Assembly: GCA_030584065.1 (NCBI GenBank)
Contig: CP129489.1
Span: 3,143,497-3,207,496, forward strand
Direction: 5' to 3'
DNA from: Flavobacteriales bacterium
Lineage (GTDB): Bacteria > Bacteroidota > Bacteroidia > Flavobacteriales_F > PHOS-HE28
Length of the DNA stretch: 64,000 nt
The notes beneath the pieces were generated by a model. That model did not search any database. It was given only the letters and a program-made list of their open reading frames with translations, and was not told the DNA's origin. The position numbers were made by a program, and so were the translations under genes. Shown piece after piece: positions 1 to 64,000 of this stretch. How positions within the stretch are numbered: position 1 is the first letter of the stretch; every line of letters begins with the position of its first letter.

Positions 1-99
1 GAGGAGCCCAAGCGCGGCGCGGACAACAAGCTGGTGTGCTTCGTGCATCCGAAGAGCGCCGGCGGCGTGCTGCTGGAGCTGTGCCAGGAGATCAGCTGA
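1..99 (+). CDS. mce: Methylmalonyl-CoA epimerase, C-terminal fragment
   Basis: The window opens inside a reading frame that encodes 32 residues before a TGA at 97-99. The tail contains CFVHPKSAGGVLLEL, the typical C-terminal signature of methylmalonyl-CoA epimerase (VOC/glyoxalase fold), whose final Glu belongs to the metal site of that family. The enzyme interconverts R- and S-methylmalonyl-CoA in propionate and odd-chain or branched-chain catabolism. The start lies outside the window, so only the end can be judged. The TfoX-like gene begins 3 bases after the stop, so the two are probably cotranscribed. The family call rests on the short motif alone. Confidence 0.75.
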   Translation, partial: EEPKRGADNKLVCFVHPKSAGGVLLELCQEIS

Positions 100-102
100 A
101 CC

Positions 103-438
103 ATGGCCACACGGAAGGAGACGGCGGCTTTCATCCTCGCCCAGCTGGGCCATGCGGATCGATTCAGCGTGAAAGCGATGTTCGGTGAGTTCGCGCTCTA
201 CGCTGATGGCAAGCCGGTGGCCTTCATCTGCGATGATCAGCTCTTCGTGAAGATCCTGCCTGAGAGCGCCGCATTGGATGCGCGCTGCGAGCGCGCGCCG
301 GCCTATCCCGGGAGCAAGGACTACTACCTGGTGCCGGAAGAACTCATCACCGGCGACCGCAAGCTGCCGGAGCTGTTGCTGCGGATGGCGGAAGTGCTGC
401 CGTTGCCGAAAGGGAAGAAGCCGCGCCGGAAGCCTTAA
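103..438 (+). CDS. TfoX/Sxy N-terminal domain protein
   Basis: A 111-residue protein that consists of little more than a TfoX N-terminal domain. The stretch KAMFGEFALYADGKPVAFIC, followed by DDQLFVKI, matches the family pattern of MFGxxxLYxDG then a lysine-containing strand. The C-terminal TfoX helix-hairpin-helix domain of proteobacterial Sxy is absent and the chain ends in a basic tail (KGKKPRRKP). Stand-alone N-terminal-domain proteins are common and their role is unknown, so a function in competence should not be assumed. The start lies 3 bases after the upstream epimerase stop. Confidence 0.8.
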   Translation: MATRKETAAFILAQLGHADRFSVKAMFGEFALYADGKPVAFICDDQLFVKILPESAALDARCERAPAYPGSKDYYLVPEELITGDRKLPELLLRMAEVLPLPKGKKPRRKP

Positions 439-445
439 GCCGCCC

Positions 446-1078
446 TCACAGCCCCAGCCTCCGCACCATCCCGATCACATCCTCCTTCTCCAGCTCCAGG
501 TGCTCGGCATGGAGCCCGGCCTCGCGCGCGCCGACCACATGCTGGATGCTGTCGTCGATGAAGAGCGTGCGCGCGGGGTCCGCATGGTGCTGCGCCACCA
601 CATGCTGGAAGATGCCGGCGTTGGGCTTGCGCATGCCGAGCTCGCAGCTGTAGTAGGCCCCGTGGAAGATCCCTTTGAAGTCGCCGATGCCCAGGTCGCG
701 CGCGATGATGGCCTCGAAGGCGGGCACATGGATGGCGTTGGTGTTGCTGAGCAGCAGCAGCCGGTAGCGTTGCTTCAGCTCCCTCACCAGGGCTATGCGC
801 TCCCGCGGGATGGTGCCGAGCATGGCGTTCCAGCCGGCGTCGATGTCGGTATCGGAGAGGTCGGCGTGCAGCAGGGCGCGCACCTCGTCGCGGAAGCCGG
901 CAGGCGTGAGCTCGCCCGTCTCGAAGCGATCGAAGAGGTCGGTCTGCTTCGCCTTGGAGTAGAGCGCTCCGAAATCGGGGAATCCGAGCGCGGCGAAGTG
1001 GCGGGCGCTGGCGGCGTAGTCCACATCGATGAGCACCCCGCCGAGGTCGAGGATGAGGGTGTCGGTCGACTCCTTCAT
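446..1078 (-). CDS. HAD-superfamily (subfamily IA) hydrolase
   Basis: A 210-residue haloacid dehalogenase-like hydrolase. Motif I is LILDLGGVLIDVD near residue 8, with the nucleophile Asp and a Gly where many phosphatases have a second Asp (the YihX-like form). Motif II is LLLLSNTN, motif III the Lys of GMRKPN, and motif IV TLFIDDSIQHV. It probably dephosphorylates a small phosphorylated metabolite; substrate unknown. An in-frame ATG exists 33 bases upstream, but 1078 is preferred because a perfect -7 box lies five bases before it and motif I sits near the N-terminus as usual. With this start the gene does not overlap the DUF5715 gene. Confidence 0.85.
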   Translation of the reverse strand: MKESTDTLILDLGGVLIDVDYAASARHFAALGFPDFGALYSKAKQTDLFDRFETGELTPAGFRDEVRALLHADLSDTDIDAGWNAMLGTIPRERIALVRELKQRYRLLLLSNTNAIHVPAFEAIIARDLGIGDFKGIFHGAYYSCELGMRKPNAGIFQHVVAQHHADPARTLFIDDSIQHVVGAREAGLHAEHLELEKEDVIGMVRRLGL

Positions 1079-1083
1079 GGGGC

Positions 1084-1091
1084 CAAAGCTA
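1084..1091 (-). promoter_or_regulatory. -7 box TAGCTTTG of the HAD gene
   Basis: Read on the minus strand this is a full match to the Bacteroidota -7 consensus TAnnTTTG. It ends five bases before the ATG at 1078, so the transcript would start at or next to the start codon. No convincing -33 TTG was found at the usual distance. Confidence 0.55.
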
Positions 1092-1101
1092 TCGGGGCGG
1101 T

Positions 1102-1917
1102 TCATCGGCACACCGACAAGTGGTAGCAGGCCTGGCGGGCCTCGCGCGTGGCGAACAGCTGCTTATCGCGTGCACGGTGCCCGGCAATCACTTCGGCGAG
1201 CGTTTCGGCCAGGAAGACCTGTTGGCAGCCGGCGAGCGGCAGTTCCTTGCCGTCCTTGTCCACGAACCTCATGTACGACAGGTCCATGGAGGTGCCATGC
1301 GTGTGCGGCGCATCCGCATCCCGCGTCGCATTCACGTTACCCCGCCCCAAGTTGCGCTGGTCCTGCCGCGTCCGGAACAGGCTGGTGACCTTAATGCGCG
1401 CCCCGGCCAGGTCGGTGCGGGCGATGCGGCCCTTGAAGTCATCGGCAATGGCGTGCAGCACCTGCTTCGCTGCCGGTGTGAGGTAGGGCCGGCCATGCGC
1501 CATGGGCGCCACCCAGAAGGCAGCGGTGCTTTCCACCGGAACAAGTCCGATCGCCCCTTTCGCCAAGTGCTGATCCAGGGCCTTTGCGTCGGCAATGGGT
1601 TTCACGCCGGCCATCTGGGAGCGCTTCTTGTAGGCGGGCAGGAGGTCCTTGAGCTTGCCGCTGTGATGCTTGAAGGGGTAGCGAGAGCAGTCTACAGGTG
1701 CCGGGGCCCGGTTCTCCGCCCGTGGGGATGGTGGGGGCGGCGCAGGCTCACCCCAGTAGGCAAGGAGGACCAGGAAGAGGCCGGCCAGCAACGCCCCGAC
1801 CAGGAGGATGAGGCGTCGCCGCCGGCGTCGCCGGCGCTTCGGCGGCAGGGGAGAAGGCGCTGGCGCGGTGCGCAGGCGATTGATCGGTGGCTGGCCGGAG
1901 GGGTGGGAACGGGACAT
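1102..1917 (-). CDS. DUF5715 family membrane-anchored protein (M15-like)
   Basis: A 271-residue protein with a proline- and arginine-rich cytoplasmic N-terminus, one membrane segment (about residues 34-56) and an extracytoplasmic domain. The region IKVTSLFRTRQDQRNL and, further on, HTHGTSMDLSY (His-x-x-x-x-x-Asp) resembles metal-site motifs of M15 D-Ala-D-Ala peptidases and is typical of DUF5715. A role in peptidoglycan turnover is plausible but inferred. The frame is open to 1983, but the ATG at 1917 gives the sensible positively charged N-terminus and a -7-like TACCTTGC lies 16 bases upstream at 1934-1941. The tRNA gene is divergent from it. Confidence 0.75.
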   Translation of the reverse strand: MSRSHPSGQPPINRLRTAPAPSPLPPKRRRRRRRRLILLVGALLAGLFLVLLAYWGEPAPPPPSPRAENRAPAPVDCSRYPFKHHSGKLKDLLPAYKKRSQMAGVKPIADAKALDQHLAKGAIGLVPVESTAAFWVAPMAHGRPYLTPAAKQVLHAIADDFKGRIARTDLAGARIKVTSLFRTRQDQRNLGRGNVNATRDADAPHTHGTSMDLSYMRFVDKDGKELPLAGCQQVFLAETLAEVIAGHRARDKQLFATREARQACYHLSVCR

Positions 1918-2002
1918 GCGGTCCGCGGTGCGCGCAAGGTAGCCCGCAGGTACTTTTGCGGCCTGCCTCCAGGGACGGCTCACGTTCTTCGGGTAAATGA
2001 CC

Positions 2003-2075
2003 GGGCCTGTAGCTCAGCGGTCAGAGCAGGGGACTCATAATCCCTTGGTCGCAGGTTCAAATCCTGCCAGGCCCA
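2003..2075 (+). tRNA. tRNA with CAU anticodon (probably Ile2, possibly elongator Met)
   Basis: A 73-nt cloverleaf without encoded CCA. The acceptor stem pairs 2003-2009 (GGGCCTG) with 2068-2074 (CAGGCCC), the D stem is GCTC/GAGC, the anticodon loop CTCATAA has CAU at 2036-2038, and the T arm is GCAGG-TTCAAAT-CCTGC. It lacks initiator features (it starts with a paired G1:C72). The anticodon arm plus variable loop (ACTCATAATCCCTTGGTC) look more like tRNA-Ile2, which needs lysidine modification by TilS, than elongator Met. Identity between the two is not settled by eye. Confidence 0.93.
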
Positions 2076-2087
2076 CAACAGAGCCCG

Positions 2088-3881
2088 TCAATAGGGATTC
2101 ACCGCGCTCACGCGGATGAACACGTCATCGATGAGCGCCCTAGAACTGCGCTCACGGTCCCAGAAATAGAAGCTGAGGCGGTCTCCGGACTCCAGCGCAG
2201 GCACGGGAATCCGGTATTCGATCTGCTCCCATTTCCCCGGGGACCCGGGCATCGGATTCATGCGGAACGGCTCGTAGAACGCGGTGCTGCCATCGGGGCG
2301 CTTCACATCGGTGACGCCCATGAGCGCTTGCGAGTCGCGGCTCTCCCTTTCGTAGCGCTGCAGTCCCACCTCAAGGAAGAGGTCGCGCCCGGTGGGCAGC
2401 CGGTCCGTGCCTGCCTCGAATTTCAGCCCGAATTCGTCGGTTCCATCGAAGACCACCGCGTTGGAGCCGCTGTAGGCATCCTTCCGGTGGCGGATGCCGC
2501 CCCCGCTCCAGTGCGCGCAGCGATGCTCGAAGTCGCAGCTCTCCTCCAGCACAGGCGTCATGCCGTTGGGGTTGAAGGGCGGGGCTTGGTAGTTGCCTCC
2601 GAATTGCCCCCGATGCCGGTCATCCCAGCGCAGGAAGGCCCGCACGTATTTCGCACGGTCCATGCTCTCGTGGTGCAGGATGAAGGCATGGTACTGCCAC
2701 ATCTGGAAGAGCAGCAACGCGCTGCACAGCACGATGAAGGCCCGGATGGCCAGCCACGCCCGGCCGTGCAGGGTATGGAGCAGGAGGGCCAGCGGAACAG
2801 CCAGCACCGGATAGTGGTCCACGAAGACCCGGCTGCCGAATCCGCTGCCGTAGTACCAGATCCACCAAGCGCTGATCACGTAGGTGTTGGCCGCCCAGTA
2901 CAGCAGCATGGACCAGCCGCGCACGCGGTCATGCCTGAGCAGACGCACGGTTCCCACAAGGGTGAGCAGAAGGACGGGGGCCCACAGGAAGAGGCCGCGG
3001 CGGAACCCGAACAGCACCTTGATGACCTCCGGCCGGTCCCAATGGAAGCCTTCCCCGCGGTAGCCGTAGGCGTACCATTGGCCGATCTGCGCATGCCAGA
3101 GGATCGGCTGGATGGCCATCACGGCGAAGCATGCCAGCAATGCGGCGAAGAGCACGGCCGGTCGCTGCATCACGCGCCGGATGGCGGGCCGCCAGGCCTC
3201 ACCCAGCACCACGGGCACGGCCAGGATCACCAGGCTATTCACCGGCCGGATGAGGATGATGAGCCCCAACAGCGCAGCTGCAGGGACGGCCCACCAGCTT
3301 CGGCCCTCCTCGCCCAGCCGATGCACGAGGAGCAGGAAGACGGCCACGGCGCAGAAGGAGTAGACATGGGACCATCCCGGCTGCAGCGCGCTGTATTGGA
3401 GCAGCTGGGTGCCCAGTCCGATGGCCGCAATTGACCAGGCCACGGCGCCTTCTCGCACCCCAAGGCGCAGAAGCAGTGCGCGCAAGGCTAAAAGGCCGAT
3501 GAGCAGATAGGCCCAGGCCCCGATGCTCAGTGCGCGCATCTCATGCTCGCTGAGGCCATCGCGCGGGGCCCTAGGGTCGCTCAGTGCGATGTCGTGCCCG
3601 ATGGCGAACCATGGCGCCATCATCAAGGAGGTGCCGCAGAAGTACTTGTTGAGCGTCCCGGTGGGGGTCTGCCTCACATACTCCCATTGATAGGGCTCGC
3701 GGCCCAGATCGTGCCGGATGAATAGCGCCTGCAAGTAGCCGTAGTAGCCCTTCACATCGCTCCTTACCACCGTGTTCGCCAAGCCGTCCTTCGGCCCAGG
3801 CCAAAGGCCCCTCAGGGCGATGAAGGCGTTCACCGCCATCACGAGCAGCACGAGGAGCAGGGAGGGGCTGGGACGGGGCAT
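2088..3881 (-). CDS. Multi-pass glycosyltransferase-like membrane protein with C-terminal beta-sandwich
   Basis: A 597-residue integral membrane protein with about ten hydrophobic segments between residues 5 and 400. It has an early acidic loop motif, RSDVKGYYGYLQALFI, of the kind seen in the first periplasmic loop of GT-C (PMT/ArnT-like) glycosyltransferases, where an Asp is catalytic. The last ~170 residues are soluble and rich in beta-strand patterns (for example EESCDFEH and a terminal LIDDVFIRV), like carbohydrate-binding jelly rolls. It may transfer a lipid-linked sugar; substrate unknown. It is divergent from galE, which makes UDP-sugars, so a link to surface glycan synthesis is reasonable inference. 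Confidence 0.6.
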   Translation of the reverse strand: MPRPSPSLLLVLLVMAVNAFIALRGLWPGPKDGLANTVVRSDVKGYYGYLQALFIRHDLGREPYQWEYVRQTPTGTLNKYFCGTSLMMAPWFAIGHDIALSDPRAPRDGLSEHEMRALSIGAWAYLLIGLLALRALLLRLGVREGAVAWSIAAIGLGTQLLQYSALQPGWSHVYSFCAVAVFLLLVHRLGEEGRSWWAVPAAALLGLIILIRPVNSLVILAVPVVLGEAWRPAIRRVMQRPAVLFAALLACFAVMAIQPILWHAQIGQWYAYGYRGEGFHWDRPEVIKVLFGFRRGLFLWAPVLLLTLVGTVRLLRHDRVRGWSMLLYWAANTYVISAWWIWYYGSGFGSRVFVDHYPVLAVPLALLLHTLHGRAWLAIRAFIVLCSALLLFQMWQYHAFILHHESMDRAKYVRAFLRWDDRHRGQFGGNYQAPPFNPNGMTPVLEESCDFEHRCAHWSGGGIRHRKDAYSGSNAVVFDGTDEFGLKFEAGTDRLPTGRDLFLEVGLQRYERESRDSQALMGVTDVKRPDGSTAFYEPFRMNPMPGSPGKWEQIEYRIPVPALESGDRLSFYFWDRERSSRALIDDVFIRVSAVNPY

Positions 3882-3909
3882 GACGGGGGCGTGAAGATGG
3901 CGAACGGGC

Positions 3910-3917
3910 TACTTTCG
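3910..3917 (+). promoter_or_regulatory. galE: -7-like box TACTTTCG upstream of galE
   Basis: TACTTTCG differs by one base from TAnnTTTG. It is 21 bases before the galE ATG but only four bases before another ATG at 3922, which opens a six-codon frame whose TGA overlaps the galE start (ATGA). The short frame may be a translated leader. Confidence 0.45.
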
Positions 3918-3938
3918 CCCGATGCTACGGGGAGCCGC

Positions 3939-4958
3939 ATGAAGAAGGTGATCGTTACGGGCGGGGCAGGGTTCATCGGGTCACACACGGTGGTTGAACT
4001 GGCTGCGGCCGGCTTCGAGCCGGTGCTTGTGGACGATCTGCGCAACAGCGAGGAGCGGGTGCTCGATGGCATCGTGGCCATTGCCGGGCATCGGCCCGCC
4101 CTCCACCGCGTGGATTGCACGGATGAACGGGCCATGCGTGCCGTGCTGGCGCAAGAGGGCAGGGTCCATGGGGTCATTCACTTCGCGGCTGACAAGGCCG
4201 TGGGCGAGAGCGTGCAGGACCCGGTGAAATACTACCTGAACAACATCGGCTCGCTTGCCGTGCTCCTGAGGGTGATGCGCGACCACGGTGTGGATCGGCT
4301 GGTGTTCTCCTCCAGCTGCACGGTTTACGGGCAGCCGGAGGAATTGCCGGTGAGCGAGCGCGCCCCCGACCGGAATGCCGCCTCCCCCTACGGCTTCACC
4401 AAGGTGGCGTGCGAGCAGTTGGTGAGGGACCAGAGCGCGGCTGTTGCCGGGCTGAAGGCCGTGATGCTCCGGTATTTCAATCCCATTGGCGCCCATCCCT
4501 CCGGGCTCATCGGCGAACTGCCGCGCGGAGTGCCCAGCAACCTGGTACCGTACATCACGCAGACAGCGGCCGGTCTCCGCGAGCGCCTGCGGATCAATGG
4601 GGATGATTATGCCACCGCCGACGGAACCTGCGTGCGGGACTACATCCATGTGGTGGACCTGGCCCAGGCGCATGTAGCGGCACTCTCGTGGATGGAGCCG
4701 AGGCCGGCACCGGTCTGCGAAGTCTTCAATCTGGGCACCGGCACCGGGCATACGGTGATGGAGGTGGTGACCACCTTCATCCGTGAAACAGGCGTGCAGC
4801 TGCCATACGAGATTGGCCCTCGACGCCCCGGCGATGTGGAGGCGGTGTATGCCGACACCACGCGGAGCCGCGAGGTGCTGGGCTGGCAGACCAGGCGCAC
4901 GCTGGCCGATGCGCTGCGTGATGCGTGGAGGTGGCAGCAGGCATTGGCTGCGCGATAG
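3939..4958 (+). CDS. galE: UDP-glucose 4-epimerase
   Basis: A 339-residue extended short-chain dehydrogenase. The NAD-binding Rossmann motif TGGAGFIGSH lies at residues 6-15, the catalytic Ser region is FSSSCTVYG and the catalytic pair is the Tyr and Lys of SPYGFTK. RYFNPIGAHPSG and RDYIHVVDLA are hallmark GalE segments. It interconverts UDP-glucose and UDP-galactose in the cytoplasm and feeds sugar precursors to glycan assembly. The frame opens 48 bases earlier, but MKKVIVTGG at 3939 is the family start. Length matches GalE (about 340). Confidence 0.95.
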   Translation: MKKVIVTGGAGFIGSHTVVELAAAGFEPVLVDDLRNSEERVLDGIVAIAGHRPALHRVDCTDERAMRAVLAQEGRVHGVIHFAADKAVGESVQDPVKYYLNNIGSLAVLLRVMRDHGVDRLVFSSSCTVYGQPEELPVSERAPDRNAASPYGFTKVACEQLVRDQSAAVAGLKAVMLRYFNPIGAHPSGLIGELPRGVPSNLVPYITQTAAGLRERLRINGDDYATADGTCVRDYIHVVDLAQAHVAALSWMEPRPAPVCEVFNLGTGTGHTVMEVVTTFIRETGVQLPYEIGPRRPGDVEAVYADTTRSREVLGWQTRRTLADALRDAWRWQQALAAR

Positions 4959-5078
4959 GCCCGCCGCATCGTGCGTAGGCCGCCCCCACGTGGAAGTGCC
5001 ATCGATTCGCGCCGCGTATTCCCGGTCGATCATCCGTTCCCGGCCAGGGGACCGTGCGGGCCATCCAAGGGCAAGCAT

Positions 5079-5086
5079 GATCTTTG
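5079..5086 (+). promoter_or_regulatory. -7-like box GATCTTTG before a T9SS gene
   Basis: GATCTTTG matches the TTTG half of the Bacteroidota -7 box and ends four bases before the ATG at 5091, one of several very short box-to-start distances in this window. Confidence 0.35.
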
Positions 5087-5090
5087 GAGC

Positions 5091-7115
5091 ATGCGCCAGC
5101 TGCTCCTCGTCGTACTCTGCTCCACCAACGTGTTGCACGCCCAGCAATGGAATTGGGCAGCCGGTGCGGGTGCTGGCGGTAATGTGGACTTCTGTTACGA
5201 CATCGCCACCGACAGCCAGGGCAATGCCTACTGGGTAGGCAGCCTGGCCGGCACGGTGGACTTCGGCTGCGGCACGATCACCGATGGATCGAGCGATGTG
5301 ATGGGCTTCATCGCCAAGCGAAGCCCGGACGGCACGTGCCAGTGGGTGCGTGCGATTACGGTGGGCTTCAACGATGCGTGGGCCTATGGTGTGGCCATCG
5401 ACGCGGCGGACCGCATCTACGTGACGGGCAGCTACAACGGCAACGCTGATTTCGGCAATGGCGTCACGCTGAACAGCCTGGGTATCGATGACATCTTCCT
5501 GGCGCGGTACGACACGGTGGGTACCTGCCTGTGGGCGCGGCGCGCCGGCAGCAGTGCCAGCAACGATGAGGCGCGCGGCGTGGCGGTGTCGCCCGATGGC
5601 GGGATCTTCATAGCGGGTTTCAGCGGGGGCACCACCATCGCGTTCGACGGGATCAGCATCCCCAATGCGGGCAACTTCCGCCAGTTGGTGATCGCGCGCT
5701 ATGATAGCCTGGGCACCGTGCAGTGGGCACGCGCCAGCACGGGCAACGGCCAGGGCAAGAGCTGCCAGGACATCAGCGTGGCGGGTGACCGCGTGTTCGT
5801 GACCGGACAGGTCGGTTCCACCGTTGCGAGCTACGATGGAATTGCCCTTACGCCCGGGAGTGCCGGTTCCTATCTCTACGTGCTGGCCACCGATCTGGAC
5901 GGCAACGGTGTCTGGGCCCGCAGCTATGGCAACGGCGACAATGAGGGCATGGGCATCAGCGCCGATACCCTGGGCAATGTGTTCGTGGCGGCACGCCTGT
6001 GGGGGAACCTGTTCCTGCCGGACGATACGCTCACCTCGGCGAGCAGCAACGATGATATCCTGGTGATGAAGCTGGACCGAGAGGGCGCCTTCCACTGGGC
6101 GCAGAGCACTGGTTCCGCCCAGCGCGACCTGGCGTGGGACGTGGACGCCGATGGCATGGGCAATGTGCTGGTGGCCGCACATTTCCAACAGAGCATCGAC
6201 TTCTTCGGCACGCCGTTCACGGCGCTGGGTGGTGAGGATGCGCTGATCGCGAAGCTGGATGGCGATGGGAACGTTGTGTGGGCTTCACGCCCAAGTGGCT
6301 TCCAGCGCGACATTCCGCTGTGCATCCATCGCCAGGCCACGGCGCCGAACAGTATCTTCTTCGGTGGGTACTACTGGGGAGTCATCACCTATGGCGGCAG
6401 CACCATCGACGATGTGGGCAATGGCGATGCGATGCTGGTAGCCGGTGTTGATACCACCTTCGCGGTGAGCGCGTATGCCACCCCTGTCTGCCCCGGTGCA
6501 TGCGATGGTGTGGCATACGCCGTCGTCAATGGTGATCAGCCCTTCACTTATGCCTGGAGCACCGGTGCCACCACGTCATCGGTGGCGGGATTGTGCGCGG
6601 GCACGTATGTGGTGGAAGTGGCGGATGCAGGTGGCCATTTACTGGTCGATACGGTAATTGTGACGGAGCATGGCCCCCTCGATCTCTCCATCCAAGTGGA
6701 CGGGGATTCACTTTGGGTGGAAGGCGGAAGCGATTGGATCTGGGAACTGGATGGGTTCCAGGTCGGCGCGGGCCAACCCTACCACATTGCTTGGGCGAGC
6801 GGCACCTACATGGTGCATTTCCAGGATGCGTACGGATGCATGAACGGTTCGCCCACCATCATCGTGGTCTTGGGTGTGGGAGTGGAAGAAGATGCCCTAG
6901 GGGCGCTCCGCGCCTGGCCCAACCCGATGGCGGATCTGCTGCACGTGCAGGGCCTGTCGCCGGGCATGGGGGTGGAGCTCCGCGATGCCTTGGGCCGGTT
7001 GATCTGGCAGGGACAGGCCGCAGCGGATCGCATGGAGATCCCCACGCATGGGCTGCCGCACGGTAGCTATCTGCTGCGAACGGAAAGCGGTGCAGCGATA
7101 CGGCTGATGCGGTAA
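5091..7115 (+). CDS. T9SS type A sorting-domain protein with SBBP-like repeats
   Basis: A 674-residue secreted protein. Residues 1-18 form a signal peptide (MRQLLLVVLCSTNVLHA). Residues ~20-450 are repeats of the pattern 'D..GN.Y..G...G...FG', as in SBBP beta-propeller-like proteins. A SprB-like module with a PVCPGACDG start lies at about 460-540. The last ~70 residues are a T9SS type A domain (RAWPNPMADLLHVQGL ... GSYLLRTESG). It should cross the outer membrane by T9SS and be anchored or released. No enzymatic motif was seen. The start at 5091 is chosen over an in-frame codon 120 bases upstream because only it begins with a signal peptide. Confidence 0.85.
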   Translation: MRQLLLVVLCSTNVLHAQQWNWAAGAGAGGNVDFCYDIATDSQGNAYWVGSLAGTVDFGCGTITDGSSDVMGFIAKRSPDGTCQWVRAITVGFNDAWAYGVAIDAADRIYVTGSYNGNADFGNGVTLNSLGIDDIFLARYDTVGTCLWARRAGSSASNDEARGVAVSPDGGIFIAGFSGGTTIAFDGISIPNAGNFRQLVIARYDSLGTVQWARASTGNGQGKSCQDISVAGDRVFVTGQVGSTVASYDGIALTPGSAGSYLYVLATDLDGNGVWARSYGNGDNEGMGISADTLGNVFVAARLWGNLFLPDDTLTSASSNDDILVMKLDREGAFHWAQSTGSAQRDLAWDVDADGMGNVLVAAHFQQSIDFFGTPFTALGGEDALIAKLDGDGNVVWASRPSGFQRDIPLCIHRQATAPNSIFFGGYYWGVITYGGSTIDDVGNGDAMLVAGVDTTFAVSAYATPVCPGACDGVAYAVVNGDQPFTYAWSTGATTSSVAGLCAGTYVVEVADAGGHLLVDTVIVTEHGPLDLSIQVDGDSLWVEGGSDWIWELDGFQVGAGQPYHIAWASGTYMVHFQDAYGCMNGSPTIIVVLGVGVEEDALGALRAWPNPMADLLHVQGLSPGMGVELRDALGRLIWQGQAAADRMEIPTHGLPHGSYLLRTESGAAIRLMR

Positions 7116-7133
7116 GATCCCGCCGCTATTCTT

Positions 7134-7186
7134 CCGATGATCCGATGGCCTCATCATCTGATCATCTGATCGACCGATCATCCGTT
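7134..7186. repeat. GATC-rich intergenic repeat (GATCATCTGATC family)
   Basis: Tandem and overlapping copies of GATCATCTGATC-type units lie between two convergent genes. Positions 7154-7175 are identical over 22 bases to 24824-24845 inside sufS. Related strings occur at the sufC/sufD junction and upstream of asnS. Confidence 0.7.
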
Positions 7187-7190
7187 CGCC

Positions 7191-10100
7191 TTACTCCACC
7201 TTCTTCACGTTGTCATCCGGCACCCGGTCGAAGAAGAGGTGCATGGGATCTATGGCAGCGCGCACGGGCTTCGTGCGGCTAACGAGGGTGACGGTGTTCT
7301 CACCGGTCTTCAGCCGTACGCGTTGCTGCACCAGGATGGCACCTTCATCCTCATCCTCGCCGGGTTCCGCCAGCAGCCCCACATCGATCCAGTCGTTCAT
7401 GGGCACAGGGGTCTCGCGACCCAGCGTATCGGCGTGGTTCTTCTCAGCATGCAGCGTGATAGTGACGCGGTAGCTGCTATCGGCCTGTTGCTGGGACCTG
7501 GCGGACAGCACGCGGTTGTTGTATAGGGTGATGTACTTGAAGTGGTCCTCCAGGAGGTAGGTGAGACTGTCCGGCGTCACGTGGTCCAGCTCGCGGTACA
7601 TGTCAAGCGCAGTGGGGTAGGGCGGCGGGCGGTAGGCGAAGGAATCCACCAGCGCCTTGAAGGCCTTGTTGAGCGTGTCCTCGCCGAGGAAGCTGCGCAT
7701 GGAGTACAGCACCACACTGCCCTTGTTGTAGTGCACGTAACCCTGGCTCTCCACTTCTAGGATGGGCAGTTCGCGCTGGCTCTCGAAGCCGCGTGCGCGC
7801 TGGTACTTGTCGCTCTCCAGCTTGAGGAACTTGCGCATGTGGTCCATGCCGTACTCCTTCTCCATCACCATGAGGGCGCTGTACTGGCTCATGCTCTCGC
7901 TGAGCAGCGTGGCGCCCTGCATGTCGGCGCCGATCACCTGATGGGCCCACCACTGGTGCCCCATCTCGTGCGCCACCACATAGAATACCATGTCGATGTC
8001 CTTTTGCGCGCTGAGGTCGGTGATGAAGCCGATGGCCTCGCTGTACGGCATGGTACCGGGGAAGGCCTGCGCGAAGGTGAAGTAGCGCGGGAACTCCAGG
8101 ATCCGCACCTGCCGGTGGCGGTAAGGACCGAAATGGCGCGTGTAGTAGTCCAGCGCCTTCTTCATGCTGTTCACCATACGCGGCACGTTCACGGCATGGG
8201 CGGGATCGTAGTACACCTCCACGTCCACGGGCTGTCCGCCACCGGGTGGTTCCCAGCGCTCGCGTTCCACGGCATAGCGGGCGCTCAGGAAGCTGTAGAA
8301 GTTCATGCTGGGGTGGTCCAGCTCATACTGGAAGTAGCGGCGCCCGTCGGCGGTCCATTCCTTGCGCAGGGAGCCGGGCGCCACGGCCACCTGATTGGCT
8401 TCGGTGCTGATGGTGGTGCGCACGTTCACCCAGTCGCTGTATGGCAAGAGATAGGTGTGCCGGCGCTGCGCCGGATCTTCCGTCAGGCGCGGCATGCGCT
8501 GCTTCTCCGGTAGCCCGCGCTTGCGCCGTTCGTTGCGGTCGCCCAGTTCGCCGTCCGCCGAGTAGCCGATCTGCGGCAGCAGGTCCATGTTGTTGAAGAA
8601 GGTGCCGTTCTCCACCAGTTGGATGAAGGAGACCTCGTTCTCGAAGCCCTTCTCCGCGTAGCCACCCTTCACGGTGAAGCGCAGTTCCTCACCGGGCTGC
8701 AGCGGTCGCGCCAAACGGTAGATCAGGTAGTCGAGCTTCTCATCATGGAGCACACGTTCGGCGTCCTGGATCTCCAGCGTGATGCGCTCATCATCGGGCA
8801 GGATGAAGTGCACCGAGTCGATGGCCACATCGTACACGTTGCGCGTGATGACCTCCGTCTCGTAGTTCAGGCGGCGCTCGCTTGGCCACAGCTCGATGGC
8901 GAAGGTGATGTCCTGGTAGTGCGGCTGTGGGATGCCCTGGTACTTCTTGTAGGTTCGCTCGTAGCGCTCGGCCTCGTCCTCCTGCACATCGGCGGTGGTG
9001 TAGGTGTTCAGCACCTTGGTGTTGTAATAGCCCCAGGCACCGAGCAGCACCCACAGTATGAACAGCGGTAGGGCAATGGCCTTGTTGGCACGGAAGCGCA
9101 CACCGGCCGCGCTGAACCGCCAGCGCGCTCCTTCCTCACGTCCGCGCACCGTGAAGAGGAAGGCCACGAACAGCAGGAGCAGGCCGAAGACCCACCAGTA
9201 GGTCTTGAAGAAGATCCACCCCGGGATGGTGGGACCGTAGCCCGCCATGTCGGAGTACCGGATACCGGGTGAGCCGCCCATGATCACCAGGTTGCTCGAT
9301 ACGTCGATGCCGTTCCAGAGGAAGATGTTCAGCGTGACGAGGAGGATGAACACGAAGAAGCCGAGGTACTTGTTGTTCACCAGGGTGTGCACGCAGAGGG
9401 CGAGCATGGTGAGGAAGCCGAAGCTGACGAGCGCGGGACCGATGAGGTAGAACAGGTAGACCGAGGGCTGCAGGTCGGTCCATCCGTTCAGCAGCTGGGT
9501 GATCATGCCTGCGGCCGTGCTCAACAGCATCACGATGGTGAGGAGCGCCAGCATGGTGGTGAACTTCGCCAGCAGGCCCAGGCCGGTGGGCAGGGGAAGC
9601 GCATCATGGATGTCCTGCATGCCGGCATCACGTTCGCGCCACACGAGTATGCCGCTGTAGAAGGTGACGATGATGATGACGTAGAGGAATAGGTTGCCCT
9701 CGATGAGGTCGATGACGTTGTAGGTGACCGGATAGGTCACGTTGTCGTACATCTCGGTGACCACGCTGAGCGAGGTGAACAACTGGATCACGCCGAGCAG
9801 CATAACGATGATGAAGACCGGTCCCGTGACCACGGCGCGCAGGTCGCTGCCCACCTGCCGCATGAACTGGCGCCAGCGGTCCGATGCGCCATAGCTGCGG
9901 GCGGCCTTGGGCAGCACGGTGGCCTTCGTCACCACGCCTTCCTGTTCAACGGCAACGGCGCCGGCCTTCTGCTTGCGTTCGTGGAAGCTGAAGCGCCAGT
10001 AGCCGAAGAGGAACACGCCGATGGAGATGGCGATCCACAGCAGCCGGTTCCACAACAGCACACCGTCCATGGGCAGCAGCAGCGTGTTCTTCTCGCTCAC

Positions 10101-10772
10101 GGTCCAGTACTTGGTCACCTTGTCGGCCGCATTGCCGCCGAAGGGGTCCAGCAGGGCGCCGACCAGCTCGTTGTCCAGGTCGCTCATCAGGCTCTGCGAG
10201 ATCAGGTAACCCACGATGAGGACGATGGCCGTGACGAAGCTGGCGATGGTGCTGCGCGTGAGCGAGGCCACCGCGAAGATCACGGCCGCTGCGAAGAGCA
10301 CGTTGGGCGCGGCGATGAGCAGGAAGCCCTGCAGATGTGGCGCCAACAAGTTGGGGCCGATGCGCAGGGGGTCCAGCCATGGCATCCAGCTGCCCACCAC
10401 GATGCCTAGGCTGATGCCCAGCATGGGGATCAGCGCGATGAGCGTGCTGCCGATGAACTTGCCCACCAGGTACTGGGTTTTCGTCACCGGGGTGCTGAAG
10501 ACGATCTGCGCCGTGCGGTAGTGGAAGTCGCGGATGGCGGCGGCATTGACGAACGCGGTGACCATGAGCAGCCCGAGGAAGCTCATGATCGTGTAGAAGT
10601 TGTAGACCACGTTCGGGGCATTGCGGTACACATTGCCCGAACTGCCGCCGATCACGATGTTCTCCGTGGCCGTGGCCCCGAAGGTCATCAGGGCCAGCAG
10701 CAGCAGGAAGATGTACACCATGGGCTGCCTGAGCGCATGGCGCACCTCGAAGGCGAGGATCCGGTACAGCAT
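7191..10772 (-). CDS. ABC-2 permease fused to M1-family metallopeptidase domain
   Basis: A 1193-residue membrane protein. The N-terminal ~570 residues hold about twelve membrane segments in two ABC-2-type permease halves, beginning with FEVRHALRQPMVYIFLLLLAL. The C-terminal half, outside the membrane, is an M1 aminopeptidase-like gluzincin with HEMGHQWW at about residues 935-942 and the likely third zinc ligand in LLSES some 20 residues later. This permease/M1 fusion is a recurrent but poorly understood Bacteroidota architecture. Its start overlaps the stop of the upstream ABC ATPase by one base (TGATG), so the two form a coupled transporter. It may export and trim peptides, or use the peptidase domain for sensing; the substrate is unknown. 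Confidence 0.9.
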   Translation of the reverse strand: MLYRILAFEVRHALRQPMVYIFLLLLALMTFGATATENIVIGGSSGNVYRNAPNVVYNFYTIMSFLGLLMVTAFVNAAAIRDFHYRTAQIVFSTPVTKTQYLVGKFIGSTLIALIPMLGISLGIVVGSWMPWLDPLRIGPNLLAPHLQGFLLIAAPNVLFAAAVIFAVASLTRSTIASFVTAIVLIVGYLISQSLMSDLDNELVGALLDPFGGNAADKVTKYWTVSEKNTLLLPMDGVLLWNRLLWIAISIGVFLFGYWRFSFHERKQKAGAVAVEQEGVVTKATVLPKAARSYGASDRWRQFMRQVGSDLRAVVTGPVFIIVMLLGVIQLFTSLSVVTEMYDNVTYPVTYNVIDLIEGNLFLYVIIIVTFYSGILVWRERDAGMQDIHDALPLPTGLGLLAKFTTMLALLTIVMLLSTAAGMITQLLNGWTDLQPSVYLFYLIGPALVSFGFLTMLALCVHTLVNNKYLGFFVFILLVTLNIFLWNGIDVSSNLVIMGGSPGIRYSDMAGYGPTIPGWIFFKTYWWVFGLLLLFVAFLFTVRGREEGARWRFSAAGVRFRANKAIALPLFILWVLLGAWGYYNTKVLNTYTTADVQEDEAERYERTYKKYQGIPQPHYQDITFAIELWPSERRLNYETEVITRNVYDVAIDSVHFILPDDERITLEIQDAERVLHDEKLDYLIYRLARPLQPGEELRFTVKGGYAEKGFENEVSFIQLVENGTFFNNMDLLPQIGYSADGELGDRNERRKRGLPEKQRMPRLTEDPAQRRHTYLLPYSDWVNVRTTISTEANQVAVAPGSLRKEWTADGRRYFQYELDHPSMNFYSFLSARYAVERERWEPPGGGQPVDVEVYYDPAHAVNVPRMVNSMKKALDYYTRHFGPYRHRQVRILEFPRYFTFAQAFPGTMPYSEAIGFITDLSAQKDIDMVFYVVAHEMGHQWWAHQVIGADMQGATLLSESMSQYSALMVMEKEYGMDHMRKFLKLESDKYQRARGFESQRELPILEVESQGYVHYNKGSVVLYSMRSFLGEDTLNKAFKALVDSFAYRPPPYPTALDMYRELDHVTPDSLTYLLEDHFKYITLYNNRVLSARSQQQADSSYRVTITLHAEKNHADTLGRETPVPMNDWIDVGLLAEPGEDEDEGAILVQQRVRLKTGENTVTLVSRTKPVRAAIDPMHLFFDRVPDDNVKKVE

Positions 10773-11659
10773 CAGGCAGCGGGTTGAAGGTCTGCGGTGC
10801 GGATGGCGCTGAAAAAGACGTCCTCCAGGTTGGGCTCAGCCGGGGCGAAGCCTTCCTCCGGACGCGTATCGCTGAGCACGTGGATGATGGGGCGCCCGGC
10901 CACGAGCTTGTTGCTGATCAGCAGGTGCCGGCGGTCGTGGTCCTCCAACTCGCTCTTGGCGATGGCCTTCTCCCACACCCGTCCGTTCAGTTCCTTCAGG
11001 GCATCGGCGGGGGCACCGGAGTACAGCAACCGGCCCTTGTTGATGATGGCCATGCGCGAGCACAGCTCCTGCACATCCTGCACGATGTGGGTGCTGAGGA
11101 TCACCACCACGTTCTCGCCAATCTCGGTGAGCAGGTTGTAGAAGCGGTTGCGCTCACCGGGATCGAGGCCGGCGGTGGGCTCGTCCACGATGATGAGCTT
11201 CGGTTCGCCGATGAGCGCCTGGGCGATGCCGAAGCGCTGCTTCATGCCACCGCTGAAGCCCGCGATCTTCCGCTTGCGCTGCTCCCACAGGTTCACCTTC
11301 TGGAGCAGTGCCTCCACCAGGGCCTTGCGCTCGCCGTTGTGCGTGATGCCCTTCAGCAGGGCGATGTGGTCCAGCATGTCGGCGGCGCTCACCCGGGGGT
11401 AGACCCCGAACTCCTGGGGCAGGTAGCCGAGCACCTTGCGCACCTCGTCCTTTCGCTTCAGCACGTCAAGGTCACCGAGCATCGCGGTACCGGCATCGGC
11501 CTCCTGCAGGGTGGCCAGGATACGCATCAGGGTGCTCTTGCCTGCGCCGTTGGGCCCCAGCAGGCCGAACATGCCGGTGGGGATGGTGAGGCTCACGTTG
11601 TCCAGCGCTTTCACACCGTTGCCGTAGGTCTTGCTGAGGCCGTTGATGACGAGTTGCAT
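10772..11659 (-). CDS. ABC transporter ATP-binding protein
   Basis: A 295-residue ATPase with Walker A GLLGPNGAGKST (about residue 34), a Q-loop (YLPQEFG), the signature FSGGMKQR and Walker B LIIVDEPTAGLD. It belongs to the ABC-2/CcmA-like exporter ATPases and pairs with the permease/M1 fusion, whose start codon shares one base with this stop. The frame is open upstream to 11929, but MQLVINGLSKTYG at 11659 is the family start and the upstream extension is of non-coding composition. Confidence 0.93.
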   Translation of the reverse strand: MQLVINGLSKTYGNGVKALDNVSLTIPTGMFGLLGPNGAGKSTLMRILATLQEADAGTAMLGDLDVLKRKDEVRKVLGYLPQEFGVYPRVSAADMLDHIALLKGITHNGERKALVEALLQKVNLWEQRKRKIAGFSGGMKQRFGIAQALIGEPKLIIVDEPTAGLDPGERNRFYNLLTEIGENVVVILSTHIVQDVQELCSRMAIINKGRLLYSGAPADALKELNGRVWEKAIAKSELEDHDRRHLLISNKLVAGRPIIHVLSDTRPEEGFAPAEPNLEDVFFSAIRTADLQPAA

Positions 11660-11870
11660 GCAGAGGTGGGGGTTATGCAGGTGTGAAGATGGAGCGCTCC
11701 CCCGAACCGTCAAGTCGGCCGTGTATGGGCGGTGGAGGCTTGGGATGGACGGTGAGGAGTGGCGCATGCGGGAGGGAGCGACGACGGCACTCCCACTCAA
11801 GGGATGTGGTGCCCTTTTTTGCCCCCTCGGTGGACGTTTACTGATCAGCACGTGTCTTATGGCCAATCGG

Positions 11871-13481
11871 ATGCCCATGCGCTTACCAAGTACCCTCCTC
11901 GTAGGCTTGATGGCAGTCTCTTCCACCACCCAACAGGTCGATTGGATGACCAGCTCACCGGTGGGCTACATCATGAACCCCGGTATGCCGCGGCACACGC
12001 TGGCATCTGCCCCCGGGCATCTGGTGGCCGCGCGCATGGTGGATGTGCACTTCATCTATGGCGTAACGCCCTACGGCTCGGTGGCGCTCGATGCGCTCGA
12101 TCCTGCCACGGGCGGCACGCTGCTTTCGTGCCTGCTCCTGGATTCGGTATCGGTCCGTGCGGTCGTTGTGGACCCGGCCGGCATCGCCTACATCGCCGGC
12201 CGCTTCATGGGTGATGTGCTCGAGTTCTGCGATGGTTCACAGCTGGCCGGCGTGGGCGGGACCCTGTTCACGGAGAACCACTTCCTGCTCTCTTGGGACC
12301 TTGCCAGCGGTGCCCCCCTGTGGATGCGGAACCTCTCCGCCACCTACCCCCAGTGCGAGGACGTGCCCTCCCTGGCACTGGATCCCGAGGGCCACCTGTG
12401 GTACATCATGCAGAATTTCCTCGATGGGTACTTGGTACGCGTGGATGTTGCGGGCAACGACGTGGATGCCCGTGCGATCGATGGCATCCGTCGGTTCGGC
12501 ACCATCAGTTTCGACCCCTGGGGTGGTGCGTATGTGAGCGGCTCCTGCGAGAACGGTACGCTCACCTTCGGCGGTCAGGGATTCCCGGTGGAGAGCGACG
12601 AGGGCTACAACATGTTCCTGCTGCGCTACAGGCCGGATGGCACGGCGGGCTTCGCGCAGTTCGCGGCGGATGCCACCTTCCAGGACCCGACCGTGGTGGC
12701 CACCACTGATGGGCATGCGTACCTGGCCGGGGTGCTGATGCAGCCGGAGGCCAGCTGGGGCGGGTTGCCCTTCACGGGGTCGAACTGGGGAAGCGATCTC
12801 TATCTGGTGAAGGTGGACAGCACGGGCCAGTTCCTTTGGGGCGTGGAGAGCAACCCCATGACCGGTGTCATTACAGGTGATATGGAGCGCGCCGCTGGAC
12901 CTTGTATCACAGTGGATGCTGACGACAATGTGTACCTCATGGGTGCCATCCGGGGTGTGGTGGATTGGGGCAATGGCGTGGTGAGCGATGGACAGATCAT
13001 CAGCCAGCGGAGCCTCACAGTGGTGGCCTTCGAGCCCTCGGGCATGCCGCAATGGGCGGTCACCAGCGAGCCTTCCGCGTGGTACGTATCGGCGCAGACC
13101 GCCACGGTCATGGCCGAACCGGGTTCGGTGCATTTCAGCGCTCATGCGGCCGATCCCTTCACGATGGGTCCCTTCACGGTAGGTGCGGAGGATCAGCAAT
13201 CCGTCGTGCTGGGCCGGATCACGGAGGTGACCACGGGGCTGGAGGCTGTGGTGGCCTCAACAGGCCTGCAGGGCTGGCCGAACCCGGCCTCGGACGTGCT
13301 CTTCGTTGAGTGGCCAGGGAGCACCGCGATGAGCGGGACCCTGCTGAATGCCGCAGGTCAACAAGTGGAGCGCGTCACCTTGCAGCCTGGCCGGAACTCA
13401 GTGGATGTCCATGGGCTGCCTGCGGGTCTGTATCTGTTGCGCCTTGCGGATGGGGCCGCAACGCGGGTGGTGGTGGAATAG
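11871..13481 (+). CDS. T9SS type A sorting-domain protein
   Basis: A 536-residue secreted protein with a short signal peptide (RLPSTLLVGLMAVSSTTQQ). A repeat region at ~30-450 has the same 'D..G..Y..G...G...FG' rhythm as the protein at 5091. The C-terminal ~70 residues (LQGWPNPASDVLFVEW ... GLYLLRLADG) are a T9SS type A sorting domain. In-frame ATGs at 11859, 11871 and 11877 make the exact start uncertain by a few codons; all precede the signal peptide. Function unknown beyond surface export. It is divergent from the ABC ATPase. Confidence 0.82.
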   Translation: MPMRLPSTLLVGLMAVSSTTQQVDWMTSSPVGYIMNPGMPRHTLASAPGHLVAARMVDVHFIYGVTPYGSVALDALDPATGGTLLSCLLLDSVSVRAVVVDPAGIAYIAGRFMGDVLEFCDGSQLAGVGGTLFTENHFLLSWDLASGAPLWMRNLSATYPQCEDVPSLALDPEGHLWYIMQNFLDGYLVRVDVAGNDVDARAIDGIRRFGTISFDPWGGAYVSGSCENGTLTFGGQGFPVESDEGYNMFLLRYRPDGTAGFAQFAADATFQDPTVVATTDGHAYLAGVLMQPEASWGGLPFTGSNWGSDLYLVKVDSTGQFLWGVESNPMTGVITGDMERAAGPCITVDADDNVYLMGAIRGVVDWGNGVVSDGQIISQRSLTVVAFEPSGMPQWAVTSEPSAWYVSAQTATVMAEPGSVHFSAHAADPFTMGPFTVGAEDQQSVVLGRITEVTTGLEAVVASTGLQGWPNPASDVLFVEWPGSTAMSGTLLNAAGQQVERVTLQPGRNSVDVHGLPAGLYLLRLADGAATRVVVE

Positions 13482-13503
13482 GGCCCTGGGGGAGTATCCA
13501 AGG

Positions 13504-13579
13504 ATCAATATTCAATGGTCAATGACCAATTGGCGCTCGCGGACAATTGGTCATTGGAAATTAAGGATCGGATATTGAT
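13504..13579. repeat. Nested inverted repeat (hairpin-forming)
   Basis: A perfect 13-bp stem (CAATGACCAATTG at 13520-13532 with its complement at 13544-13556) encloses an 11-nt loop. An outer 8-bp stem (ATCAATAT at 13504-13511, ATATTGAT at 13572-13579) flanks it. There is no T-run, so it is not a typical intrinsic terminator. It may be a small palindromic element between the T9SS gene and an AT-richer orphan gene. Confidence 0.7.
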
Positions 13580-13670
13580 GATTCTCGATCTCACTCCTCT
13601 CAGAAGAAGTCGCTGTCGATGCGCTTCACAGCGTAGGTGCGTTGGGTGGTTACGCTGAGGTCGTGGTCGA

Positions 13671-13678
13671 TACCTTGG
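13671..13678 (+). promoter_or_regulatory. -7-like box TACCTTGG before the nuclease-like orphan
   Basis: TACCTTGG lies four bases before the ATG at 13683, a spacing that would place transcription start at the start codon. Confidence 0.45.
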
Positions 13679-13682
13679 TGCC

Positions 13683-14189
13683 ATGATCAACTGGCAGCTC
13701 TTTCCCAAGTCCAATTCGATCCCAGAGCATCTGCTTCGAGTAGTTGAGGTTTTCAGGGGTGCTGAGTCCAAGATCGGTTCAAGCAGCAAGAAGCTCAGCA
13801 GCGATGACGTCTTGTCCAAAGATGCGGATGGATTGGAGGGATGTGGATTCAAGGTTGAGCGCAGCAAGCGAGGACCGGATAAGATACGTGTTCCTGTACT
13901 GTTCGGAAGGAACGGAAGGCTTGAGAAGGCATTCGATGCTGATGGGTATAACATGGACACTCGAACGGTGATCGAGGTGGAGGCTGGTCGAGGCGTGTTG
14001 AACAATCAATTCCTGAAGGACTTGTTCCAAGCCTGCATGATGCATGATGTGGACAATCTGGTGATAGCCGTTCGGAATACCTATCAGAAGGTGGAGGACT
14101 TTGAGGTCGTGACGACCTTTTTCGAGACCCTGTATGCCAGTGGTAGACTTCAGCTTCCCTTGAAGAACATTCTGATCATCGGATACTGA
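13683..14189 (+). CDS. Uncharacterised protein, possible PD-(D/E)xK nuclease fold
   Basis: A 168-residue soluble protein of unknown family. The stretch DADGYNMDTRTVIEVEAGRG (Asp, then a beta-strand with Glu-x-Glu, then a Gly-Arg-Gly turn), followed by helix NNQFLKDLFQACMM, resembles the core of restriction-endonuclease-like folds, but the usual Lys is replaced by Ala-Gly-Arg. The nuclease idea is therefore tentative. Its base composition is visibly more AT-rich than the neighbours. It lies between an inverted repeat and a ~180-bp interspersed repeat. These signs suggest acquisition by horizontal transfer. No modification methylase is nearby. Confidence 0.65.
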   Translation: MINWQLFPKSNSIPEHLLRVVEVFRGAESKIGSSSKKLSSDDVLSKDADGLEGCGFKVERSKRGPDKIRVPVLFGRNGRLEKAFDADGYNMDTRTVIEVEAGRGVLNNQFLKDLFQACMMHDVDNLVIAVRNTYQKVEDFEVVTTFFETLYASGRLQLPLKNILIIGY

Positions 14190-14208
14190 TATCCTTTCTT
14201 GTTCAGTG

Positions 14209-14386
14209 GGATCCCCCGCGTGAGGGAGCGCAGCGGCAGCCTGCTGAAGGCGAGCCGTTGGCGTGGCCCGAGCGAGGAGGCTGCGAGGAACGAGCAGCCC
14301 CCGGAGCTGCTGTCCACGCCCGGCGAGACGAAGCAGCTACAGCGAAGCACCCGACCCCGCTGCTCTTGAGCGGGGGCACGCCCAGG
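14209..14386 (-). repeat. ~180-bp interspersed repeat, copy A
   Basis: Read on the minus strand it shares the framework GGGCGTGCCCCCG ... GGGTGCTTCGCTGTAGCTGC ... CTCCGG-GGCT ... CCTCCTCGCTCG ... CTGCCGCT ... CTCACGCG with the segment at 18694-18870 and, in part, 16475-16605. It ends directly at the stop of the four-helix-bundle gene. Similar GGGCGT-initiated intergenic repeats are common in Bacteroidota. Confidence 0.75.
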
Positions 14387-14390
14387 ATCC

Positions 14391-15044
14391 TCAATCCCTG
14401 TTCCTCGCCTGTATCTCCTTGCGGACCCTGTACAACCGCTCGCTGAAGCCGCCTTCCTTTTCGAAGGCAAGCACCTGGCTTTCCACCTGCTTATCCAATA
14501 GGTGGATGGCGATCTTGCAGAGCGTCTGGCCTGCGTTGGCGCTGATCTCCGCGTAGGCCCGGTCCTTCACGGTGCGCGGCGTGCGTGCGGTGCGCGGCCC
14601 TTCGACAGCCTGCATGCGCTGTTCCTTCTCGCGCTCCCACACCGCTTTGATCCAGCGGGCCACTTCGTCGGCATCCTTGCAACGCGCATTGCTCAGTTCC
14701 TTGCGGCGTGGGTCCATCGGCTCCCACAGCGGTAGCTTGCGGTGCTCCAGGAACGACTCGTAGTCCTTCCGCAGTTCATCAATGCTGGCCCGCGCCACAT
14801 TGGTCAGGTTCAATTCCAATTTCCTGGTGGTGGCACTCAGCTTGCTGCCCTCGGCGATGTTGCGCTCGCCGCTGCGCGCAGCCTGCTCCATCTGGTCATC
14901 CGTGCGGCTGCCCGCCGGGATATAGCGGTCCACGAAGCGCACGGTCACATCGTAGAGCAGCTTGGCCACCTGGTAGCTCACCAGCTTCTCATATCCGCCG
15001 CTGGGTTGGAGGATTTGCGGGCGTTGGGGCGCGGGCTTCTCCAT
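14391..15044 (-). CDS. Four-helix-bundle suffix domain protein
   Basis: A 217-residue helical protein. The region SYQVAKLLYDVTVRFVDRYI, then SRTDDQMEQAARSGERNIAEGSK, matches the four-helix-bundle family that includes 23S rRNA intervening-sequence proteins and the Avd accessory protein of diversity-generating retroelements. The C-terminal part (KAVWEREKEQ and on to ALHLLDKQVESQ-like helices) is the 'suffix domain' variant. Molecular role unknown; S23-type relatives bind nucleic acid. No reverse transcriptase or template repeat was found nearby. A TACATTTA box lies five bases upstream of the start at 15050-15057 on the minus strand. Confidence 0.82.
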   Translation of the reverse strand: MEKPAPQRPQILQPSGGYEKLVSYQVAKLLYDVTVRFVDRYIPAGSRTDDQMEQAARSGERNIAEGSKLSATTRKLELNLTNVARASIDELRKDYESFLEHRKLPLWEPMDPRRKELSNARCKDADEVARWIKAVWEREKEQRMQAVEGPRTARTPRTVKDRAYAEISANAGQTLCKIAIHLLDKQVESQVLAFEKEGGFSERLYRVRKEIQARNRD

Positions 15045-15049
15045 GGTTC

Positions 15050-15057
15050 TAAATGTA
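15050..15057 (-). promoter_or_regulatory. -7-like box TACATTTA of the four-helix-bundle gene
   Basis: On the minus strand TACATTTA matches TAnnTTTG except for the last base and ends five bases before the ATG at 15044. Confidence 0.4.
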
Positions 15058-15072
15058 GTTCTGGTTCTTCAG

Positions 15073-15151
15073 AATGGACTCGAATGGACGCAAATGGCCC
15101 ACCTCCCACCTACCATCCCCACAGGTCCATTTCCGTCCATTCGAGTCCATT
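15073..15151. repeat. 25-bp inverted repeat between dinB and the helical-bundle gene
   Basis: Arms 15073-15097 and 15127-15151 are reverse complements over 25 bases with a single mismatch, separated by 29 bases. Each arm is itself built from GGACTCGAATGGAC-type text. It could act as a processing or termination hairpin after the helical-bundle promoter region, or be a miniature mobile element. Confidence 0.75.
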
Positions 15152-15167
15152 GAATTTGTGCCCGCCC

Positions 15168-16394
15168 TTAGGTTCTGCGGTTCGCCAGCAGCACCGGCGC
15201 CTGCCCGTCGAAGGGGTTGTCCATCCGCCCGATGCTCTTCGCATCCATGCCGGCGGCGCGCATCACGGTGCGGTCGCCGAAGCGCTTGCGGATCTTGTCC
15301 ATGGCCTGGTAGAGGTTCATCGCCTCCTCGGTGTCGGTGAACACGTTCATCTGGTGCCCGCCGCCCACCAGGTGACTGAAGCGCACGCCGATCATGCGGA
15401 TGCGCTGCCGCCGGTCATACAGCGTGCGGAACTGCTCGTGCACCACGGGCAGGATCAGGTGGTCGCACGCCGTGTAGGGGATGCGCTGCTGCTTCAGGTG
15501 CGTGTTGAAGTCGGCGTAGCGGATCTTCACGGCCACGCAGCTGGTGAGCTTGCCGCCCTTGCGCAGCTGGAAGGCGAGGCTCTCGGCCATGGCGGTGAGC
15601 ATGCCCTTCAGCTTCACTACATCGATGGTGTCGCGCTCGAAGGTGCGCTCGGTGCTGATGCTCTTGCGCTCGTGCCAGGCCACCACGGGACTGTCGTCAA
15701 TGCCGTTGGCCTTGCGCCACAGCACCGGCCCGTGCTCGCCCAGCAGCCGTTGCATCAGGTCCATGGGCACCTCCTGCAGGGTGTGGATCTTCGCCACGCC
15801 CATGCTGCGCAACAGGTGCGCCGTCTTCTCGCCCACGCCGGGGATGCGCTCGATGGGCATCGGCGCCAGGAAGGGCTTCTCGGTGCCGCGCTCCACGTAC
15901 CATTCGCCGGCGCCGTTCTTGGCCTCGCCGGTGGCCACCTTGCTCACCGTCTTGTTGATGCTCAGCCCGAAGCTGTTCGGGAGCCCGCTCTCCTTCATGA
16001 TGCGTTGCCGGAGCTCGGCCGCCAGCTTGCGGCTGCCGTGGAACCGGTCGGTGCCGCTCAGGTCCACGTAGAACTCGTCCACGCTGCTCTTCTCGAAGAG
16101 CGGCACGCTGGCGCGGATGATCTCGGTCACCTCGTCGCTCTTCTTCAGGTAAGCGCCGCTGTCGCCGCGCAGGATGATCGCCTCGGGGCACAGCTGCTTG
16201 GCCATCTTCATGGGCATGGCGCTGCGCACTCCGAAGGCGCGGGCCTCGTAGCTGCAGCTGGCCACCACGCCGCGGTCGCTGTCGCTGCCGATGAGAACGG
16301 GCTTTCCATTCAGCTTCGGCTCGTGCAGGCGTTCCACGGAAACGAAGAAGGTATTGAGGTCGAGGTGGAGGATGGTGCGCTCGCTGTTCTTCAT
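15168..16394 (-). CDS. dinB: DNA polymerase IV (Y-family translesion polymerase)
   Basis: A 408-residue Y-family polymerase. The catalytic core is visible: ILHLDLNTFFVSVER (first Asp and the steric-gate region) at residues 8-22, and SSVDEFYVDLSG (Asp-Glu metal ligands) near residues 103-110. It also has the helix-hairpin-helix PIERIPGVGEKTAHLL and a C-terminal little-finger domain (RKSISTERTF). It copies past damaged bases with low fidelity. It has no LexA-like box that I could recognise; the 396 bases upstream hold a repeat. No beta-clamp-binding C-terminal pentapeptide was confidently identified. Confidence 0.95.
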   Translation of the reverse strand: MKNSERTILHLDLNTFFVSVERLHEPKLNGKPVLIGSDSDRGVVASCSYEARAFGVRSAMPMKMAKQLCPEAIILRGDSGAYLKKSDEVTEIIRASVPLFEKSSVDEFYVDLSGTDRFHGSRKLAAELRQRIMKESGLPNSFGLSINKTVSKVATGEAKNGAGEWYVERGTEKPFLAPMPIERIPGVGEKTAHLLRSMGVAKIHTLQEVPMDLMQRLLGEHGPVLWRKANGIDDSPVVAWHERKSISTERTFERDTIDVVKLKGMLTAMAESLAFQLRKGGKLTSCVAVKIRYADFNTHLKQQRIPYTACDHLILPVVHEQFRTLYDRRQRIRMIGVRFSHLVGGGHQMNVFTDTEEAMNLYQAMDKIRKRFGDRTVMRAAGMDAKSIGRMDNPFDGQAPVLLANRRT

Positions 16395-16738
16395 TCGTCA
16401 GGTCGATGACGTGCGTCGACGTTACAGGTGCGTTGGATGGGAGTCGATGGTTGGCCGCCAGCCGGGCTGTCCGCGTTAGCTGCCTCGGCTCAACGGGCGT
16501 GCTTGCCGCTCCGGTGGCTTCTCCCGGGCCTTGGTCCGGGATGGTCGCCTCCTCGCCGGCAGCACGCCTGCGCTTCGCCTTCGGCAGGCTATCACTTCCA
16601 CCCCTGACGGATTGACGCATAAGCCGTCAAGGAAGCGGCGAATAAGATAGCAGGCCGGTCCGCCTCCAGCAACGCCCGTCGCCGGCGAACCTCTTGATGG
16701 CTTGGTTGTTCGCCCTCCGTTCGCACCCAACCAGCGCC
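16395..16738. other. Gene-free stretch upstream of the suf locus
   Basis: About 340 bases without a credible gene. It holds the partial interspersed repeat at 16475-16605 and a short inverted repeat around 16607-16632 (TGACGG ... CCGTCA). It ends at the promoter of the first suf gene. Frames across it have repeat-like composition. Confidence 0.6.
16475..16605 (+). repeat. ~180-bp interspersed repeat, copy B (partial)
   Basis: Aligns by eye with 18694-18870: AGCTGCCTCGGCTCA, then GCTCCGGTGGCTTC, CGCCTCCTCGC, TGCGCTTCGCCTTCGGCA. It lacks the GGGCGT-initiated beginning and is more diverged than copies A and C. Confidence 0.6.
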
Positions 16739-16746
16739 TACCTTTG
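16739..16746 (+). promoter_or_regulatory. -7 box TACCTTTG of the sufA-sufB unit
   Basis: A perfect TAnnTTTG match, followed 13 bases later by the palindromic operator. The same box, TACCTTTG, precedes sufC with 14 bases to its operator, so the promoter architecture is duplicated. Confidence 0.65.
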
Positions 16747-16759
16747 CCACGCAATCTTG

Positions 16760-16776
16760 TTTAGACGAATTCTAAA
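16760..16776 (+). promoter_or_regulatory. Palindromic operator TTTAGA-N5-TCTAAA (suf site 1)
   Basis: An inverted repeat TTTAGA-CGAAT-TCTAAA downstream of the -7 box and 15 bases before the start at 16792. The same palindrome with a different 5-base centre lies before sufC. It also fits a 7-1-7 Fur/PerR-type layout (TTAGAxx-N-xxTCTAA). Its position at the transcription start favours repression. The regulator is not in the window. Confidence 0.75.
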
Positions 16777-16791
16777 TAAGGTCGACAAGCG

Positions 16792-17118
16792 ATGATCAAG
16801 GTCTCCGAACCCGCCAAGGCGGAAGTCACCAAGCTCCTGGGCCAGGAGGGCCGCGGCCCCAACCACTTCGTGCGCGTGGGCGTGAAGGGCGGCGGATGCA
16901 GCGGCCTGATGTACGACCTCACCTTCGACGACCAGCTGAAGGATGGCGACAAGGTCTTCGAGGACAACGGCGTGAAGGTGGTGGTGGACAAGAAGAGCCT
17001 GCTCTATCTGTTGGGCACCACCCTCGATTTCAGCGGCGGCCTCAATGGCAAGGGCTTCCAGTTCATCAACCCCAACGCCAACCGTACGTGCGGCTGTGGC
17101 GAGAGCTTCTCTATTTGA
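16792..17118 (+). CDS. sufA: Iron-sulfur cluster assembly A-type carrier (HesB/IscA/SufA family)
   Basis: A 108-residue A-type carrier. The three conserved cysteines are present: one in VKGGGCSGLMYDL and two in the C-terminal TCGCGESFSI, with the usual GFQFINPNA strand between them. It accepts [2Fe-2S] or [4Fe-4S] clusters from the SufBCD scaffold and passes them to target enzymes. It is the first gene of the suf locus, preceded by a -7 box and a palindromic operator, and followed by a repeat and then sufB. The symbol is given by context, since A-type carriers are hard to split into SufA, IscA and ErpA. Confidence 0.9.
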   Translation: MIKVSEPAKAEVTKLLGQEGRGPNHFVRVGVKGGGCSGLMYDLTFDDQLKDGDKVFEDNGVKVVVDKKSLLYLLGTTLDFSGGLNGKGFQFINPNANRTCGCGESFSI

Positions 17119-17120
17119 GG

Positions 17121-17234
17121 TTCACTACAGAGGCACTAAGAGCACAGAGGAAATCCAATGACAAAGTCCACAAGAGCAGCACGGTCGAACAGGGAATTCG
17201 CATTCTCTGTGTCCTCTGTGCCTCTGTGGTAAAG
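17121..17234. repeat. CACAGAGGCAC-type inverted-repeat element, copy 1
   Basis: The left arm (17121-17153, TTCACTACAGAGGCAC...) and right arm (17203-17234, ...GTGCCTCTGTGGTAAAG) are imperfect inverted repeats about 32 bases long. A related element lies at 49882-49968. This copy fills the sufA-sufB gap and ends five bases before the sufB start. Similar 'ACCACAGAGGCACAGAG' elements are widespread in environmental bacteria. Confidence 0.75.
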
Positions 17235-17239
17235 TACTC

Positions 17240-18688
<1,449 letters not shown>

Positions 18689-18693
18689 GTAGT

Positions 18694-18870
18694 TGGGCGT
18701 ACCCCCGTCCCAAATGCGGCCGGGGTCGCGTGCTTCGCTGTAGTTGCCTCGGTTCAGCGGGCATGGCTCCGTCTCCGGTGGCTTCCTCCGGTCGCCTCCT
18801 CGCTCGCGCCATGCCTGCGCTTCACCTTCGGCAAGCTGCCGCTCCGCCCGCTCACGCGCCACACCAAGAC
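18694..18870 (+). repeat. ~180-bp interspersed repeat, copy C
   Basis: Begins GGGCGTACCCCCG six bases after the sufB stop and ends at CTCACGCGCC. It matches copy A (14209-14386, opposite strand) along its whole length with scattered substitutions and short gaps. Its insertion point marks the break in the suf locus. Confidence 0.75.
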
Positions 18871-18902
18871 TTACTGCACTACCCAAGCCCGAGCGGTTCC
18901 AC

Positions 18903-18910
18903 TACCTTTG
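18903..18910 (+). promoter_or_regulatory. -7 box TACCTTTG of the DUF433/PIN pair
   Basis: A perfect TAnnTTTG match ending seven bases before the ATG at 18918, so the transcript would be leaderless or nearly so. Confidence 0.55.
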
Positions 18911-18917
18911 TTACATC

Positions 18918-19154
18918 ATGGAATGGCGCGATCACATCGTATCCGATAAAGAGGTGCTGCATGGTAAGCCGGTGATCAAAGGCACACGCATCTCCGTGGA
19001 GCTGATCCTGGAACTGCTCGCCGAAGGATGGTCCGAGGCGCAGGTGCTCGAAAGTTACCCGAACATCACAGCGGAAGACCTGAAGGCCGTGTTCGCTTAT
19101 CTCCGTGATGGGATGCACCAAGCGATGTATCTGCCCCTGCGCCGCACTGCCTGA
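18918..19154 (+). CDS. DUF433 antitoxin-like protein
   Basis: A 78-residue protein that is a complete DUF433 domain: HGKPVIKGTRISVELILELL, then a helix and SYPNITAEDLKAVFAYLRD. DUF433 (COG2442) has a winged-helix fold and is the usual antitoxin partner of DUF5615 PIN-like toxins. The next gene, which starts inside its stop (TGATG), is exactly such a protein. It should bind the toxin and probably its own promoter. Placed inside the split suf locus. Confidence 0.88.
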   Translation: MEWRDHIVSDKEVLHGKPVIKGTRISVELILELLAEGWSEAQVLESYPNITAEDLKAVFAYLRDGMHQAMYLPLRRTA

Positions 19155-19504
19155 TGCACTTCCTGGCCAACGAGAACTTCCCCGCTCCGGGCATCGCCCT
19201 GCTCCGCAGTGCAGGGTACGACCTCACCAGCATTCGCGAGACGGCTCCGGGTGTCTCGGACCATGTGGTGATAGCCATGGCACGAACCGAAAGCCGTGTG
19301 ATCCTGACGTTTGACAAAGACTACGGGGAGATCATCTTCAAGGAAGGGATCGAAAACCCGCCTGCTGTCGTGTTCTTCCGTCATCGCGGCAAGGACCCAT
19401 TGGCCGCAGCCACCCTGTTGCTCGATCTGTTGGCACAAGGCACTGCTATCCTTGGCCGGTTCACGGTGATCGAAGAAGGCGGTCTGCGGCAACGTACCTA
19501 TTGA
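19154..19504 (+). CDS. DUF5615 PIN-like toxin
   Basis: A 116-residue PIN-like protein (COG4634/DUF5615). The conserved acidic residues expected of this nuclease fold are seen in FLANENFP (usually an Asp or Glu there), SIRETAPGVSDHVV and LTFDKDYGEIIF. It is likely an RNase toxin held in check by the DUF433 protein; start and stop overlap by one base, a translational-coupling arrangement typical of toxin-antitoxin pairs. The first position has Asn-Glu in place of the more usual Asp-Glu, so activity is not certain. Confidence 0.87.
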   Translation: MHFLANENFPAPGIALLRSAGYDLTSIRETAPGVSDHVVIAMARTESRVILTFDKDYGEIIFKEGIENPPAVVFFRHRGKDPLAAATLLLDLLAQGTAILGRFTVIEEGGLRQRTY

Positions 19505-19677
19505 GCATGCCTGGGCCGCGATGTTCATTGAGCGCTTGTAGGCCGAATACACAGGCAATGCGATCTGGTGGTAACGAGCATGCCTCACGGTCGTTGAGTC
19601 AGTGATGACTCCTCGCAACGTACACCCGTTGCATATCTTCGATATACCGGAGACCCTTGCCGTCCTCGGTTCTTGGC

Positions 19678-20295
19678 ATGAAACGAATGATCATGTTGTG
19701 CGTTGGCATTGCGACCTTGTATGTCGCCGGTGCTGCCAAAGTGCTGACTGCCGAAGGGGTGAAGACGGCCAATGCCAATATCACCGCCTCCGAATTGATC
19801 GAGACCAACGAGAAGGCGGTGAACGAGGTGTACCTGGCCACCATTGGTAAGGATGTGGATGGCTTCACGACCACCCAAGCCGTTGACCTATTCGCGATCG
19901 CCAACCAATGCCCGATGGTTGGCGGCAACGCAGTGTTCAAAGCCCGCTCGCTCTACTGGCTCATCGATGACAGCTACGACTTCGATGACCAGGCACTCTG
20001 TCTCCAACATGGTATCCTTGTCAAGAGCCTGACCGCTCTGCCGATCAATGCGGTCACCGTGGTGCCTAACCCCGCCGTTGACGAAGCCACACTGGTGCTC
20101 GACCGCGAATTGGATGAACCCGGAAGCTTCGTCGTGTATGATGCCGTGGGAGCCGAGGTGATGCGGCAGGTCGTGCCGATCGAGATGCCCCGCTTGGCGT
20201 TCAGCACGGCATCACTTGCTCCGGCCCTTTATCACTACCAAGTGCGAGGTCCTTCTGGGGTCATTGGTGTGGGTAAGCTCACGATCGTCCGCTGA
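19678..20295 (+). CDS. Small T9SS sorting-domain protein
   Basis: A 205-residue secreted protein with a signal peptide (MKRMIMLCVGIATLYVAGA). The central region has IANQCPMVGGNAVFKARSLY, then two acidic strands and two cysteines. A C-terminal T9SS-type sorting domain follows (VVPNPAVDEATLVLDREL ... ALYHYQVRGPSG). No catalytic motif was found. It is short for a cargo protein and may be a remnant or a small surface component. The start at 19678 is chosen because it begins the signal peptide. Confidence 0.7.
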   Translation: MKRMIMLCVGIATLYVAGAAKVLTAEGVKTANANITASELIETNEKAVNEVYLATIGKDVDGFTTTQAVDLFAIANQCPMVGGNAVFKARSLYWLIDDSYDFDDQALCLQHGILVKSLTALPINAVTVVPNPAVDEATLVLDRELDEPGSFVVYDAVGAEVMRQVVPIEMPRLAFSTASLAPALYHYQVRGPSGVIGVGKLTIVR

Positions 20296-20310
20296 GGTCG
20301 GCGCTGCGCG

Positions 20311-21822
20311 ATGGTCCGGCTGGCGTTTCGTGTTTGTTTCTGCTTCGGTTTGATACAAGGGTTGATGCCCTTGCATCAAATTCAGGCCCAGCAAGGTTTG
20401 AACAACCTGTGGACCGGAGGGTACGCCAGTTGGGCTCCTCCCCCTTCGGGTGGAGTTGACATGGATTTCCAGAGTGGAGCCCTAACCATTACGACATTGA
20501 GCAGGACTGTTGACTATCAACGGACCGTAGCCAATATCAGCGATGCTAATGGCAATTTGTTGTTCAGCACAAATGGACTCATTGTGGCCGACGCAAATGG
20601 TGACACCATGTTCAATGGGGCTGGGCTGAACCCAGGCAACTACGCTGACAACAGTCCCTACGGACTAGTTCTCGCTCAAGGCGCTTTGATACTTCCCAGG
20701 CCAGATTCACCAAGTGAGTACTACATACTGCACATGACCGTGGACAATGAATTGGTGATCAACGCGGAACAATTGTACTTGACCACGGTCGATATGAGTT
20801 TGGGAGGTGGCTTGGGTGCCGTGGTGAACAAGAACCAGGTGATCCTGAGTGATGATTTGAACTTGGGATACTTGACCGCAGTGCGGCATGCCAATGGCCG
20901 CGATTGGTGGGCCTTCTGTCACAAACTGAACACTAACGCTTACTACAGATTCATCGTCACTCCTTCAGGTATAAGTTTGGATGGCACCCAATCAATTGGC
21001 ATGACACGACCTGCGGATAATGGACAGGCGTGCTTTTCTCCAGATGGCAGCAAGTTCGCCTATTATTGGGGTGAGCAGGACCTGGACATCTTTGATTTCG
21101 ATCGATGCACGGGCCTGTTTTCAAACCCGGTCTTTATCCCGATCAATGACTACAACGGGGCAGGTGGTGTGGCCTTCTCCTCTAATGGGCGCTATGTGTA
21201 TGTGTCCTCGTTCTTCGACATGTACCAGTTCGATACGGAGGCTGCTGATGTGGCCTCATCCATGGTGCACATCGCCGTATGGGACAGTACCTATTCACCC
21301 AGCCCACCCTTCGCCACTTTATTCAATATCGCCCAACTCGCACCTGACGGAAAGATCTATGTCAGTACAGACAACACGACTCTAGTCTTACACGTGATCC
21401 ACTCGCCTGATTCGGCAGGCGTGGCTTGCAACATCGAACAGCACGGCATAGACCTTCCGCGCTACTTCGGCAACTCACTGCCCAACCACCCCAACTACCA
21501 CCTGGGCCCAGTGGATGGCAGCGTGTGCGACAGTTTGGGGATCAACAATGGTATGTCTTCCCTGGCTGCAGAAGGGCTGCGCATTCAGGCCTACCCGAAC
21601 CCGAGCATTGGCGCGTTCACCCTAAGCTACCCTTCCATTGGGCAGATCGGCGTCATGGAAGTGCGCGACCTGGAGGGCAAGCTCATCCTACACGAGCGCT
21701 TACCACCCTGGAGCCAGGTGCATCAGGTGCAACTCGTCGGGGCATCCCCTGGCATGTACCATTGCAGGATCAGCTGGGGTCCGCGTTCGGTATCCACCCG
21801 CATAATGGTCGTTGAGCCATGA
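20311..21822 (+). CDS. T9SS sorting-domain protein with WD40-like repeats
   Basis: A 503-residue secreted protein. A signal peptide covers residues ~1-26, followed by a WD40/TolB-like beta-propeller region: ISDANGNLLFSTNG, CFSPDGSKFAYYWG, VAFSSNGRYVYVSSFFDMYQ and APDGKIYVS. The C-terminal ~75 residues are a T9SS type A sorting domain (IQAYPNPSIGAFTLSYP ... GMYHCRISWG). The base composition is noticeably more AT-rich than that of its neighbours, which suggests later arrival. It ends with an ATGA overlap onto the next small gene. Confidence 0.82.
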   Translation: MVRLAFRVCFCFGLIQGLMPLHQIQAQQGLNNLWTGGYASWAPPPSGGVDMDFQSGALTITTLSRTVDYQRTVANISDANGNLLFSTNGLIVADANGDTMFNGAGLNPGNYADNSPYGLVLAQGALILPRPDSPSEYYILHMTVDNELVINAEQLYLTTVDMSLGGGLGAVVNKNQVILSDDLNLGYLTAVRHANGRDWWAFCHKLNTNAYYRFIVTPSGISLDGTQSIGMTRPADNGQACFSPDGSKFAYYWGEQDLDIFDFDRCTGLFSNPVFIPINDYNGAGGVAFSSNGRYVYVSSFFDMYQFDTEAADVASSMVHIAVWDSTYSPSPPFATLFNIAQLAPDGKIYVSTDNTTLVLHVIHSPDSAGVACNIEQHGIDLPRYFGNSLPNHPNYHLGPVDGSVCDSLGINNGMSSLAAEGLRIQAYPNPSIGAFTLSYPSIGQIGVMEVRDLEGKLILHERLPPWSQVHQVQLVGASPGMYHCRISWGPRSVSTRIMVVEP

Positions 21823-22112
21823 ACCCGCGCTTAATGCTCTTCCTGCTGGTGCTTTGTCCGTTCACGGCCTTTGCACAAGCTCCTACCATGACGGATACTG
21901 ACAGCTCGGCGACCGCGCTCGAATGGAACTCGCCCACACGGGCCGTGCTGCTGGCCAACAAGCCCGAGCGCTTGACCCAGGCGGTGTGGCTGGAGATGAT
22001 GCGGAAGCCGCTGAACAGGAGCTTGTACCCCTTGCGGGTAACGCGGGAGATGCTGGATACACTGGATACGAAAGCGTTGGATCTGCGCTTCCGGTACGAG
22101 ATGACCCCATAA
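21819..22112 (+). CDS. Small secreted protein of unknown function
   Basis: A 97-residue protein whose start codon overlaps the stop of the T9SS gene (ATGA), indicating translational coupling. Residues 1-20 (MNPRLMLFLLVLCPFTAFAQ) form a clear signal peptide. The mature part is about 77 residues, charged and probably helical (RLTQAVWLEMMRKPLNRSL). I recognise no family. It ends 160 bases before sufC, in front of the suf promoter. Confidence 0.6.
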   Translation: MNPRLMLFLLVLCPFTAFAQAPTMTDTDSSATALEWNSPTRAVLLANKPERLTQAVWLEMMRKPLNRSLYPLRVTREMLDTLDTKALDLRFRYEMTP

Positions 22113-22201
22113 GTGGCGCATATTGCGGCCCATGGACAGGCTCAGCGTTGAGCGTGGGGCCTGGCGAACCTCCGGGTAGTTCAGCTTGTTCTTCGGCCAC
22201 C

Positions 22202-22232
22202 TTGGCCGCTCTCCTGCAACAGCCTACCTTTG
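22202..22232 (+). promoter_or_regulatory. sufC: sufC promoter (TTGG ... TACCTTTG)
   Basis: A -33-type TTGG at 22202-22205 and a perfect -7 box TACCTTTG at 22225-22232, with 19 bases between them, fit the Bacteroidota promoter consensus. The operator follows at 22247. Confidence 0.65.
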
Positions 22233-22246
22233 CGCCACACTAATAG

Positions 22247-22263
22247 TTTAGAATCGTTCTAAA
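22247..22263 (+). promoter_or_regulatory. sufC: Palindromic operator TTTAGA-N5-TCTAAA (suf site 2)
   Basis: TTTAGA-ATCGT-TCTAAA, nine bases before the sufC ATG, repeats the palindrome found before sufA. Flanking bases (G before, AAG after) are also shared. It would block initiation from the box at 22225 if bound by a repressor. Confidence 0.78.
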
Positions 22264-22272
22264 CAAGACCGC

Positions 22273-23015
<743 letters not shown>

Positions 23016-23019
<4 letters not shown>

Positions 23020-24335
23020 TCGATCCGATGATCAGAAAATCAGACGATCAGATGATCACTGCTACATCGACCGATACCAAGGCCACCGTGCTCCCGCAGC
23101 TCGAGGGAAGCACCTGGCCCGGTGCCGCCGAAGCACTCGCCCAGGTGCACACGCTGCCTGTCCCCACCAGCAAGACCGAAGCGTGGAAATACACCCGCGT
23201 GGGCAAGCTGTTCAACCAGCCCTATGCCGCACCGACGGGTGATGCGAACGTGGCGCTACCCGCCCGCCTTCCCTTCGAGGCCGCACGCGTGGTCTTCGTG
23301 AACGGGCACTTCCGCGCCGATCTGAGCGATGACCTGAAAACGCAGAAAGGCCTCGTCATCGACAGCCTGAAGCATCACCTCACGCACGGCCCCGTGAAGG
23401 AGCACTACGGCACGCTGGCACCCACTGGCGAGCGCCTCTTCACCGCCATGAACACCGCCGCACCCACGGACGGCATGATCCTGCTGGTGACCAAGGGCGT
23501 GAAGGTGGAGCGGCCGATCCACGTCCTGCATGTCACCACGTGGGAGCGCCAGCTGGTGCAGCCCCGCGACCTGTTCATGCTGCACGAAGGCGCCGAGGCG
23601 GAGGTGATCGTCGAACATGTAGCGGCGCCCTTCGACTCCGCTCAGGGAACGCCGCAGTCTCTCGTCAACAGCGTGCGCGAATGTGTGGTGAGTGAAGGCG
23701 CGCGCCTCACGATCCATAAGCTGCAGCACGAGGTGAACGGGCCGGCGAACATCAGCTTCGAGGGTGTGCGCGTGGCATCGAAAGGCCACTTCAGCCTGAG
23801 CACCACGACACTCAATGGCGCACTGATCCGCAATGACGTGAGCGTCTCCCTCGCCGGTCCTGAGGCGCATGCGGAACTGAACGGCGTGTACCTGCTGAAC
23901 GGCACCACGCACTGCGACAACCACACCTACATCGGTCACGACGTGCCGGACTGCACCAGCGACGAGCTCTACAAGGGCATCGTGGCCGGCAAGGGCACCA
24001 GCGTGTTCAATGGCAAGGTGTACGTGAAACAGGACGCGCAGCGCACGCGGGCCTACCAGAGCAACGCGAACATCCTGCTGGGCGACGACGCCAAGGTGTA
24101 CACCAAGCCCGAGCTGGAGATCTACGCCGACGACGTGAAGTGCAGCCACGGGTGCACGATCGGTCGCCTGGACGAGAAGGGACTGTTCTACCTGCGCAGC
24201 CGTGGGGTGAGCGAGGCCGAGGCGCGCAAGCTCATGGCCCATGCCTTCATCACTGAGGTGGTGGAGCGGGTGCAGAACGAGGAGTGGAAGGCGGTGTTGA
24301 CGGCGCTGATCGACAACAAACTCGCACACCTGTGA
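23016..24335 (+). CDS. sufD: Fe-S cluster assembly protein SufD
   Basis: A 439-residue SufD. Family landmarks are SKTEAWKYTR near the N-terminus, HCDNHTYIGHD and KCSHGCTIGRLDEKGLFYLRSRG near the C-terminus. The latter contains the His and Cys positions used by the scaffold. The start is taken as the GTG in the GTGA overlap with sufC; an ATG at 23028 or 23052 is possible because the first ~14 codons are made of GATC-repeat text. Residues 205-211 (PFDSAQG) are encoded by a palindromic repeat inserted in frame. It ends with a GTGA overlap onto sufS. Confidence 0.95.
23017..23055. repeat. GATC-type repeat at the sufC/sufD junction
   Basis: TGATCGATCCGATGATCAG and GATCAGATGATC strings resemble the intergenic repeats at 7134-7186 and 53327-53360. 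Here they supply the first codons of sufD. Confidence 0.55.
23628..23647 (+). repeat. CCCTTCGAC...CTCAGGG palindromic repeat within sufD
   Basis: The 20-base string CCCTTCGACTCCGCTCAGGG belongs to a short palindromic family that is usually intergenic. Here it is translated as PFDSAQG without disrupting the sufD frame. Related copies lie at 25387-25405 and 25610-25633. Confidence 0.7.
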
Positions 24336-25609
24336 GCACCAAAGCGGCACCGGTCTCCCAAGCGCTCAACATCGAGGAGCTCCGTGCGCAGTTCCCGATC
24401 CTGAAGGAACTGGTGCACGGCAAGCCGCTGGTCTACTTCGACAACGCCGCGACCAGCCAGAAGCCGCGCCGTGTGATCAAGGCCGAGAGCGCCTACTACG
24501 CCACGATCAACGCCAACGTGCACCGGGGCGTACACACACTGAGCACCAAGGCCACCGAAGCGCAGGAGGCCGCGCGGGAGATCATCCGCAAGCACATCAA
24601 CGCGAAGCACGCGCACGAGGTGATCTTCACCAGCGGAACCACCGCGAGCCTGAACCTGGCGGCGTTCAGCCTAGGACAGTTGCTCTTGAAGAAGGGTGAC
24701 GAGGTGCTGATCAGCGGGATGGAGCACCACGCGAACATCGTCCCCTGGCAGCTGGCCTGCGAGCGGCAGGGGGCGAAGCTGAAGGTGATCCCGGTGACCG
24801 ACTCCGGAGAACTGGCATTGGGGTCATCTGATCATCTGATCGACCAATTATCTGATCGCACCCGCGTCCTCGCGGTGAGCCACGTCAGTAACACGCTGGG
24901 CACCATCAACCCAGTGAAGGAGCTGATCGCCGAGGCGAAGAAGCGCGGCATCGTCACCGTGGTGGACGGAGCGCAGGCCATCGCGCACCTGGATGTCGAC
25001 GTGCAGGACCTCGGCTGCGACCTCTATGCCTTCAGCGGGCACAAGGCCTACGGACCAACTGGTACCGGCATTCTCTACGGTCGCGAGGAATTGCTGGAGC
25101 AGATGCCTCCGGGGCAGGGCGGCGGCGAGATGATCGATGTGGTCACCTTCGAGAAGACCACCTACGCCAAGCTGCCCTTCAAGTTCGAGGCGGGCACGCC
25201 GCACATCGCCGGCATCATCGGCCTGGGCGAGGCATTCCGCTGGATGGAGGACTACGACAAGGCGGCGATGGCGAAGCACGAGCACGCGCTGCTCGAGCAT
25301 GCCACCAAGGAGCTGCTCACCATCAATGGCCTGCGCATCATCGGCACGGCGAAGGAGAAGGTGGGCGTGATCAGCTTCGTGATCGACCCTTCGAGTGCCT
25401 CAGGGTCTGGCGTTCACCACTACGACCTCGGCACGCTGCTCGACCAGCAGGGCATCGCCGTGCGCACGGGCCACCATTGCACCCAGCCGCTGATGGAGCG
25501 CTTCGGCGTGAGCGGAACCACGCGGGCCAGCTTCGCGTGTTTCAATACGAAGGAGGAGGTGGATGTGATGGTGGCGGCGACCAGGAAGGCTGTGAAGATG
25601 CTGCGTTGA
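24332..25609 (+). CDS. sufS: Cysteine desulfurase SufS
   Basis: A 425-residue type II cysteine desulfurase. The PLP-binding Lys is about residue 238 (FSGHKAYGP), and the catalytic Cys is about residue 383 (RTGHHCTQP). It removes sulfur from cysteine and hands it to SufE for the SufBCD scaffold. The GTG at 24332, overlapping the sufD stop as GTGA, is preferred to an ATG 48 bases earlier, since that extension is out-of-frame sufD sequence. Two stretches look inserted relative to the usual family layout: SSDHLID (165-171) and DPSSASG (about 352-358). Both are encoded by short repeats known elsewhere in the window. Confidence 0.95.
   Translation: MSTKAAPVSQALNIEELRAQFPILKELVHGKPLVYFDNAATSQKPRRVIKAESAYYATINANVHRGVHTLSTKATEAQEAAREIIRKHINAKHAHEVIFTSGTTASLNLAAFSLGQLLLKKGDEVLISGMEHHANIVPWQLACERQGAKLKVIPVTDSGELALGSSDHLIDQLSDRTRVLAVSHVSNTLGTINPVKELIAEAKKRGIVTVVDGAQAIAHLDVDVQDLGCDLYAFSGHKAYGPTGTGILYGREELLEQMPPGQGGGEMIDVVTFEKTTYAKLPFKFEAGTPHIAGIIGLGEAFRWMEDYDKAAMAKHEHALLEHATKELLTINGLRIIGTAKEKVGVISFVIDPSSASGSGVHHYDLGTLLDQQGIAVRTGHHCTQPLMERFGVSGTTRASFACFNTKEEVDVMVAATRKAVKMLR
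24824..24845. repeat. GATC-type repeat within sufS
   Basis: Identical over 22 bases to intergenic positions 7154-7175 and translated in frame as SSDHLID plus the first base of the next codon. Confidence 0.75.
25387..25405 (+). repeat. CCCTTCGAG...CTCAGGG palindromic repeat within sufS
   Basis: CCCTTCGAGTGCCTCAGGG, a variant of the sufD insert, encodes part of DPSSASG just before the strand leading to the active-site Cys. Confidence 0.65.
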
Positions 25610-25633
25610 CCCTTAGACAAGCTCAGGGTGACA
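25610..25633 (+). repeat. CCCTTAGAC...CTCAGGGTGACA repeat between sufS and sufE
   Basis: This third copy starts one base after the sufS stop and fills the whole gap to the sufE ATG; its last base is the A of that ATG. Its purine-rich GGGTGA may serve as the translation signal for sufE. Confidence 0.7.
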
Positions 25634-26064
25634 TGACCAACGCTTCCACATTGACCCAGACCCAACAAGAGCTCATCGACGAGTTCGCCATGTTCACTGA
25701 CTGGCAAGACCGCTACGAGCACCTGATCGAGCTGGGCAAGGAACTGCCGCTGATCGCGCCGGAGCACAAGACCGATGACAACCTGGTGCGGGGGTGCCAG
25801 AGCCGGGTATGGCTTTACGCGGAACCAAAGAATGATCTCATCCACTTCACCGCCGACAGCGATGCGATGATCACCAAGGGCATCGTGGCGCTGCTGGTGC
25901 GCGTGTTCAACGACCGTACACCGCAGGAGATCATTGGCGCGTCCACCGAGTTCATCGATCAGATCGGCCTGCGTGCGCACCTGAGCCCCAACCGCGCGAA
26001 CGGGCTCAGCGCGATGATCGATCAGATGAAACGGTACGCCCTCGCTTACTCGTCCAAGTCATGA
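25633..26064 (+). CDS. sufE: SufE family sulfur acceptor protein
   Basis: A 143-residue SufE. The sulfur-accepting Cys is residue 55 in DDNLVRGCQSRVWL, the diagnostic motif. It takes persulfide from SufS and passes it to SufB. The frame is open further upstream, through sufS, but MTNASTLTQTQQELIDEF is the proper N-terminus. Its stop overlaps the next start (ATGA). Confidence 0.95.
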   Translation: MTNASTLTQTQQELIDEFAMFTDWQDRYEHLIELGKELPLIAPEHKTDDNLVRGCQSRVWLYAEPKNDLIHFTADSDAMITKGIVALLVRVFNDRTPQEIIGASTEFIDQIGLRAHLSPNRANGLSAMIDQMKRYALAYSSKS

Positions 26065-26381
26065 CACCCGAGGAGAAGAAACAACTGGAGGAGAGCATCA
26101 TCAACTCCCTCAAGTCGGTGTACGACCCGGAGATCCCGGTGGACATCTACGAGCTGGGACTGATCTACGACGTGGTGATCCACGACGATGCCAGCGTGTA
26201 CATCAAGATGACCCTGACCAGTCCGGCGTGCCCGGTGGCGGGGACCCTGCCCGGCGAGGTGGAGCAGAAGGTGGCCGGTGTGCAGGGCGTGAAGAGCGCC
26301 AAGGTGGAGATCACCTTCGAACCGCCCTGGGACCGCACGATGATGAGCGAGGCGGCGCAGCTGGAGCTGGGGTTCATGTGA
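26061..26381 (+). CDS. sufT: MIP18/DUF59 family Fe-S assembly protein (SufT-like)
   Basis: A 106-residue DUF59 protein: SVYDPEIPVDIYELGLIYDV, then TLTSPACPVAGTLP with the conserved Cys, and ITFEPPWDRTMMS at the end. SufT-like proteins help mature Fe-S enzymes, particularly under high demand. It overlaps sufE by four bases and lies in the expected suf order. Confidence 0.93.
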   Translation: MTPEEKKQLEESIINSLKSVYDPEIPVDIYELGLIYDVVIHDDASVYIKMTLTSPACPVAGTLPGEVEQKVAGVQGVKSAKVEITFEPPWDRTMMSEAAQLELGFM

Positions 26382-26391
26382 TTCTGTAGCG

Positions 26392-26691
26392 ATGATCCCG
26401 CGAACTGGCATCGCTATCCTGTTGATCGGTCTGTGGTCATGCACATCCTTCAGCGAGTTCATCCCGGTCCTCAGGGTGGGTGATGAGTTGATCGACCGTC
26501 CCGAGCTCATGAGCGATTCGCTTCGTGCCAACGTCGTGCTGGTGCTCTCGTACTACAACGAAGACTGGAAGATGGAAGGTGAGCGGCTGCTGGTTTCCCA
26601 GACTGATCGCGAGTTACTTTGGAACTATACGATGAAAGCCATGGATCGCACATGGATGGCGACCCATACTCCGACCCAGACCAAGCCATGA
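26392..26691 (+). CDS. Small putative lipoprotein in the suf operon
   Basis: A 99-residue protein with a short lipoprotein signal (GIAILLIGLWSC, Cys at ~17). The mature region is acidic and contains RVGDELIDRPELMSDS and SYYNEDWKMEGERLL. No family was recognised. It starts 10 bases after sufT, and its stop overlaps the DUF2480 start (ATGA), so it belongs to the operon. Related Bacteroidota usually have sufT next to DUF2480, which makes this an inserted or lineage-specific member. Confidence 0.65.
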   Translation: MIPRTGIAILLIGLWSCTSFSEFIPVLRVGDELIDRPELMSDSLRANVVLVLSYYNEDWKMEGERLLVSQTDRELLWNYTMKAMDRTWMATHTPTQTKP

Positions 26692-27206
26692 GCGACGAAA
26701 GCCCCATCATCAACAAGGTCGCTTCGAGCGGGATCATCACCCTCGACCTGGAAGAGCTGTACCCGGCCGGTGAGCGCGTGGTCTTCGACCTGAAGCCGCT
26801 GTTGTGGCAGGAGATCGCGCTGAAGGAGGATGACCTGCGCGCCTTCTGCAAGGAACACGACTGGTCGCAGTATGCAGGGAAGCTCGTGAGCGTGCATTGC
26901 AGCGCCGATGCCATCGTGCCCACCTGGGCCTTCATGCTGGTGGCCACCCACCTGCAGCCGCACGCGGCCTTCGTCACGCAGGGCGATGCGGACCAGTTGG
27001 AACGCGCCGTGTTCACCCGTTTCGTGCAGCAGCTGGATGTGGAGCCCTACCGCAATGCCCGCGTGGTAGTGAAGGGCTGCAGCAAGCTGCCCGTGCCGCT
27101 GAACGCCTACGTGGAGCTGAGCGCGAAGCTGCTGCCTGTGGTGAAGAGCCTGATGTTCGGGGAACCGTGCAGCACGGTGCCGCTGTACAAGGCACCGAAG
27201 CCGTAG
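26688..27206 (+). CDS. DUF2480 family protein
   Basis: A 172-residue Bacteroidota-specific protein: NKVASSGIITLDLEEL at the start, DLKPLLWQEIALKEDDLRAF, HCSADAIVPTWAFML with a conserved Cys, and KGCSKLPVPLNAYVEL with another. It is regularly found at the end of suf operons in this phylum, so a role linked to Fe-S assembly is likely but uncharacterised. The ATG at 26688 overlaps the preceding stop; a longer frame upstream is not coding. Confidence 0.88.
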   Translation: MSDESPIINKVASSGIITLDLEELYPAGERVVFDLKPLLWQEIALKEDDLRAFCKEHDWSQYAGKLVSVHCSADAIVPTWAFMLVATHLQPHAAFVTQGDADQLERAVFTRFVQQLDVEPYRNARVVVKGCSKLPVPLNAYVELSAKLLPVVKSLMFGEPCSTVPLYKAPKP

Positions 27207-27209
27207 CGC

Positions 27210-27217
27210 TACCTTCG
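27210..27217 (+). promoter_or_regulatory. -7-like box TACCTTCG of the metalloprotease gene
   Basis: TACCTTCG, one mismatch from TAnnTTTG, ends four bases before the ATG at 27222. Confidence 0.45.
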
Positions 27218-27221
27218 GGGC

Positions 27222-29330
27222 ATGCGTTGGGTGTCCCTGACCATTGCACTGCTGGTGGCGTTGACTACTGCCGCCCAACCGGACACCGTGAACGTGCCCA
27301 ATAGCACGAACGGGTGGTACCTCTCGCCGCATGGCACCATTCGCGTGCTGGTCCTATTCTGCGAGTTGGAATACGACAAGAACCCAGCACGAGACCCACA
27401 GCCGGATGGCGCATCGCATTGGCGGAAGGGACAGCTCCCCAATTGGAGGGATGAGCTTTTCGACCCGCAACCCGCAGCGGCGTACCTCGGCCAGATCACA
27501 CGCTATTACCATGACATGTCCTTGGGGCGGTATACCGTTCTGGGGGATTACATCGATACGATCCTCACCATTCGCGAGAGCGAGCATCCCGGGCTGGGCA
27601 ATGCGCACGGAATCGGCGCCCTTGCCGTGAAGGAGGCCAACGAGCTCGGTGCGCTGCGCACACGGCACCGCCTGGCCATCGCTGATTTCGACCTCTGGCA
27701 GCGGGGCGGGAAGCCGGGGCTGCCGAAGCGGCCGGGACCGGACAGCCCGCACAGCTACGATCATGTGATGGTGATTGCCCGCAACAGCGGACTCACGCAC
27801 AACCAGGGCAGCACGGACCCCGGGAGTCCGGGCAAGCTGTTCGGCTTCGAGAGCGATTCGCAGAGCCGGTTCGGAGGCATGTACGCGTTGCCGTACGAGA
27901 TTCTTCAGCACGAGTTCAACCATTTGCTCTTCGGAGGCAACAACTTTCACGCGGGCGGCGGCAATGCTTCGCAGTTCGCCAGCTATTTCCCTTGGCTGCA
28001 GGGCGGTTGGAGCATGATGGGCGGCAGCAACAGCGCCCTGCTCACCGGGAATGCCTGGGACCGTGACCGGCTCGGCTGGGCACCAGAAGGTGCCGCACAC
28101 CGGATCAGGGCACGGGGCGCCGACGGTCGGGAGGTCAATGGCGATATCGATCCGTACAACGGCGACACCGGCGTCTTCGTGCTGCGCGATTTCATGACCA
28201 CGGGCGATGCGCTGCGGATTCGGCTGCCCTTCCTCGGCGATGATGAATACCCTCAATGGATCTGGCTCGAGAACCACCAGGGCCACAAGCGGAATGGCGT
28301 GCTGAGCGACCAGTTCCACTACGAGAGCGTGGCCGAGTGCACCGCCCCGCTGGTGCCGGGCCTCTTCGCCTATGTGCAGGTGGACCGCGACAACCGGTAC
28401 GGACGCGATGTCTACGGTCAGCACTCCGATTACCTGCGCGCACTGTGCGCCAGCGGGCACCACGATTACGAGCTGCGCGGAGACACCGTGCCCTTCGAGT
28501 GCCTGTGGCCCAAGCCGACCACGCCCTACAAGGTGGGCCGGGCCTCGGCCAACCCGCTCACCGGCCAGCAGGACCTGGAGCTGCCGCTGACCCCGAGCCC
28601 TCAGGGCCGGCTGGATCGCGGCAAGCACTATGTGCCCCGAATCGAGTTCCGTGACGGTCAGCGGATCGACCAGGGCCACTTCTTCGGGCATTCCCGGCAG
28701 GTCTTCACCCCGCAGGGCAATCGCAAGCTGGGCATGTGCACCAACCCGTCCACGGCGAACATGGTCACCCTGCTCAATCAGGGCGGGAATGCGGTCAACC
28801 GGGCTGCTCCGCCGGACAACCGCGTGGTGCACTTGAACGGCATTGCCGCTGAGGTCCTGGAGCAGCGCGAGGGTGGCGATCTGGTGGTGCGCATCACGAA
28901 TGACGACCGGCGACTCAGTAATACACTGCGCTGGTGCGCGGATAGCATCGTGCTGCACCATCCGCCGCATCAGGGCCGCCCGGCGCTGGTGCTTGAGAAG
29001 GGGTCGGAGCTCATCCTGGACCGCTCGGGCACGCCCACGCGGCTCGATCGGCCGGAACGTGCAGGGGGGCGCACCTGGTACGCAGCGCCCACGCGTCTCG
29101 TGATGAGCCCAGGCGCCCACGTGACGGGCGAGGCGAGAAGCGCGCTCACCCTGCGGAACGGCAGCGAGCTGCATGTGCTGCCCGGAGCTCGGCTGGAGCT
29201 GCACCGCAAGGCGCGCCTCACGGTGGAGCGCGACTCCCGCATCGTGCTGCATGGCTCAGCGGAGGCGAAGGCCAGGCCGCGCGCGCTCCGCAAGCTCCGG
29301 AAGCAGGGCCGGCTCGTGACGGCTCAGTAG
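27222..29330 (+). CDS. Secreted zinc metalloprotease (M6/immune-inhibitor-A-like)
   Basis: A 702-residue secreted protein with signal peptide MRWVSLTIALLVALTTAAQ. The zinc motif HEFNH is at residues 230-234 in LQHEFNHLLFGG, preceded by a domain with YYHDMSLGRYTVLGD as in M6-like peptidases (whose usual motif is HExGH; here the fourth residue is Asn). The C-terminal half is beta-rich. No T9SS sorting domain was seen; the chain ends in a basic tail. Its stop overlaps the convergent purF stop by seven bases. Confidence 0.75.
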   Translation: MRWVSLTIALLVALTTAAQPDTVNVPNSTNGWYLSPHGTIRVLVLFCELEYDKNPARDPQPDGASHWRKGQLPNWRDELFDPQPAAAYLGQITRYYHDMSLGRYTVLGDYIDTILTIRESEHPGLGNAHGIGALAVKEANELGALRTRHRLAIADFDLWQRGGKPGLPKRPGPDSPHSYDHVMVIARNSGLTHNQGSTDPGSPGKLFGFESDSQSRFGGMYALPYEILQHEFNHLLFGGNNFHAGGGNASQFASYFPWLQGGWSMMGGSNSALLTGNAWDRDRLGWAPEGAAHRIRARGADGREVNGDIDPYNGDTGVFVLRDFMTTGDALRIRLPFLGDDEYPQWIWLENHQGHKRNGVLSDQFHYESVAECTAPLVPGLFAYVQVDRDNRYGRDVYGQHSDYLRALCASGHHDYELRGDTVPFECLWPKPTTPYKVGRASANPLTGQQDLELPLTPSPQGRLDRGKHYVPRIEFRDGQRIDQGHFFGHSRQVFTPQGNRKLGMCTNPSTANMVTLLNQGGNAVNRAAPPDNRVVHLNGIAAEVLEQREGGDLVVRITNDDRRLSNTLRWCADSIVLHHPPHQGRPALVLEKGSELILDRSGTPTRLDRPERAGGRTWYAAPTRLVMSPGAHVTGEARSALTLRNGSELHVLPGARLELHRKARLTVERDSRIVLHGSAEAKARPRALRKLRKQGRLVTAQ

Positions 29331-31225
29331 GCCCGCACGTTCTTCCCCTCCATGTAGTTGATGAAGGCGCGGTTCACCACGCGGTTGCCGCCCGGTGTGG
29401 GGTAGTCGCCGGTGAAATACCAGTCGCCGCGGTGGCCGGGGCAGGCGGCATGCAGGCCCTCGATGCTCTGGTACACGAGGCGCACCTCGGCTCCGATGTC
29501 CTCGGGGGTGAGGAGCTCGGCGATGCGGTCGCTGATCTGCTGTGCGGTGAACGGCGCGTAGATGTCCTTCACCACGTTCGCCTGCTCGGACAGCGGCAGA
29601 CCCACCATGGCCTGGGCCCGGTCGTACACGTCATCGATGACGTTGGCCTGCTTGGTCTCCTTCAGCAACGAGATGGCGGCGCGGAAGGCCACCAGGTCGC
29701 CGAGCTTGGCCATGTCGATGCCGTAGCAGTCGGGGTAGCGGATCTGCGGGGCGCTGCTCACCACCACGATGCGCTTCGGTCCGAGGCGATCGAGCATGCG
29801 CAGGATGCTCTGCTTGAGCGTGGTGCCGCGCACGATGCTGTCGTCGATCACCACCAGGCTGTCGATGCCGGGCCTCACGGTGCCGTAAGTGATGTCGTAC
29901 ACGTGCGCCACCAGGTCGTCGCGGGCGTCATCGGCGGTGATGAAGGTGCGCAGCTTGGCATCCTTGATCGCCACTTTCTCCAGGCGCGGCCGGAGGGCGA
30001 GGATGGCGCGCAGCTTCGCAGCATCCGGCGAGGGCCCGAGCTCCAGGATGCGCCGCTCCTTCAGCGCATTCAAGCGGTCCTCCATCTCCTTGAGCATGCC
30101 GTAGCAGGCCACCTCGGCGGTGTTGGGGATGAAGCTGAAGACGGTGTTCTCCAGGTCGTGATCCACGGTCTCCAGGATGGCGGGGCAGACCGAACGGCCC
30201 AGCGCGATCCGCTCCTGGTAGACATCGCGGTCGCTGCCGCGGCTGAAATAGATGCGCTCGAAGCTGCACGCGCGCTTCTCCATCGGCTCCCGCACCAGTT
30301 GCTCGGCGAAGGAGCCGTCCTTGCGGATGATGAGGGCGTGGCCCGGCGTGAGCTCCTGCACCTGCTCGGTGCGCACGTTGAAGGCCGTCTGGATGGCGGG
30401 GCGCTCGCTGGCCACCACCACCACCTCGTCGTCGGCGTACCAATAGGCCGGCCGGATGCCGGCGGGATCGCGCAGCACGAAGGCATCGCCATGGCCCATC
30501 ATGCCGGCCAGGGCATACCCGCCGTCGAAGTCCAGCGCGCTGTTCACCAGGATCTGGCGCACATCGAGCTTTTCGGCGATCACCTGGGTGATCTGCCGCT
30601 CGGTGTAGCCCAGCTGCCGGTGAATGGTGGCCAGGCGCTCGTTCTCCACATCGAGGAAGTGGCCGATCTTCTCGAGCACCGTCATGGTGTCGCTGCGCTC
30701 CTTGGGGTGCTGGCCGATGGAGACGAGCAGGTCGAACAGCTCGTCCACATTGGTCATGTTGAAGTTGCCGGCGACCACCAGATTGCGCGTCATCCAGTTG
30801 TTGAGGCGCCGGCGCGGGTGGCAATTCTCCAGGCTATCGCGACCGAATGTGGCGTAGCGCAGGTGCCCGAGCAGCACTTCGCCGGCGAAGGGCATGAGCT
30901 GCTTGAGCAGATGCGGGTTGCCTGCCGCGGCCGGATCCTGGGCCAAGGCCTCGGCGTAGCCCCGGTCCACCTTGCCGAAGATCCGCTGGATGGCCTGCTT
31001 GTCGGTGCTTCGCTCCCGGTCGATGTAGTTGAGGCCGGGGGCCGGGTCGAGCTTGATGGAGGCGATGCCGGCACCATCCTGCCCGCGGTTGTGCTGCTTC
31101 TCCATCAGCAGGTACAGCCGCTTGAGGCCGTAGAGGGGTGAGCCGTAGCGCTCCTGGTAGTAGGAGAGGGGCTTGCGGAGGCGGATGAGCGCGATGCCGC
31201 ACTCGTGCTTGATGGCGTCGCTCAT
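29324..31225 (-). CDS. purF: Amidophosphoribosyltransferase
   Basis: A 633-residue class II glutamine amidotransferase, the first committed enzyme of purine synthesis. The nucleophile Cys is residue 9 (KHECGIALI), so an eight-residue propeptide must be removed to expose it, as in the Bacillus-type enzyme. The PRPP-binding loop is VVIDDSIVRGTTLKQ at about residues 455-470. It is longer than the ~500-residue E. coli enzyme, as is usual in Bacteroidota. The start at 31225 is supported by a TACCTTTG box at 31248-31255; the upstream extension of the frame is non-coding. Confidence 0.95.
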   Translation of the reverse strand: MSDAIKHECGIALIRLRKPLSYYQERYGSPLYGLKRLYLLMEKQHNRGQDGAGIASIKLDPAPGLNYIDRERSTDKQAIQRIFGKVDRGYAEALAQDPAAAGNPHLLKQLMPFAGEVLLGHLRYATFGRDSLENCHPRRRLNNWMTRNLVVAGNFNMTNVDELFDLLVSIGQHPKERSDTMTVLEKIGHFLDVENERLATIHRQLGYTERQITQVIAEKLDVRQILVNSALDFDGGYALAGMMGHGDAFVLRDPAGIRPAYWYADDEVVVVASERPAIQTAFNVRTEQVQELTPGHALIIRKDGSFAEQLVREPMEKRACSFERIYFSRGSDRDVYQERIALGRSVCPAILETVDHDLENTVFSFIPNTAEVACYGMLKEMEDRLNALKERRILELGPSPDAAKLRAILALRPRLEKVAIKDAKLRTFITADDARDDLVAHVYDITYGTVRPGIDSLVVIDDSIVRGTTLKQSILRMLDRLGPKRIVVVSSAPQIRYPDCYGIDMAKLGDLVAFRAAISLLKETKQANVIDDVYDRAQAMVGLPLSEQANVVKDIYAPFTAQQISDRIAELLTPEDIGAEVRLVYQSIEGLHAACPGHRGDWYFTGDYPTPGGNRVVNRAFINYMEGKNVRAY

Positions 31226-31247
31226 GGGGGATGCCCCGGGGGGCGCG

Positions 31248-31255
31248 CAAAGGTA
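31248..31255 (-). promoter_or_regulatory. purF: -7 box TACCTTTG of purF
   Basis: A perfect -7 match on the minus strand, 22 bases before the purF ATG. Confidence 0.6.
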
Positions 31256-31337
31256 CCCATCCGCCGGGAGGGGCCGTTTCGGCGTCTGCCGGGCCCGGCC
31301 AAGCAACTTCGGCGGTGCAAGGGCTGTCTACACCCTG

Positions 31338-31345
31338 TACCTTGG
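31338..31345 (+). promoter_or_regulatory. -7-like box TACCTTGG of the T9SS type B gene
   Basis: TACCTTGG lies 18 bases before the proposed GTG start at 31364 and supports that start over an ATG further upstream. Confidence 0.4.
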
Positions 31346-31363
31346 CGCATACGCTCCGGCACC

Positions 31364-34300
31364 GTGCGGGCCCTGCTCCTCATATCGTTCCTGGCCTCGG
31401 CCATGGGTGCGCTTGCTGGCGCGCAAGGGGCCCTCTTCACCGAGAACAGGGGACAATGGCCCGACCATGTGCTTTACCGTGCCCTGGTCCCCGGCGGCGC
31501 GCTCTTCGTGGAGCGGGAGGCCCTTACCTACGTGCAGTTCAGCGAGAGCCCGCTGCGGCGCCACGGCCATGCGCACCCGGGTCAAGGCCCTGCTGATGAA
31601 GGCAAGGCCCATGCCTATCGGGTCCATTTTACGGGCGGCCGGGCCCAAGGCTGGGAGGGTGCCCACCGGCAGCCGCACTACGAGAACCACTTCGTGGGCA
31701 ACGACCCCATGGGCTGGGGCGCTGGTTGTGCCGTCTACGGCGAGGTGCTGCTGCGCCAAGTCTGGCCGGGCATCGACCTGCGCTTGAGCGGCAAGGAGGG
31801 GCTGAAGTACGACCTGCTCGTGGCGCCCGGCGCCGATCCCGGCCTGATCCGGCTCCGCTATGAGGGGCAGGATGGACTGGAACTGAAGCAGGGTGCGCTG
31901 CACGTGGTGCTCTCCACCGGCACCGTGGTGGAGCAGCAGCCGGTCTCCTTCATCCCGGCGTCAGCGTCGGGCCGGTCCGCACAGCGAGCGGTACCATCGG
32001 CCTACCGGCTGGAAGGCGATGTGCTCAGCTTCGCGGTGGAGGGTGCCACCGGCCTGGGGCTCGTGATCGATCCGGTGCTCACCTTCGGAAGCTACAGCGG
32101 CAGCTCGGCGGACAACTTCGGCTTCACGGCCACCTATGATGGCAGCGGCCACCTCTACGGCGGGGGCATCGTGTTCAACACCGGCTATCCGCTCACGGTG
32201 GGGGCGCTGCAGGGCTTCTTCGCAGGCGGCAATATGGACGTGGGCATCAGCAAATGGAGCCCCGATGGCAGCACCTTGGTCTGGAGCACCTATCTCGGCG
32301 GCAGCGGCAGTGAGAGCCCGCACAGCCTGGTGGTGAACGACCAGGACGAGCTCTTCGTGATGGGCGCCACGGGCTCAGCGGACTTCCCCACCACCCCAGG
32401 GGCCTATGACGCCACCTTCAATCCCGGGGGCGGTTCCGTCACCTGGACCAACATCAGCGGCGGGTACGGCTTCTTCCACAACAACGGCACCGACATCTTC
32501 GTGGCGCATTTCAACGCCGGTGCCACAGCCCTTGCCGGATGCACCTACATAGGCGGCTCGGGGCACGATGGGCTCAACAACTCCGGTGTGCTCACCCACA
32601 ACTACGGCGATCACTTCCGCGGGGAGATCGTGCTGGATGCCGCCGGCAATTGCCTGGTAGCCACCACCACGCGCAGCCCGGATATGCCGACATCGGCCGG
32701 TGCGCCTCAGCCCGCATCGGGCGGCGGGCAGGACGCCTACCTCTTCCGCCTCAACCCAGGGCTGACCACGCTGCTTTGGGGCACCTACTATGGCGGCAGC
32801 GGCGATGAGAACGGGCTGGGCGTTCAGCTGGACGGGAACGGGCGCATCTTCATCAGCGGCGGCACCACCAGCGCCGACCTGCCCATGGCAGGAACGCCGG
32901 CCGACAACAGCCACAACGGGGATGCCGACGGCTATCTCGCCCGCTACAATGCCGCCGGCACGGCGCTCCTTTCCGCCACCTACTTAGGCACCGGGGCTTA
33001 CGACCAGGCCTATTTCGTGCAGCTCAACACGGCGGATGAGGTGTTCGCCGTCGGGCAGACGCGCGGCGCCTATCCCGTGACTCCGGGCAAGTATTCCAAC
33101 CCGGGCAGCACGCAGTTCGTGCACAAGCTCAGCAACGACCTCTCCGCTTCGCTCTGGAGCACCCGCCTGGGCAATGGCAATCCGGGGCAGGACCTCTCGC
33201 CAACGGCCTTCCTCGTGAGCGATTGCGGCCAGATCTACCTGAGCGGCTGGGCCGGCATCACCAACGGCAATGCCGGCAACGGCAGCAGCTCCACCACGGG
33301 TTCCCCGCTCACGCCGGATGCCTTCCAGGCCACCACCAACGGCAGCGATGTGCACCTGATGGTGCTGGAGCCCGAGGCGGTGGCGCTGGCCTATGCCACC
33401 TACTTCGGCGGCGCAACGAGCTCCGAGCATGTAGATGGCGGCACCAGCCGTTTCGACAAGAACGGCACGGTATACCACGCGGTATGCGCGGGCTGCGGCA
33501 GCCAGGATGACTTCCCCACCACGCCAGGCGCCTGGAGTACCACCAATGGCAGCTTCAACTGCAACCTCGGGGTGTTCAAGTTCGACCTCTCCCCGGCTCA
33601 GGCGATCATCGGCATCAACGGGCCATCGTCGATCTGCGCGGGTGCCACGGCGCAGTTCACCAACAGCAGCGTCGGGGGCACCGATTACCTGTGGGACTTC
33701 GGCGACGGGAGCCCCACCAGCACCGTGCAGGCGCCGGCTCATGCGTTCGCTTCCGCCGGGGAGTACACGGTAACGATGGTGCTGAGCAACAGCGCAGGCT
33801 GCGTCACTTCCGACACCGCTACGCTCACGGTCACTGTGCTGCCGCCACCCGTGGTCGCGGTGGACGCCGTGGCGCCGGTCTGCCCGGGGGACAGCGTTCA
33901 GCTCTCAGCCAGCGGCGGTGCTTCCTACCTCTGGTCGCCGGCAGCAGGGCTGAGCGATCCGGGCGCGGCCGACCCGTGGGCCTCGCCGGTACAGACCACC
34001 ACGTACACGGTCACCGCCACCGATGCCTGCGGCAATGACAGTGAGCCCGTCACCGTCACCATCATCGTTCCGGCCTATGGGCTCTCGCCGGATACCTCCA
34101 CCTGTTTGGGGGGCAGCGTGGTGCTCACGGCCTCGGGTGGCGTGGATTATCTATGGAGCCCGGCTGCCACGCTCAGCGACCCATCGGCTGCAGCGCCTAC
34201 GGCCACGCCCGTGGCGCCCACCACCTACACCGTGGTCCTGACCACGCCGGAAGGCTGCGTGGTGACGGACAGCGTGACGGTGAACGTGTACGATGCCCCT

Positions 34301-35242
34301 CCGCTGCCCCAGCTGCAGGACACCACCATCTGCTTCGGCACCAGCGCTCAGCTCGTGGCAACACCGGCCGATGCCTACGCCTGGCAGCCGGCCAATGGCA
34401 TCACATCCCTGGATGTCCAATCACCGACGGTGACGCCCACCGTGCCCACGCTCTACATCGTCACCTTGGTGAATGCCTGCGGCACACTTACCGACAGCGC
34501 CTTCGTGGACCTCATCTACGTGACGGCGGATGCCTGGCCGGATACGCTCGTCTGCCCGGGCTATCCTGTGCCGCTGGGCGCGAACGGCGGCGTGCGCTAT
34601 ATATGGTCACCAGCTGCCGGGCTCACCAGTGATACCATCCCCGATCCCGTGGCCGTGCCGGCGCAGAGCACGCTCTATCGTGTGGTGGCATTCGATGCCA
34701 ACGGCTGCTCCGATACCGCGTTCGCGCAGGTCGACCTGCTGCCATGGCCGTTCATCGATGCCGGTCGCGACCGACTCATCGAGTACGGCGATGCCGTTCA
34801 GCTGACGGCCACCGGCAGCGGCACCTGGACCTGGTCGCCCAGCGAGGGGTTCGATGACCCGCTGAGCGAATCGCCCTGGGTGCGGCCCGAGCAGACCACC
34901 ACCTACACGGTGACCATCACCGACAGCCTGGGCTGCACGAAGACCGATGCGGTCACGATCACCGTCACGGGCAGCCTTTACCTGCCCAACACCTTCACGC
35001 CCAACGGCGACGGGTTCAATGACGGCTTCGGCGCGCTCGGCAAGGACATCCGCGATTTCGAGCTGCTGGTTTTCAACCGTTGGGGCGAGCTCATCTGGCG
35101 CACCGAGCAGCTGCAGGGCCGCTGGGACGGCACCTACAAGGGCCGCGAATCGCCCATCGACACCTACGTGTGGAAGGTGAAGGCCACCGAGCTCAGCGGC
35201 CGGCTGCACGAGGCGATCGGCCATGTGAACCTGGTGCGGTAA
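31364..35242 (+). CDS. Giant T9SS type B protein (DUF7948, SBBP and PKD domains)
   Basis: About 1292 residues. The signal peptide RALLLISFLASAMGALAGA is followed by a DUF7948-type N-terminal domain (LFTENRGQWPDHVLYRA) and SBBP-like repeats (~240-740). Next come a PKD domain (WDFGDGSPTSTVQAPAHAFA, ~770-800) and several Ig-like repeats of the form YLWSPAAGLSDP...TTYTVTATD (~830-1200). The C-terminus is the gliding-motility-associated type B sorting domain (LPNTFTPNGDGFNDGF ... NRWGELIW). It is presumably a long surface-exposed adhesin-like protein. The start is set at a GTG because only it begins a signal peptide; the open frame extends 159 bases upstream. Confidence 0.88.
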   Translation: MRALLLISFLASAMGALAGAQGALFTENRGQWPDHVLYRALVPGGALFVEREALTYVQFSESPLRRHGHAHPGQGPADEGKAHAYRVHFTGGRAQGWEGAHRQPHYENHFVGNDPMGWGAGCAVYGEVLLRQVWPGIDLRLSGKEGLKYDLLVAPGADPGLIRLRYEGQDGLELKQGALHVVLSTGTVVEQQPVSFIPASASGRSAQRAVPSAYRLEGDVLSFAVEGATGLGLVIDPVLTFGSYSGSSADNFGFTATYDGSGHLYGGGIVFNTGYPLTVGALQGFFAGGNMDVGISKWSPDGSTLVWSTYLGGSGSESPHSLVVNDQDELFVMGATGSADFPTTPGAYDATFNPGGGSVTWTNISGGYGFFHNNGTDIFVAHFNAGATALAGCTYIGGSGHDGLNNSGVLTHNYGDHFRGEIVLDAAGNCLVATTTRSPDMPTSAGAPQPASGGGQDAYLFRLNPGLTTLLWGTYYGGSGDENGLGVQLDGNGRIFISGGTTSADLPMAGTPADNSHNGDADGYLARYNAAGTALLSATYLGTGAYDQAYFVQLNTADEVFAVGQTRGAYPVTPGKYSNPGSTQFVHKLSNDLSASLWSTRLGNGNPGQDLSPTAFLVSDCGQIYLSGWAGITNGNAGNGSSSTTGSPLTPDAFQATTNGSDVHLMVLEPEAVALAYATYFGGATSSEHVDGGTSRFDKNGTVYHAVCAGCGSQDDFPTTPGAWSTTNGSFNCNLGVFKFDLSPAQAIIGINGPSSICAGATAQFTNSSVGGTDYLWDFGDGSPTSTVQAPAHAFASAGEYTVTMVLSNSAGCVTSDTATLTVTVLPPPVVAVDAVAPVCPGDSVQLSASGGASYLWSPAAGLSDPGAADPWASPVQTTTYTVTATDACGNDSEPVTVTIIVPAYGLSPDTSTCLGGSVVLTASGGVDYLWSPAATLSDPSAAAPTATPVAPTTYTVVLTTPEGCVVTDSVTVNVYDAPPLPQLQDTTICFGTSAQLVATPADAYAWQPANGITSLDVQSPTVTPTVPTLYIVTLVNACGTLTDSAFVDLIYVTADAWPDTLVCPGYPVPLGANGGVRYIWSPAAGLTSDTIPDPVAVPAQSTLYRVVAFDANGCSDTAFAQVDLLPWPFIDAGRDRLIEYGDAVQLTATGSGTWTWSPSEGFDDPLSESPWVRPEQTTTYTVTITDSLGCTKTDAVTITVTGSLYLPNTFTPNGDGFNDGFGALGKDIRDFELLVFNRWGELIWRTEQLQGRWDGTYKGRESPIDTYVWKVKATELSGRLHEAIGHVNLVR

Positions 35243-35247
35243 CGCCC

Positions 35248-35871
35248 TCAGAAGGGCAGGGGTGGCATCCATGTCACCATGCCGAATACGCACGCGAAGC
35301 CCAGCAGCGCACCGGCATAGACCTGGGCGGGGGTGTGGTCGCTGGTGAGCAGCCGCGCCGTGCCGAGGGCGCCCGCCACCACCACGAGCAGGCAGAGCGG
35401 CAGGAAGGCTCCCAGCCGGTGCATCAGGTCGAGTGCGGCCACCGCGCCCAGGCAACCGCCGATGCCGATCATATGTGCGCTCACCTTCCACCGCAGGGTG
35501 ATGAGGGTGGCCATCAACAAGGCCAGCACCGCGCCGCTGAAGAGCGCCAACGCCAGCGGATGCAGCGGCGAGCGCGCGAGCAGGTACCAGGTCATGCCGT
35601 AGTACAGCAAGGTCATGGCGTAGGGCGCGATGCGCTCGCTTCGCCGAGGCATCTCCAGGCTGGTGATGAGCCCAGCCCGGCGCAGCAGCAGCGCGCTGGT
35701 GAGCGGGAAGGCCACCGTCATCAGCCCCACCATGGCGAGCAGCAGCCAGCGCGCCTGATCGTCGAGGAAGTAGCCCAGGTGCGCATCGAGCTCCAGCGCG
35801 AGCCAGAGCGTGAGCAAGGGCATCAGCAGCGGGTGAAGGGCGTAGGAGAGTGCGAGGGCGATGGGGCGCAT
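35248..35871 (-). CDS. PAP2-like membrane phosphatase
   Basis: A 207-residue protein with about six membrane segments. Weak PAP2 signatures are visible: KVSAHMIGIGG in place of the PSGH motif, and RLLTSDHTPAQVYAGALLG, with a His in the position of the third motif. Such proteins dephosphorylate lipid phosphates such as undecaprenyl diphosphate, but the motifs here are degenerate and activity is uncertain. It is convergent with the T9SS type B gene, six bases apart. Confidence 0.7.
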   Translation of the reverse strand: MRPIALALSYALHPLLMPLLTLWLALELDAHLGYFLDDQARWLLLAMVGLMTVAFPLTSALLLRRAGLITSLEMPRRSERIAPYAMTLLYYGMTWYLLARSPLHPLALALFSGAVLALLMATLITLRWKVSAHMIGIGGCLGAVAALDLMHRLGAFLPLCLLVVVAGALGTARLLTSDHTPAQVYAGALLGFACVFGMVTWMPPLPF

Positions 35872-35984
35872 CGGGAGGGCATCAGTGCATCAAGCGCAGC
35901 GCTCCTGGGCGGGCACTTCCCCCCGTCCGGCGAAGCAGCCGCCCTTGGAACTCGACCGAGACCCGTGCCATGCGCTGCCGTCGT

Positions 35985-37454
35985 TCACAGCTCTTTGCGG
36001 AGGCGCGCCACGGGCAGGGCCAGCTGCTCACGGTACTTGGCCACCGTGCGCCGCGCGATGTTGTAGCCTTTCTCCTTCAGCAGGGCTGTGAGCTCATCGT
36101 CGGTGAGCGGCTTGCGCTTGTCCTCCGCCTCGATGGCGTCCTTCAGGATCTTCTTCACCTCGCGTGTGCTCACCTCCTCGCCTTCCTGGGTGGTGAGGCT
36201 CTCGCTGAAGAAGAACTTGAGCAGGAAGGTGCCGTGATTGGTCTGCACGTATTTGCTGTTGGCCACCCGGCTGATGGTGCTGATGTCGAGCCCCACCTTC
36301 TCAGCGATGTCCTTCAGGATCATCGGCTTCAGCTTGGTCTCGTCGCCGGTGAGGAAGAAATCGCGCTGGTGCTCCATGATGGCCTCCATGGTCACGAGAA
36401 GCGTATGCTGCCGCTGCTTGATGGCGTCGATGAACCACTTGGCGCTGTCCAGCTTCTGCTTGATGAAGACCAGCGCTTCCTTGGCGGCCTTGTCCTTCTT
36501 GTTGCGCTGGTACTCCTGCATCATGTCGCGGTAGGCGCGGCTCACGCGGAGCTCCGGCGCATTACGGCCGTTGATGGAGAGCTCGAGCTGCCCATCGATG
36601 GCCAGCACGCTGAAGTCGGGCACGATTTCCTGGCTGGGCGCGGCGGTCTCACGCAGTGTGTTTCCAGGCTTCGGGTTGAGTCGGGTGATGAGGTCGATGG
36701 CCTCCTTCAGGGCCTCCTCATCGATCTCGAGCCGTTCCAGTATGCGGTCGTAATGCTTCTTGCTGAAGGCATCGAAGTGCTTCTCCAGGATCTCCTCCGC
36801 GATCCGCTGGTCCAGGCTGTGCGGCATGCGGCGCACCTGCAGCAGCAGGCATTCCTGGAGGCTGCGCGCGCCGGTGCCCGCGGGGTCGAGGTCCTGCACC
36901 TCCTTCAGCGCCTTATGCAGCTCCTCGCGGGTGGCGCTGATGTTCTGCGTGAAGGCCAGGTCGTTGACGATGGCATCCAGCTCGCGGCGCAGGTAGCCGT
37001 CCTCGTCGAGGTTGCCGATCAGGTGCTCGGCGAGCAGCTCGGTGCGATCGTCGCAATCGCGCAGGGCCAGTTGCTGGCGTAAGGCATCCTGGAAAGTGGT
37101 GCCGCCGGCCAGTGGGATCTCGCGCTCCTCCTCGTCCGGGCCGCTGTTCTTCACGCTCAGCTTGTAGTCGGGCGTGTCGTCATCGGGGAAGTAGTCGCTC
37201 AGGTCGAAGTCGTCCCGCTCGTTCTCCTCGTTGGCGTCGGTGTCGAGCTCGCTGCTCTCGGCGATGGCCTGCTCCTCCGTGGGAGCCTCCTCGGCATGCT
37301 CCTCCTCGCCGCTTTCCAGTGCGGGATTCTCCTCGATTTCTTGCCGGATCCGCTCCTCCATCTCCACGGTCGGCAGCTGCAGCATCTTCATCAGCTGGAT
37401 CTGCTGCGGGGAGAGCTTTTGCTGGAGCTTCTGATATAGGCCTTGTTTCAGCAT
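35985..37454 (-). CDS. rpoN: RNA polymerase sigma-54 factor
   Basis: A 489-residue sigma-54. The N-terminal region I is Gln- and Leu-rich (QKLQQKLSPQQIQLMKMLQL), region II is very acidic, and the RpoN box ARRTVAKYRE lies close to the C-terminus. It directs polymerase to -24/-12 promoters and needs enhancer-binding ATPases, none of which lie in this window. The start at 37454 is chosen over an upstream in-frame codon because of the family N-terminus MLKQGLYQKL and a TACTTTTG box seven bases before it. Confidence 0.96.
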   Translation of the reverse strand: MLKQGLYQKLQQKLSPQQIQLMKMLQLPTVEMEERIRQEIEENPALESGEEEHAEEAPTEEQAIAESSELDTDANEENERDDFDLSDYFPDDDTPDYKLSVKNSGPDEEEREIPLAGGTTFQDALRQQLALRDCDDRTELLAEHLIGNLDEDGYLRRELDAIVNDLAFTQNISATREELHKALKEVQDLDPAGTGARSLQECLLLQVRRMPHSLDQRIAEEILEKHFDAFSKKHYDRILERLEIDEEALKEAIDLITRLNPKPGNTLRETAAPSQEIVPDFSVLAIDGQLELSINGRNAPELRVSRAYRDMMQEYQRNKKDKAAKEALVFIKQKLDSAKWFIDAIKQRQHTLLVTMEAIMEHQRDFFLTGDETKLKPMILKDIAEKVGLDISTISRVANSKYVQTNHGTFLLKFFFSESLTTQEGEEVSTREVKKILKDAIEAEDKRKPLTDDELTALLKEKGYNIARRTVAKYREQLALPVARLRKEL

Positions 37455-37461
37455 CGCAGGG

Positions 37462-37469
37462 CAAAAGTA
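37462..37469 (-). promoter_or_regulatory. rpoN: -7 box TACTTTTG of rpoN
   Basis: A full TAnnTTTG match on the minus strand, seven bases before the rpoN ATG. Confidence 0.55.
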
Positions 37470-37543
37470 CGGGTGGCATGGCTCTGCGTGCCCCTCGGTG
37501 CGCCCTGCCAGCTCAACTGGGGCGAGCAGTCGCCGCCGTTGCA

Positions 37544-37572
37544 GCACCCTTGTCATACACCAGCAAGGGTGC
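37544..37572. repeat. Perfect 9-bp hairpin upstream of rpoN
   Basis: GCACCCTTG (37544-37552) and CAAGGGTGC (37564-37572) surround an 11-base loop in the 260-base gap between divergent rpoN and a T9SS gene. There is no T-run on either side. It could be a regulator site; nothing else was recognised in the gap. Confidence 0.55.
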
Positions 37573-37703
37573 GGCGGTGTCACCATCGACAACATTCGTG
37601 CTGCTCACTTTGAACATCTGAATACGTGTTATTTAATCACGGGCGTACGCAGTAGGGACGAACGGGCAGCTGACCGTTCTCAGGCACCATGCCGGAAAAC
37701 GGG

Positions 37704-37710
37704 TACTTTG
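37704..37710 (+). promoter_or_regulatory. -7-like box TACTTTG of the small T9SS gene
   Basis: TACTTTG ends five bases before the ATG at 37716, a near-leaderless arrangement. Confidence 0.4.
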
Positions 37711-37715
37711 GCCCT

Positions 37716-38183
37716 ATGCTGCGCGCCGGCCTGCTGTGGACCTTCATATCGATTGCCTGTCTGGTGAGGGCCCAGCAAGCGATCGCACCGGCCAGTGCCG
37801 AAAGCGCGGGTGGCGGCGGAACGGTGAGCTGGACCGTGGGCCAGGTGGCCTATGAAGCCACGCTGGCGCCCGGTGGCAGCGTGCAACGCGGCGTGCAGCA
37901 GCCTTACGAATGGCTGGTGACCAGCGCACCGGAAGCCCAGGAGCCCCACGTGAACGTGTGGCCCAACCCGGCCGGGGAAGCGGTGCAGGTCAGTTGGGAT
38001 GCTCCCCTGCCCGGACCAGCGCACTACGCCTTGTACAGCGCCTCGGGTGCCTTGGTGCAGCAGGGCGCGGTGACCGGCACCTCGTTGACGGTCCCTCTGG
38101 CGGCACAGGCCTCCGGCACCTACCTCTTGCTCATCACCGCTCAAGGCGGCCCCTACAACCGCATCACCCTCCAGAAACGATGA
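37716..38183 (+). CDS. Small T9SS sorting-domain protein (module 1, carrier)
   Basis: A 155-residue secreted protein with a signal peptide (MLRAGLLWTFISIACLVRAQ). A short conserved segment GGGGTVSWTVGQVAYEA ... RGVQQPYEW follows, then a T9SS type A domain (VNVWPNPAGEAVQVSW ... GTYLLLITAQGG). The same layout (SYTIGEPVIATAG ... TQGFHQPW, then NVYPNP) occurs in the 157-residue protein at 60687-61160. In both loci the gene lies immediately upstream of a protein beginning QAPQR[MI][SN]YQA. Here the stop overlaps that start (ATGA). Function unknown. Confidence 0.82.
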   Translation: MLRAGLLWTFISIACLVRAQQAIAPASAESAGGGGTVSWTVGQVAYEATLAPGGSVQRGVQQPYEWLVTSAPEAQEPHVNVWPNPAGEAVQVSWDAPLPGPAHYALYSASGALVQQGAVTGTSLTVPLAAQASGTYLLLITAQGGPYNRITLQKR

Positions 38184-39130
38184 GAACGCACCTCCTCCTT
38201 TCAGCGGCGACCCTGACGCTCGCCCTGCACCTGAACGCGCAAGCCCCCCAGCGCATGAGCTACCAGGCCGTGGTGCGCGACGAGGCCAATGCCCTGGTGA
38301 CCAACGCCACGGTGGGCATGCGGCTCAGCATCCTGCAGGGCAGTGCCACAGGCACCGCGGTGTATGTGGAGACCCACAGCGCCCCCACCAACGCCAACGG
38401 ACTGGTGAGCGTGGAGGTGGGCGGCGGCGCGGTGCAGAGCGGCAGCATGGAGGCCATCGATTGGGCCAGCGGCCCCTACTTCCTGCGCAGCGAGACCGAC
38501 CCCAACGGCGGTGGCAACTACACCATCGCAGGCACCAGCCAATTGCTGAGCGTGCCCTATGCCTTGTATGCCGCCAATAGCGAGCCCGGCCCTCCCGGTC
38601 CGCAAGGCATGCCCGGTGCCGATGGCTGCGCACCCACCAACACGGACAGCCTCATCGTGCTCTACAACAGCAGCACGGCCTATGGCTATTACCAGACCCC
38701 CGAGGGGCAGGGCACCTGGCTCACCCAACAACTGGGCAACACCAATCACCTCGGCATTGCCTCCAAGCGCGCCGTGGTGCTCTACAACAGCAGCAACGCC
38801 TATGCCTTTTACCTGGACAACAGCGGCGTGGGGCACTGGAGCGTGCAGGCACTGGGCAACACCAACCACATCGGCGTGGCCACGGACCGTTCCATCGTGC
38901 TCTACAACAACAGCAACGCCTACGCCTTCCATGTGGATGGCGGCGGGGCAGGCACCTGGACCGTGCAACCACTGGGCAGCACCAACCACAGCAACGTGGC
39001 CCACGGCGACAAGATCGTGGTGTGGAACTTCAGCACTGCCTACGCCTTTGCAGTGGATGAGAGTGGCGCCGGCGCCTGGACCACACAGGCCCTGGGCAAT
39101 ACCAACCACAACGTGATCACCACCCGGTGA
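38180..39130 (+). CDS. Fibre-like protein with four 40-residue repeats (module 1)
   Basis: A 316-residue secreted protein. The signal peptide (MRTHLLLSAATLTLALHLNA) is followed by an N-terminal domain (~20-130) that is homologous to that of the 994-residue fibre protein at 57699-60683. Shared features are AQAPQRMSYQAVVRD, TNANGLVSVEVGGG and LLSVPYALYAANS. A short collagen-like GPPGPQGMPGADG follows. Residues ~155-316 are four tandem ~40-residue repeats of the form xxVLYNSSNAYAF...W.VQ.LGNTNH. No S74 domain or sorting domain is present. It probably forms an extracellular fibre or sheath; the role is unknown. Confidence 0.78.
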   Translation: MRTHLLLSAATLTLALHLNAQAPQRMSYQAVVRDEANALVTNATVGMRLSILQGSATGTAVYVETHSAPTNANGLVSVEVGGGAVQSGSMEAIDWASGPYFLRSETDPNGGGNYTIAGTSQLLSVPYALYAANSEPGPPGPQGMPGADGCAPTNTDSLIVLYNSSTAYGYYQTPEGQGTWLTQQLGNTNHLGIASKRAVVLYNSSNAYAFYLDNSGVGHWSVQALGNTNHIGVATDRSIVLYNNSNAYAFHVDGGGAGTWTVQPLGSTNHSNVAHGDKIVVWNFSTAYAFAVDESGAGAWTTQALGNTNHNVITTR

Positions 39131-39134
39131 GGCG

Positions 39135-39635
39135 ATGAGCCGCGGCTTCGTCAAAGAGGACGACCAGGAGGAGGCACCCTTCATCCCGCCGCGTGCCGCG
39201 CTGCCCGAAGGCGTGCCGAACTACGTGACCCGGCGCGGGCTGCAGCTGCTGCAGGAGGAACGCAGCGCATTGGAGGCCGAACGCGCCACCGTGGTGGGCA
39301 GCGAGGACGAACGCCGACGCGCCCATGCCGTGATCGATGGCCGGCTTGCCCTGCTGAACGAACGCATCGTGACCGCACGGCTTGTGGAACCCGCTGCGGA
39401 CACGGAGGAGGTGCGCTTCGGCAGCACGGTGACCTTCACCCATGAGGCCGGGCGGATGACGGGCACCACGCTCACCTTCACCATCGTGGGCGTGGACGAG
39501 GCCGATGTGAAACAGGGCCGCATCGCCTTCACCGCACCGCTGGCCAGAGCACTGATGGGCAGGCGTGCGGGTGAGGTGGCAACGCTGCAACTCGGTGCAG
39601 AGCACCAACGGTTACGGGTGGAACGCATCGGATAG
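39135..39635 (+). CDS. GreA/GreB-family transcription elongation factor-like protein
   Basis: A 166-residue protein with an N-terminal helical part (YVTRRGLQLLQEERSALEAE) and a C-terminal FKBP-like domain (VRFGSTVTFTHEAG ... PLARALMGRRAGE) typical of GreA/GreB relatives. The hairpin's acidic tip is not obvious, so cleavage-factor activity is uncertain; it may be a Rnk-like variant. It begins four bases after the fibre-like gene but its product is probably cytoplasmic. Confidence 0.82.
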   Translation: MSRGFVKEDDQEEAPFIPPRAALPEGVPNYVTRRGLQLLQEERSALEAERATVVGSEDERRRAHAVIDGRLALLNERIVTARLVEPAADTEEVRFGSTVTFTHEAGRMTGTTLTFTIVGVDEADVKQGRIAFTAPLARALMGRRAGEVATLQLGAEHQRLRVERIG

Positions 39636-39757
39636 GTCTTCGCACCGCGTCCATCCCCAATCGCTCTACGCCGGATCGGTGGGATGGCACGTTCATTAGA
39701 TGGAGCCGGACAGACGTATCCTGGCGCTTCACCTTTGACCTCATCTATTCCACACAC

Positions 39758-42130
39758 ATGCTGAATAAAAGGCTCTTCTTCGCGTTGGTCATGGTCCTCA
39801 CGACCACGGCGGTCTGGACCCAGCCCCCCGAGTTCGCCTATGCAAGACAGTTCGGTGGCGTGCAGCCCGGCAATGGCGACGACAGCGCCGTGCGCGCGGC
39901 CTATGCGCCGGATGGAAGCATCTACGTGGTCGGCAACTTCTACGGTGCGTTCGACCTGGATCCCGGTTCCACCTCGGCACCGTTGACCAGTGCCGGTGAT
40001 GCCGACATCTATGTGGTGAAGCTCAACAGTGTGGGCGACTTCCTATGGGGCAAGCGGGTGGGTGGCACGGGCACGGACGGCGCCCGCGATTTGACCGTGG
40101 CGGCCAATGGCGACCTGATCATCACCGGCCGCTTCGATGGCACGGTGGATTTCAACCCGAACGCGGGTACACTGAACATCGGGGTGGGGGCCTCGGGCCA
40201 ATACGGCTTCGTGTGGCGCTTGAGCGGTGCGGGCAATACGGTATGGGCCAAGTTCTGGCGCGGCTCGGGCGCCGGCGTGAGCGTGGATGAGGCCCCCGAC
40301 GGTTCCATCTACGTTGCCGGTTCCTTCGAGGGCACCATTAACGGCGCCGTCACCAACGAGCTCGCCCTGAACATGACCAGCCTCGGCGATCGCGATGCGT
40401 GCTTCTTCAAGCTGACGAGCAATGGGGTGCTGCTCTGGGCCGGCCGCGTGGGCGGTGCCCCGGAGAACGACTATGCGCACGTGATCCGTGCCACAACGGA
40501 CGGGGTGGTGGTCGGTGGGGACTTCTCGCCCGGTGGCTTCGGCTCGGTGGTGGACTTCAACCCCGGCCCCGGTACGGTGAACCGCCAGGGCATCGGCAAC
40601 AGCGATGGTTATGTACTGAAGCTCGACGAGGACGGCAACTACATGTGGGTGGACATCCTCGGCAGCCCGCAGCCCGATCACCTGTACGGCATGGACGTGG
40701 ATGCCGATGACAACATCTGGATCACGGGCAACTTCCGCGATGTGATGGACGCCAACCCCGGCGCCGGTGTGAACAACCTTACCTCCGCCGGTAGCGATGA
40801 TGGTTTCCTCATCAAGCTCACCAGCGCGGGCGGCTACCTCTGGAGTGGACGCGTCGGAGGTACGGTGGTGGACAACTCCACCAATGCGCTCGTGGGTGCT
40901 GACGGCGGGGTGTATGTGACGGGTTCCTTCTACGGCACAGCGGACTTCGATCCCACGATCGGCACCTCCAACCTCACCAGCTCCGGCACCAACGACGGCT
41001 TCGTCTACAAGGTGAACACCGACGGCACTTTCGCATGGGCACGCCGCGTGGGCGGATCACAGAGCGATGGCATCAGCGGGATCGACGTGAGCGCCACCGG
41101 CGGTGTGGTGCTCACCGGCAGCTTCCGCGGCAACGTGGACCTGGACCCGACCGCGGGCGAGAGCTTCTTCGATACCGAGGACCTGGCCGATGGGGATGCC
41201 TTCCTCATCAAGCTGGACCAATGCGACCACCAGTACGCTGACCTCACCGTGACCGCCTGCGGCAGCTACACCATCGGTGGACAGACCTTCACCGAGAGCG
41301 GGGACTACGTGGTGAACCTGCTCAGCACCGCGAATTGCGACAGCACCGTGTTCCTCGTGCTCACCATCCAGGATGGTGTGGTGGGCAGCACCACCACTGT
41401 GAGCAACTGTGACGCCTACACGTGGAACGGGACAACCTACACCACCAGCGGCACCTACACCGCCACCTTCACCACGGCCGCCGGATGCGACAGCACCGCC
41501 ACGCTGCAGCTCACCATCAGCCAGCCCACCAGCTCCACCACCACGGTGAGCAACTGCGGTGCCTACTCCTGGAACGGCAACACCTACGCCACCAGCGGCA
41601 CCTACATGGCCTCGCTGATCAATGCCATTGGTTGCGACAGTACGGCCACGCTGCAGCTCACGATCGTGGATGTCGATGCCTCGGTACAGGTGGAAGACCC
41701 TGTCCTGACCGCCGTGCTCAGCGGCGCTTCCTATCAATGGATCGATTGCCTGCAAGGCAACGCCCCGATCACGGGTGCCACCGCTCAAAGCTTCGTGGCC
41801 TCACAGAACGGCAGCTACGCCGTGATCATCACGGACCAAGGCTGCACTGTCACCAGCGATTGCTTCTCCATCATCTCCACGGACCTCACCGAAGTGACCG
41901 GACCCGCATGGCGCATCTTCCCTGTGCCAGCCAGTGACCACCTCATCATTGAAGAAACGACGGGTAACGAGCGGATCCAACTCATCGATGCGCAGGGGCG
42001 CACGGTGCGTGAGCTCCGCTCCAGCGATGAACGCACGCGGATGGAACTGGATGGCGTGGCCCCGGGCACCTACCATGTTCGTTCGATCGGACCGTACGGC
42101 ACACGCCTGGCACGCGTTGCCGTGCGATGA
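39758..42130 (+). CDS. T9SS type A protein with SBBP-like and Cys-rich repeats
   Basis: A 790-residue secreted protein. Its signal peptide is MLNKRLFFALVMVLTTTAVW. Residues ~25-490 are repeats with VGGxGxDxxxD and FNPNAGT-like segments as in SBBP proteins. Two Cys-containing repeats (TTTVSNC.AY.WNG.TY and GCDSTATLQLTI, ~545-635) follow, and a T9SS type A domain ends the protein (WRIFPVPASDHLIIEE ... GTYHVRSIGPYG). The Cys repeats are a common extracellular Bacteroidota module. No catalytic motif. Confidence 0.85.
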   Translation: MLNKRLFFALVMVLTTTAVWTQPPEFAYARQFGGVQPGNGDDSAVRAAYAPDGSIYVVGNFYGAFDLDPGSTSAPLTSAGDADIYVVKLNSVGDFLWGKRVGGTGTDGARDLTVAANGDLIITGRFDGTVDFNPNAGTLNIGVGASGQYGFVWRLSGAGNTVWAKFWRGSGAGVSVDEAPDGSIYVAGSFEGTINGAVTNELALNMTSLGDRDACFFKLTSNGVLLWAGRVGGAPENDYAHVIRATTDGVVVGGDFSPGGFGSVVDFNPGPGTVNRQGIGNSDGYVLKLDEDGNYMWVDILGSPQPDHLYGMDVDADDNIWITGNFRDVMDANPGAGVNNLTSAGSDDGFLIKLTSAGGYLWSGRVGGTVVDNSTNALVGADGGVYVTGSFYGTADFDPTIGTSNLTSSGTNDGFVYKVNTDGTFAWARRVGGSQSDGISGIDVSATGGVVLTGSFRGNVDLDPTAGESFFDTEDLADGDAFLIKLDQCDHQYADLTVTACGSYTIGGQTFTESGDYVVNLLSTANCDSTVFLVLTIQDGVVGSTTTVSNCDAYTWNGTTYTTSGTYTATFTTAAGCDSTATLQLTISQPTSSTTTVSNCGAYSWNGNTYATSGTYMASLINAIGCDSTATLQLTIVDVDASVQVEDPVLTAVLSGASYQWIDCLQGNAPITGATAQSFVASQNGSYAVIITDQGCTVTSDCFSIISTDLTEVTGPAWRIFPVPASDHLIIEETTGNERIQLIDAQGRTVRELRSSDERTRMELDGVAPGTYHVRSIGPYGTRLARVAVR

Positions 42131-42132
42131 TG

Positions 42133-42140
42133 CACTTTTG
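42133..42140 (+). promoter_or_regulatory. -7-like box CACTTTTG of the histidine kinase gene
   Basis: CACTTTTG matches the TTTG half of the -7 box and ends four bases before the proposed GTG start at 42145. Confidence 0.35.
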
Positions 42141-42144
42141 ATCG

Positions 42145-44082
42145 GTGATCAACAGGCTGTTCCTCTTCGCGGTGATGACCTACCTGGTCGCCTGCGGTGA
42201 CCCGGTGACCTCCCGCCACACCGCGGAACACGTCCAACTGGATACGCTGACCTTCCGCACCGAACTGGACAGCGCGTTGACCTACTTCCGCACCGGCAGG
42301 ACCGGTGAAGCGGATAGCGTGCTGCGTCCCATTCTGCTGGCCAGTGATGGCGTGCCCGAACTGCAGAAGCAGCGGCTGCATGCCCTCTCGATGAAGGGCC
42401 AAATACACCAGCGGAACTCGCAGTTGGACAGTGCCCTGGCCTGCTACCAGGAGGTGATGTCCCTGGCGACGACAGCCAGGGACACCTTCTGGATCGGCAG
42501 TGCGCACACCAACATCGGCGTGGTGCGGCAGATTCAGGGTGACTACGCGGGTGCGCTCCAGGAAGGGCTGGCCTCCCTTCACCTGAAGGAGTTGCGTGGC
42601 GACAGCATGGGCATGGCACGTACCCTGCACAACCTCAGCCTGCTGCAATGGCGCCGCGATAGTCTCGACCAAGCGATGTCGTATCTATTGCGCAGCATCA
42701 CCCTCAAACGCAGGCATGACCCCGGCGCCGTGCACAGCAGCTTGAACGGGTTGGGCGTACTGCTGATCGAGGCCGGCCAGCTCGATACCGCCGTGGTGGT
42801 GCTGAAGGAAAGCCTGGCATGCGAGGACAGCCTGGACCACGGCGCCGAACGCGAGATGCAGCTCAGCAACATCGGTCTTGCCTTCGAGCGCATGGGACAA
42901 CTGGATAGTGCAGCCCAGTACTATATCGATGCCTTGGATAAAGCACGCTCGAACGGGAACTACGAGGTGGAGATCCGTTGTCTTTACGGACTGGGTGATG
43001 TCCGTCGCGCACAGGGCCGCCATGCGGAAGCGAAGCCCCTGCTCGACAGCAGCCTGGCCATTTCAGAACGCATCGGTTCCCTGGAGGACATGAAGGAGGC
43101 CCATGCCTCGCTGGCGAACCTGCATGAGCAGATGAACGACCACGCGAACGCGCTGGTGCACTACCGCACCTACCATGTGCTCAGCGACTCCCTGATGAAC
43201 GCCGGTGTGAGCAGTGCGATGTCGGAACTGCGGTTGCGTTACGACACCGAGCGCAAGGACCGCGAGAACGCGGGCCTGCGTGCCCAGCAGGACCTGGCCG
43301 AACTGCGGGCCGACCGCAACCGGTGGATCGCCGTGGGCATCGGTGTGCTGGCCCTCGCCATTGCGACGCTGGCGTGGGCCGTGGTGCAACGCAACCGCCA
43401 ACGTGCGCTCCAGCGTGAGGCCGAACTGGAGCAGCAGGCCCTGCGCCTGCAGATGGACCCCCACTTCCTCTTCAATGCGCTCAACACCATTCCCGGCCTC
43501 TATGCCGGCGGCGATGCCACCCTGGCCAACGACCACGTGGGCCACCTGAGCAAGTACCTCCGCCTGGTGCTGGAGACCAGCCGGCGGCGCACCATTCCCC
43601 TGGCCCAGGAGATCGAGCTGGTGGAGCACTACCTGCAGATCAGCGCCAACCGCCGACCCGGCCAGTTCACCTGGAACCTGAAAGTGCAGCCCTACGTGCG
43701 TCCGGAACGCGTGGCCGTGCCACCCATGCTGGTGCAACCTCTGGTGGAGAACGCGCTGGAGCACGCGTTCCCTTCAGGGCGCAACGGCCATGTGCAGGTG
43801 CTCATCGACCAGGCCGGGTCCGTGCTGCACATCGAGGTGACCGACAATGGCGTGGGCCGCGCGGCGGCCGCGCAACGACCATCCCGACGCGGCGGCACTT
43901 CCATGGGCCTGGACCTGGTGCGGCGGCGTGTGCAGCTCTTCGACCAACGGAGCAACCTGAGCGACACGGTCCTTGTGACCGATCTTCACGATCCGGAAGG
44001 AACACCTTCGGGGACCACCATCACCATGCGCATGCAGGTGAGAACACTTGACGAGCATGCTGCGGCTGGCGATCGTGGATGA
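42145..44082 (+). CDS. TPR-containing sensor histidine kinase (LytS/YehU type)
   Basis: A 645-residue membrane sensor. The N-terminus INRLFLFAVMTYLVACG looks like a lipoprotein signal (Cys at ~17). A TPR array of about residues 50-380 (for example LDSALACYQEVMSLA) should lie outside the cell membrane, followed by a single membrane helix at ~393-415. The His_kinase domain has the phosphoacceptor QMDPHFLFNALNTI near residue 433, and the HATPase has VENALEHAF and VTDNGVG. It probably phosphorylates the LytTR regulator whose gene overlaps its end by 26 bases. The GTG start is inferred from the signal sequence. Confidence 0.9.
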   Translation: MINRLFLFAVMTYLVACGDPVTSRHTAEHVQLDTLTFRTELDSALTYFRTGRTGEADSVLRPILLASDGVPELQKQRLHALSMKGQIHQRNSQLDSALACYQEVMSLATTARDTFWIGSAHTNIGVVRQIQGDYAGALQEGLASLHLKELRGDSMGMARTLHNLSLLQWRRDSLDQAMSYLLRSITLKRRHDPGAVHSSLNGLGVLLIEAGQLDTAVVVLKESLACEDSLDHGAEREMQLSNIGLAFERMGQLDSAAQYYIDALDKARSNGNYEVEIRCLYGLGDVRRAQGRHAEAKPLLDSSLAISERIGSLEDMKEAHASLANLHEQMNDHANALVHYRTYHVLSDSLMNAGVSSAMSELRLRYDTERKDRENAGLRAQQDLAELRADRNRWIAVGIGVLALAIATLAWAVVQRNRQRALQREAELEQQALRLQMDPHFLFNALNTIPGLYAGGDATLANDHVGHLSKYLRLVLETSRRRTIPLAQEIELVEHYLQISANRRPGQFTWNLKVQPYVRPERVAVPPMLVQPLVENALEHAFPSGRNGHVQVLIDQAGSVLHIEVTDNGVGRAAAAQRPSRRGGTSMGLDLVRRRVQLFDQRSNLSDTVLVTDLHDPEGTPSGTTITMRMQVRTLDEHAAAGDRG

Positions 44083-44794
44083 TGAGGCACCCGCCCGTGC
44101 GAGCCTGCGGGCCGCTCTGGCCGGCATCCCCTTGGAGCTGAAGGTGGTGGGCGAGGCCGAGAACGTGGTCACCGCGGTGGAGCTCATCGGCAGGGAAAGG
44201 CCCGATGTGCTGCTGCTCGACATCTGGCTGGGCGATGGCACCGGCTTCGATGTGCTTGACCAGCTCGAGGGCCATCGGCCGCGCGTGATCTTCATCACAG
44301 CCTTCGACCATTATGCGGTGGACGCCTTCAAGCACGGAGCCGCCCACTACCTGCTGAAGCCCGTGGTCCGCGCGGACCTGCAGGAAGCCTTGGAACGTAT
44401 TGCGACCGTGGAGGACCGCTCCGCCGAGCAGGTGCAAGCGCTCCGCCTTGCGCTCACCGACCGGCTCACGCTGCCCACCGCGGAAGGCTTCCACCTCCTC
44501 TCCCCCGCCGAGATCGTGCGGTGCGAGAGCGATGGCAACTACACCCGCTTCCACCTGGCGAACGGGGACAAGGTGCTTGCCTCACGCACGCTGAAGGAGT
44601 TCGAGGCGGCCTTGGAGCCGCACGGCTTCCTGCGCGTCCACCTCTCCCACCTGGTGAACATGTCCCAGGTGCGCATGTACCTGCATCGGGATGGGGGCAC
44701 ACTGGTGCTCACCAACGGCCAGGAGGTGCCCGTGAGCCACCGGCGCCGGCAGGATGTGATGGAGGCCCTCGGCCGGAAGAACGCCAAAGGCTGA
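44057..44794 (+). CDS. LytTR-family response regulator
   Basis: A 245-residue response regulator. The receiver domain has acidic residues in VDDEAP, the phosphoacceptor Asp at residue 55 (LLLDIWLGDG), and FITAFDHYA/LLKPV for the Thr/Ser and Lys positions. The C-terminal ~100 residues are a LytTR DNA-binding domain (RCESDGNYTRFHLANGDK ... FLRVHLSHLVNMSQV). It is the partner of the upstream kinase, and the coding overlap indicates coupled expression. Confidence 0.95.
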   Translation: MLRLAIVDDEAPARASLRAALAGIPLELKVVGEAENVVTAVELIGRERPDVLLLDIWLGDGTGFDVLDQLEGHRPRVIFITAFDHYAVDAFKHGAAHYLLKPVVRADLQEALERIATVEDRSAEQVQALRLALTDRLTLPTAEGFHLLSPAEIVRCESDGNYTRFHLANGDKVLASRTLKEFEAALEPHGFLRVHLSHLVNMSQVRMYLHRDGGTLVLTNGQEVPVSHRRRQDVMEALGRKNAKG

Positions 44795-44800
44795 ACTTCG
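44793..44800 (+). promoter_or_regulatory. -7-like box GAACTTCG of the esterase gene
   Basis: GAACTTCG ends five bases before the ATG at 44806. A weaker match than the others. Confidence 0.3.
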
Positions 44801-44805
44801 CGCAT

Positions 44806-45957
44806 ATGCGATCGCCGGTCTTTGCCATATCGTTCCTCCTGACCACGTTGTCCACCAACGCCCAGCGAACGGACACGCTGCGCTTCCATTCCACCGCGTT
44901 CAATGGCCACCGCGAGGTGGTGGTGCACCTGCCGGAGTTCCACCGCTACGCGAGCAATGAGGTCCGCATGCCGGTGTTCGTCGTGCTCGATGGCCAGCAT
45001 GAGTGGTTCCTCGACCCGGTGCTGAACGACATCCGCTTCCTGCAGTACACGCACGAAGTACCGCAGGCCATCGTGGTCACGGTGCCCCATGCGGATCGGG
45101 TGCAGGAAAGCGCACCGGACAGCATCGACCAGCCCACCATGCCGTTGCTGGAGCTGCTCACCAAGGAGCTGCCTCCGTTGTTGAAGCCCTACAAACCTGG
45201 TGACCTCACGGTGCTGGTGGGGCATTCCTTCACGGCCAGCTTCGCCCTGTACGCCTCGTTGGCCGCGCCGGGTGCGTTCGATGCGGTGATCGCGCTCTCT
45301 CCCTTGCACCAGGTGAAGCAGTCGCTGCCCCTGGTCATTGAACGCCTCATCAGCCATCCCAACGAACGCGTGCTGGTGGCCGTGGGAGGTCCCCAGCGGC
45401 TAAAGGATGGTGGTCATCATGCGGAGCTCACCGCGGCGGTCCGAGCTGCGGATGCCTCGCGCACCGAAGGCCGTTTCGTGTTCAAGGAGTATCCCAGCGC
45501 AGGTCACACCTCGCTGCCCATCATCGCCTTCCCGGAACTGCTCTCCACCCTGTTAATGCCCTACGCCCTGCGCGACACGTTGGCCGCAGTGGACAGCAAC
45601 TACAAGCTGACCGCGCCACCACCTCCCCCTGAAGAACTACTGTGGGAACTGGAACAGAGCTGGCGCTTCCTCGGGGACACCCTTCCTTGGGACCTGGCCG
45701 AGGCGAACGGCCTGATCTCCCGGCTGGAGAACAGCGGCTACACGGACCATGTGATCGTGCTGCTGCGACGCGCCATCGAACTCTATCCGAACGACTACTA
45801 CCTCCATGCCTGGTTGGGCGAGGCCCTGCTGGAGCGTGATCCTGCGCAGGCTCGTGCGAGCTTGCTGAAGGCGCTGGACGTACAGGCCGCGTTCGCCAGG
45901 GATGAAGCGGACTACGAGGAGATGAAGGCCGAGATCGAAGGGATGCTGAAGCCGTGA
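44806..45957 (+). CDS. Secreted alpha/beta-hydrolase (esterase D-type)
   Basis: A 383-residue secreted hydrolase with signal peptide MRSPVFAISFLLTTLSTNAQ. The nucleophile is Ser141 in LVGHSFTASFA; an acid and base are expected later, and a candidate catalytic His lies in EYPSAGHTSLPI. The N-terminal segment RFHSTAFNGHREVVVHLPEF fits the esterase D/enterochelin-esterase family (PF00756). The last ~110 residues are helical, like tetratricopeptide repeats. It follows the response regulator closely and may be one of its targets. Confidence 0.85.
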   Translation: MRSPVFAISFLLTTLSTNAQRTDTLRFHSTAFNGHREVVVHLPEFHRYASNEVRMPVFVVLDGQHEWFLDPVLNDIRFLQYTHEVPQAIVVTVPHADRVQESAPDSIDQPTMPLLELLTKELPPLLKPYKPGDLTVLVGHSFTASFALYASLAAPGAFDAVIALSPLHQVKQSLPLVIERLISHPNERVLVAVGGPQRLKDGGHHAELTAAVRAADASRTEGRFVFKEYPSAGHTSLPIIAFPELLSTLLMPYALRDTLAAVDSNYKLTAPPPPPEELLWELEQSWRFLGDTLPWDLAEANGLISRLENSGYTDHVIVLLRRAIELYPNDYYLHAWLGEALLERDPAQARASLLKALDVQAAFARDEADYEEMKAEIEGMLKP

Positions 45958-46000
45958 TCGGCCGCCGTAGCGTCGTGCTGGCCTCTCCTTTTTCCGGTGA

Positions 46001-46357
46001 TCACTTCGCCTTCGCCGCCGCCTCCACCATCGCCTTCACCACCTTCGGTGCACTGCCGATGAAGACCTGCTTACCGATGATGATCGTGGGCCGCTTCAGG
46101 AAGGTGTACTCCTGCAGGATGTACTTGCGGTAGTCCTTCTCGCTCAGCTTCATCTCGTTCAGACCCATGCTGCGGTACTTCATGGCGATCTTGCTGAAGA
46201 GCGCCTCGTAGCTGCCGGCGAGCTTCTGCAGGGCATCCAGTTCCTTGGCGGTGATGGGCTCGCTCTTGATCTCGCGCAGGGTGAACCTCTTCAGGTCCGG
46301 GATCTCCTTGAGGATGCGTTGACAGGTGCCGCAATTGGCGAGGTGGTAGATGGTCAT
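46001..46357 (-). CDS. ArsC/Spx/MgsR-family protein
   Basis: A 118-residue thioredoxin-fold protein starting MTIYHLANCGTCQRIL, with a CGTC redox motif at residues 9-12. The C-terminal segment TFLKRPTIIIGKQVFIG, with the Arg-Pro and a cis-Pro-type strand, is as in ArsC/Spx relatives. It may be an arsenate-reductase-like or glutaredoxin-dependent reductase. The frame is open 42 bases upstream, but the family start is at 46357. It is divergent from the AraC gene. Confidence 0.85.
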   Translation of the reverse strand: MTIYHLANCGTCQRILKEIPDLKRFTLREIKSEPITAKELDALQKLAGSYEALFSKIAMKYRSMGLNEMKLSEKDYRKYILQEYTFLKRPTIIIGKQVFIGSAPKVVKAMVEAAAKAK

Positions 46358-46452
46358 GGGGTGTGAAGGTCGTGAGGTTGGAGTGGATGGAACATCCATG
46401 ACAATGGAATGTTTGCGTTGACGGCGACGAACATGCCCGCAATGGGAAGACT

Positions 46453-46460
46453 TAGCTTGG
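46453..46460 (+). promoter_or_regulatory. -7-like box TAGCTTGG of the AraC gene
   Basis: TAGCTTGG, one mismatch from TAnnTTTG, ends four bases before the ATG at 46465. Confidence 0.4.
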
Positions 46461-46464
46461 TGCC

Positions 46465-47295
46465 ATGGATGCCCTCTTTCGACTATTCCGTGTGGATGCC
46501 GCCGAGGCGGATCGCATCGCGCAAGCGCCTGATGAGCCGCACCAGCACGACTTCGAGGAGCTCATCCTCGGTGTGGAAGGGCAGCTGGAACATTTCATCG
46601 ACTTCCGCACCACCACCATCCCCGCGCCTTTTGTCAGCTTCGTCACCAAGGGCAAGGTGCATCGCGTGGTGCCGCGCACGAAGGACGGCCGCTGCGACAT
46701 GTGGGTGATGCGCTTCCGCAGCGAGTTCATCCCCGAGACTACCTTCCAGCTCTATTCCTTCTTCCACGCCAACGCGGACATCCCGCTGCCCGATGCGTTC
46801 TGCTTCAAGCGGCTGCTCACCGTGTGCGAGCTGATCGACGGCGAGATGGGGCAACCCGAACCCGACCTGGCCGTGGTGCGGCAACTGCTCGGCGCGCTCT
46901 TCACCCTGATCCGCAGCGAGCATCGGCGGCAGCATCCGGATGCGGAAGCGCCCAGCGACACGCAGAACGAGACCTTCCGCAACTTCCTCCGCATCCTCGA
47001 GGAGAACTTCCGCCAGCCGCACGATGTGGAGTTCTATGCCTCTAAGCTCTTCATGAGCCCGCGCAACCTGAACCTGATCACGCAGCACATCCTGCAGCAG
47101 AGCGTGAGCCGCATCATCGAGACGCGCAAGCTGATAGAGGCGAAGAGCCTGCTAGTGGCCACGGACAAGCCGGTGAGCGAGATCGGGTACGAGCTCGGGT
47201 ACAACGAGAAGGCCTATTTCACCCGCGTGTTCAAGAAGAATACGGGCCAGACGCCCACCGAGTTCCGCGAGGAGATGCGCAGGCTGGTGGCTTAG
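46465..47295 (+). CDS. AraC-family transcriptional regulator
   Basis: A 276-residue regulator with an N-terminal cupin-like domain (HQHDFEELILGVEGQLEHF) and a C-terminal AraC double helix-turn-helix of about 100 residues. The second helix pair is clear: SEIGYELGYNEKAYFTRVFKKNTGQTP, the standard AraC signature (first 20: SEIGYELGYNEKAYFTRVFK). It may control the neighbouring pirin, SDR and YceI genes, two of which share a promoter motif; this is inference. Confidence 0.93.
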   Translation: MDALFRLFRVDAAEADRIAQAPDEPHQHDFEELILGVEGQLEHFIDFRTTTIPAPFVSFVTKGKVHRVVPRTKDGRCDMWVMRFRSEFIPETTFQLYSFFHANADIPLPDAFCFKRLLTVCELIDGEMGQPEPDLAVVRQLLGALFTLIRSEHRRQHPDAEAPSDTQNETFRNFLRILEENFRQPHDVEFYASKLFMSPRNLNLITQHILQQSVSRIIETRKLIEAKSLLVATDKPVSEIGYELGYNEKAYFTRVFKKNTGQTPTEFREEMRRLVA

Positions 47296-47320
47296 GGGGC
47301 ACGCCGAACGGTGGCTACAA

Positions 47321-48208
47321 CTACCCCCTGGTCTCGGGCATGACCACATACCCGGTCTCGCCGGGAATCCCAGGGAACTGCTGGTCGCGCCACCGCTGTT
47401 TCGCCGCCTCGAGCTTCTCCTGGCTGGTGGCGACGAAATTCCAGTAGATGAAGCGCTCCTCGGGGAAGGGCTCGCCGCCAAAGAGATAGACCGTGGTGCC
47501 AGGGGACATGGTGAACGCACAGAGGCGCGACTCCTTGGCCACCAGGATCTGGCGCTCTCCGAATTCGGCTCCTCCGTCCGCACCCTCGCGCACGGAGCCG
47601 CGCAGGATGTACAGGCCCACTTCGCCGTAGAGGGCATCACCGATCCGGACCTCCCCGCCGGACAGGCTGTGGATCTCGAGCATGTAAAGCGGGCTGTGCA
47701 CGGGCACGGGCGAGCGGTGCCCCATCACCTCGCCGGCCACCAGTTTGAAGCGCGCATTCCCCTCCTCCCACACTGGCAGGGCCTCCGCATCGATGTGGTG
47801 GAAGCTGGGCGCGATATCCTCCAGCTCCTTCGGCAGCGCCACCCAGATCTGCAGGCCGTGCATGTGCTTGTCCACGTGGCGCAACCGCTCTGGGGTGCGT
47901 TCACTGTGCACGATGCCGCTACCGGCGGTCATCCAGTTCACGGCGCCAGGTGTGATCTCAACAGCGGTGCCCAGACTGTCGCGGTGCATCAATGCACCCT
48001 CGAAGATGAACGTGAGGGTGCTGAGACCGGTGTGCGGATGCGGACCCACATCCATGTTCTGATGGTCGTTCATGGCTACAGGCCCCATATGATCGATGAA
48101 GATGAAGGGGCCCACCATGCGTTTGCTGTGGAAGGGCAGCAGGCGGCCGACCAGGAAGTTGCCGATGTCGCGCGGGCGCTCGGGTATGATGATGCCGATG
48201 TTGGACAT
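47321..48208 (-). CDS. Pirin family protein
   Basis: A 295-residue bicupin. The metal-binding signature is HPHTGLSTLTFIFEG followed by GSGIVHSE, with the His/Glu ligands. Pirins bind iron and some act as quercetinases or redox sensors. The start at 48208 (MSNIGIIIPERP) is preferred to an upstream in-frame codon. It is divergent from the SDR gene and convergent with AraC. Confidence 0.92.
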   Translation of the reverse strand: MSNIGIIIPERPRDIGNFLVGRLLPFHSKRMVGPFIFIDHMGPVAMNDHQNMDVGPHPHTGLSTLTFIFEGALMHRDSLGTAVEITPGAVNWMTAGSGIVHSERTPERLRHVDKHMHGLQIWVALPKELEDIAPSFHHIDAEALPVWEEGNARFKLVAGEVMGHRSPVPVHSPLYMLEIHSLSGGEVRIGDALYGEVGLYILRGSVREGADGGAEFGERQILVAKESRLCAFTMSPGTTVYLFGGEPFPEERFIYWNFVATSQEKLEAAKQRWRDQQFPGIPGETGYVVMPETRG

Positions 48209-48332
48209 GGATGCGGACGGTAGGGTGAACGGGGATGAAGCTAGCACCCGCCGAACGCTTCTTCCCGCACGGATCAACGATCGGAAGCCACCAGCGCTGG
48301 CAACGAGAATAGTCCAACGCTTCTGCCAGAAT

Positions 48333-48370
48333 GTGTTACCCGCCGGGCAGGGCACGAAGGGACCTTTGTG
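48333..48370 (+). promoter_or_regulatory. Promoter GTGTTACCC-N19-GACCTTTGTG of the SDR gene
   Basis: GTGTTACCC (48333-48341) lies 19 bases upstream of GACCTTTGTG (48361-48370), which contains a -7-type CTTTG. The same pair occurs before the YceI gene with an 18-base spacer, so the two genes are probably coregulated. Confidence 0.6.
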
Positions 48371-48381
48371 CCGTAGCAGAA

Positions 48382-49158
48382 ATGAACATCCCAACACACA
48401 CGACCATGGAACTGAAAGGACAAGCCCTCATCATCACCGGCGGTGCCAGCGGCATCGGATACCAAGCCGCGTTGCAATTGGCCGACAAAGGCGCCGACCT
48501 CATCATCGCCGACTTCAACTTGGAAGGCGCCGAGCAGGTGGCCCAGGAGATCGCCGCGAAAGGCGTGAAGGCCTTCGCCTACAAAGTGGACGTGTCCAAA
48601 GCCGCCGAGGTGGAAGCCCTCGTGGATTTCGCCGTGGAGAAGCTCGGCACGCTGAACGGCATCTTCAACAACGCGGGCATCGGGTTGGTGAAACCCTTCC
48701 TGGACATGGACCCCGCCAGCTACCACAAGGTGATCGAGGTGGACCAGCACAGTGTGTACTACGGCATGTACTACGCCGCGAAGAAGATGGTGAAGCTCGG
48801 CGCGAAAGGCACCTTCGTGAACACGGCCTCCATCTACGGCTTCCAGGCCGCGGTGGGCAGCTTCAACTACAACGCCGCCAAGGCCGCGGTGGTGATGATG
48901 AGCAAGAGCGGCGCGCTGGAACTGGCGCCCCATGGCATCCGCGTGGTGGGCGTGGCGCCCGGCTTCATCAACACGCCGATCCTGGGCAACGATGCCGCCA
49001 TGAAGAAGATGCTCGGCGACATGCACCTGCACAAGCAGCTCATCGAACCCGCCAAGGTGGCCGCCGTGGTGGCCTTCCTCTTCACCGATGCCGCCAGCGC
49101 CATCAACGGCAGCACCCTGCCGGTGGACGATGGCTTCCTGATCCACAGGAACGGATAA
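48382..49158 (+). CDS. Short-chain dehydrogenase/reductase
   Basis: A 258-residue classical SDR. The cofactor motif TGGASGIG is near residue 19, with NNAG at ~93. The catalytic Ser lies in NTASIYG and the Tyr/Lys pair in FNYNAAKAA. Asp in ADFN at the end of the second strand suggests NAD preference. The start may be 48382 or 48406; the first is 12 bases after the -7-like box. Substrate unknown. Confidence 0.92.
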   Translation: MNIPTHTTMELKGQALIITGGASGIGYQAALQLADKGADLIIADFNLEGAEQVAQEIAAKGVKAFAYKVDVSKAAEVEALVDFAVEKLGTLNGIFNNAGIGLVKPFLDMDPASYHKVIEVDQHSVYYGMYYAAKKMVKLGAKGTFVNTASIYGFQAAVGSFNYNAAKAAVVMMSKSGALELAPHGIRVVGVAPGFINTPILGNDAAMKKMLGDMHLHKQLIEPAKVAAVVAFLFTDAASAINGSTLPVDDGFLIHRNG

Positions 49159-49253
49159 GCGAGGCCACGCAGCAGGAACAAGGCCCCTGGGAATTGCCGG
49201 GGGTCGTTGCGTTGGGGAGCGTGGATGCACTTGTGCAACCCCTCTACCGGAAA

Positions 49254-49290
49254 GTGTTACCCCACCCCTCCCCGCTGCGGGACCTTTGTG
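49254..49290 (+). promoter_or_regulatory. Promoter GTGTTACCC-N18-GACCTTTGTG of the YceI gene
   Basis: GTGTTACCC (49254-49262) and GACCTTTGTG (49281-49290) repeat the arrangement before the SDR gene. The ATG follows 19 bases later. Confidence 0.6.
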
Positions 49291-49309
49291 TCAACATAAA
49301 CGAACAGCC

Positions 49310-49876
49310 ATGACACCTTCAGCAACTGCCACAACAACAAGCACCGACACCCGCACGAAATGGACCCTGGACCCCACGCACAGCGAGGTCACCTTCAAGG
49401 TGAAGCACCTGATGATCGCGAACGTGAAGGGTGAATTCCAGAAGTTCAATGCCAGCATCGAGGCGGAAGGCAACGACTTCGTCAACGCCCGTGTGCAGGC
49501 CACGCTGGACGCCTCCTCCATCTTCACCAACGAGGAGAACCGCGACAAGCACCTGCGCAGCGCCGACTTCTTCGATGTGGAGAAGCACCCCCACCTGCAG
49601 TTCAATGGCACGGAAATGAAGCATGTGAGCGGCGACGACTACACGCTCACCGGCGACCTCACCATTAAAGGCATCACAAAGCCCGTGACGCTGGAGGTGG
49701 AGTTCGGCGGCATGAACACGGACCCCTGGGGCAACGAGAAGCTGGCCTTCGCCCTCAACGGCCGCATCAACCGCAAGGACTGGGGCCTGAACTGGAACGC
49801 CGCGCTGGAGACGGGCGGTGTGCTGGTGAGCGATGAAGTGCGCATCAGCGCCGAAGTGCAGTTCGTGAAGCAGTGA
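49310..49876 (+). CDS. YceI-like family protein
   Basis: A 188-residue YceI-like lipocalin-fold protein: WTLDPTHSEVTFKVKHL at the start, NEENRDKHLRSADFFDVEKH in the middle and WGNEKLAFALNGRINRKDWG near the end. The family binds polyisoprenoids or amphiphiles and is often periplasmic, but no signal peptide is visible here, so it may be cytoplasmic. It shares its promoter type with the upstream SDR gene and is followed by a repeat element. Confidence 0.93.
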   Translation: MTPSATATTTSTDTRTKWTLDPTHSEVTFKVKHLMIANVKGEFQKFNASIEAEGNDFVNARVQATLDASSIFTNEENRDKHLRSADFFDVEKHPHLQFNGTEMKHVSGDDYTLTGDLTIKGITKPVTLEVEFGGMNTDPWGNEKLAFALNGRINRKDWGLNWNAALETGGVLVSDEVRISAEVQFVKQ

Positions 49877-49881
49877 ATACA

Positions 49882-49968
49882 TTCACCACAGAGGCACGGA
49901 GGCCACAAAGGATCAAGCAGAAGGATCGGGTTCGCGTTCTCTCTGAGCTCTCTGTGCCTCTGTGGTGA
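49882..49968. repeat. CACAGAGGCAC-type inverted-repeat element, copy 2
   Basis: TTCACCACAGAGGCACGGAG (49882 onward) and, at the other end, CTCTGTGCCTCTGTGGTGA form imperfect inverted arms. It matches the element at 17121-17234 in its arms but differs in the centre. It ends 13 bases before the LigB start, as copy 1 ends just before sufB. Confidence 0.75.
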
Positions 49969-49981
49969 TTAATCACCTCCA

Positions 49982-50869
49982 ATGGACCGCAAGAAATTCC
50001 TCCTCTCCCTAGCCACACTGCCCCTGGCAGGCGCTGCCATGAAACTCACCGACTTCACCCGCATCACCGACACTCTGCAGCCCAGCCCGCGAATGCCCGT
50101 GCTCTTTCTGGGCCACGGCAGCCCCATGAACGCCATCGAGGAGAACGAGTTCGTGCAGGGCTTTCGCAAGGCGGCCGCCGAGCTTCCGCGTCCGCAGGCC
50201 ATCCTGGTGGTGAGCGCGCATTGGGAAACACGCGGCACGCAGGTGACCGCCATGGCCCATCCGCGCACCATACACGACTTCGGCGGCTTCCCCAAGGCCC
50301 TGTTTGAGGTGCAATACCCGGCGCCCGGCAGTCCGGAACTGGCGGAGGAGGTGAAGCGTTCCATCACCAGCACCACCGTGGGGCTGGACCACAGCTGGGG
50401 GCTGGACCATGGCGCGTGGAGCGTGGTGAAGCACCTGTACCCGAACGCCGATGTGCCCGTGATCCAGATGAGCATCGACTACAGCTTGAAGCCCGAGCAG
50501 CACTACGCCTTGGCGAAGGCGATCGCCCGGCTGCGCGACAAGGGCGTGCTCATCATCGGCAGCGGCAACATGGTGCACAACCTGGGCCTGGTGGCCTGGG
50601 ACAAGCTGAGCGAGAGCTACGCCTTCGATTGGGCGGTGGAGGCGCGCGCCCGCATGAACCAGGCGATCCTCACCGGCGACCACACCCCGCTGGTGAACTT
50701 CCACGCCCAGGGCAAGGCCTTCGACCTGGCCATCAATTCCGGCGAGCACTTCATCCCACTGCTCTACACCCTCGCACTGCAGGGGAAGGACGAACGCGCC
50801 ATGCTCTTCAACGACAAGCCCCTGGCCGGTTCGCTGACGATGACCAGCGTGAAGATCGACAAGGCCTGA
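49982..50869 (+). CDS. ygiD: LigB-type extradiol dioxygenase (YgiD/4,5-DOPA dioxygenase-like)
   Basis: A 295-residue protein of the LigB superfamily. Likely metal ligands are His in PVLFLGHGSPMNAI, His in LVVSAHWET, and a later His in SGNMVHNLGLV. Characteristic stretches are HDFGGFP, LDHGAWSVVKHL and VPVIQMSID. YgiD opens 4,5-DOPA, but the natural substrate is unknown. It has a hydrophobic N-terminus (KKFLLSLATLPLAGAA), unusual for this family, and may be exported. The DsbA-like gene follows after three bases. Confidence 0.92.
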   Translation: MDRKKFLLSLATLPLAGAAMKLTDFTRITDTLQPSPRMPVLFLGHGSPMNAIEENEFVQGFRKAAAELPRPQAILVVSAHWETRGTQVTAMAHPRTIHDFGGFPKALFEVQYPAPGSPELAEEVKRSITSTTVGLDHSWGLDHGAWSVVKHLYPNADVPVIQMSIDYSLKPEQHYALAKAIARLRDKGVLIIGSGNMVHNLGLVAWDKLSESYAFDWAVEARARMNQAILTGDHTPLVNFHAQGKAFDLAINSGEHFIPLLYTLALQGKDERAMLFNDKPLAGSLTMTSVKIDKA

Positions 50870-50872
50870 AGC

Positions 50873-51871
50873 ATGCCACGCACCGCACTCGCCGCACTGG
50901 CCCTTTCCACACTCACCGCAACGGGCTGCGCACAACCCACCACCGACATGACCAACACGACCAATCCCCTGTTCTGCGACCCTGACACCGGCGTGTGTGC
51001 CGTGCCCGGCACGGACCCCGAAGCGATCGTCACCAGCGATGAGCCACGGACCAAGACCGTGAAGCCCATCACCCTGCTCTACTTCACCGACCCCATCTGC
51101 AGCAGCTGCTGGGGCGCCGAGCCGCAACTGCGCAGGCTAAAGGCGGAGTACGGCGACGCGATCGACATCCAGTACCACATGGGCGGCCTGCTGCCCTCGT
51201 GGGACGTGTATAACAGCGGCGGCATCGGCAAGCCCAGCGATGTGGCCGGCCATTGGGACGAGGTGAGCCCGCACTACCACATGCCCATCATCGGCGATGT
51301 GTGGCTGGAGGATCCGCTGCCCAGCAGCTATCCGCCCAGCATCGCCTTCAAGGCCGCCCAGCTGCAGGACCCCGCCAAGGCGCTCGTGTTCCTGCGCCGC
51401 CTCCGCGAGCAGGTGCTGGTGGAGAAGAAGAACATCACCAAGTGGCCCGTGATCGCCGAATCGGCCGCCTTCGCGGGGCTGGATGTAACGCGCCTGGAGG
51501 CCGACTACACCGGTGCCGCCAACGCGCTCTTCCAAGCCGACCTCACGCTGGCGCGATCGCTCGGCGTGCGCGGCTTCCCCACCTACATCTTCAGCAACGA
51601 GGCGGGTGAACGGCAGCTGGTGTACGGTGCGCGGCCCTATGCCACCTTCGAGGAGGCGGTGAGGAAGCTTTTGCCTGCAGCAGCTCCGAACCCACGCCCC
51701 AGCACCTTGCCGGAGCTCTTCGCAACACAGCATTCCTGGTGTGCCGAAGAGGTGGCGGTGATGCTGGGCATCACGCACGCCCAGGCCCTGAGGCAGCTGC
51801 AGGCCGCGGAAGAGGCCGGCACCGTACGCGCCGTGCATACACGGAACGGAAGCGTGTGGCGCAGAAAGTAG
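50873..51871 (+). CDS. DsbA-family protein with C-terminal winged-helix-like tail
   Basis: A 332-residue thioredoxin-fold protein with CSSC in FTDPICSSCWGAEP (about residues 80-83), as in FrnE/SpxH-like DsbA relatives. The N-terminus has a lipobox-like TATGCAQP, suggesting export, though the FrnE group is usually cytoplasmic. An ATG at 50948 is an alternative, shorter start. The last ~60 residues look like a winged helix (AEEVAVMLGITHAQALRQLQ). A thiol-redox role is likely; the fused domain is unusual. Confidence 0.83.
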   Translation: MPRTALAALALSTLTATGCAQPTTDMTNTTNPLFCDPDTGVCAVPGTDPEAIVTSDEPRTKTVKPITLLYFTDPICSSCWGAEPQLRRLKAEYGDAIDIQYHMGGLLPSWDVYNSGGIGKPSDVAGHWDEVSPHYHMPIIGDVWLEDPLPSSYPPSIAFKAAQLQDPAKALVFLRRLREQVLVEKKNITKWPVIAESAAFAGLDVTRLEADYTGAANALFQADLTLARSLGVRGFPTYIFSNEAGERQLVYGARPYATFEEAVRKLLPAAAPNPRPSTLPELFATQHSWCAEEVAVMLGITHAQALRQLQAAEEAGTVRAVHTRNGSVWRRK

Positions 51872-51874
51872 CGG

Positions 51875-53326
<1,452 letters not shown>

Positions 53327-53360
53327 GGATCAGAAGATCAGAGGATCAGGGATCAGACAA
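53327..53360. repeat. GATCAG-type repeat upstream of asnS
   Basis: Four GATCAG units in near-tandem lie directly before the asnS start codon. They resemble the repeats at 7134-7186 and 23017-23055. Confidence 0.6.
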
Positions 53361-53444
53361 TGGGAATGCCTGCTTCCGACCGAACTGGCCGCAAAGGAAC
53401 GAAGGCGGCGCGTCACCGAACGGATCGCTGCTACCGCTGGGCCG

Positions 53445-56400
53445 TCAGCGCTTGATCACGCGTTCGGCGGCCAGTGCCTCGCCTCCATCGTTCAGGATCA
53501 GCAGGATATAGGCACCTTGGGGCAAGGAGGCCAGGGAGATGGGCGTTGGCGCTTCGGCGAGGGACAACGAACCACTGCGCACTGTGCGGCCCTGATCATC
53601 GATCACCGAGTACCGAGCACCATCTTCGCTCATGGCAGCCGCGTCGACCCGGATGAGGTCCTCGGTTGGATTGGGGAAGATCCGTATCGTGTTCGAGATA
53701 CACGAGACGCTGGTCGTTGGGAGCGTGGTGCTCTGGCTGTCCTGGTCGACCTGCAGAAGGCGGTAGTAGAGCACGGCCGCTGGTGTGCGTGCGGGATCAT
53801 GGTGGGCATAGTCCACCTGTTGATGGCTGTGGCCTGCTGCTGTCACCTGGCCGATATCCGTCCAATGGGAACCATCCGCACTGCGTTGCACCACGAAGTG
53901 GGAGCTGTTCGCTTCACTGGCGGTGGCCCACGCCAATTGCACCGTACCATTCGAACAGGTCGCGTCGAGGCGCAATAGCTCCACCGGCAGCGGCACGTTG
54001 TTGTGTGTGCCCAGACCGTCGAGGTAGCCGGGCATATAGCGCCATGGGCCGAAGACCTGGCCTGTTATGGCCGTGGCAGGATCGAAGCGCACACGGGCGC
54101 GCACTTTGGTGGCGGTGATCCCCGTTCCGCCGCCGGGTTTGTCGATCAGGTTCTTCAGCTCCACGCCGGCCACAGCACCGGGGGTGAAGGTGGCCTGCTC
54201 GGCCGTGAGCGCGGTGCTGTTGTTCACAAGGCCATTGCTGCCGGTGCTGAAGGCGGCTCCCTGGATCCGGGTCTCCCAAACGAGTTTCGTTCTCGTGCGG
54301 CCCAGGAAGGGGCGTGCGAACAGCCCGGCCCCGAATTGTGGGATGGGGATGTTCGCTGCAGTGATCGGTGTGGTAAGGTCCGTCTCATAGAGCCTGAAGT
54401 GGCCTCGGGCAAGGTTTGTGCTGGTATTGCCGAAGTGGACGAATGCGAGGCTCGGCCCGTACTGTCCGATCACCACATCGCTGTACCCGTCCCCGTTCAC
54501 ATCGCCCGCCCCAGCCGCACTGTGCATGCTGGAGCCATAGATGGTCAAGTCCGGCAAGTTGGTGGGCGCGCCGAAAATGGGGCCGCCCAGACCCCATTGC
54601 CCGCCGAAGTAGATCCTGGCTCCCAATGCGCACTCAGTGACCACCACATCGCTGTAGCCATCGGCGTTCAGATCGCCCGCGCTGGCCACCGTGGCCCCAT
54701 AGAAACCACCACCGGAGATGCTTGAACTCCAAGAGGGGGATGCGGAAGCCCCGGCGGGTCCGCCATGATGGATGTGCGCCTGGAAGCCCATCCGCGCCAT
54801 GATCACATCGCTGTAGCCATCCCCGTTCACATCACCGGCGCCACTGGCACAGGCGCCGCTGTGGGGGTTCGAGCCGAATCGTTGCCCGGAGACCGTATGG
54901 TCGTAGATGGACGCGGGCATTGCGTGCAAGCCACCTGGTCCGCCATGGAAGATCACCACCCGCCCACGGTCCGAGTTGTAGCCGCCTGCACCGATGATCA
55001 CATCGCTGTAGCCGTCGCCGTTCACGTCCCCGGCCCCATCCACGCCTTCTCCGTAGTAGCTGTTCGGCAGGTGCGGTGCGTCGAACGGCGCTGAGATCCA
55101 ATCGGGTGTGACGCTAAGCCCTGTGGGGCTTCCGTGGTACACCGTTACACGGCCTGCGCCGGTATTGTGGTCCGGTTGCCCGATGATGACATCGGCATAG
55201 CCGTCGGCATTCACATCGCCCGCACAGCTCACACTGAACCCGAAGCGGGTGTTCACCGTGCCTGAAACCGTCCAGTTCGGCGTGGTGGGAAGGCCAGCGG
55301 AAGAGCCATGGTAAACATGCACTATATCTCCTGCCTCAGTGCCGATGATGATGTCGCTGAACCCGTCGCCGTTCACATCGCCTGCGCCGGATACGCAGTA
55401 CCCGAAGCCGGCGATCGCCATCTGATAGTAAACACGGTCAGGCACGAACGAGGGGCCCACCGGAGACCCATAATGGACATATGCTCTATTTCCCCCCGGT
55501 GCACCGATGATGACATCGCTGTATCCATCGCCATTGACATCCCCGGCACTGGCCACGGTCCTGCCGTAGAATGATCCGGCAGACCCTGCGAGCGTGCGGT
55601 CGGCCGTGCTGCTGATGGACGCGGCAGCACCGGGATAACACCGTACGCGTCCCTCGTTGGTGAGGGTGCCATCGTGGAATTGGGCACCAATGATCACATC
55701 ACTGAGGCCGTCGCCGTTGAAGTCACCTGCACTGGCCACGCTGCGTCCGAAGCGGGCATTGGGCTGTGTGCTGAGGACCGTGGTGGGTGCGGTGCTGATC
55801 CCCGCCGCGATGCCGTTGAACAGGTCGATCCTGCCCCCGCTGGCGTGCAGCGGCGAGCCGGAGATCACGTCGGCGTAACCATCGCCGTTCACATCACCCG
55901 CACAAGCCACGCTGGTCCCGCGCTGTTCGCCAGCATTATTGGACTCAAGGCTGTGATGCACCGCTGTCAGACCGGAGGCGCCGCCACGGGCGATCTGAAT
56001 ACGGCCTTCGTCCGTTTGACCGCCATCCCAAAGCGGTGTACCCACCACCACATCGCTGTACCCATCGTTGTCCACATCGCCAGCGCTGGCCACGCTGGTG
56101 CCGGCATTGGCGCTGGCCTGGTTGCTTTCCACGGTCCAGTGCGCGGCCGCCAGCAGACCGGTGGCGCTGCCCAGGTGTACCACCGCTCGTCCTTCATCGG
56201 TCTGGCCGTTGTCGTAGAGCGGTGCGCCGTAGATGATGTCGCTGTACCCATCACCGTTCACATCACCGGCGGATGCCACGCTGGCTCCGGCGTTCGCACC
56301 ATCCTGGTTGCCTTCGGTGATCCAGGTGACCGAGCTGGGCAGTCCGGTAGCGCCGCCGTGGAAGACGAAGACCCTGCCTTCGTTGGTGTTGCCCGAGTCG

Positions 56401-57626
56401 AAGAACGGTGCTCCGAAGATGATGTCGCTGTACCCATCGCCGTTCACATCGCCGGCGCATGCCACGCTGCGCCCCAGATAGGATGTCGCCTGATCGCGCT
56501 CGTAAGTCCAGTTCGGCGTGGCCGATAGCCCACTGCTGCTGCCATGGAACACATAAACACGTCCTTCATCGGTCTGGCCGTTGTCCAGGTAGGGCGCGCC
56601 CACGATCACATCGCTGTATCCGTCGCCGTTCACATCACCGGCCGTGGATACGCTATACCCGAACTGCGCCGATGCGGAATTGGATTCGTAGGTCCAGCTG
56701 GGGGTTGTGGATGGCCCCGAAGCGCTGCCATGGTACACCACCACGCGGCCTTCATTGGTCTGGCCATTGTCGTAGAGGTGCTGCCCCACGATGATGTCGC
56801 TGTATCCGTCGCCGTTCACATCACCGGCGGAGGCTACGCTCCAGCCGAACTCGCTGTTGGACTGTCCACCGTCCATGGTCCACACCGGTGTGGTCACCAG
56901 TGGATCCACGGTCACGGGGTAGTGTGCCAACGCATCATCCACGGTGATGCGGATGGTATCACCGCTAAGGGTCATCTGGGCGGGCAACGTATCGCCATCG
57001 GCGTCCCAAACGCACAGTTCGCTGTAGTGAAGGACCTTGACCGATCGGGCGTTGGTGAACGAGATCGAGTTCTGCCCATCATCCATGGGGTGAAGGCCAC
57101 CGGCCACGGACAGGAACAGTTCCACAGGTCCGGTGCCGTGCAGCCGTTCATGCAGGATGAAATTCTGGCGAATGCCTTCGGCGGTGTTCACATGCTCCAC
57201 ATCGAAAGGGCCGTGCCGTGCCAGCGTGCGCTGTTCCGATCGCTCCACCACGGGCGTGGTCACCGGAAGGAACCGATCATCGGAGCGACCGATGCGATGC
57301 AGCAGGATGGACACGGACCATGGCGCCTCCCATTCATCTGTGGGCGAAAGGAGCATGCCGTCGTTCCGAATGGAGGCCTTTAGCCCTTGCGGATCGGTCC
57401 ACTCCACATGCTTGGGCGAGGACCCACTGACCGACCGTTCCTCCAGGGCTGGCAACGCGGGCAAGTCGGGCTGGGCTGCCAGGTGTTCCGATAGGCCTTG
57501 TTGAAGCGGATCCGGTTCCTCGGTCACGCTACGCACGGCCGGAGGTGCCGTTCTGGCGCACGCAGTCAAGGCCAACAACAGCCCTGTGGACCAAAGCAAC
57601 GAAGTCGAAGATGATCGCGGGCGCAT
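53445..57626 (-). CDS. FG-GAP repeat protein with T9SS type A domain
   Basis: A 1393-residue surface protein. The N-terminus has a lipobox-like LLLALTACA. A proline-rich and beta-rich region covers ~25-290, and fourteen FG-GAP repeats follow, each with the Ca-binding loop DVNGDGYSD (~300-1080), which should form two seven-bladed beta-propellers. A linker and a T9SS type A domain end the chain (RIFPNPTEDLIRVDA ... GAYILLILNDGG). FG-GAP propellers of this sort bind calcium and often mediate adhesion. The combination of a lipobox and a T9SS domain is unusual. Confidence 0.88.
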   Translation of the reverse strand: MRPRSSSTSLLWSTGLLLALTACARTAPPAVRSVTEEPDPLQQGLSEHLAAQPDLPALPALEERSVSGSSPKHVEWTDPQGLKASIRNDGMLLSPTDEWEAPWSVSILLHRIGRSDDRFLPVTTPVVERSEQRTLARHGPFDVEHVNTAEGIRQNFILHERLHGTGPVELFLSVAGGLHPMDDGQNSISFTNARSVKVLHYSELCVWDADGDTLPAQMTLSGDTIRITVDDALAHYPVTVDPLVTTPVWTMDGGQSNSEFGWSVASAGDVNGDGYSDIIVGQHLYDNGQTNEGRVVVYHGSASGPSTTPSWTYESNSASAQFGYSVSTAGDVNGDGYSDVIVGAPYLDNGQTDEGRVYVFHGSSSGLSATPNWTYERDQATSYLGRSVACAGDVNGDGYSDIIFGAPFFDSGNTNEGRVFVFHGGATGLPSSVTWITEGNQDGANAGASVASAGDVNGDGYSDIIYGAPLYDNGQTDEGRAVVHLGSATGLLAAAHWTVESNQASANAGTSVASAGDVDNDGYSDVVVGTPLWDGGQTDEGRIQIARGGASGLTAVHHSLESNNAGEQRGTSVACAGDVNGDGYADVISGSPLHASGGRIDLFNGIAAGISTAPTTVLSTQPNARFGRSVASAGDFNGDGLSDVIIGAQFHDGTLTNEGRVRCYPGAAASISSTADRTLAGSAGSFYGRTVASAGDVNGDGYSDVIIGAPGGNRAYVHYGSPVGPSFVPDRVYYQMAIAGFGYCVSGAGDVNGDGFSDIIIGTEAGDIVHVYHGSSAGLPTTPNWTVSGTVNTRFGFSVSCAGDVNADGYADVIIGQPDHNTGAGRVTVYHGSPTGLSVTPDWISAPFDAPHLPNSYYGEGVDGAGDVNGDGYSDVIIGAGGYNSDRGRVVIFHGGPGGLHAMPASIYDHTVSGQRFGSNPHSGACASGAGDVNGDGYSDVIMARMGFQAHIHHGGPAGASASPSWSSSISGGGFYGATVASAGDLNADGYSDVVVTECALGARIYFGGQWGLGGPIFGAPTNLPDLTIYGSSMHSAAGAGDVNGDGYSDVVIGQYGPSLAFVHFGNTSTNLARGHFRLYETDLTTPITAANIPIPQFGAGLFARPFLGRTRTKLVWETRIQGAAFSTGSNGLVNNSTALTAEQATFTPGAVAGVELKNLIDKPGGGTGITATKVRARVRFDPATAITGQVFGPWRYMPGYLDGLGTHNNVPLPVELLRLDATCSNGTVQLAWATASEANSSHFVVQRSADGSHWTDIGQVTAAGHSHQQVDYAHHDPARTPAAVLYYRLLQVDQDSQSTTLPTTSVSCISNTIRIFPNPTEDLIRVDAAAMSEDGARYSVIDDQGRTVRSGSLSLAEAPTPISLASLPQGAYILLILNDGGEALAAERVIKR

Positions 57627-57698
57627 GGCCTTGCAGGTCCGGTCTGATCCGGGTGCAAGCTCCGTTAGCGCACAGCGCGGGGCAATAACCCGTGCGGG

Positions 57699-60683
57699 TT
57701 AACGTCGCTCCAGCTCTGCGATGCGCTTCTCCAGCCGTTCAATGATCGCTTGCTGCTCCTGCACCGCTTTCACCAGGGGAACTACGAATTCGGCGTAGCG
57801 GAGGCCGAGCATGGCGTCGCCGTCGCTCATCTTGTCCACCCCGCTGAAGTCGAAGCCCACGGCTTGTGCGGCAGCATCCACCTCTTGGGCGATGAAGCCG
57901 GTTTGGCGCACGGCGGCTTTCTCCGCTCGGGCGGCGATAGTCTCCGGACTTGGCAGCACGGTCTCCACCTTGCCGTTGGCATCCACTCGGCGGTCTTCAC
58001 CGAGGTGTTCTGCCAGCGCCTGCACATTCACGTTGTAGGTCACAGGTCGCAGGCGCAGGATGAAGTCGAGGCCCTTCACATCGGCGAGCACATTGCTCTT
58101 GAAACGGCCATCGCTCGGCAGGGTGGTCCAGCTCGCGTAGCCGCCGATGCTGGTGACGGCGGTGTTGCCCACGCGCGCTGAGTTGCTTGCAGTGGGCCGT
58201 GCTTGGTAGCCAAGTCCTGTGGCATTGCTCAGTCCTGCAACGGTCGGATAAGCATTGTTGCCCACATAAGAGCTGTTCGTCATGGTAAGGCCACTGCCCG
58301 CGTAAGATCCCAGGGCGGTATTCCCGCTCTGTGTTGCCACGCTGCTCAATGCGTTGATCCCAATACCCGTATTGGAGCCGCCGCTGGTGTTCAGGCGCAA
58401 GGCATTGCGGCCCACCGCCACGTTGGCATCGCCGCTTACGTTGTTGCGTAGGGCTTCAAAGCCCACGGCCACGTTGCGCGTACCCGTTGTGTTCGCATAC
58501 AGCGCCTTGCTTCCGACCGCGGTCTGCTCCACTGCTTCTGCAGGGCCGTCGATCGGGTCGTAGGTGGCGCCGATGCCGTTATTGAGCAGTGCACTATCGC
58601 CAACAGCAACGCAATTCCAGCGTGCTACGGCGTTGCGCATGGCACCTGCTCCAACCGCCACGTTGGAGAATCCATCCACGTTGCTGCGTAGCGCGTTGCT
58701 GCCGAGTGCCGTGTTGTTTGCACCGGTGATGTTGCCCTCTTGGGCGAATGCACCCATGGCCGTATTCCCTGATGATGTGGTATTGGCCATCAGCGTGTTC
58801 TTGCCTACGGCGGTGTTGTTGCTTCCGCTGTTCGCCATCAGCGCGCGGTGACCGAAGGATGTTGAAGTGCCGCTGGGCGTCACGAAGCCGCCGCGTTCAT
58901 TGTTCACGCGGAACTCGAGCTGTGCATTGTCCGTGTTACCAATGAAGTTGGTGCCCAACACCATGCCCGTGTTGCCCGTGATGCCCCATGCGTTCGAGCT
59001 GCCAGCAGGTCCAGCAGGGCCTTGCGGACCAACAGGCCCGATGAGCGCAACACCGGCAGGCCAAGCGCCCGCTGCCTTCGGGCCGAAGAGTGTGCTGGTG
59101 GTGGTGTTGAGGTAGAAGTCCCCATTGGAACCAACAGCGCTGGCCGGGTTCGTCGTACCATTCAGCACAGTCTTTCCATCCGTTCCGTTGGAACCATTAG
59201 TACCCGGAGTTCCTTGTGGGCCTGTTGCACCAGTAGGGCCTGCAACACCTTGTGGGCCTTGTGCTCCGGTCGCGCCTGTGGCACCCGGAGGGCCTTGTGC
59301 TCCCGTGGCACCAGCAGCACCCTGTGGACCTTGAGGGCCGGTAGCACCCGGAGTTCCAATAGGACCTTGCGGCCCTTGTGGACCCACAAGAGAAGTTCCG
59401 ACGCCCCAGTTGCCAGCCGTCTTCGGGCCGTAGATCATAGTGCTCGCGGTGTTGATGTAGAAGTCGCCGTTGGCACCGATGGCACTGGCTGGTGCGGTTG
59501 TTCCGTTGAGCACGGTGCGGCCGTCAGCGCCGGCGGCCCCGGTCGCACCCGTAGCACCTTGTGGACCGGTAGCCCCGATGGGCCCTGTCGGTCCTGTTGC
59601 TCCGGCCGGGCCTGTATTTCCCGTAACCCCCTGTGGACCTTGAGGACCAGTAGCACCCGCAGTACCAGTAGGACCTTGCGGCCCCTGTGGACCCACAAGC
59701 GATGTTCCGACGCCCCAGCCACCAGCGGTCTTCGGGCCGTAGATCATAGTGCTCGTGGTATTGATGTAGAAGTCGCCGATGGCACCGAGGGCACTGGCCG
59801 GTACCGTCGTTCCATTGAGCACGGTGCGGCCGTCAGCACCCGCGGCCCCGGTCGCACCTGTGGCGCCGGTCGCCCCTTGCTGGCCCGCTGGCCCTGTGGC
59901 GCCCGTGGCACCGGTAGCACCGGCTGGCCCCGTGGCTCCTTGTGGTCCCGCAGGTCCTTGCGGCCCGGTCGGCCCTTGAATGGAGCCGACATTCTCCCAT
60001 GTATTGGTGTTGTTGCTCCACACATACAGGCTGCCGTTCACCAGGTAGGCATCACCGGGGTCGCCCGTACCAGGTAGTTGGTTCACGTTGGTGAGCGAGC
60101 CGAGGATGGTTACCCCGGTCCCATCCGCGCCTGCGGGTCCTTGCGGCCCTGCAGGTCCTTGGGCACCTTGAGGCCCCTGTGGTCCTTGCGCACCTGTGGC
60201 GCCTGTGGGTCCAGTAGCGCCGGCGGGCCCGGTAGCGCCTGTTGCTCCGGCGACCCCCTGCGGACCTGGAGGGCCTGCAGGACCTATCGGCCCGGGTGTG
60301 TTGCTGGTCTCTGCGAACAAGGCGTAGGGCACGCTCATCAGTTGTGTGGTGCCCATCGGTGTGCCGTTCACGCTAGTGCGGACGAACCAGGGTCCATTGC
60401 TCCAATCGATACTGGCGAACGAGCCACTGACCACCGTGCCACCACCGATCGCCACGTTGGCCAGGCCGAAGGTGTTGGTGGTCACCGCATGGTTCTCGTT
60501 GTACACCACGGTGCCGCTACTGCTGCCCTGCAGCACGGCGATGCCCAGCGTCGCGGCGGTGTTCGCTTGAATGGTACCACTTGCATCGCGCAGGATCGCT
60601 TGGTAGTTGATGCGTTGCGGTGCTTGGGCCCACATGGCCGTAGCGAGTGCGAAGGCGAAGAGGAGGGAAATAGACTTCTTCAT
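57699..60683 (-). CDS. Collagen-like fibre protein with S74 chaperone domain (module 2)
   Basis: A 994-residue secreted fibre protein. A signal peptide ([19 protein letters not shown]) and an N-terminal domain (~20-130; [16 protein letters not shown] ... [12 protein letters not shown]) are followed by collagen-like Gly-x-y repeats (~131-565), interrupted by three TVLNGT.PAS..GS.GDFY repeats. A head-like region with NTAVG/NTALG repeats (~600-850) and a C-terminal peptidase-S74 intramolecular chaperone domain (SDGRFKSNV at ~857) complete it. The S74 domain is usually cleaved off after trimerisation of the fibre. It is paired with the small T9SS protein whose gene ends three bases upstream. The N-terminal domain is shared with the protein at 38180-39130. 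Confidence 0.88.
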
Positions 60684-60686
60684 GGC

Positions 60687-61160
60687 TTAGTGGGTGATGG
60701 AGATCTTGAAGGACTTCAGGGTGGTATCGTCGTTGCCTAGCACACGCAGGATGTAACCTCCACTAGCGTAGGCTTCCATATCGAGATCGGTGATCGCGGA
60801 TGTGATGCGTCCTTCGTTCACCAAGCGTCCTGCAGCGTCGTGCAGGAAGTACTGCTGTGCGTCCGCAGCGTCTTCACATGCGATGTGCAGGGTGTGCGAT
60901 ACCGGGTTCGGGTACACGTTGATGACGCTGGTGTTCGCCGGGGTATCATGGACAGGGGTGGAGATGTCGGCCCAGGGTTGATGAAAGCCTTGGGTGAGAA
61001 CCACATTGCTGGCACCTGCCGTGGCGATCACCGGTTCCCCGATGGTGTAGGAGATACGGGTCGTGGCATTGGCATGATGACCACCACCGCCGGAGACCAC
61101 GGTCTGTGCAGTTCCGGCGATCGGAGCTGCGAGCGGAAGGAGAACGAGTAGGGATCGCAT
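60687..61160 (-). CDS. Small T9SS sorting-domain protein (module 2, carrier)
   Basis: A 157-residue secreted protein with signal peptide MRSLLVLLPLAAPIAGTAQ. The segment SGGGGHHANATTRISYTIGEP ... LTQGFHQPWA (first 20: SGGGGHHANATTRISYTIGE) leads to a T9SS type A domain (INVYPNPVSHTLHIACED ... GGYILRVLGNDD). It has the same layout as the protein at 37716-38183 and likewise sits directly upstream of a QAPQR-type fibre gene. A perfect 10-bp inverted repeat overlaps its promoter and start. Confidence 0.82.
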   Translation of the reverse strand: MRSLLVLLPLAAPIAGTAQTVVSGGGGHHANATTRISYTIGEPVIATAGASNVVLTQGFHQPWADISTPVHDTPANTSVINVYPNPVSHTLHIACEDAADAQQYFLHDAAGRLVNEGRITSAITDLDMEAYASGGYILRVLGNDDTTLKSFKISITH

Positions 61161-61190
61161 GGTACTTCGCTTTGGATGATGCGAAGTACC
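61161..61190 (-). promoter_or_regulatory. Perfect 10-bp inverted repeat at the module 2 promoter
   Basis: GGTACTTCGC (61161-61170) and GCGAAGTACC (61181-61190) are exact complements around a 10-base loop, immediately before the ATG at 61160. Each arm contains a TACTTCG -7-like string. It could be an operator or a hairpin in the 5' end of the transcript. Confidence 0.6.
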
Positions 61191-61232
61191 CGGGTTGCCG
61201 AGAGCGCATCAATACCACATGCGTAGTACATG

Positions 61233-63269
61233 CTATTTCACCTCTACGGGGCCGGGCATTTCAACGATGCGAGATGAGCCGCCATCAGCATACACGGCTT
61301 TGACGGCATAGCGGTAGCTACCGTTACCGGGCACGCGCACATCGGCGAAGGTGGTGGCATCCGATCCGGCCGAACCCACCGTGTTGGCCATCGCGCCGTT
61401 CTTGGAGCGGTAGATCACATAGTGCTTCACCGGTCTGGTCGGTGGCGCCCAGCTCACTTGTATGACATCATCGACCACCACTGCTTTGACCGCTTCAGCC
61501 GCAGGATGCTCCTGGCGCTGCGGAATGCGCACTTCCAAGGGCACCGAACGTGGCGATCGGTTGCCGGCGCTATCCACGGCCTGCATCAGATAGGTGTATG
61601 CTGCGGCAGCCGTCACCGTTCGGTCGGTCCAGGTGCGCCGCTGTTCACTGGCATTCCAAGCGACCACCTCGCGCCATGTGGTGTCCACTGGGGAGCGGCG
61701 CAGCAGAATGTGCCTTGCAACGTCATCGCTACTACTGGGGATGAAATGGATCACCACTGCACTGTCGTTCACCGCATAGCGCTCGATAACGGGGGCGACC
61801 GGTGCCACCTGGTCCGGCTTCACCAGATGGAGAACCGCGCTGAGTGGGCTATGGTTGAAGTTCCTGTCCACTGCCACCACCTTGTAGTAGATGTGTTTGG
61901 TGAGCGTGCGCAGTGGAATGGTATCGTGGAACACGGTGTCCTGCTGAGGTTCGGGTGAAAGGTTGTTGAAGTTGTGATCGGCGGCGTTGGCGAAGAAGAC
62001 ACGGTAGCCCAAGAGGTCCTGCTCTTTCCCCCATGGCCAATGGACCGTCACCACGCCAGCGGTGTCTATGCTTCCCTTCAGGCCGATGGGTGGTGCGGGC
62101 GCGACGGAGTCCGCAAGCACACCATATCCACTCATGGAAACGGAGGCATTGCCTGCGGTATCCACGGCCCACACCCTGAAATGGTTCTGGCCGATCAGGA
62201 AGGAGGAGGTGTCCGTGAATTGCCGGGTGGAAGGTGGTAGCAGGTCCCGGTGCAAGGGCTGGTAGGCAGCATTGGTATGGTAGGTCTTCTCCACGCGGAA
62301 GCCTTTCAGGTCCGCTGTTGTTCCGGGCAGATCCCAATACACCACCAGTTTGCCCTTCTCATCGTTCACGCGCTGCATCACTGGGTTCGGTGGCGCGGTG
62401 CGATCGCGGCCCATCGCGGTCACCACCGGTGCTTCACTGCTGATCATCCCGAAAGGCGTGATGCCCAGCACCCTGTACTGGTAGGCAACATAGTCGCGAA
62501 TGATGGTGGTGTCCGTATACGCATGGTGGGTGGCCGCACCGCGTTCATTGTCCATGGGCACGAAGGGCACATTGTTCAAGCGCTGCCAGGCGCCGGTCCC
62601 TTGTCGGCGTTCGATCCAGAAGGCGCTGAACGAACTCTTCACCTGCTCGCGCTCCCAGCGCAGGGTGATTGTGTGTTCCTTCTCCTGCGCGCTGAGCGCG
62701 GGCCCATGCGGTATGGTATGCGCACCGTCTTTCCGGTCGATGGCGATCATGGCCGTGTCCGCTTGTTGGGGGTCCAGTGTGATCACCCGGTACAGGTAGT
62801 AGCCGGTCGCGCTCATGTTCTTGTCCACCCAACGATAGCCAAGTGCATTGGCGATCTCGGGATCGATATCGGCATACAACGCACACAGCGACCAGCGCAT
62901 GGTGGCCTGGTCGGCGGCGTCCATCTGCGCGCGCACATCACCGGTGTTGGGTCGTATATCAGCGCCATAAAGGGCTTGTGCGATGATGGGTGCATGGCTG
63001 TTGGCAGCGAGGCGTTGTTTCAATGCCTCCAAGGACATTGGTTTGAGCGTGTCGGCATTCAGTCGTTGGACCTTCCGCTCTGGAGTGGCCACGTCCACAC
63101 GTTCGATACGGCAGCCGTAGCGGTTGAAGCGCTCCCAAGCCTGTACGCTGCTAGGTGCCCAGCGCACGATGACGGAATCGGCGGTGTTGAAGGCCGTGGT
63201 CTGTAAGCTTTGACCGGCGACCGTTCGGCAAAGTGCGAAGCAGAGGAGGGCAAGGATGGAAGGGCGCAT
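61233..63269 (-). CDS. Secreted fibronectin type III-repeat protein
   Basis: A 678-residue secreted protein with signal peptide RPSILALLCFALCRTVAG. The N-terminal ~170 residues are a distinct mixed domain. At least four fibronectin type III-like repeats follow (segments such as PPNPVMQRVNDEKGKLVVYW, PPIGLKGSIDTAGVVTVHW, and FRVEKTYH-type strands). No sorting domain was recognised at the C-terminus, so it may be a periplasmic or outer-membrane-associated component. The ATG at 63269 lies two bases after the stop of the upstream gene, so the two are an operon. Confidence 0.8.
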   Translation of the reverse strand: MRPSILALLCFALCRTVAGQSLQTTAFNTADSVIVRWAPSSVQAWERFNRYGCRIERVDVATPERKVQRLNADTLKPMSLEALKQRLAANSHAPIIAQALYGADIRPNTGDVRAQMDAADQATMRWSLCALYADIDPEIANALGYRWVDKNMSATGYYLYRVITLDPQQADTAMIAIDRKDGAHTIPHGPALSAQEKEHTITLRWEREQVKSSFSAFWIERRQGTGAWQRLNNVPFVPMDNERGAATHHAYTDTTIIRDYVAYQYRVLGITPFGMISSEAPVVTAMGRDRTAPPNPVMQRVNDEKGKLVVYWDLPGTTADLKGFRVEKTYHTNAAYQPLHRDLLPPSTRQFTDTSSFLIGQNHFRVWAVDTAGNASVSMSGYGVLADSVAPAPPIGLKGSIDTAGVVTVHWPWGKEQDLLGYRVFFANAADHNFNNLSPEPQQDTVFHDTIPLRTLTKHIYYKVVAVDRNFNHSPLSAVLHLVKPDQVAPVAPVIERYAVNDSAVVIHFIPSSSDDVARHILLRRSPVDTTWREVVAWNASEQRRTWTDRTVTAAAAYTYLMQAVDSAGNRSPRSVPLEVRIPQRQEHPAAEAVKAVVVDDVIQVSWAPPTRPVKHYVIYRSKNGAMANTVGSAGSDATTFADVRVPGNGSYRYAVKAVYADGGSSRIVEMPGPVEVK

Positions 63270-63271
63270 GA

Positions 63272-64000
63272 TCAAGGTGCTGTTTGCATGACGCCACTGC
63301 CCGGCGGTGAGAGCGGTGACTGGCTCACGGGTGCCACTGGACCCAGCGTGTGGTTGAACACCGCTTCGCCGTGGCTAACCGCCGCCTGCTGGTTCCAGTC
63401 GGTGAAGGGCATGCATGTGGGTGGAGGGTGGAAGCTGAAGCGCACGCGGTAGTTGCCGCGATAGGCGCGCTTGAACCCGGAGTTCTGGAAGCGGATGACC
63501 ATGCTGCGGAGAGGCTCCTGCATCGTTCCGTAATCCTCAGCGGGCGGCGGTGGTGCTTGCAGAGGGCCACAGTTCGCGATGACGTCGGCTGTGATCGTGA
63601 GCAACCGTTGATGGTCGTTGCGTACCACAATGGCCGTGGTGTGGTCCAGCCGCACGGATGCTGTAGAAGCCCCGGTGCTTACTGCGAGGTTGTTCGTGTT
63701 CTGGGCCACAAGGCCATTGGCGGGTAACGGCACGGTCTCGTCAGGTGTGAGCGGCTGTCGGGTCGGGTTTCCAACGCGCCATTTCACTGTCTGGAACGGC
63801 GGGATCCCCGGAGCGGAAGGTGTATCGCTGTGGCGCGGTACACCGAATGCGTTATAGGTGACACTGCGCATCAGATCGATGGAGCTGCAATTGCGTGCTT
63901 CGATCTCCGCGTAATAGTCATACAACACGGGGTCGCTCCATTGCATGGACCATACATCGGTCAACGCATCGCTGAGAGAGATCAGCGGGGGTAGAATGAA
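63272..64000 (-). CDS. Uncharacterised protein, C-terminal part (runs off the window)
   Basis: An open frame enters at the window edge and continues for 242 codons. It contains MQWSDPVLYDYYAEIEARNC and a C-terminal proline-rich segment (APPPPAEDYG; SPLSPPGSGV). The protein is beta-rich and I recognise no family. It is cotranscribed with the FN3 protein downstream. The start and N-terminal domain lie outside the window. Confidence 0.7.
   Translation of the reverse strand, partial: FILPPLISLSDALTDVWSMQWSDPVLYDYYAEIEARNCSSIDLMRSVTYNAFGVPRHSDTPSAPGIPPFQTVKWRVGNPTRQPLTPDETVPLPANGLVAQNTNNLAVSTGASTASVRLDHTTAIVVRNDHQRLLTITADVIANCGPLQAPPPPAEDYGTMQEPLRSMVIRFQNSGFKRAYRGNYRVRFSFHPPPTCMPFTDWNQQAAVSHGEAVFNHTLGPVAPVSQSPLSPPGSGVMQTAP

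Follow-up and report, generated by a model that had tools for sequence, protein, structure and literature searches.

The two pairs of neighbouring genes analysed here probably encode a two-component surface fibre similar to the MAT fibres, in which a dedicated T9SS adaptor would bind the base of the fibre and supply its export and/or its anchoring in trans. This reading, which draws on sequence comparisons, builds on the conserved pairing of both genes, on fibres devoid of a sorting domain (CTD), on the co-loss and co-divergence of the partners, on an exchange of the anchor in which the N-domain of the adaptor is kept, and on homology to the MAT fibres. The features of the two copies in the window, i.e. 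the whole stretch of 64,000 nucleotides that was analysed, are as follows.

37716..38183, plus strand: carrier 1, 155 aa, secreted
to ~37772, plus strand: signal peptide of carrier 1
37773-37922, plus strand: N-domain of carrier 1, GG..vSWTvGQ..QRGVQQPYE
37956-38156, plus strand: T9SS type A sorting domain of carrier 1
38180..39130, plus strand: fibre 1, 316 aa, secreted, without sorting domain
38240-38572, plus strand: MAT-like N-domain of fibre 1
38588-38632, plus strand: five Gly-X-Y triplets of fibre 1
38642-39127, plus strand: four repeats of ~40 aa of fibre 1
60687..61160, minus strand: carrier 2, 157 aa, secreted, with signal peptide
61106-60957, minus strand: N-domain of carrier 2, YTIGEP..TQGFHQPW
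60917-60705, minus strand: T9SS type A sorting domain of carrier 2
57699..60683, minus strand: fibre 2, 994 aa, secreted, without sorting domain
60626-60309, minus strand: MAT-like N-domain of fibre 2
60293-59169, minus strand: four Gly-X-Y blocks of fibre 2 (Collagen, 128 bits)
~58817-58296, minus strand: YadA-head-like repeats of fibre 2
58115-57858, minus strand: S74 intramolecular-chaperone domain of fibre 2 (Peptidase_S74, 35.3 bits, cut-off 22)
58115-58098, minus strand: SDxxxK motif (SDGRFK) in the S74 domain of fibre 2

In both copies the carrier gene precedes the fibre gene (37716-39130 and 61160-57699), exactly where an earlier, sequence-only reading of this DNA had placed them. The junctions that it described were confirmed as well: carrier 1 and fibre 1 overlap by ATGA, and the TAA stop codon of carrier 2 is followed by 3 bp and then by fibre 2. 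The small partners, predicted to be T9SS proteins of ~155 residues, both score above the cut-off of 23 of the NCBIfam model TIGR04183 (28.1 bits for carrier 1 and 24.4 bits for carrier 2). With the Pfam model PF18962, carrier 2 reaches 34.1 bits, and carrier 1 stays below the cut-off of 27 with 24.7 bits. The type A sorting domain was matched by all 19 carriers of alignment A6 at E<=0.01. It is preceded by an N-domain of ~50 residues with the consensus GG...SyTiGq......qGvqQPye, for which no significant Pfam match was obtained. The mean pairwise identity of the carriers is 32% in this N-part as compared to 28% in the CTD. In the AF2 model of carrier 1 the CTD is well predicted and the first 42 residues are unstructured when modelled alone (pLDDT 26-38). 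Folding of the conserved N-part upon binding of the fibre would explain this behaviour; the thin alignment of 19 sequences would explain it too. A PDB fold search with the carrier gave weak matches only, to the Ig-like CTD, whose model resembles the solved CTD of Tannerella mirolase (8qb1, prob 1.00 but E 0.01).

The fibre proteins share an N-domain of ~110 residues, which begins with QAPQR after the signal peptide and has no significant Pfam match, and differ in their remaining parts. The fibre ends had been described correctly, with four repeats of ~40 aa in fibre 1 and an S74 domain containing the SDxxxK motif in fibre 2. The label "collagen-like" fits the four Gly-X-Y blocks of fibre 2 but is weak for fibre 1, since the latter contains only five Gly-X-Y triplets. 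According to the AF2 model of fibre 1 (mean pLDDT 83), the N-domain is all-beta with a pLDDT of about 90, the Gly-X-Y stretch is disordered, and the repeats form four four-stranded blades. The matches of fibre 1 in a PDB search are beta-propellers on the tip, and as the best of them (VIA) reaches a Z of 8.8 at an rmsd of 5.5, the predicted tip can be called "propeller-like" at most. On the same strand, 72 bp 3' of fibre 2, the window contains a gene (53445-57626, minus strand) that may form one operon with fibre 2; it encodes an FG-GAP-like repeat protein of 1393 aa whose C-terminus is T9SS-like.

Fibres of this type could also be tail fibres of a phage or of a contractile injection system accompanied by an accessory gene, and the Collagen and S74 parts of fibre 2 indeed match many PHROG tail-fibre families. 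However, the fibre N-domain matches 0 of 50,697 phage records, fibre 1 has no PHROG match, signal peptides are present throughout, and the chromosomal neighbours are an rpoN-like gene, a GreA-like gene and genes for T9SS proteins. A phage origin, which we consider extremely improbable, was rejected on the basis of the phage records and of the chromosomal neighbours.

The N-domain of the fibres is remotely homologous to that of the Bdellovibrio MAT fibres. NF053851, the model of the MAT N-domain, was matched by every one of the 18 sequences in the fibre N-domain alignment (best E 4e-10), with 32.9 bits (E 5e-8) for fibre 1, 25.1 bits for fibre 2 and 29.9 bits for the isolated domain. As these scores lie below the curated cut-off of 60 bits, we refer to the window fibres as MAT-like and not as members of the MAT family. 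Both kinds of fibre have the same architecture, in which a Sec signal peptide is followed by a conserved, beta-rich N-domain of ~110-130 aa, a shaft and exchangeable tips. The tips are S74 in fibre 2, the 40-aa repeats in fibre 1, and S74, FISUMP and others in relatives. The N-domain of the MAT fibres presumably binds a surface element that is still to be identified according to the authors (PMC10769870). The presence of a T9SS protein encoded next door sets the window-type fibres apart from the MAT fibres, and the T9SS is not mentioned in the text of that paper.

The genome from which the window derives is a single contig of 3.92 Mb (99.97% complete), and it contains the T9SS translocon protein SprA (2569 bits). 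The two copies of the module were found to be real, but they are part of a more widespread family and do not make up a duplication restricted to the window: a third copy lies at ~1.411 Mb, 1.77 Mb from the window, with an S74 tip on the fibre and the carrier upstream. Identity between the three copies is 47-67% for the fibre N-domains and 22-34% for the carriers; the relatedness of the N-domains between copies was supported by profile comparison. The genome contains three copies of the fibre N-domain and exactly three of the carrier N-domain, all of the latter immediately upstream of a fibre; matches to the T9SS CTD part of the carrier profile, by contrast, number about 126. Fibres and N-domain carriers are thus paired one to one in this genome.

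Furthermore, the pairing is conserved across the Bacteroidota. A scan of GTDB contigs with three fibre N-domains yielded 28 loci from Flavobacteriales, Chitinophagaceae and Bacteroidales, and most of them have the carrier directly upstream of the fibre. The fibre precedes the carrier in Taibaiella and Edaphocola, where the carrier also contains an inserted stretch of ~100 aa. An example with public names is the pair WP_264793647 (T9SS protein) and WP_264793648 (hypothetical), encoded with a 3-bp gap on a plasmid of Aureispira anguillae. The genes of such pairs are ordinary in size. In a tblastn search of a remote fibre against plasmids, the matches were mostly to its phage-collar-like tip. None of about 80 fibre ORFs of this first locus set contains a sorting domain of its own, in line with the sequence-only reading, and neither do the fibres of the further loci from the genus. 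Natural fusions of carrier and fibre, as sought in a Rosetta-stone test, were absent from all loci analysed.

For a sample of the phylum, 198 Bacteroidota genomes were searched with the fibre profile A3, which had been built without reference to neighbouring genes, so that this sample is less prone to selection than the first locus set. The fibre N-domain was detected in 49 of the genomes. Among the 47 strong fibres (60 bits or more; 34 genomes, window genome excluded), 40 have a gene for a sorting-domain protein on the same strand and at most 150 bp away, 34 of these upstream and 6 downstream. As only 2.6% of the genes, counted per ~1 kb, encode a sorting domain in the same stretches, chance linkage was rejected; the nominal binomial P of about 1e-45 is too small a value due to the shared ancestry of the sampled genomes. 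The adjacency was seen in about ten GTDB families. Seven strong fibres are not adjacent to such a gene. Two of these come second in carrier-fibre-fibre arrays, and one is part of a disrupted fibre, the first fragment of which does lie beside a sorting-domain gene. For another two a carrier N-domain is located no further than 750 bp away, and the last two (L133 and L155) have no CTD gene in the locus stretch searched. Fibres with remote similarity (30-60 bits) are adjacent to a CTD gene in only 5 of 16 cases, and the N-domain can thus also be used otherwise. Neither of the two results that would have spoken against the sequence-only reading was obtained, since the neighbours are conserved phylum-wide and the N-domains are related between the copies. 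The order of the partners flips in some taxa, and the layouts of the family also include carrier-fibre-fibre arrays and swapped anchor types. At two loci (L149 and L152) two tandem fibre genes follow one carrier, which may thus serve two fibres.

Near-constant adjacency to a small protein with an export signal suggests that the carrier brings the fibre to the cell surface and keeps it attached. Alternatively, both proteins might be co-regulated but independent cargo for the same surface task, which do not bind each other and are linked by nothing but a shared promoter. Genes that overlap or are spaced by 3 bp are a usual feature of operons, and T9SS genes are common, with the 2.6% per gene given above. 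Against this, the pairing survives flips of gene order, a change of the C-terminal module, and gain and loss within the genus, and hardly any carrier with the N-domain lies apart from a fibre in the phylum sample. The carrier N-domain profile A4 had matches in 19 of the 198 genomes, and every one of these 19 contains fibres; about 28 of its 30 matches adjoin or lie close to a fibre by coordinates, although A4 may miss unlinked carriers because it was built from carriers beside fibres. We regard mere co-regulation as quite unlikely.

A signalling pair, in which the small CTD protein acts as a PorA-like secretion sensor and the fibre is its regulated cargo, has a precedent in PorA of Porphyromonas gingivalis, a small CTD protein with a signalling role. 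Nevertheless, there is one carrier per fibre locus and no recurrent regulator gene beside the pairs looked at, and this explanation appears very improbable to us.

Gain and loss of the partners were followed in the genus of the window, with 38 genomes that include many drafts. In this set the carrier N-domain is present in 30 of 31 fibre-positive and in 0 of 7 fibre-negative genomes (Fisher p 6e-7, with relatedness ignored). SprA is present in all 49 fibre genomes of the phylum sample and absent from 44 of the 198 genomes (p 5e-7), an association that is weak because a single family accounts for most of the SprA-negative genomes shown. Over 49 pairs, the Mantel correlation between the distance matrices of fibre N-domains and carriers gave an r of 0.72. 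When partners were swapped within genomes with several pairs, the mean r dropped to 0.54, and the observed value was reached in 1 of 5000 swaps. After removal of a near-identical strain it was reached in 9 of 2304 swaps for all pairs and in 97 of 2304 for multi-copy genomes only. This shows that the carrier-fibre pairs do not reassort; as linked genes can co-diverge without physical contact of their products, co-divergence alone does not prove contact between the partners. Two loci appear to hold decaying modules: the fibre gene is broken by a stop or truncated in both, and the carrier is intact in one (L154, G128:C34) and also short in the other (L164, G107:C80).

The C-terminal module of the carrier is exchanged within the family. 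At five loci (L122, L124, L125, L134 and L141) a type B sorting domain replaces the type A domain, and PorP/SprF is encoded directly downstream in all five. These loci score 48.9-78.7 bits with TIGR04131 and 162-218 bits with TIGR03519, and in two of them PorP/SprF is fused to an OmpA-like peptidoglycan-binding domain. The carrier N-domain is weakly matched in four of the five (13.7-23.6 bits) and was not recognised by profile search in the type B partner of L125. In some relatives within the genus, the carrier N-domain is attached to a module of ~250 aa without a recognised CTD, beside arrays of fibres. This module, which ends in two D-V-N-x-N-G-x-V-K-Y-A-G repeats and is matched by no Pfam or NCBIfam model, could likewise serve for sorting or for retention at the surface. 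The CTD-less carriers of L199, L200, L201, L204 and L138:3564-4454 contain AFLEGPY..TMNDALRSNGILPLSEPY and two NDRDPIL..IGG repeats. The genome of L199 and L200 (G231:C52:21000-60800), of the same genus, has 12 fibre copies, seven of which lie together with four carriers in one stretch of ~35 kb, and encodes a 1580-aa carrier with PARCEL/DUF285 repeats. On the simplest reading, the N-domain of the carrier would bind the fibre and the rest would be an exchangeable anchor or export module.

From these observations we infer binding, co-export, surface display and adhesion as follows. Carrier and fibre would both reach the periplasm by Sec, in agreement with the signal peptides visible in the sequence, and the fibre would trimerise via its shaft and, if present, the S74 chaperone, as judged from what is known of these domains. 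The conserved N-domain of the carrier may then bind the N-terminal beta-domain of the fibre, and the sorting domain of the carrier would take the complex through the T9SS translocon; less likely, the carrier would be exported first and then capture the fibre outside. At the surface the carrier would hold the base of the fibre, type A carriers by the normal PorV/PorU route and type B carriers through the PorP/SprF encoded beside them, and the variable tip would point outward as an adhesin.

Co-export of such a complex is plausible in principle, since T9SS cargo is exported in the folded state (PMC9251779) and type B cargo relies on its cognate PorP/SprF shuttle (PMC12618676, PMC9143113). That a trimer could pass through the SprA barrel is presumed here; documentation of a folded trimer passing SprA was not found in the literature searched. 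The main rival explanation is that the carrier is exported alone as a surface receptor, on which the fibre docks later after leaving the cell by another route. It accounts equally well for the pairing, the co-loss and the swap of the anchor module, and carriers with a large C-terminal module but no recognised CTD exist. It must, however, assume a second route across the outer membrane, as the fibres show a Sec signal only and no lipobox, autotransporter or sorting domain is visible in their sequence. We consider it unlikely. The small protein as an exported anchor or docking subunit, as proposed in the sequence-only reading, is the best-supported interpretation of these comparisons.

Like other type A cargo (TIGR04183/PF18962), the window carriers combine a Sec signal peptide with a type A sorting domain at the C-terminus, but their passenger comprises only ~50 residues, is poorly structured alone and is tied to a CTD-less neighbour. 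The five loci with type B carriers resemble known type B substrates in having PorP/SprF directly after the carrier; in the known type B systems, however, the adhesin is on the CTD protein itself, whereas the fibre is a separate chain encoded upstream here. A functional parallel may be the Tat "hitchhiker" co-translocation (Rodrigue et al. 1999, as cited in PMC9251779), in which a protein without a signal crosses the membrane in a folded complex with a partner that has one; membrane, machinery and proteins differ, and the parallel is an analogy only. A description of the carrier-fibre layout was not found in the open-licence papers that were searched.

Slightly more doubtful than true, in our estimate, is the wider reading that the T9SS exports CTD-less trimeric fibres in trans by means of a family of adaptors, whose N-domain of ~50 residues would recognise the base of MAT-type fibres and whose anchors (type A, type B with PorP/SprF, or CTD-less) would be interchangeable. 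If true, it would define a general two-component system for the display of fibres and the first known partner of a MAT-type N-domain. The carrier would be a specific candidate for the type of surface element to which MAT-type fibre bases bind, and the pair might serve as a natural plug-in for the display of interchangeable adhesin tips. Lists of T9SS cargo normally rely on the sorting domain, and a piggyback adaptor would thus also point to a class of surface proteins overlooked in them.

Finally, a TACTTTG box that resembles the -7 element of Bacteroidota is located right before the start codon of carrier 1 (window 37704-37710). Right before the start codon of carrier 2 (window 61209-61160), TACTTCG lies inside a perfect GGTACTTCGC/GCGAAGTACC inverted repeat.
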